10,494 bases of DNA from an uncultured Verrucomicrobiota bacterium (GTDB lineage: Bacteria > Verrucomicrobiota > Kiritimatiellia > RFP12 > UBA1067). A program made the position numbers and the translations under genes. This document shows positions 1 to 10,494 of the stretch, in pieces; the stretch's first letter is position 1, and every line of letters begins with the position of its first letter. Below the pieces are notes generated by a model, which was not told the origin of the DNA, did not search any database, and worked only from the letters and a program-made list of their open reading frames with translations. The stretch covers positions 1 through 10,494 of the forward strand of contig CALYRV010000062.1 of NCBI GenBank assembly GCA_945483525.1, in the 5' to 3' direction.

Positions 1-114
1 GGCGATTCGGCGCTGGTGCTCGCTAAATCCGCGTCGGATGCGCCGCGGATTTCCGCCGACGCTGTGCAGGCTGCCGAATCGACTCCGCCTCTGCGGCCTT
101 CACGTTGTGCATGA
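1..114 (+). CDS. Possible C-terminal end of an unidentified upstream gene (partial)
   Basis: Frame 1 is open from the window edge for 37 codons and stops with TGA at 112-114. The inferred tail is rich in Ala, Ser and Pro and has no motif I recognise. The codons are mostly G/C-ending like the neighbours, which is the only coding evidence. Frame 2 is also open here (to about 131), so the frame choice is uncertain. The same stretch holds nested inverted repeats (arms 3-11/73-81 and 25-33/44-52), so it could instead be structured noncoding sequence. No function is proposed. Confidence 0.3.
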   Translation, partial: GDSALVLAKSASDAPRISADAVQAAESTPPLRPSRCA

Positions 115-163
115 AATGAAAATGGGATAAGGGTCCTATCTGTGCCGTTGAGCGGACGGATTA

Positions 164-172
164 TGGTATAAT
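164..172 (+). promoter_or_regulatory. Extended -10 promoter (TGGTATAAT) of gltX
   Basis: TGG followed by a perfect TATAAT at 167-172 makes a TGN-extended -10 element. No good -35 box lies at the standard distance; TTGAGC at 148-153 is too close. Transcription would be expected to start near 178-180, leaving only about 2-4 nt before the gltX ATG at 182. The same motif recurs before three other transcription units in this window. Confidence 0.7.
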
Positions 173-181
173 ATTCAATGT

Positions 182-1498
182 ATGGAAAACATCAGAGTTC
201 GTTTCGCCCCGTCGCCGACGGGCAAGGTTCATATCGGCAATATCCGTGCCGCAATTTACAATTGGCTTTATGCCCGCCATGTCGGCGGCAAGTTTCTGCT
301 CCGCGTCGAAGACACCGACCTCGAACGTTCTACGCCAGAGGCGATTCAGGTGCTGTTTGAGTGCATGAAATGGCTCGGGCTCGACTATGACGAAGAGGTC
401 TTTTATCAGACGAAGAACGTGAAGCGTCATCTCGAGGTCGTTGATCAGCTGATCGCGTCCGGCCACGCCTACAAGTGCGAGAAGACTTCGCGGGACGGCA
501 AGACTGGTACGGTCGTGATGTTCAAGATGCCCAAGGAGGGTGTCATCGAATTCGACGATATCGTTAAGGGCCATATGGCGAAGAAAGCCGAGGATATCCA
601 GGATTTCGCAATCGTCCGCAGCGACGGCTCGCCGATCTTTCACATCGCGAACGTCGTCGACGACATCGATCAGGGTGTTACCCACATTATTCGTGGCGAT
701 GATCACGTCGAAAACACCTTCAAGCATATCTGCATCTTCAAGGCGCTAGGTGCGCCCGTGCCGAAGTACGGGCACCTCTCGATGATCGTCAATCAGCAGG
801 GCAAGCCCTATTCGAAGCGCGACGGCGCCGCTTTCGTCGGCGAGTATCGCGAGCAGGGTTATCTCCCTGAGGCGCTCTTCAACTATCTCCTCCTCCTCGG
901 CTGGCATCCGGAAGGCGACCGCGAGGTCCTTACCCGCGAAGAGATGATCAAGGAGTTTGAGCTCGAGAAGGTGCACGTCACCGCGGCGATGTTCGACCCC
1001 AAGAAGCTCGCGTGGATGAACGGCGAGTACATCAAGCGGATCCCGGCGGACGAATTCAAGTCCGAGCTCAAGTCCCGTATCTTTGGTCTTGTTCCCTCTG
1101 TGTCGCGTGACGAGGCGTGGTGGGATTATCTCGCGCCGCAGGTGCAGGTCAGGACCAAGTTCCTAACCGACATCGGCAAGGGTCTCGAATTCCTCTTCTC
1201 CGACGAATTCCCCGTCGACGAGAAGGCGGTCGAGAAGCGGCTGAAGAAGGAGGGCGCGAAGCAGGCGCTCGAGGACGTGATCGCGCTGTTTGAGAAAGTC
1301 GTAGATTGGAAGGCGCCGGCGCTCGAGGAGTGCGTGAAGACGCTTTCGCAAGGTAGCGGCATGGGCCCGTGGGTGCATCCGATCCGCGTCGCTGTTTCCG
1401 GGCGCGGCGAAGGCATCGGGCTTTTCGAGATGTTGCAGCTCCTCGGTAAAGAGAAGACCCTCTCCCGGCTCAACGGGGCGCTCTCAGTCTGCGTATGA
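182..1498 (+). CDS. gltX: Glutamyl-tRNA synthetase
   Basis: Class I aminoacyl-tRNA synthetase that charges tRNA-Glu (and in many bacteria tRNA-Gln) with glutamate in the cytoplasm. The 438-residue product opens with the nucleotide-binding signature FAPSPTGKVHIGN; HIGN at residues 17-20 stands for the HIGH motif. LLRVEDTD follows at 39-46, and the KMSKS-type loop is KPYSKRDG at 208-215. The segment GYLPEALFNYLLLLGW just after it is typical of GltX. The protein is a little shorter than the common 460-500 residues, mainly in the C-terminal anticodon-binding part. The start at 182 gives the canonical N-terminus. An out-of-frame ATG lies 4 nt upstream at 178. No Shine-Dalgarno is visible, and the promoter position suggests a nearly leaderless mRNA. 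The stop overlaps the next start (ATGA), implying translational coupling. Confidence 0.96.
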   Translation: MENIRVRFAPSPTGKVHIGNIRAAIYNWLYARHVGGKFLLRVEDTDLERSTPEAIQVLFECMKWLGLDYDEEVFYQTKNVKRHLEVVDQLIASGHAYKCEKTSRDGKTGTVVMFKMPKEGVIEFDDIVKGHMAKKAEDIQDFAIVRSDGSPIFHIANVVDDIDQGVTHIIRGDDHVENTFKHICIFKALGAPVPKYGHLSMIVNQQGKPYSKRDGAAFVGEYREQGYLPEALFNYLLLLGWHPEGDREVLTREEMIKEFELEKVHVTAAMFDPKKLAWMNGEYIKRIPADEFKSELKSRIFGLVPSVSRDEAWWDYLAPQVQVRTKFLTDIGKGLEFLFSDEFPVDEKAVEKRLKKEGAKQALEDVIALFEKVVDWKAPALEECVKTLSQGSGMGPWVHPIRVAVSGRGEGIGLFEMLQLLGKEKTLSRLNGALSVCV

Positions 1499-2460
1499 CG
1501 CTCTATGTCGGATACAAGGCGTCGGATATCAAGCCGGAAATGCTTGGTGACGACTCCGTCTTCCATACGCTCGACGTCTATCATCGGCACGCGATCGAGA
1601 AGGTGCATCACGCCAGGGCAGTCTGTTCGCCGCACTTGCCGGAAGGGGAGTGGGACAAGGTCTGCTGCTTGACGGGGCCGAAGCTGATGAGCGGCGAGCT
1701 GTCGCTCGATATGCTGCAGGAATGTCACCGGATCGCCGATAAGTGCGGCTGCAAGGTCGAGGTCCGTTTCGTCGGCAGAGAGCGCGACCGCAACGACCTG
1801 CTCGACAAGGTCAGGGACCGCACCGACCGCGTGTTCAAGGCGGAATGGCCGGCGAGCGTCCCAGGCGGCAGTCAGCTGACGTTCACCTCGTATCCCGGCT
1901 GTTTCTGTCACCGCCGCCTCGACGAAGGTGGGCTCGCCTTGGCGGAAGTGGTCACGAGGGAGTTGAAGTCGCGAGTTGAAGTTGAAGATCGGAAGCTTAG
2001 ACTTCTTGATATGGGGTGTGGTTGCGGGTTGGTAGGGTTTCTAATCACCGACTACATAAGGAAGAGTTCACCCTCCGCTCTTCAACTTGAGACTTCAACT
2101 TCATCCTCGCCTCTTGACTTGGTCCTCGTGGACAGTCATAGCCGTGCAGTGGAGGCGGCGGAGGAGAACTCGCGGAAGTTCGGCATTCCGGCGGAGGTGA
2201 TTCTTTCTGATAATGGCACGCCCGCGAAAATGGATGGCACGTTCGATGTCTTCGTCGGTAATCCTCCGTACTACAGCGATTATCGGATCGCGGACGTCTT
2301 TCTCGAGACCGCGAAAAGGGCGCTCAGACCGGGAGGAATCTGCTATACTGTATGTAAGAACGCCGCGGGTCTCGAGCCGGTGCAGAAGAAGTATTTCCCC
2401 GAAGTGAATATTATCAAACGGAGAGGTTATGCCGTTCTCAAATCGATTTCATGTGCTTGA
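1495..2460 (+). CDS. RsmC/RlmG-like class I SAM-dependent methyltransferase
   Basis: Probable rRNA guanine-N2 methyltransferase of the MTS (RsmC/RlmG) family. The 321-residue protein has an N-terminal domain of about 130 residues, then the family hallmark SYPGCFCHRRLDEG (132-145). The SAM-binding motif I LDMGCGCGLVG is at 171-181 and the catalytic-type NPPYY at 256-260. LRPGG and a C-terminal RRGYAVLKS close the Rossmann fold as in RsmC. The exact target base cannot be told from sequence. Two segments look like additions to the family core: about residues 156-168 just before motif I, and about 190-208 (Ser/Thr-rich) between helix A and strand 2. Both are encoded by 7-bp-periodic repeats forming a 21-nt inverted pair. 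It starts at ATGA overlapping gltX and ends 32 bp inside the next gene, so the three are probably co-transcribed. Confidence 0.85.
   Translation: MTLYVGYKASDIKPEMLGDDSVFHTLDVYHRHAIEKVHHARAVCSPHLPEGEWDKVCCLTGPKLMSGELSLDMLQECHRIADKCGCKVEVRFVGRERDRNDLLDKVRDRTDRVFKAEWPASVPGGSQLTFTSYPGCFCHRRLDEGGLALAEVVTRELKSRVEVEDRKLRLLDMGCGCGLVGFLITDYIRKSSPSALQLETSTSSSPLDLVLVDSHSRAVEAAEENSRKFGIPAEVILSDNGTPAKMDGTFDVFVGNPPYYSDYRIADVFLETAKRALRPGGICYTVCKNAAGLEPVQKKYFPEVNIIKRRGYAVLKSISCA
1961..2100. repeat. Heptad-repeat inverted pair inside the methyltransferase gene
   Basis: The 21 nt at 1961-1981 are the reverse complement of 2080-2100 with two mismatches, at the central positions. Each arm is built of GTTGAAG-like units, and the left arm continues as a further GTTGAAG unit to about 1987. 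The 98 bp between the arms code for motif I of the methyltransferase. The reading frame is kept through both arms. Confidence 0.75.
2420..2426 (+). promoter_or_regulatory. Shine-Dalgarno GGAGAGG for the M50 protease
   Basis: GGAGAGG ends only 2 nt before the ATG at 2429, closer than usual. It is nevertheless the only purine-rich site near a start that gives the expected N-terminus, and it lies inside the 3' end of the methyltransferase gene. Confidence 0.45.
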
Positions 2461-3169
2461 CGCGTTTGGAATTCCTATCTACGTCAACATTTCCTTCGTG
2501 TTTCTGCTGATCCTGTTCGTGGTCGACATGAATTCGTTCAGTGTCGGTGTCGGCTGTGCGCTAGTGTTGGCGATCTCGATTGCTCTTCATGAACTCGCGC
2601 ACGCGCTGACTGCGCGGCTTTTCGGGTATAGGACGCGCGACATCACGCTTTCTCTGCTCGGCGGATGTGCATCGCTTATCGCCCTTCCCCGGAAGGGATG
2701 GCAGGAGTTTCTGACGGCATTGGCCGGTCCGCTGATGAGCTTTGCGATATCAGGGTCGGTATTGGCGCTGGATATTATCGGCGTCCCCGTTCGCAACGAA
2801 TGGCTACGCGAGGTGCTGAGGTATGCATTTGCAATGAATATGATCCTTGGAATCTTCAATCTGCTGCCGGGATTTCCAATGGACGGCGGCAGGATCTTCC
2901 GCAGTATCATGCGCATCTTTATGAATCGCGCCCATGCCACCTTTATCGCCATGTGGGTCGGCAGGGCTGTCGCAGTGCTGATCGGTCTGCGCGGACTCTG
3001 GTCGGTGCTCAATCATGGTCCGTTCGGGTTTATCACGATCATGATCGCGTGGATGATTTGGAAGGAGGGCTATCGCGAATATCTACTGGCGAAGCAGGAG
3101 GAAGACTTCCGTAATTGGAGTCAAGACGATTTCGAAGCTCGCGTCTCCCCACCGCCGTACGATCGCTGA
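2429..3169 (+). CDS. Site-2 protease family (M50) intramembrane zinc metalloprotease
   Basis: A polytopic membrane protein of 246 residues. The zinc site HELAH is at residues 54-58 in the first half of a hydrophobic helix. The third metal ligand is expected at D152 in NLLPGFPMDGGR (144-155), the second M50 signature. A conserved LAGP lies at 98-101, and the N-terminus FGIPIYVNISF matches the usual start of this subfamily, supporting the ATG at 2429. There is no PDZ or CBS domain, so it resembles the minimal SpoIVFB/Rip-like proteases rather than RseP. The substrate is unknown; such enzymes cleave membrane-bound regulators. The gene overlaps the methyltransferase by 32 bp in another frame. The hydrophilic tail after about residue 212 is probably cytoplasmic. 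Confidence 0.9.
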   Translation: MPFSNRFHVLDAFGIPIYVNISFVFLLILFVVDMNSFSVGVGCALVLAISIALHELAHALTARLFGYRTRDITLSLLGGCASLIALPRKGWQEFLTALAGPLMSFAISGSVLALDIIGVPVRNEWLREVLRYAFAMNMILGIFNLLPGFPMDGGRIFRSIMRIFMNRAHATFIAMWVGRAVAVLIGLRGLWSVLNHGPFGFITIMIAWMIWKEGYREYLLAKQEEDFRNWSQDDFEARVSPPPYDR

Positions 3170-3185
3170 TTGCCTAAATTCTGCA

Positions 3186-3215
3186 TTGACGGCGTGAGTA
3201 AGATTTTGGTATACT
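3186..3215 (+). promoter_or_regulatory. Promoter of the tRNA-Thr/tRNA-His transcription unit
   Basis: TTGACG (3186-3191) and TATACT (3210-3215) are separated by 18 nt, and TGG directly before the -10 adds an extended element. The predicted start near 3222 lies about 6 nt before tRNA-Thr. It is the best full sigma70-type promoter in the window. No other clear promoter is seen before RNase P RNA, so it may drive the whole 3228-4523 unit. Confidence 0.75.
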
Positions 3216-3227
3216 ACATTATTACAG

Positions 3228-3303
3228 GCCAGGTTAGCACAGTTGGTAGTGCGGCTCATTCGTAATGAGCAGGTCGGGGGTTCGAGTCCCTTACCTGGCT
3301 CCA
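3228..3303 (+). tRNA. tRNA-Thr (anticodon CGU)
   Basis: A complete cloverleaf. The 7-bp acceptor stem (GCCAGGT/ACCTGGC) is perfect, D stem GCAC/GTGC, anticodon stem GCTCA/TGAGC, loop TTCGTAA with anticodon CGT, and T arm with loop TTCGAGT. The discriminator base is T and the CCA end is encoded (3301-3303). It reads ACG codons. It is followed after 3 nt by tRNA-His. Confidence 0.95.
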
Positions 3304-3306
3304 GTT

Positions 3307-3384
3307 GGCGGGAGTAGATCAATTGGTTAGATCAACAGATTGTGATTCTGTGGGTTGCGGGTTCGAGTCCCGTCTCCTGCCCCA
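3307..3384 (+). tRNA. tRNA-His (anticodon GUG)
   Basis: A cloverleaf with the His-specific extra G at position -1 (3307) facing C73 (3381). The acceptor stem contains one G-T pair, the D stem is GATC/GATC, the anticodon stem ACAGA/TCTGT and the loop TTGTGAT, giving anticodon GTG. The T loop is TTCGAGT and the CCA end is encoded. Both tRNAs here carry genomic CCA. Confidence 0.95.
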
Positions 3385-3405
3385 GTTTGAAAAGGAAATC
3401 GGGAA

Positions 3406-4131
3406 ATGACGGTCGTTGAAAGTTTGATTGAACTGCAGGAAGTTGACGGGCGTATCCGCGAACTCGAGTCTGAACTCAAGGATCTCCCCGTGCGCAAAGC
3501 GCAGGAAACGGCGCGACTTTCTGGCGTCTCCGCCGATCTGCAGGCCGCCAAAGCTAATCTCGATTATGTCAATCAGCGCGTAAAGAATCTTGAGGCTGAT
3601 GAACAGTCGCTTAAGGAGAAGATCCAGAAGCTCAAAGCTGATCAGATGAACCTTAAGTCGAATAAGGAATATCAGCAGTATTCGGTACAGATCGATATGG
3701 TCGAGCACGATCGCGAGACGACTGCGAACAACTGGGAGGCGGCAAGTGATGATATTCCGGCTGCGCAGGCTCGTCTTGATGAGGCGCAGGGGAAGTATGA
3801 TGCCGCGGCAGGAGGTGTGAAGGCCTACTGCGACGAAATTGATGAGCGTATCGCGTCCGTCCAAGCCGAACTCGCCGAAGCGACCAAGGAGCGTGTAGAG
3901 AAGGCGAAGGCGGTGAATGATCCGAAGTTCATGCTTTATTACGAGCGTCTTCGCACCAAGCGCTGGCCGGTTGTCGTTCCGCTGACCCATGATGGTGTCT
4001 GTGACGGTTGCCATCTCGTTCAGCCGCCGAGTGTCGCTCAGCTCGCTGATGCCAACGCCAAGAACGGCGAGGCCGGCAAGCCTCAGGGAATTGTCGCCTG
4101 CACGATGTGCGGTCGCATTCTCTATCGCTGA
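3406..4131 (+). CDS. Coiled-coil protein with C-terminal C4 zinc ribbon (COG1579/CT398-like)
   Basis: A 241-residue protein of two parts. Residues 1 to about 170 are charged and heptad-like, predicted as a long antiparallel coiled-coil hairpin, and include the family-typical SNKEYQQ at 85-91. The C-terminus carries four cysteines in CDGC (199-202) and CTMC (232-235), forming a zinc ribbon. This is the architecture of COG1579, which includes chlamydial CT398 and Helicobacter HP0958 (FlgZ). Described members act as chaperone-like adaptors or putative nucleic-acid binders, and no enzyme activity is known. A purine-rich AAAGGAAA stands about 8 nt before the ATG, which lies 21 nt after tRNA-His. 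It is followed directly by RNase P RNA, suggesting shared transcription with tRNAs and rnpB; any role in RNA metabolism is inference. Confidence 0.85.
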   Translation: MTVVESLIELQEVDGRIRELESELKDLPVRKAQETARLSGVSADLQAAKANLDYVNQRVKNLEADEQSLKEKIQKLKADQMNLKSNKEYQQYSVQIDMVEHDRETTANNWEAASDDIPAAQARLDEAQGKYDAAAGGVKAYCDEIDERIASVQAELAEATKERVEKAKAVNDPKFMLYYERLRTKRWPVVVPLTHDGVCDGCHLVQPPSVAQLADANAKNGEAGKPQGIVACTMCGRILYR

Positions 4132-4146
4132 TCTTTGAAAATTCCC

Positions 4147-4523
4147 GTTGAAGTGGTTCGCGGGGGACCGATCGAGCCTGTGAAAGCAGGGTAGGAAAGT
4201 CCGGACTCCGCAGGACAGGTGATCGGGCTGTAATGGCCCGGGGGCACGGGGCAAACCCGTGCGATAGAGAGTACCACAGAAACATACCGCCCTCCGTTGT
4301 TGATCCGCGAGGATCACGAAGGAAGGTAAGGGTGAAAAGGCGGTGTAAGAGACCACCGGCGCGATAACACGCGTGCAAGGCAAACCTTCACCGGAGCAAG
4401 ATCAAATAGGGGAACGACTGGCTGTTCGTCGGGTGTCCGCAAGGACTAAGTTCCCGGGTTGATTGCTTAGAGGAATGATCGGATAAAACAGAATCCGGCT
4501 TACTCCTCGCGTGCCACTTCAGC
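4147..4523 (+). ncRNA. rnpB: RNase P RNA, bacterial class A
   Basis: Catalytic RNA of RNase P, which removes 5' leaders from pre-tRNAs. Hallmarks in order are GGAAAGTCCGGACTCC (4195-4210), ACAGAAACATACCGCC, GGTAAGGGTGAAAAGGCGG, GAGCAAGATCAAATAGGGG, AGAGGAATGATC, and ACAGAATCCGGCTTA near the 3' end. P1 closes the molecule: TGAAGTGG (4149-4156) pairs with CCACTTCA (4514-4521), and CGCGGGG pairs with CCTCGCG just inside. Pairing can continue outward to about 4137/4532, so the exact ends are approximate. A GGGT before the GTCC-GCAA-GGAC hairpin may be the L15 GGU that binds the tRNA CCA end, fitting the CCA-encoding tRNAs upstream. It starts about 15 nt after the zinc-ribbon stop codon with no clear promoter of its own. 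Confidence 0.95.
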
Positions 4524-4531
4524 GGGAATTT

Positions 4532-4540
4532 TGGTATAAT
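4532..4540 (+). promoter_or_regulatory. Extended -10 promoter (TGGTATAAT) of the mutase gene
   Basis: TGG plus a perfect TATAAT at 4535-4540, with no convincing -35. The expected start at 4546-4548 touches the ATG at 4549, so the transcript should be leaderless. The element begins where the extended P1 pairing of RNase P RNA ends. Confidence 0.75.
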
Positions 4541-4548
4541 CCAGATAT

Positions 4549-5928
4549 ATGGGATTCTTTAAGGCGTACGATATGCGTGGTACTTTCGGGACCGATTTCG
4601 ATCTCGAGACCGCGTATAAGGTCGGAAGGGCTCTTCCGAAGGTTGTCAAGGGTGGAAAATGGCTGGTTGGGCGCGATTGCCGCGTCACTTCCGCCGCGAT
4701 ACGTGATGCGCTCGTGAAGGGGCTTTTGGAAGCCGGCGCCAAGGTGACTGACCTCGGGCTCTGCACCACGCCGATGGTGTATTACTTCACCGCGACGGAC
4801 GGCTTTGACGGTAGCGTCATGATCACCGCTTCGCACAATCCGCCGTCCGATAACGGACTCAAGGTCTCGATGCGTACCGCTCTGCCCGTCGGCTATGCCA
4901 ACGGACTGAACGAAGTCGAGAGCACCGTCGCTGCAGACAATTCCGATTATGCGGAAGCAAAAAGGAGAAACGAGACGGAGGTGGACGATGGAAAGTTTGT
5001 CTCTCGCTATGTCGAGTTTCTCAAAAGCAAGTTAACCGCCAATTTCTCTTTCTCCGCCTCTTCTCATCCGCTTAAGATAGGCGTCGACTGCTCCAACGGC
5101 ATGGCGTCGCTGCTGGTGCATGACGTTTTTCCAGATGCGGTCGTCATCAACGATACGCTGGACGGATCGTTTCCGAACCACTCTCCGAATCCGCTCAAGG
5201 CCGAAGCGCGCGAGCAGATCGCCGCGCTCGTGCGGGAGCGTAAGCTCGACTGCGGCATCATCTTCGACGGTGATGCCGATCGCGCGATGTTCGTCGACGA
5301 GAACGGAGGTTTTATCCAGCCGGATTATCTGATCCCGATTATCGCCAGTACTTTTGGCGATGCCTGCGGTTCCAGGATTATCCACGATGTCCGTACCTCG
5401 CGGGGCTCAATCGAGATGATCCGCGAGATGGGGTGCGAGCCGGTGATGGTGCCAGTCGGGCACGCCTTCGCGAAGCCGAAGATGCGTGAGACCGGTGCGG
5501 TCTGCGGCGGCGAACTGGCGGGACACTACTACTTCCGCGAGTTCTTCGGCTGCGATTCCGCCTTCCTTGCCGCGATTCACGTCCTTGCCGCGTTCGCGAG
5601 GTTTAGGTTGGAGGTTGAGAATGGAGTTTCAACCTTTTCTGAAATGATGAAGCCGATAATCTCGCGCTATGCGAATTCCGGCGAGCTGAACTTCAAGGTC
5701 GAGGATAAGGATGCGGCGATTGTCAGGGTTCTCGCTTTCGCCGCGGCGAATTTGCCGCTGGAGGTTTCGCGTAGTACGATGGACGGCATCCGGATCGAGT
5801 ACGACGAGGGCTGGATCAATGTCCGCAAGTCGAACACCGAACCGTATCTCCGGCTCATTGTCGAAGCGAAGACGGAACCGCTTATGCAGGAATGGGTGCG
5901 TGTACTAACTGAAGCTATTGCAGGATAG
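4549..5928 (+). CDS. Phosphomannomutase/phosphoglucomutase (alpha-D-phosphohexomutase)
   Basis: Interconverts hexose 6-phosphate and 1-phosphate, supplying mannose-1-P or glucose-1-P for nucleotide sugars and envelope polysaccharides. The 459-residue protein has all four family signatures. They are the phosphoserine loop TASHNPP (S95), the metal-binding DGDADR (240-245), the sugar-binding GGELAGH (320-326, Ala in place of the usual Ser) and the phosphate-binding RKSNTEP (426-432). The bifunctional ManB/AlgC type fits best; sequence alone does not settle mannose versus glucose. The ATG at 4549 gives the canonical FKAYDMRG N-terminus and has no Shine-Dalgarno, consistent with a leaderless mRNA. 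Residues about 351-363 are encoded by a heptad repeat that fills a surface-loop position before the C-terminal domain. Product use may link to the NDP-sugar dehydratase at the window's end. Confidence 0.93.
   Translation: MGFFKAYDMRGTFGTDFDLETAYKVGRALPKVVKGGKWLVGRDCRVTSAAIRDALVKGLLEAGAKVTDLGLCTTPMVYYFTATDGFDGSVMITASHNPPSDNGLKVSMRTALPVGYANGLNEVESTVAADNSDYAEAKRRNETEVDDGKFVSRYVEFLKSKLTANFSFSASSHPLKIGVDCSNGMASLLVHDVFPDAVVINDTLDGSFPNHSPNPLKAEAREQIAALVRERKLDCGIIFDGDADRAMFVDENGGFIQPDYLIPIIASTFGDACGSRIIHDVRTSRGSIEMIREMGCEPVMVPVGHAFAKPKMRETGAVCGGELAGHYYFREFFGCDSAFLAAIHVLAAFARFRLEVENGVSTFSEMMKPIISRYANSGELNFKVEDKDAAIVRVLAFAAANLPLEVSRSTMDGIRIEYDEGWINVRKSNTEPYLRLIVEAKTEPLMQEWVRVLTEAIAG
5599..5634. repeat. 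Heptad repeat with hairpin inside the mutase gene
   Basis: Five units of 7 bp with GGTTGRR-like sequence. GGTTGAG then AATGGAG is exactly the two-unit module found, in the same register, at the uppS/cdsA junction; the shared exact match is 16 nt (5611-5626 and 9079-9094). GGTTGA at 5613-5618 can pair with TCAACC at 5629-5634, with the core GGAGTTTC between. The frame stays open. Confidence 0.75.
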
Positions 5929-5971
5929 AATGTGCTGGGAACGATTATGCTATTGGCCGTCGTTCCGCTCT

Positions 5972-5978
5972 GGGGGGA
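5972..5978 (+). promoter_or_regulatory. Shine-Dalgarno GGGGGGA deciding the PHP-gene start
   Basis: The G run is 9 nt before the ATG at 5988 but touches the TTG at 5979. It therefore favours the ATG. Confidence 0.55.
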
Positions 5979-5987
5979 TTGGATCTC

Positions 5988-6914
5988 ATGATTGTCGATT
6001 TCCATGTGCATTCTACGGCGAGTGACGGGACGTTCCGCCCCGCCGAACTCGCGGAGAAGGCAGTGCGCGGCGGTTTTGCCGCGCTGGCGCTCACCGATCA
6101 CGACAATTGCAACGGGGTTAAGGAACTTTCATCATGTCCATTGTCGACCTCGGAATGCAACCTGCACCTGATCCCCGGCATCGAGCTCTCCATCGAGCCT
6201 GGCTCTGGCTTCGACAAGTTTCATCTGCTGGGACTTGGAGTTGATCCGGAGAATTCACAGCTGAAGGCGTTGATGAAGTCCATCCTCGACGGGCGCAACG
6301 CCCGGAATCAGCGCATCCGCGCGAATTTCCTCCGTCTTGGCATTGATATGCCGTTGGATCCGAGGTCCAGGGTTGTGAGCGAAGAATCTGCCTCCGTACC
6401 TCATTCCTCATTCCCAGTTCCTCGTTCTTCCGACATCATCGCCCGTCCCCATTACGCGCGGTGGCTGATGGAGCACGGTTTCGCGCGGGACATCAGGGAC
6501 GCGTTCGCGAGGTATCTGCTCCCGGAATCGCCCTCCGCGACGCGGTGTTACGAGGAGCGGTGGCATCCGGCGCAGGAGGACGCTTTTGCCGCAATCCATG
6601 CGGCTGGCGGCGTCTGCGTGATGGCGCATCCGAAGTACTGGCGTGGCGATTGGAAGGATGTCGGTTGTGATTTCGCTGCGGCGGGAAAGGAGCTCGCAAG
6701 GCTCAAAGAGGCGGGTCTTGACGGTATTGAGGCGCATTATCAAGCCAATACCGGCGAAGAAAACGTCGAGTTCACGCGGATTGCTACGAAACTCGGATTC
6801 CTTCTGTCCGCCGGCAGTGACTTCCACGGGGATAACAAGCCGACGATTCCGCTCGGCATGGAGGTTTCTGAATCTTTCATAAATCCCCTCATGGAACGGT
6901 TGAATTTGGTATAA
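5988..6914 (+). CDS. PHP-domain metal-dependent phosphoesterase (YciV/RNase AM-like)
   Basis: A polymerase-and-histidinol-phosphatase fold enzyme hydrolysing phosphoesters with a multi-metal centre. Relatives (COG0613) include YciV/RnaAM and 3',5'-nucleoside bisphosphate phosphatases. The 308-residue protein shows the metal ligands in order: FHVHSTASDG near the N-terminus, LTDHDN, PGIELS, RPHYARWLMEHG in the middle, AHPKYW, and GSDFHGDNKP near the C-terminus. A TTG start at 5979 would add three residues; ATG is preferred because of the GGGGGGA site and a start right at the first beta strand. A Ser/Pro-rich stretch before RPHYARW (about residues 135-148) is encoded by a CCTCATT heptad repeat and looks added to the family core. 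The stop TAA is contained in the -10 box of purA. Confidence 0.88.
   Translation: MIVDFHVHSTASDGTFRPAELAEKAVRGGFAALALTDHDNCNGVKELSSCPLSTSECNLHLIPGIELSIEPGSGFDKFHLLGLGVDPENSQLKALMKSILDGRNARNQRIRANFLRLGIDMPLDPRSRVVSEESASVPHSSFPVPRSSDIIARPHYARWLMEHGFARDIRDAFARYLLPESPSATRCYEERWHPAQEDAFAAIHAAGGVCVMAHPKYWRGDWKDVGCDFAAAGKELARLKEAGLDGIEAHYQANTGEENVEFTRIATKLGFLLSAGSDFHGDNKPTIPLGMEVSESFINPLMERLNLV
6391..6433. repeat. CCTCATT-type heptad repeat inside the PHP gene
   Basis: About six units of 7 bp: CCTCCGT, then after one extra base CCTCATT twice, CCCAGTT, CCTCGTT and CTTCCGA. Translated in frame, they form the Ser/Pro-rich loop before the conserved RPHYARW. The consensus has no stop codon in any forward frame. 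Confidence 0.7.
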
Positions 6915-6915
6915 T
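6907..6915 (+). promoter_or_regulatory. Extended -10 promoter (TGGTATAAT), probable purA promoter
   Basis: TGG plus TATAAT at 6910-6915, overlapping the PHP stop codon. The expected start near 6921-6923 would give a leader of about 52 nt, most of which is the heptad array before purA. Confidence 0.65.
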
Positions 6916-6933
6916 ATGCATTAATAAAATACC

Positions 6934-6974
6934 GCAATTCTTTATTCGAAATTCTTGATTCTTAATTCGCATTT
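6934..6974. repeat. NNNATTC heptad array filling the purA leader
   Basis: Five consecutive 7-bp units ending in ATTC (GCAATTC, TTTATTC, GAAATTC, TTGATTC, TTAATTC) run from 6934 to 6968. They are followed by GCATTT, which abuts the purA ATG. It is much more AT-rich than its surroundings. No Shine-Dalgarno is present within it. Confidence 0.8.
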
Positions 6975-8252
6975 ATGAATACAGTACTCGTTGGCGCCCA
7001 GTGGGGCGATGAAGGCAAGGGCAAGGTCATTGATTTTCTTACCGAGGAATCGGATGTCGTAGTTCGTTTTCAGGGAGGTTCCAACGCTGGTCACACGGTG
7101 GTCGTCGGGGAGAAGAAATACGTTCTCCACCTCGTCCCTTCGGGAATTCTCCACAACGGCAAGCATTGCGTCATTGGCAATGGCGTAGTGATGGATCCGT
7201 TTGACTTGATGCGTGAGCTTGAAGAGGTCAAGAGCTGGGGCTTTGATCTTGCTGGACGTTTCCACATCTCTGAGCGCGCCCAGATGGTGATGCAGTGGCA
7301 TCGCGCGATCGACAAGGCCGAGGAGGCCGCTCGTTCCGAGGGCGAGAAGATCGGCACTACGGGCCGCGGAATCGGTCCCGCCTATGCGGCGAAGGTCGGT
7401 CGTTACGGTATGCGCGTTGGCGACATCCTCAAGCCCAACTTCCTTGAGCTCGTCCGTAAGCAGGTCGCCGAGGCGAACCGCAAGCTCGTTTCGCTCGGCG
7501 CCCAACCGCTGGACGCTGAGGAGATGGTCAAGCTCTATACGCCGATGGTGAAGGCGCTCATGCCTTACGTCACCGACACGATCCAGTTCCTGCACGAGCA
7601 GCTGGACGACAAGAAGAGCATCCTTTTCGAGGGTGCGCAGGCGACGATGCTCGACATCGACTTCGGCACCTATCCCTTCGTGACGAGCTCTAACCCGACC
7701 GCGGGCGGCGCCTGCACGGGGTCCGGCGTTTCGCCGCGTGCGATCGACCGCGTCATCGGTGTCCTGAAGCTCTATACGACACGCGTGGGCGAGGGTCCGT
7801 TCCCGACCGAGCTCTTTGATGCGGACGGCGAGAAGCTCCGCAAACGCGGCGGCGAATACGGCGCGACCACTGGCCGTCCCCGCCGCTGTGGCTGGTTTGA
7901 TGCCGTTGTCGCTCGATATGCTCAGCGCGTGAATGGTGTCGACTTCTGGGCGATGACGAAACTCGACGTCCTTGATTACTGCCCTGTGGTCAAGATTTGC
8001 ACCGGCTATAAGCGCAATGATGGTTTCGTCTATCAGACCTTCCCGGCAGACCTTGACGTCCTTAAGGACTGCACTCCAGTTTACGAAGAGATGCCCGGCT
8101 GGATGTGCGAGACGTCGCATATCACCGATTATGCGGCGCTTCCCGAGAACGCGAAGGCATATATCAATCGTATCCTCGATATCATCGGCGGTAAGCTCGG
8201 CGTGCTCTCCGTCGGGCCTGCCCGTGAGACCACGCTTAGAATCAACATCTGA
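6975..8252 (+). CDS. purA: Adenylosuccinate synthetase
   Basis: Catalyses GTP-dependent condensation of IMP with aspartate to adenylosuccinate, the first committed step to AMP. The 425-residue product matches the family length (about 430). The P-loop GDEGKGK is at 11-17 with catalytic D12, and NAGH supplies the catalytic His at 40. TTGRGIGPAY, EGAQATMLDIDFGTYPFVTSSNPTAGG (given in part by its key residues), GATTGRPRRCGW and MTKLDVLD follow in order, and SVGPARETT closes the protein. The ATG at 6975 gives the standard N-terminus. There is no Shine-Dalgarno; the bases before the start are a 7-bp repeat array. It appears monocistronic, with another heptad array filling the gap to uppS. Confidence 0.97.
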   Translation: MNTVLVGAQWGDEGKGKVIDFLTEESDVVVRFQGGSNAGHTVVVGEKKYVLHLVPSGILHNGKHCVIGNGVVMDPFDLMRELEEVKSWGFDLAGRFHISERAQMVMQWHRAIDKAEEAARSEGEKIGTTGRGIGPAYAAKVGRYGMRVGDILKPNFLELVRKQVAEANRKLVSLGAQPLDAEEMVKLYTPMVKALMPYVTDTIQFLHEQLDDKKSILFEGAQATMLDIDFGTYPFVTSSNPTAGGACTGSGVSPRAIDRVIGVLKLYTTRVGEGPFPTELFDADGEKLRKRGGEYGATTGRPRRCGWFDAVVARYAQRVNGVDFWAMTKLDVLDYCPVVKICTGYKRNDGFVYQTFPADLDVLKDCTPVYEEMPGWMCETSHITDYAALPENAKAYINRILDIIGGKLGVLSVGPARETTLRINI

Positions 8253-8257
8253 TGAGC

Positions 8258-8357
8258 TGGTAGTTGATAGTTGGTAGTTGATAGTAGTGAGAGAAACTCC
8301 CAATTCCAAATTACCAACTACCATCTACCAACTAGCAACTAACATCTACCAACGTAA
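8258..8357. repeat. Heptad-repeat element with opposing arms filling the purA-uppS gap
   Basis: The left arm has four perfect-period units alternating TGGTAGT and TGATAGT (8258-8285). The right arm has AACTACC, ATCTACC and similar units (8309-8357), largely the reverse complement of the left. The middle contains GAAACTCC (8293-8300), the reverse complement of the core seen in the mutase-gene repeat. The arms can fold into a long imperfect hairpin, possibly acting as an mRNA end barrier after purA. There is no T-run, so it is not a classical terminator. The array ends at the GTG of uppS. Confidence 0.85.
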
Positions 8358-9080
8358 GTGAGACATTTAGCAGTAATCATGGATGGCAATGGCCGTTGGG
8401 CCAAAGCGCATCACAAGCCGCGCCTTGCCGGACACAAGGCGGGTGCGGATGCCCTTGACAGGGTCATGCATTATTGCAAGGACGCCGGGATCGAATACCT
8501 GACCGTGTACGCGTTCTCGACCGAGAACTGGAAGCGGTCGAAGGAAGAGGTTTCCGGGCTCATGAAGCTCCTTTCGGCTTTCATCAGGTCGAAGGAGAAG
8601 ACGCTGGTGAAGAAAGGCGTGCGCTTCCGCGTGATAGGACGGCGCACAGATCTTTCGGCGAAGCTTCAGAAGGAGATCGCCGCGCTTGAGGAGAAGACGA
8701 AGGGCGGCGGTTTCACGCTCGTCGTCGCGCTTTCCTACGGCGGACGCGATGAAATCGTAAGGGCGGTGGAGCGGTATGTACGGCGCGGTCAGGAGACCGC
8801 AGCTCCAGTTGTCGGCGCTTCAGCCGGGGATGCGGAATCCTTTCCGCTCCGTGAAGATGAGTTCGCCAAGTATCTCGACACGGCCGATATTCCGGATCCC
8901 GATCTCATTGTGCGGACCAGTGGCGAGCTGCGGCTTTCCAACTTTCTGCTTTGGCAGGCGGCGTATGCCGAATTCTATTTCACCGATGTCCTGTGGCCCG
9001 ATTTCGATCGTGCCGAATTCGATCGCGCGATAGCGTCGTTCTCTCGTCGTGAACGTCGTCTCGGCGGAAGATTAGGTTGA
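8358..9080 (+). CDS. uppS: Undecaprenyl diphosphate synthase (cis-prenyltransferase)
   Basis: Adds isopentenyl units in cis to farnesyl-PP to make the C55 carrier lipid for peptidoglycan and other surface glycans. The 240-residue protein has HLAVIMDGNGRWA at 3-15 with the catalytic Asp at 9, AFSTENW at 52-58, YGGRDEI at 117-123, and the signature from DPDLIVRTSGE through SNFLLWQ (about 170-190). It ends with YFTDVLWPDF. The start is GTG at 8358, directly preceded by an in-frame TAA (8355-8357), so no longer N-terminus is possible. The protein lacks the 10-20 residues often found before the first motif. No Shine-Dalgarno is seen, and a repeat array runs up to the start. The region around residues 132-160 is somewhat longer than usual. 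The stop TGA comes from a GGTTGA heptad unit. cdsA follows, a common partner. Confidence 0.95.
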   Translation: MRHLAVIMDGNGRWAKAHHKPRLAGHKAGADALDRVMHYCKDAGIEYLTVYAFSTENWKRSKEEVSGLMKLLSAFIRSKEKTLVKKGVRFRVIGRRTDLSAKLQKEIAALEEKTKGGGFTLVVALSYGGRDEIVRAVERYVRRGQETAAPVVGASAGDAESFPLREDEFAKYLDTADIPDPDLIVRTSGELRLSNFLLWQAAYAEFYFTDVLWPDFDRAEFDRAIASFSRRERRLGGRLG

Positions 9081-9101
9081 GGTTGAGAATGGAGGGTTGA
9101 A
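9074..9101. repeat. GGTTGAG heptad repeat at the uppS/cdsA junction
   Basis: Four 7-bp units: AGGTTGA, GGTTGAG, AATGGAG, GGTTGAA. The first supplies the uppS stop codon, and the GGAGG at 9091-9095 serves as the cdsA Shine-Dalgarno, 9 nt from its ATG. Shares 16 exact nt with the repeat in the mutase gene. Confidence 0.75.
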
Positions 9102-9104
9102 TTT

Positions 9105-9752
9105 ATGAAGCATTTGAAAAGAGTTGTCACGGCATTGACGACGGCGGCGCTGGTGGTGTGTGCCATTCTTTATGTGCCGTCGAACTGGTTCACGCCGGTC
9201 TTCGGCGTGTTGATGATTGCGGCGATGGTTGAGTTCTTCATGCTTGCGGCGAAGAAGGTGTCCGTGATTTCGGCCCAGGGTTTCTGCGTCAATCTCGTGG
9301 GTATAATGATTCTTGCTTCGGCTTTTTCGATGTTGGCTACGATTGCTATGCAAGGCGGTAGCTTGTCGTTACTCTATGTGTTGGCGGTGGTTAAGCTTTC
9401 GGATATGGGGGGCTTTGCGTTTGGTGTTGCATTCGGCAAGCATAAGATGTGTCCCACGATTTCTCCGAACAAGAGCTGGGAGGGAATGCTCGGTTCGATT
9501 ATCGCGTCTTGTGTCATGAGCTGTTGTTTTGTCGGCGTTACCGGTTTCGCAATCTGGAAGGCGTTGCTGATCGGTGTGGCTGCTGCGTTCGTCGGTACGT
9601 CCGGCGACCTGGTGGAGTCCAAGTTTAAGCGTTGGGTAGGAGTTAAGGATTCCGGTACCTTCATGCCGGCTGGGCTTGGCGGACTTCTTGACATGTTTGA
9701 TTCGCTGCTTTTCGCACCGGCGCTCATCTGGTTCATTTGTCGGGCGATATGA
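9105..9752 (+). CDS. cdsA: Phosphatidate cytidylyltransferase (CDP-diglyceride synthase)
   Basis: Integral membrane enzyme that makes CDP-diacylglycerol from phosphatidate and CTP, the entry point to phospholipid synthesis. At 215 residues it is shorter than many CdsA proteins (about 260-285), with fewer N-terminal membrane segments. Family marks are KLSDMGGFAFG (97-107), SPNKSWEG (120-127) and the C-terminal block SKFKRWVGVKDSG continuing to LLDMFDS (194-200). That block departs from the usual PGHGG-x-x-DR form: PAGLGG has one extra residue and Leu for His, and Met replaces Arg, while both aspartates (196 and 199) and KD (181-182) are kept. It uses the strong Shine-Dalgarno GGAGG at 9091-9095, follows uppS by 24 nt, and its TGA overlaps the next ATG. 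Confidence 0.9.
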   Translation: MKHLKRVVTALTTAALVVCAILYVPSNWFTPVFGVLMIAAMVEFFMLAAKKVSVISAQGFCVNLVGIMILASAFSMLATIAMQGGSLSLLYVLAVVKLSDMGGFAFGVAFGKHKMCPTISPNKSWEGMLGSIIASCVMSCCFVGVTGFAIWKALLIGVAAAFVGTSGDLVESKFKRWVGVKDSGTFMPAGLGGLLDMFDSLLFAPALIWFICRAI

Positions 9753-10494
9753 AGCGGTCGCGCGAGGCCTGGGCGAAGTTTCTGGCGAGCAGGTTCGCCG
9801 GACTCTTCATCGATGCCGCGATCGTAGCGCTCGCCTATTTCTCCGCGGTTCTGCTGCGGCTCGATTTTCGGAATCCCACTTCGATCGGCGGCTGGAGTTC
9901 GGTGGCGCTCCTGTACGTCAATGTCTGCGTCGTCTATCTTCTCGCGCTGATCTTCACTGGCTGCTACCGCATTCCCTGGCGTCGCACGACCGCGGCGGAT
10001 CTGCCGCGGTATCTGGTCGCGACGGTGCTGGCGACGGTCGTGCTGACCGCGATGCGCTTCTATCTGCCGAACGTCTCGCTTTCGCATGTTCGTCCCCCTT
10101 ATTCGATTACGGCGATATGCTTCTTCCTCGTGACCGCCGGAATTTTCGTGGTCCGTCTCGTCTGGCACGCCTGGTGGCTTTCGCACGTCCGGGAGGAGGA
10201 TCTGCTCGAACGCAAGGTCAAGAACTTCGACGGGTCCGTCGCCCGCAGGTTCTTCGCGGGCAAGGTCGTGATGGTCACCGGCGCGGGCGGTTCCATCGGC
10301 AGCGAAATCGTGAAGCAGGTTGCGGAAGCGGGTGCGGCGAAGGTGCTGATGGTCGAGCGCGGTGAGAACGCGCTGTACGAGATCGACCGGAGAATGAGGG
10401 TGCAGGGTGCTGGGTGCAGGGTGCAGAGTGCAGGGTGCAGGGTGCAGGGTGCAGGGTGCGGGGTGCAGGGTGCGGGGTGCAGGGTGCAGAGAGC
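9749..10494 (+). CDS. Membrane-anchored NDP-sugar dehydratase/epimerase, CapD/FlaA1/PglF type (5' part)
   Basis: The open frame runs from an ATG overlapping the cdsA stop (ATGA) to the window edge, 248 codons. Four hydrophobic segments lie at about 14-36, 50-71, 87-106 and 119-143. A linker precedes a short-chain dehydrogenase/reductase Rossmann start, GKVVMVTGAGGSIGSE (171-186), with NAD(P)-binding GAGGSIG. NALYEIDRRMR follows, as in polysaccharide-biosynthesis dehydratases such as UDP-GlcNAc 4,6-dehydratases that begin modified-sugar synthesis for glycans or glycosylation. From residue 217 the protein becomes a repeating RVQGAGC heptapeptide made by a 7-bp tandem repeat, where family members would continue toward the next beta strand and LGDV motif. 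The catalytic part lies beyond the window, so whether the gene is intact, switched off or a pseudogene cannot be judged. Confidence 0.85.
   Translation, partial: MKRSREAWAKFLASRFAGLFIDAAIVALAYFSAVLLRLDFRNPTSIGGWSSVALLYVNVCVVYLLALIFTGCYRIPWRRTTAADLPRYLVATVLATVVLTAMRFYLPNVSLSHVRPPYSITAICFFLVTAGIFVVRLVWHAWWLSHVREEDLLERKVKNFDGSVARRFFAGKVVMVTGAGGSIGSEIVKQVAEAGAAKVLMVERGENALYEIDRRMRVQGAGCRVQSAGCRVQGAGCGVQGAGCRVQR
10397..10494. repeat. AGGGTGC heptad tandem array inside the dehydratase gene (continues past the window)
   Basis: Fourteen consecutive 7-bp units fill 98 bp with no spacing error. Nine are exactly AGGGTGC; the others differ at one or two positions (TGGGTGC, AGAGTGC, GGGGTGC twice, AGAGAGC at the edge). 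It is in frame with the upstream gene and has no stop in any forward frame. Confidence 0.95.

Follow-up and report, generated by a model that had tools for sequence, protein, structure and literature searches.

Heptamer arrays of a Verrucomicrobiota contig resemble ends and gene-free remnants of a very small mobile element present in several phyla

Why should a single stretch of bacterial DNA carry short tandem repeats that agree in their period and differ in their sequence? The stretch in question (the window) comprises 10,494 nucleotides of a contig of an uncultured Verrucomicrobiota bacterium (CALYRV010000062.1, assembly GCA_945483525.1), in which a first-pass annotation had described seven loci with units of exactly 7 bp, the period being the constant and not the sequence, as if some process wrote heptamers locally. 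Counting lag-7 segments of score at least 8, we found five in the window, compared with a mean of 0.74 and a maximum of 3 in 200 codon-preserving shuffles, none of which reached five. Periods 4–6 and 8–12 did not rise clearly above these shuffles: period 12 gave three segments (reached by 16/200 shuffles), period 6 gave two (30/200) and the remaining periods none. Strict period-7 arrays were confirmed at four of the seven places, i.e., 6399, 6936, 8258–8353 and 10397–10489, whereas the exact unit does not hold at 1961, 5598 and 9073, where 6- and 7-bp words are mixed.

All arrays of the window sit in protein genes or intergenic gaps and not in a 23S rRNA helix. Among the strict ones, the CCTCATT array (6399..6427, strict 6399–6414, forward strand) occupies a loop of a PHP-domain gene that varies in length between the homologues compared, the ATTCTTN array (6936..6968, strict 6951–6968, forward) lies just upstream of purA, and the AGGGTGC array with its 13.3 copies (10397..10494, strict 10397–10489, forward) is found within a gene identified by inspection as CapD-like and runs into the window end. 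The gap between purA and uppS contains an inverted pair (inverted score 16), consisting of a left arm of TAGTTGA/TAGTTGG units (TAGTTGR; 8258..8285, strict 8261–8285, forward) and a right arm on the reverse strand (8298..8353, strict 8298–8348), which reads as CCAACTA units on the forward strand (TACCAAC). The pair folds into a hairpin of –33.1 kcal/mol (z –5.19) and is a candidate hairpin mini-element. In an alignment, the blocks flanking this array are 17 bp apart in L001 vs. 111 bp in the window, and the same place holds one copy of TCGTTGG/TCGTTAG in three relatives (the genomes G283, G281 and G241), compared with roughly five in G262. Arrays therefore do change on the spot by multiples of seven, whether by gain or by loss, which lends some support to the idea of local heptamer writing.

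The remaining places (1961–1990, 2080–2106, 5598–5634 and 9066–9108) consist of GTTGAAG or GGTTGAG words spaced variously by 6, 7 and 13, with a lag-7 identity of 0.29–0.42; TRF assigned periods of 6, 6 and 13 to the first three and returned no row for 9066–9108. In the methyltransferase gene, GTTGAAG words spaced by 6, 7 or 13 (1961..1990, forward) lie in a variable loop immediately ahead of the LLDMGCG motif. Some 90 bp further on, CTTCAAC words (2080..2106, reverse) lie in the second variable loop, and the two arrays match each other in inverted orientation (score 15). This inversion, like the inverted-pair nature of 8258–8353, had been overlooked in the earlier annotation. Both pairs are complementary; the 1961/2080 pair, however, lies around host coding sequence, which counts against the element reading developed below, as a single insertion fails to account for it. 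Among relatives, these loops show period 7, 8, 9 or none (23/31 rows parseable). The GGTTGAG repeat of the phosphomannomutase gene (5603..5634, forward) ends on a short inverted TTTCAACC, and two copies of this gene (P0123 and P0124) with an overall identity of 98% show a difference of two residues at the repeat. A second GGTTGAG copy lies at the end of uppS (9072..9094, forward; lag-7 identity 0.31). Since 5603–5626 and 9072–9094 are near-identical 23/24-mers (23/24 bases in common, one gap), the two places are probably copies of one repeat, as judged from their sequence.

In the wider clade, sampled as 22 stretches (about 354 kb in total) and counted at a score of at least 12, 17 segments had period 7, 16 period 8, seven period 9 and two period 6. 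The first-pass annotation had staked its claim on period 7 being commoner than periods 6 and 8; run on these stretches, the comparison went half against it, with period 6 far behind and period 8 about equal, and period 7 is thus not exclusive in this clade. Only 7/40 gene-less clade arrays had an inverted partner within 600 bp (3/40 a direct one), so that most are solo (33/40 without an inverted partner).

The candidate source of such arrays is a gene family, PF05635 (bIVP/S23p, “four helix bundle protein”), whose flanks, taken as 200 bp on each side, were compared with those of ParE loci from the same genomes. Period 7 occurred upstream of 33/62 and downstream of 30/62 bIVP genes (ParE: 1/29 and 0/30), period 8 in 9/62 and 8/62, respectively, and other periods in 0–3. 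The two flanks formed an inverted repeat at 44/60 bIVP loci and a direct one at 5/60, vs. 0/29 ParE loci for either, and the arm units fitted better inverted than direct at 25/27 period-7 and 9/9 period-8 loci. A blind sample from another phylum gave inverted flanks in 15/27, direct flanks in 2/27 and period 7 in 14/27 and 12/27; at plasmid loci the flanks were inverted in 14/14 cases, two of them near-copies of one region. The claim that the period and not the sequence is constant stands in the window and for most bIVP flanks of several phyla, but the clade contains period-8 and period-9 arrays as well. The array scan found none at 12/65 bIVP loci, seven of these in the 12-copy genome G297, and PF05635 matches below the cut-off were not counted as elements, because an inverted repeat was present in 0/5 of their loci. 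Where both neighbours agree in orientation, the bIVP gene is co-oriented with them in 31 cases and opposite in 9. A clean tracking of the period by the bIVP protein tree was rejected, as the 58 proteins cluster only weakly: period 8 changes 6 times vs. 8.6 after shuffling (2/500) and period 7 15 times vs. 18.2 (39/500).

Complete cyanobacterial plasmids of 97–98% identity differ in whether a given site holds an element of 428 bp, a length fixed by this one empty site. Elsewhere, gene-less mini-elements carry the same ends as the gene-bearing element, one of them nested inside a resident bIVP gene, and in a decayed copy a single array and the beginning of the bIVP gene are left. A target duplication of constant length was rejected on two junctions, with 4–5 bp at one empty site and 0–1 bp at one nested mini-element.

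Do gene-less arrays derive from such ends? Taken together, the units of 19 gene-less period-7 arrays (5 from the window, 14 from the clade) are more similar to 125 bIVP ends than units of shuffled order (0/200), and the octamer AATAATCG, repeated three times, is confined to 3/20 clade genomes, namely those with a bIVP element bearing such ends. GGGAAC arrays are abundant also in G256, G283 and G289, three genomes that yielded no bIVP gene with ends of this kind. The unit likeness of the window's five arrays alone is weak (16/200 order-shuffles): the ATTCTTN array comes closest to the end L159 (6.5 of 7; 28/200 order-shuffles equally good), and the AGGGTGC array to Calothrix NIES-22 L254 (5.55 of 7; 77/200). 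As the latter array is cut by the window end, a partner arm or bIVP gene beyond it would not be visible. A match of gene-less arrays to resident bIVP units of the same genome was not significant (97/500 permutations, 16 usable arrays); three arrays in G251 and G180 fit resident units better than those of all other genomes. It also counts against the element reading that most gene-less arrays are solo and that a bIVP gene is absent from the window (ORFs by inspection, no tblastn match) and from the 22 clade stretches. Overall, the general link of heptamer arrays to bIVP elements is strong, and the window's own arrays are likely linked to them. The scattered heptamer repeats of this chromosome have the look of ends and gene-free remnants of a very small mobile element present in several phyla, and we consider it rather probable that the window's arrays represent copies without the gene, mini-forms or relics of such elements, whose full form carries a bIVP gene.

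The full form consists of a heptamer array, the bIVP gene (contained by construction of the search) and the same array inverted, and could be transcribed by read-through from host promoters. In RNA as well as in single-stranded DNA, its two arms might pair into a hairpin like that of 23S rRNA intervening sequences, which would make insertions cheap for the host. The bIVP protein may bind this hairpin, a host enzyme producing the new copy, and recognition would concern regularly spaced units on the hairpin and not a fixed sequence; units could therefore drift, and spacing and arm complementarity would persist. Afterwards, arrays would grow and shrink by slippage, one unit per step. A more tentative extension, less likely than not, is a class of selfish elements defined by the spacing of their end repeats, in which a small ring-shaped protein reads a fixed period (7 in most bIVP, 8 in some bIVP groups, 8 or 9 in GxxExxY/PF13366), any unit sequence therefore being possible per element, and of which most bacterial heptanucleotide repeats, including cyanobacterial STRRs and the window arrays, would be remains.

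Slippage alone could be an alternative explanation, in which the replication machinery slips by about 7 nt, any local 7-mer expands in place and bIVP ends merely share this tendency; excerpts of two papers attribute heptanucleotide over-representation in bacteria to polymerase slippage, with G-quadruplex or regulatory roles in single cases, and quote the polymerase-footprint idea of Mrazek et al. 2007 (PMC4679880, PMC4692102). The step from one to about five units at the purA-uppS place fits slippage equally well and counts against the element reading, and length differences of two residues at arrays between close homologues as well as the 33/40 clade arrays without an inverted partner point the same way. 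Slippage does not, however, predict inverted pairs around one gene family (44/60 vs. 0/29), insertions missing from 97–98% identical plasmids, mini-elements inside genes or periods specific to a gene family, such as PF13366 loci with period 7 in 0/30 on either side and periods 8 and 9 instead, and we regard it as unlikely.

Far less probable is a host function that would maintain the arrays as terminators, as regulators of translation or as flexible loops in proteins. In its favour one could cite the good folding of the 8258–8353 pair and the translational roles proposed for TAACTGA repeats (excerpt of PMC4679880); relatives, however, do not keep the same sites, units or periods, as the methyltransferase loops reveal (23/31 rows), and the purA-uppS place varies by genome. 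That the window ends inside an array and that those clade genomes that have record titles come from metagenome assembly could hint at an assembly artefact, but the same kind of array occurs in complete circular plasmids and 0/200 codon-preserving shuffles matched the window, which leaves chance or artefact next to no credibility.

If the repeats are indeed ends of bIVP elements, the heptamer puzzle becomes directly testable, and this reading could explain heptamer repeats in unrelated bacteria. The orphan bIVP/S23p family would gain a role, 23S rRNA intervening sequences would be joined to a genome-wide element, and a source would be at hand for extra loops in housekeeping proteins and for spacers in operons, including the cas and nrd operons.

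Diversity-generating retroelements include bAvd/Avd proteins as one of their parts. One bIVP protein matches PF22296 weakly (20.7 bits, E 0.00059), which is a likeness to this group, but remains below the family cut-off of 40. With MITEs, the cyanobacterial mini-elements have in common that they are gene-less and short and share terminal inverted repeats with a longer, gene-bearing form; unlike in MITEs, the ends are periodic arrays whose sequence varies between elements, no transposase-like domain was found in the two bIVP proteins scanned, and no fixed target duplication at two junctions. Known 7-mer repeats, i.e., cyanobacterial STRRs, GGGAATC of Xanthomonas and TAACTGA of Beggiatoaceae, are likewise described as tandem, degenerate, numerous per genome, often intergenic and sometimes inverted, and their mobile source is not named in the available parts of these reports (PMC4692102, PMC4679880), whereas the arrays described here are linked to one gene family and to insertion. 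Tandem degenerate 7-mers are present at four window places and relatives carry others, in line with several kinds per genome as in STRRs. The first-pass annotation had seen nothing suggesting an origin shared with the cyanobacterial repeats; yet, at the 12 loci of cyanobacterial plasmids through which STRR identity with bIVP ends was tested, each with a bIVP gene and ends of period 7, this gene family is bordered by comparable arrays, which form the ends of a mobile element. Among the open-access matches listed, the Coxiella IVS paper (PMC4990558) was the only overlap of bIVP or GxxExxY genes with heptamer arrays, which is weak evidence of absence as subscription papers are mostly outside this scope; the link is also not made in the available parts of PMC5524665 and PMC4853749. 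A further close system are 23S rRNA intervening sequences such as that of Coxiella burnetii, which is called selfish in the available part of that paper, with reported terminal inverted repeats around a PF05635-type (S23p/bIVP) gene that is preceded by two to three direct heptameric repeats, their number varying by strain (PMC4990558). In contrast to this intervening sequence, the elements described here lie between or within protein genes and have gene-less forms genome-wide, the window copies among those without the gene.

The window, part of a bacterial chromosome, carries two tRNA genes and an RNase P RNA besides housekeeping genes, which were assigned by inspection (gltX, a methyltransferase, a membrane protease, phosphomannomutase, a PHP-domain gene, purA, uppS, cdsA and a CapD-like gene). 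Its PurA is 90% identical to that of a "Lentisphaerae bacterium" MAG, the closest named relative found. Of 288 genomes searched from the class of the window, 26 have a purA with 77–83% DNA identity along most of its length. Five lag-7 segments reached a score of at least 8 in the window, compared with a mean of 0.74 and a maximum of 3 in 200 codon-preserving shuffles (0/200 with five). The first-pass annotation had described seven strict 7-bp places, which applies to four of them (6399, 6936, 8258–8353 and 10397–10489, the last being cut by the window end); at 1961/2080, 5598 and 9073, GTTGAAG/GGTTGAG words are instead spaced by 6, 7 and 13. Two GGTTGAG copies have 23 of 24 bases in common, which points to copying from site to site. 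The array at 8258–8353 is an inverted pair with a predicted hairpin fold (z –5.19) and has the anatomy of the gene-less mini-elements described below.

As a candidate gene accompanying array-rich genomes, we tested PF05635 (bIVP or S23p, a "four helix bundle protein"). Matches were present in 26/30 genomes (21 above cut-off) versus 0/14 control genomes, a tally that is biased since the 30 comprise 20 clade relatives and ten genomes chosen for period-7 segments at their purA loci; array position within a genome is free of this bias. Examined were 65 of the 67 loci above cut-off (two partial matches were left out) and five below it. Period 7 was detected in the 200-bp flanks of bIVP genes at 33/62 loci upstream and 30/62 downstream, period 8 at 9/62 and 8/62, and other periods at 0–3, compared with 1/29 and 0/30 (period 7) and 0/29 and 2/30 (period 8) for 30 ParE control loci from the same genomes. 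The two flanks formed an inverted repeat at 44/60 bIVP versus 0/29 ParE loci and a direct repeat at 5/60 versus 0/29; the five below-cut-off loci showed neither (0/5 each). The ends are inverted and periodic, with arm units fitting better inverted than direct at 25/27 period-7 and 9/9 period-8 loci. A full element consists of an array, the bIVP gene and the same array inverted. The scan found no array at 12/65 bIVP loci, seven of them in G297, which is rich in bIVP genes (12 copies), as is G327 (22 matches). Short array blocks recurring every 40–50 bp, i.e., a higher-order repetition, lie beside bIVP genes in locus L144 and near 18404–18566 of contig C36 of genome G264.

Two further samples gave a similar picture. 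In a blind sample of 61 genomes drawn evenly from the Chloroflexi, the phylum of genome G292, 18 had an above-cut-off match, and among 27 of the 70 matches, examined in 17 genomes, the flanks showed period 7 in 14/27 and 12/27, with inverted repeats at 15/27 and direct repeats at 2/27 loci. On plasmids, 14 of 28 records with a PF05635 match were analyzed, all complete and circular, and 12 loci had period 7, two had period 8 and 14/14 an inverted repeat, two of these being near-copies of one region. Resting on three samples, the general link of bIVP genes with arrays is close to certain. The elements are, moreover, co-oriented with host genes: where both neighbors agreed, 31 bIVP genes were co-oriented and nine opposite (of 65 loci; ParE: nine and five of 30), and several of the plasmid bIVP genes lie within operons, namely cas6/cas4 (two loci, two genera), cmr2/cmr3 and nrdB/nrdA (L246, L255, L258, L248).

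Plasmid comparisons demonstrated the mobility of the element. The element of Trichormus variabilis 0441 (L252) is absent from four plasmids (L260, L261, L262, L269) with 97–98% identical flanks, the filled and empty sites differing by 428 aligned bp; (G)TAAT flanks the element on either side, and the empty site has a single copy. At this position, Nostoc C052 plasmid pC052_E (L263) retains nothing but the left array and the beginning of the bIVP gene. In Nostoc N6 pNPM1 (L268), the bIVP gene that L267 and L256 have in intact form is interrupted by a ~180-bp mini-element that lacks a gene and has both array ends; a gap close by contains a mini-element in L268 and L256 and none in L267, and in L256 a further one is nested within it. 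In addition, the whole element recurs with 78–82% identity at two other sites (L251; L256/L267), whose flanks do not align. Presence and absence, nesting and decay thus identify arrays with the gene, gene-less arrays and remnants as stages of a single element.

The arrays also differ among relatives. At the purA–uppS junction, the gap between aligned blocks is 17 bp in the related stretch L001 and 111 bp in the window; TCGTTGG/TCGTTAG occurs once in genomes G283, G281 and G241 and about five times in G262, which on the tree may be either expansion in G262 or contraction in the others, and G289 has GGGTAAT/GGGGAAC units. Two loops of the methyltransferase gene were compared by motif search (23 of 31 rows parsed, two of them one gene): mixed 6/7-bp words in the window correspond to period 7 in L274 and, weakly, L273, to period 8 in L271 and L295 and, by eye, to period 9 as an inverted pair in L277, while the loops of L275, L276, L283–L288 and others had no array reaching score 8. 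Homologs of window proteins with 92% and 98% identity differ by two residues at arrays (P0002; P0123, P0124). Such differing unit numbers, periods and lengths demonstrate that the arrays are unstable. The methyltransferase homolog P0012 carries a 13-residue tandem duplication (LKSRVEVEDR…) exactly at the array site.

The prominence of period 7, emphasized in the first-pass annotation, holds for the window (0/200 shuffles) and is not unique in the clade. Among segments scoring at least 12 in 22 stretches (~354 kb; the window, L001 and 20 purA neighborhoods of 19 clade genomes), 17 had period 7 (three in the window), 16 period 8, seven period 9 and two each periods 5 and 6; 33/40 gene-less arrays in these stretches were solo, i.e., had no inverted partner within 600 bp. 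In purA neighborhoods of other phyla (L035, L037, L063, L070, L015), 4 to 11 heptamer-array segments occur per 16–21 kb, and period 7 far exceeds other periods. Three clade genomes have the nonamer array ACAGGATTN in common (L109, L114, L139). Within a ribF-like gene, TTTCAGG is repeated four times in frame (L098:3984–4012), presumably leaving the length of the usual motif unchanged. GxxExxY (PF13366) genes have such array flanks as well and were tested for this reason. In 250-bp flanks of the 30 loci listed (L216–L245), inverted repeats were found at 23/30 and direct ones also at 13/30, with period 7 in 0/30 on either side, period 8 in five upstream and seven downstream and period 9 in three and seven; the period-8 or period-9 units are of the CGCAGAGR and ACAGGATTN kinds. 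Thus, each gene family seems to have its own periods.

Units are heritable yet drift, and unit similarity tends to follow bIVP relatedness (period 7: Mantel r 0.16, 9/2000 permutations, n = 35; period 8: r 0.28, 177/2000, n = 9). Threefold repeats of the octamer AATAATCG occur in 3/20 clade genomes, precisely those with a bIVP element of these ends, a distribution to which common ancestry may contribute. GGGAAC arrays are most frequent in G210 (95) and G001 (74), both with elements of such ends, and frequent too in G256 (44), G283 (42) and G289 (34), where no such element was found; G142, which has one, counts 33, other genomes at most seven, and the reversed control was 0 in 20/20. When compared with 125 bIVP ends, the units of 19 period-7 arrays (five window, 14 clade) are more alike to them than their order-shuffled versions (0/200 as good), and for the window's five alone 16/200 shuffles were as good. 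The within-genome match of gene-less arrays to resident bIVP units was not significant (97/500 permutations). We consider an element origin of the window's arrays as a set fairly probable. One insertion each does not explain the solo arrays or the inverted arrays that enclose the methyltransferase motif; these need arm loss, separate insertions or slippage.

Mechanistically, read-through transcription of the element could allow its arms to pair into a hairpin, as the predicted folds suggest (z –3.55 for the L252 element, besides that of the window pair), and insertion might be near-neutral by analogy with 23S rRNA intervening sequences as outlined in PMC4990558. A bIVP ring may then bind the array hairpin, a host enzyme would produce the new copy, and slippage could afterwards alter the unit number. 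A structure search gave 2gsc as the sole PDB match, PMC4990558 presents the ring as a homopentamer built of four-helix bundles, and two bIVP proteins scanned for domains contained PF05635 alone, plus a weak bAvd match in one.

Heptanucleotide repeats are already known, as are S23p intervening sequences, and no statement joining them was found among the matches listed from the open-access literature; heptameric repeats are reported in one S23p element, of Coxiella, in PMC4990558. The elements described here are classified as S23p elements with MITE-like derivatives, the gene-less forms resembling MITEs in being short elements that share their ends with a longer form.
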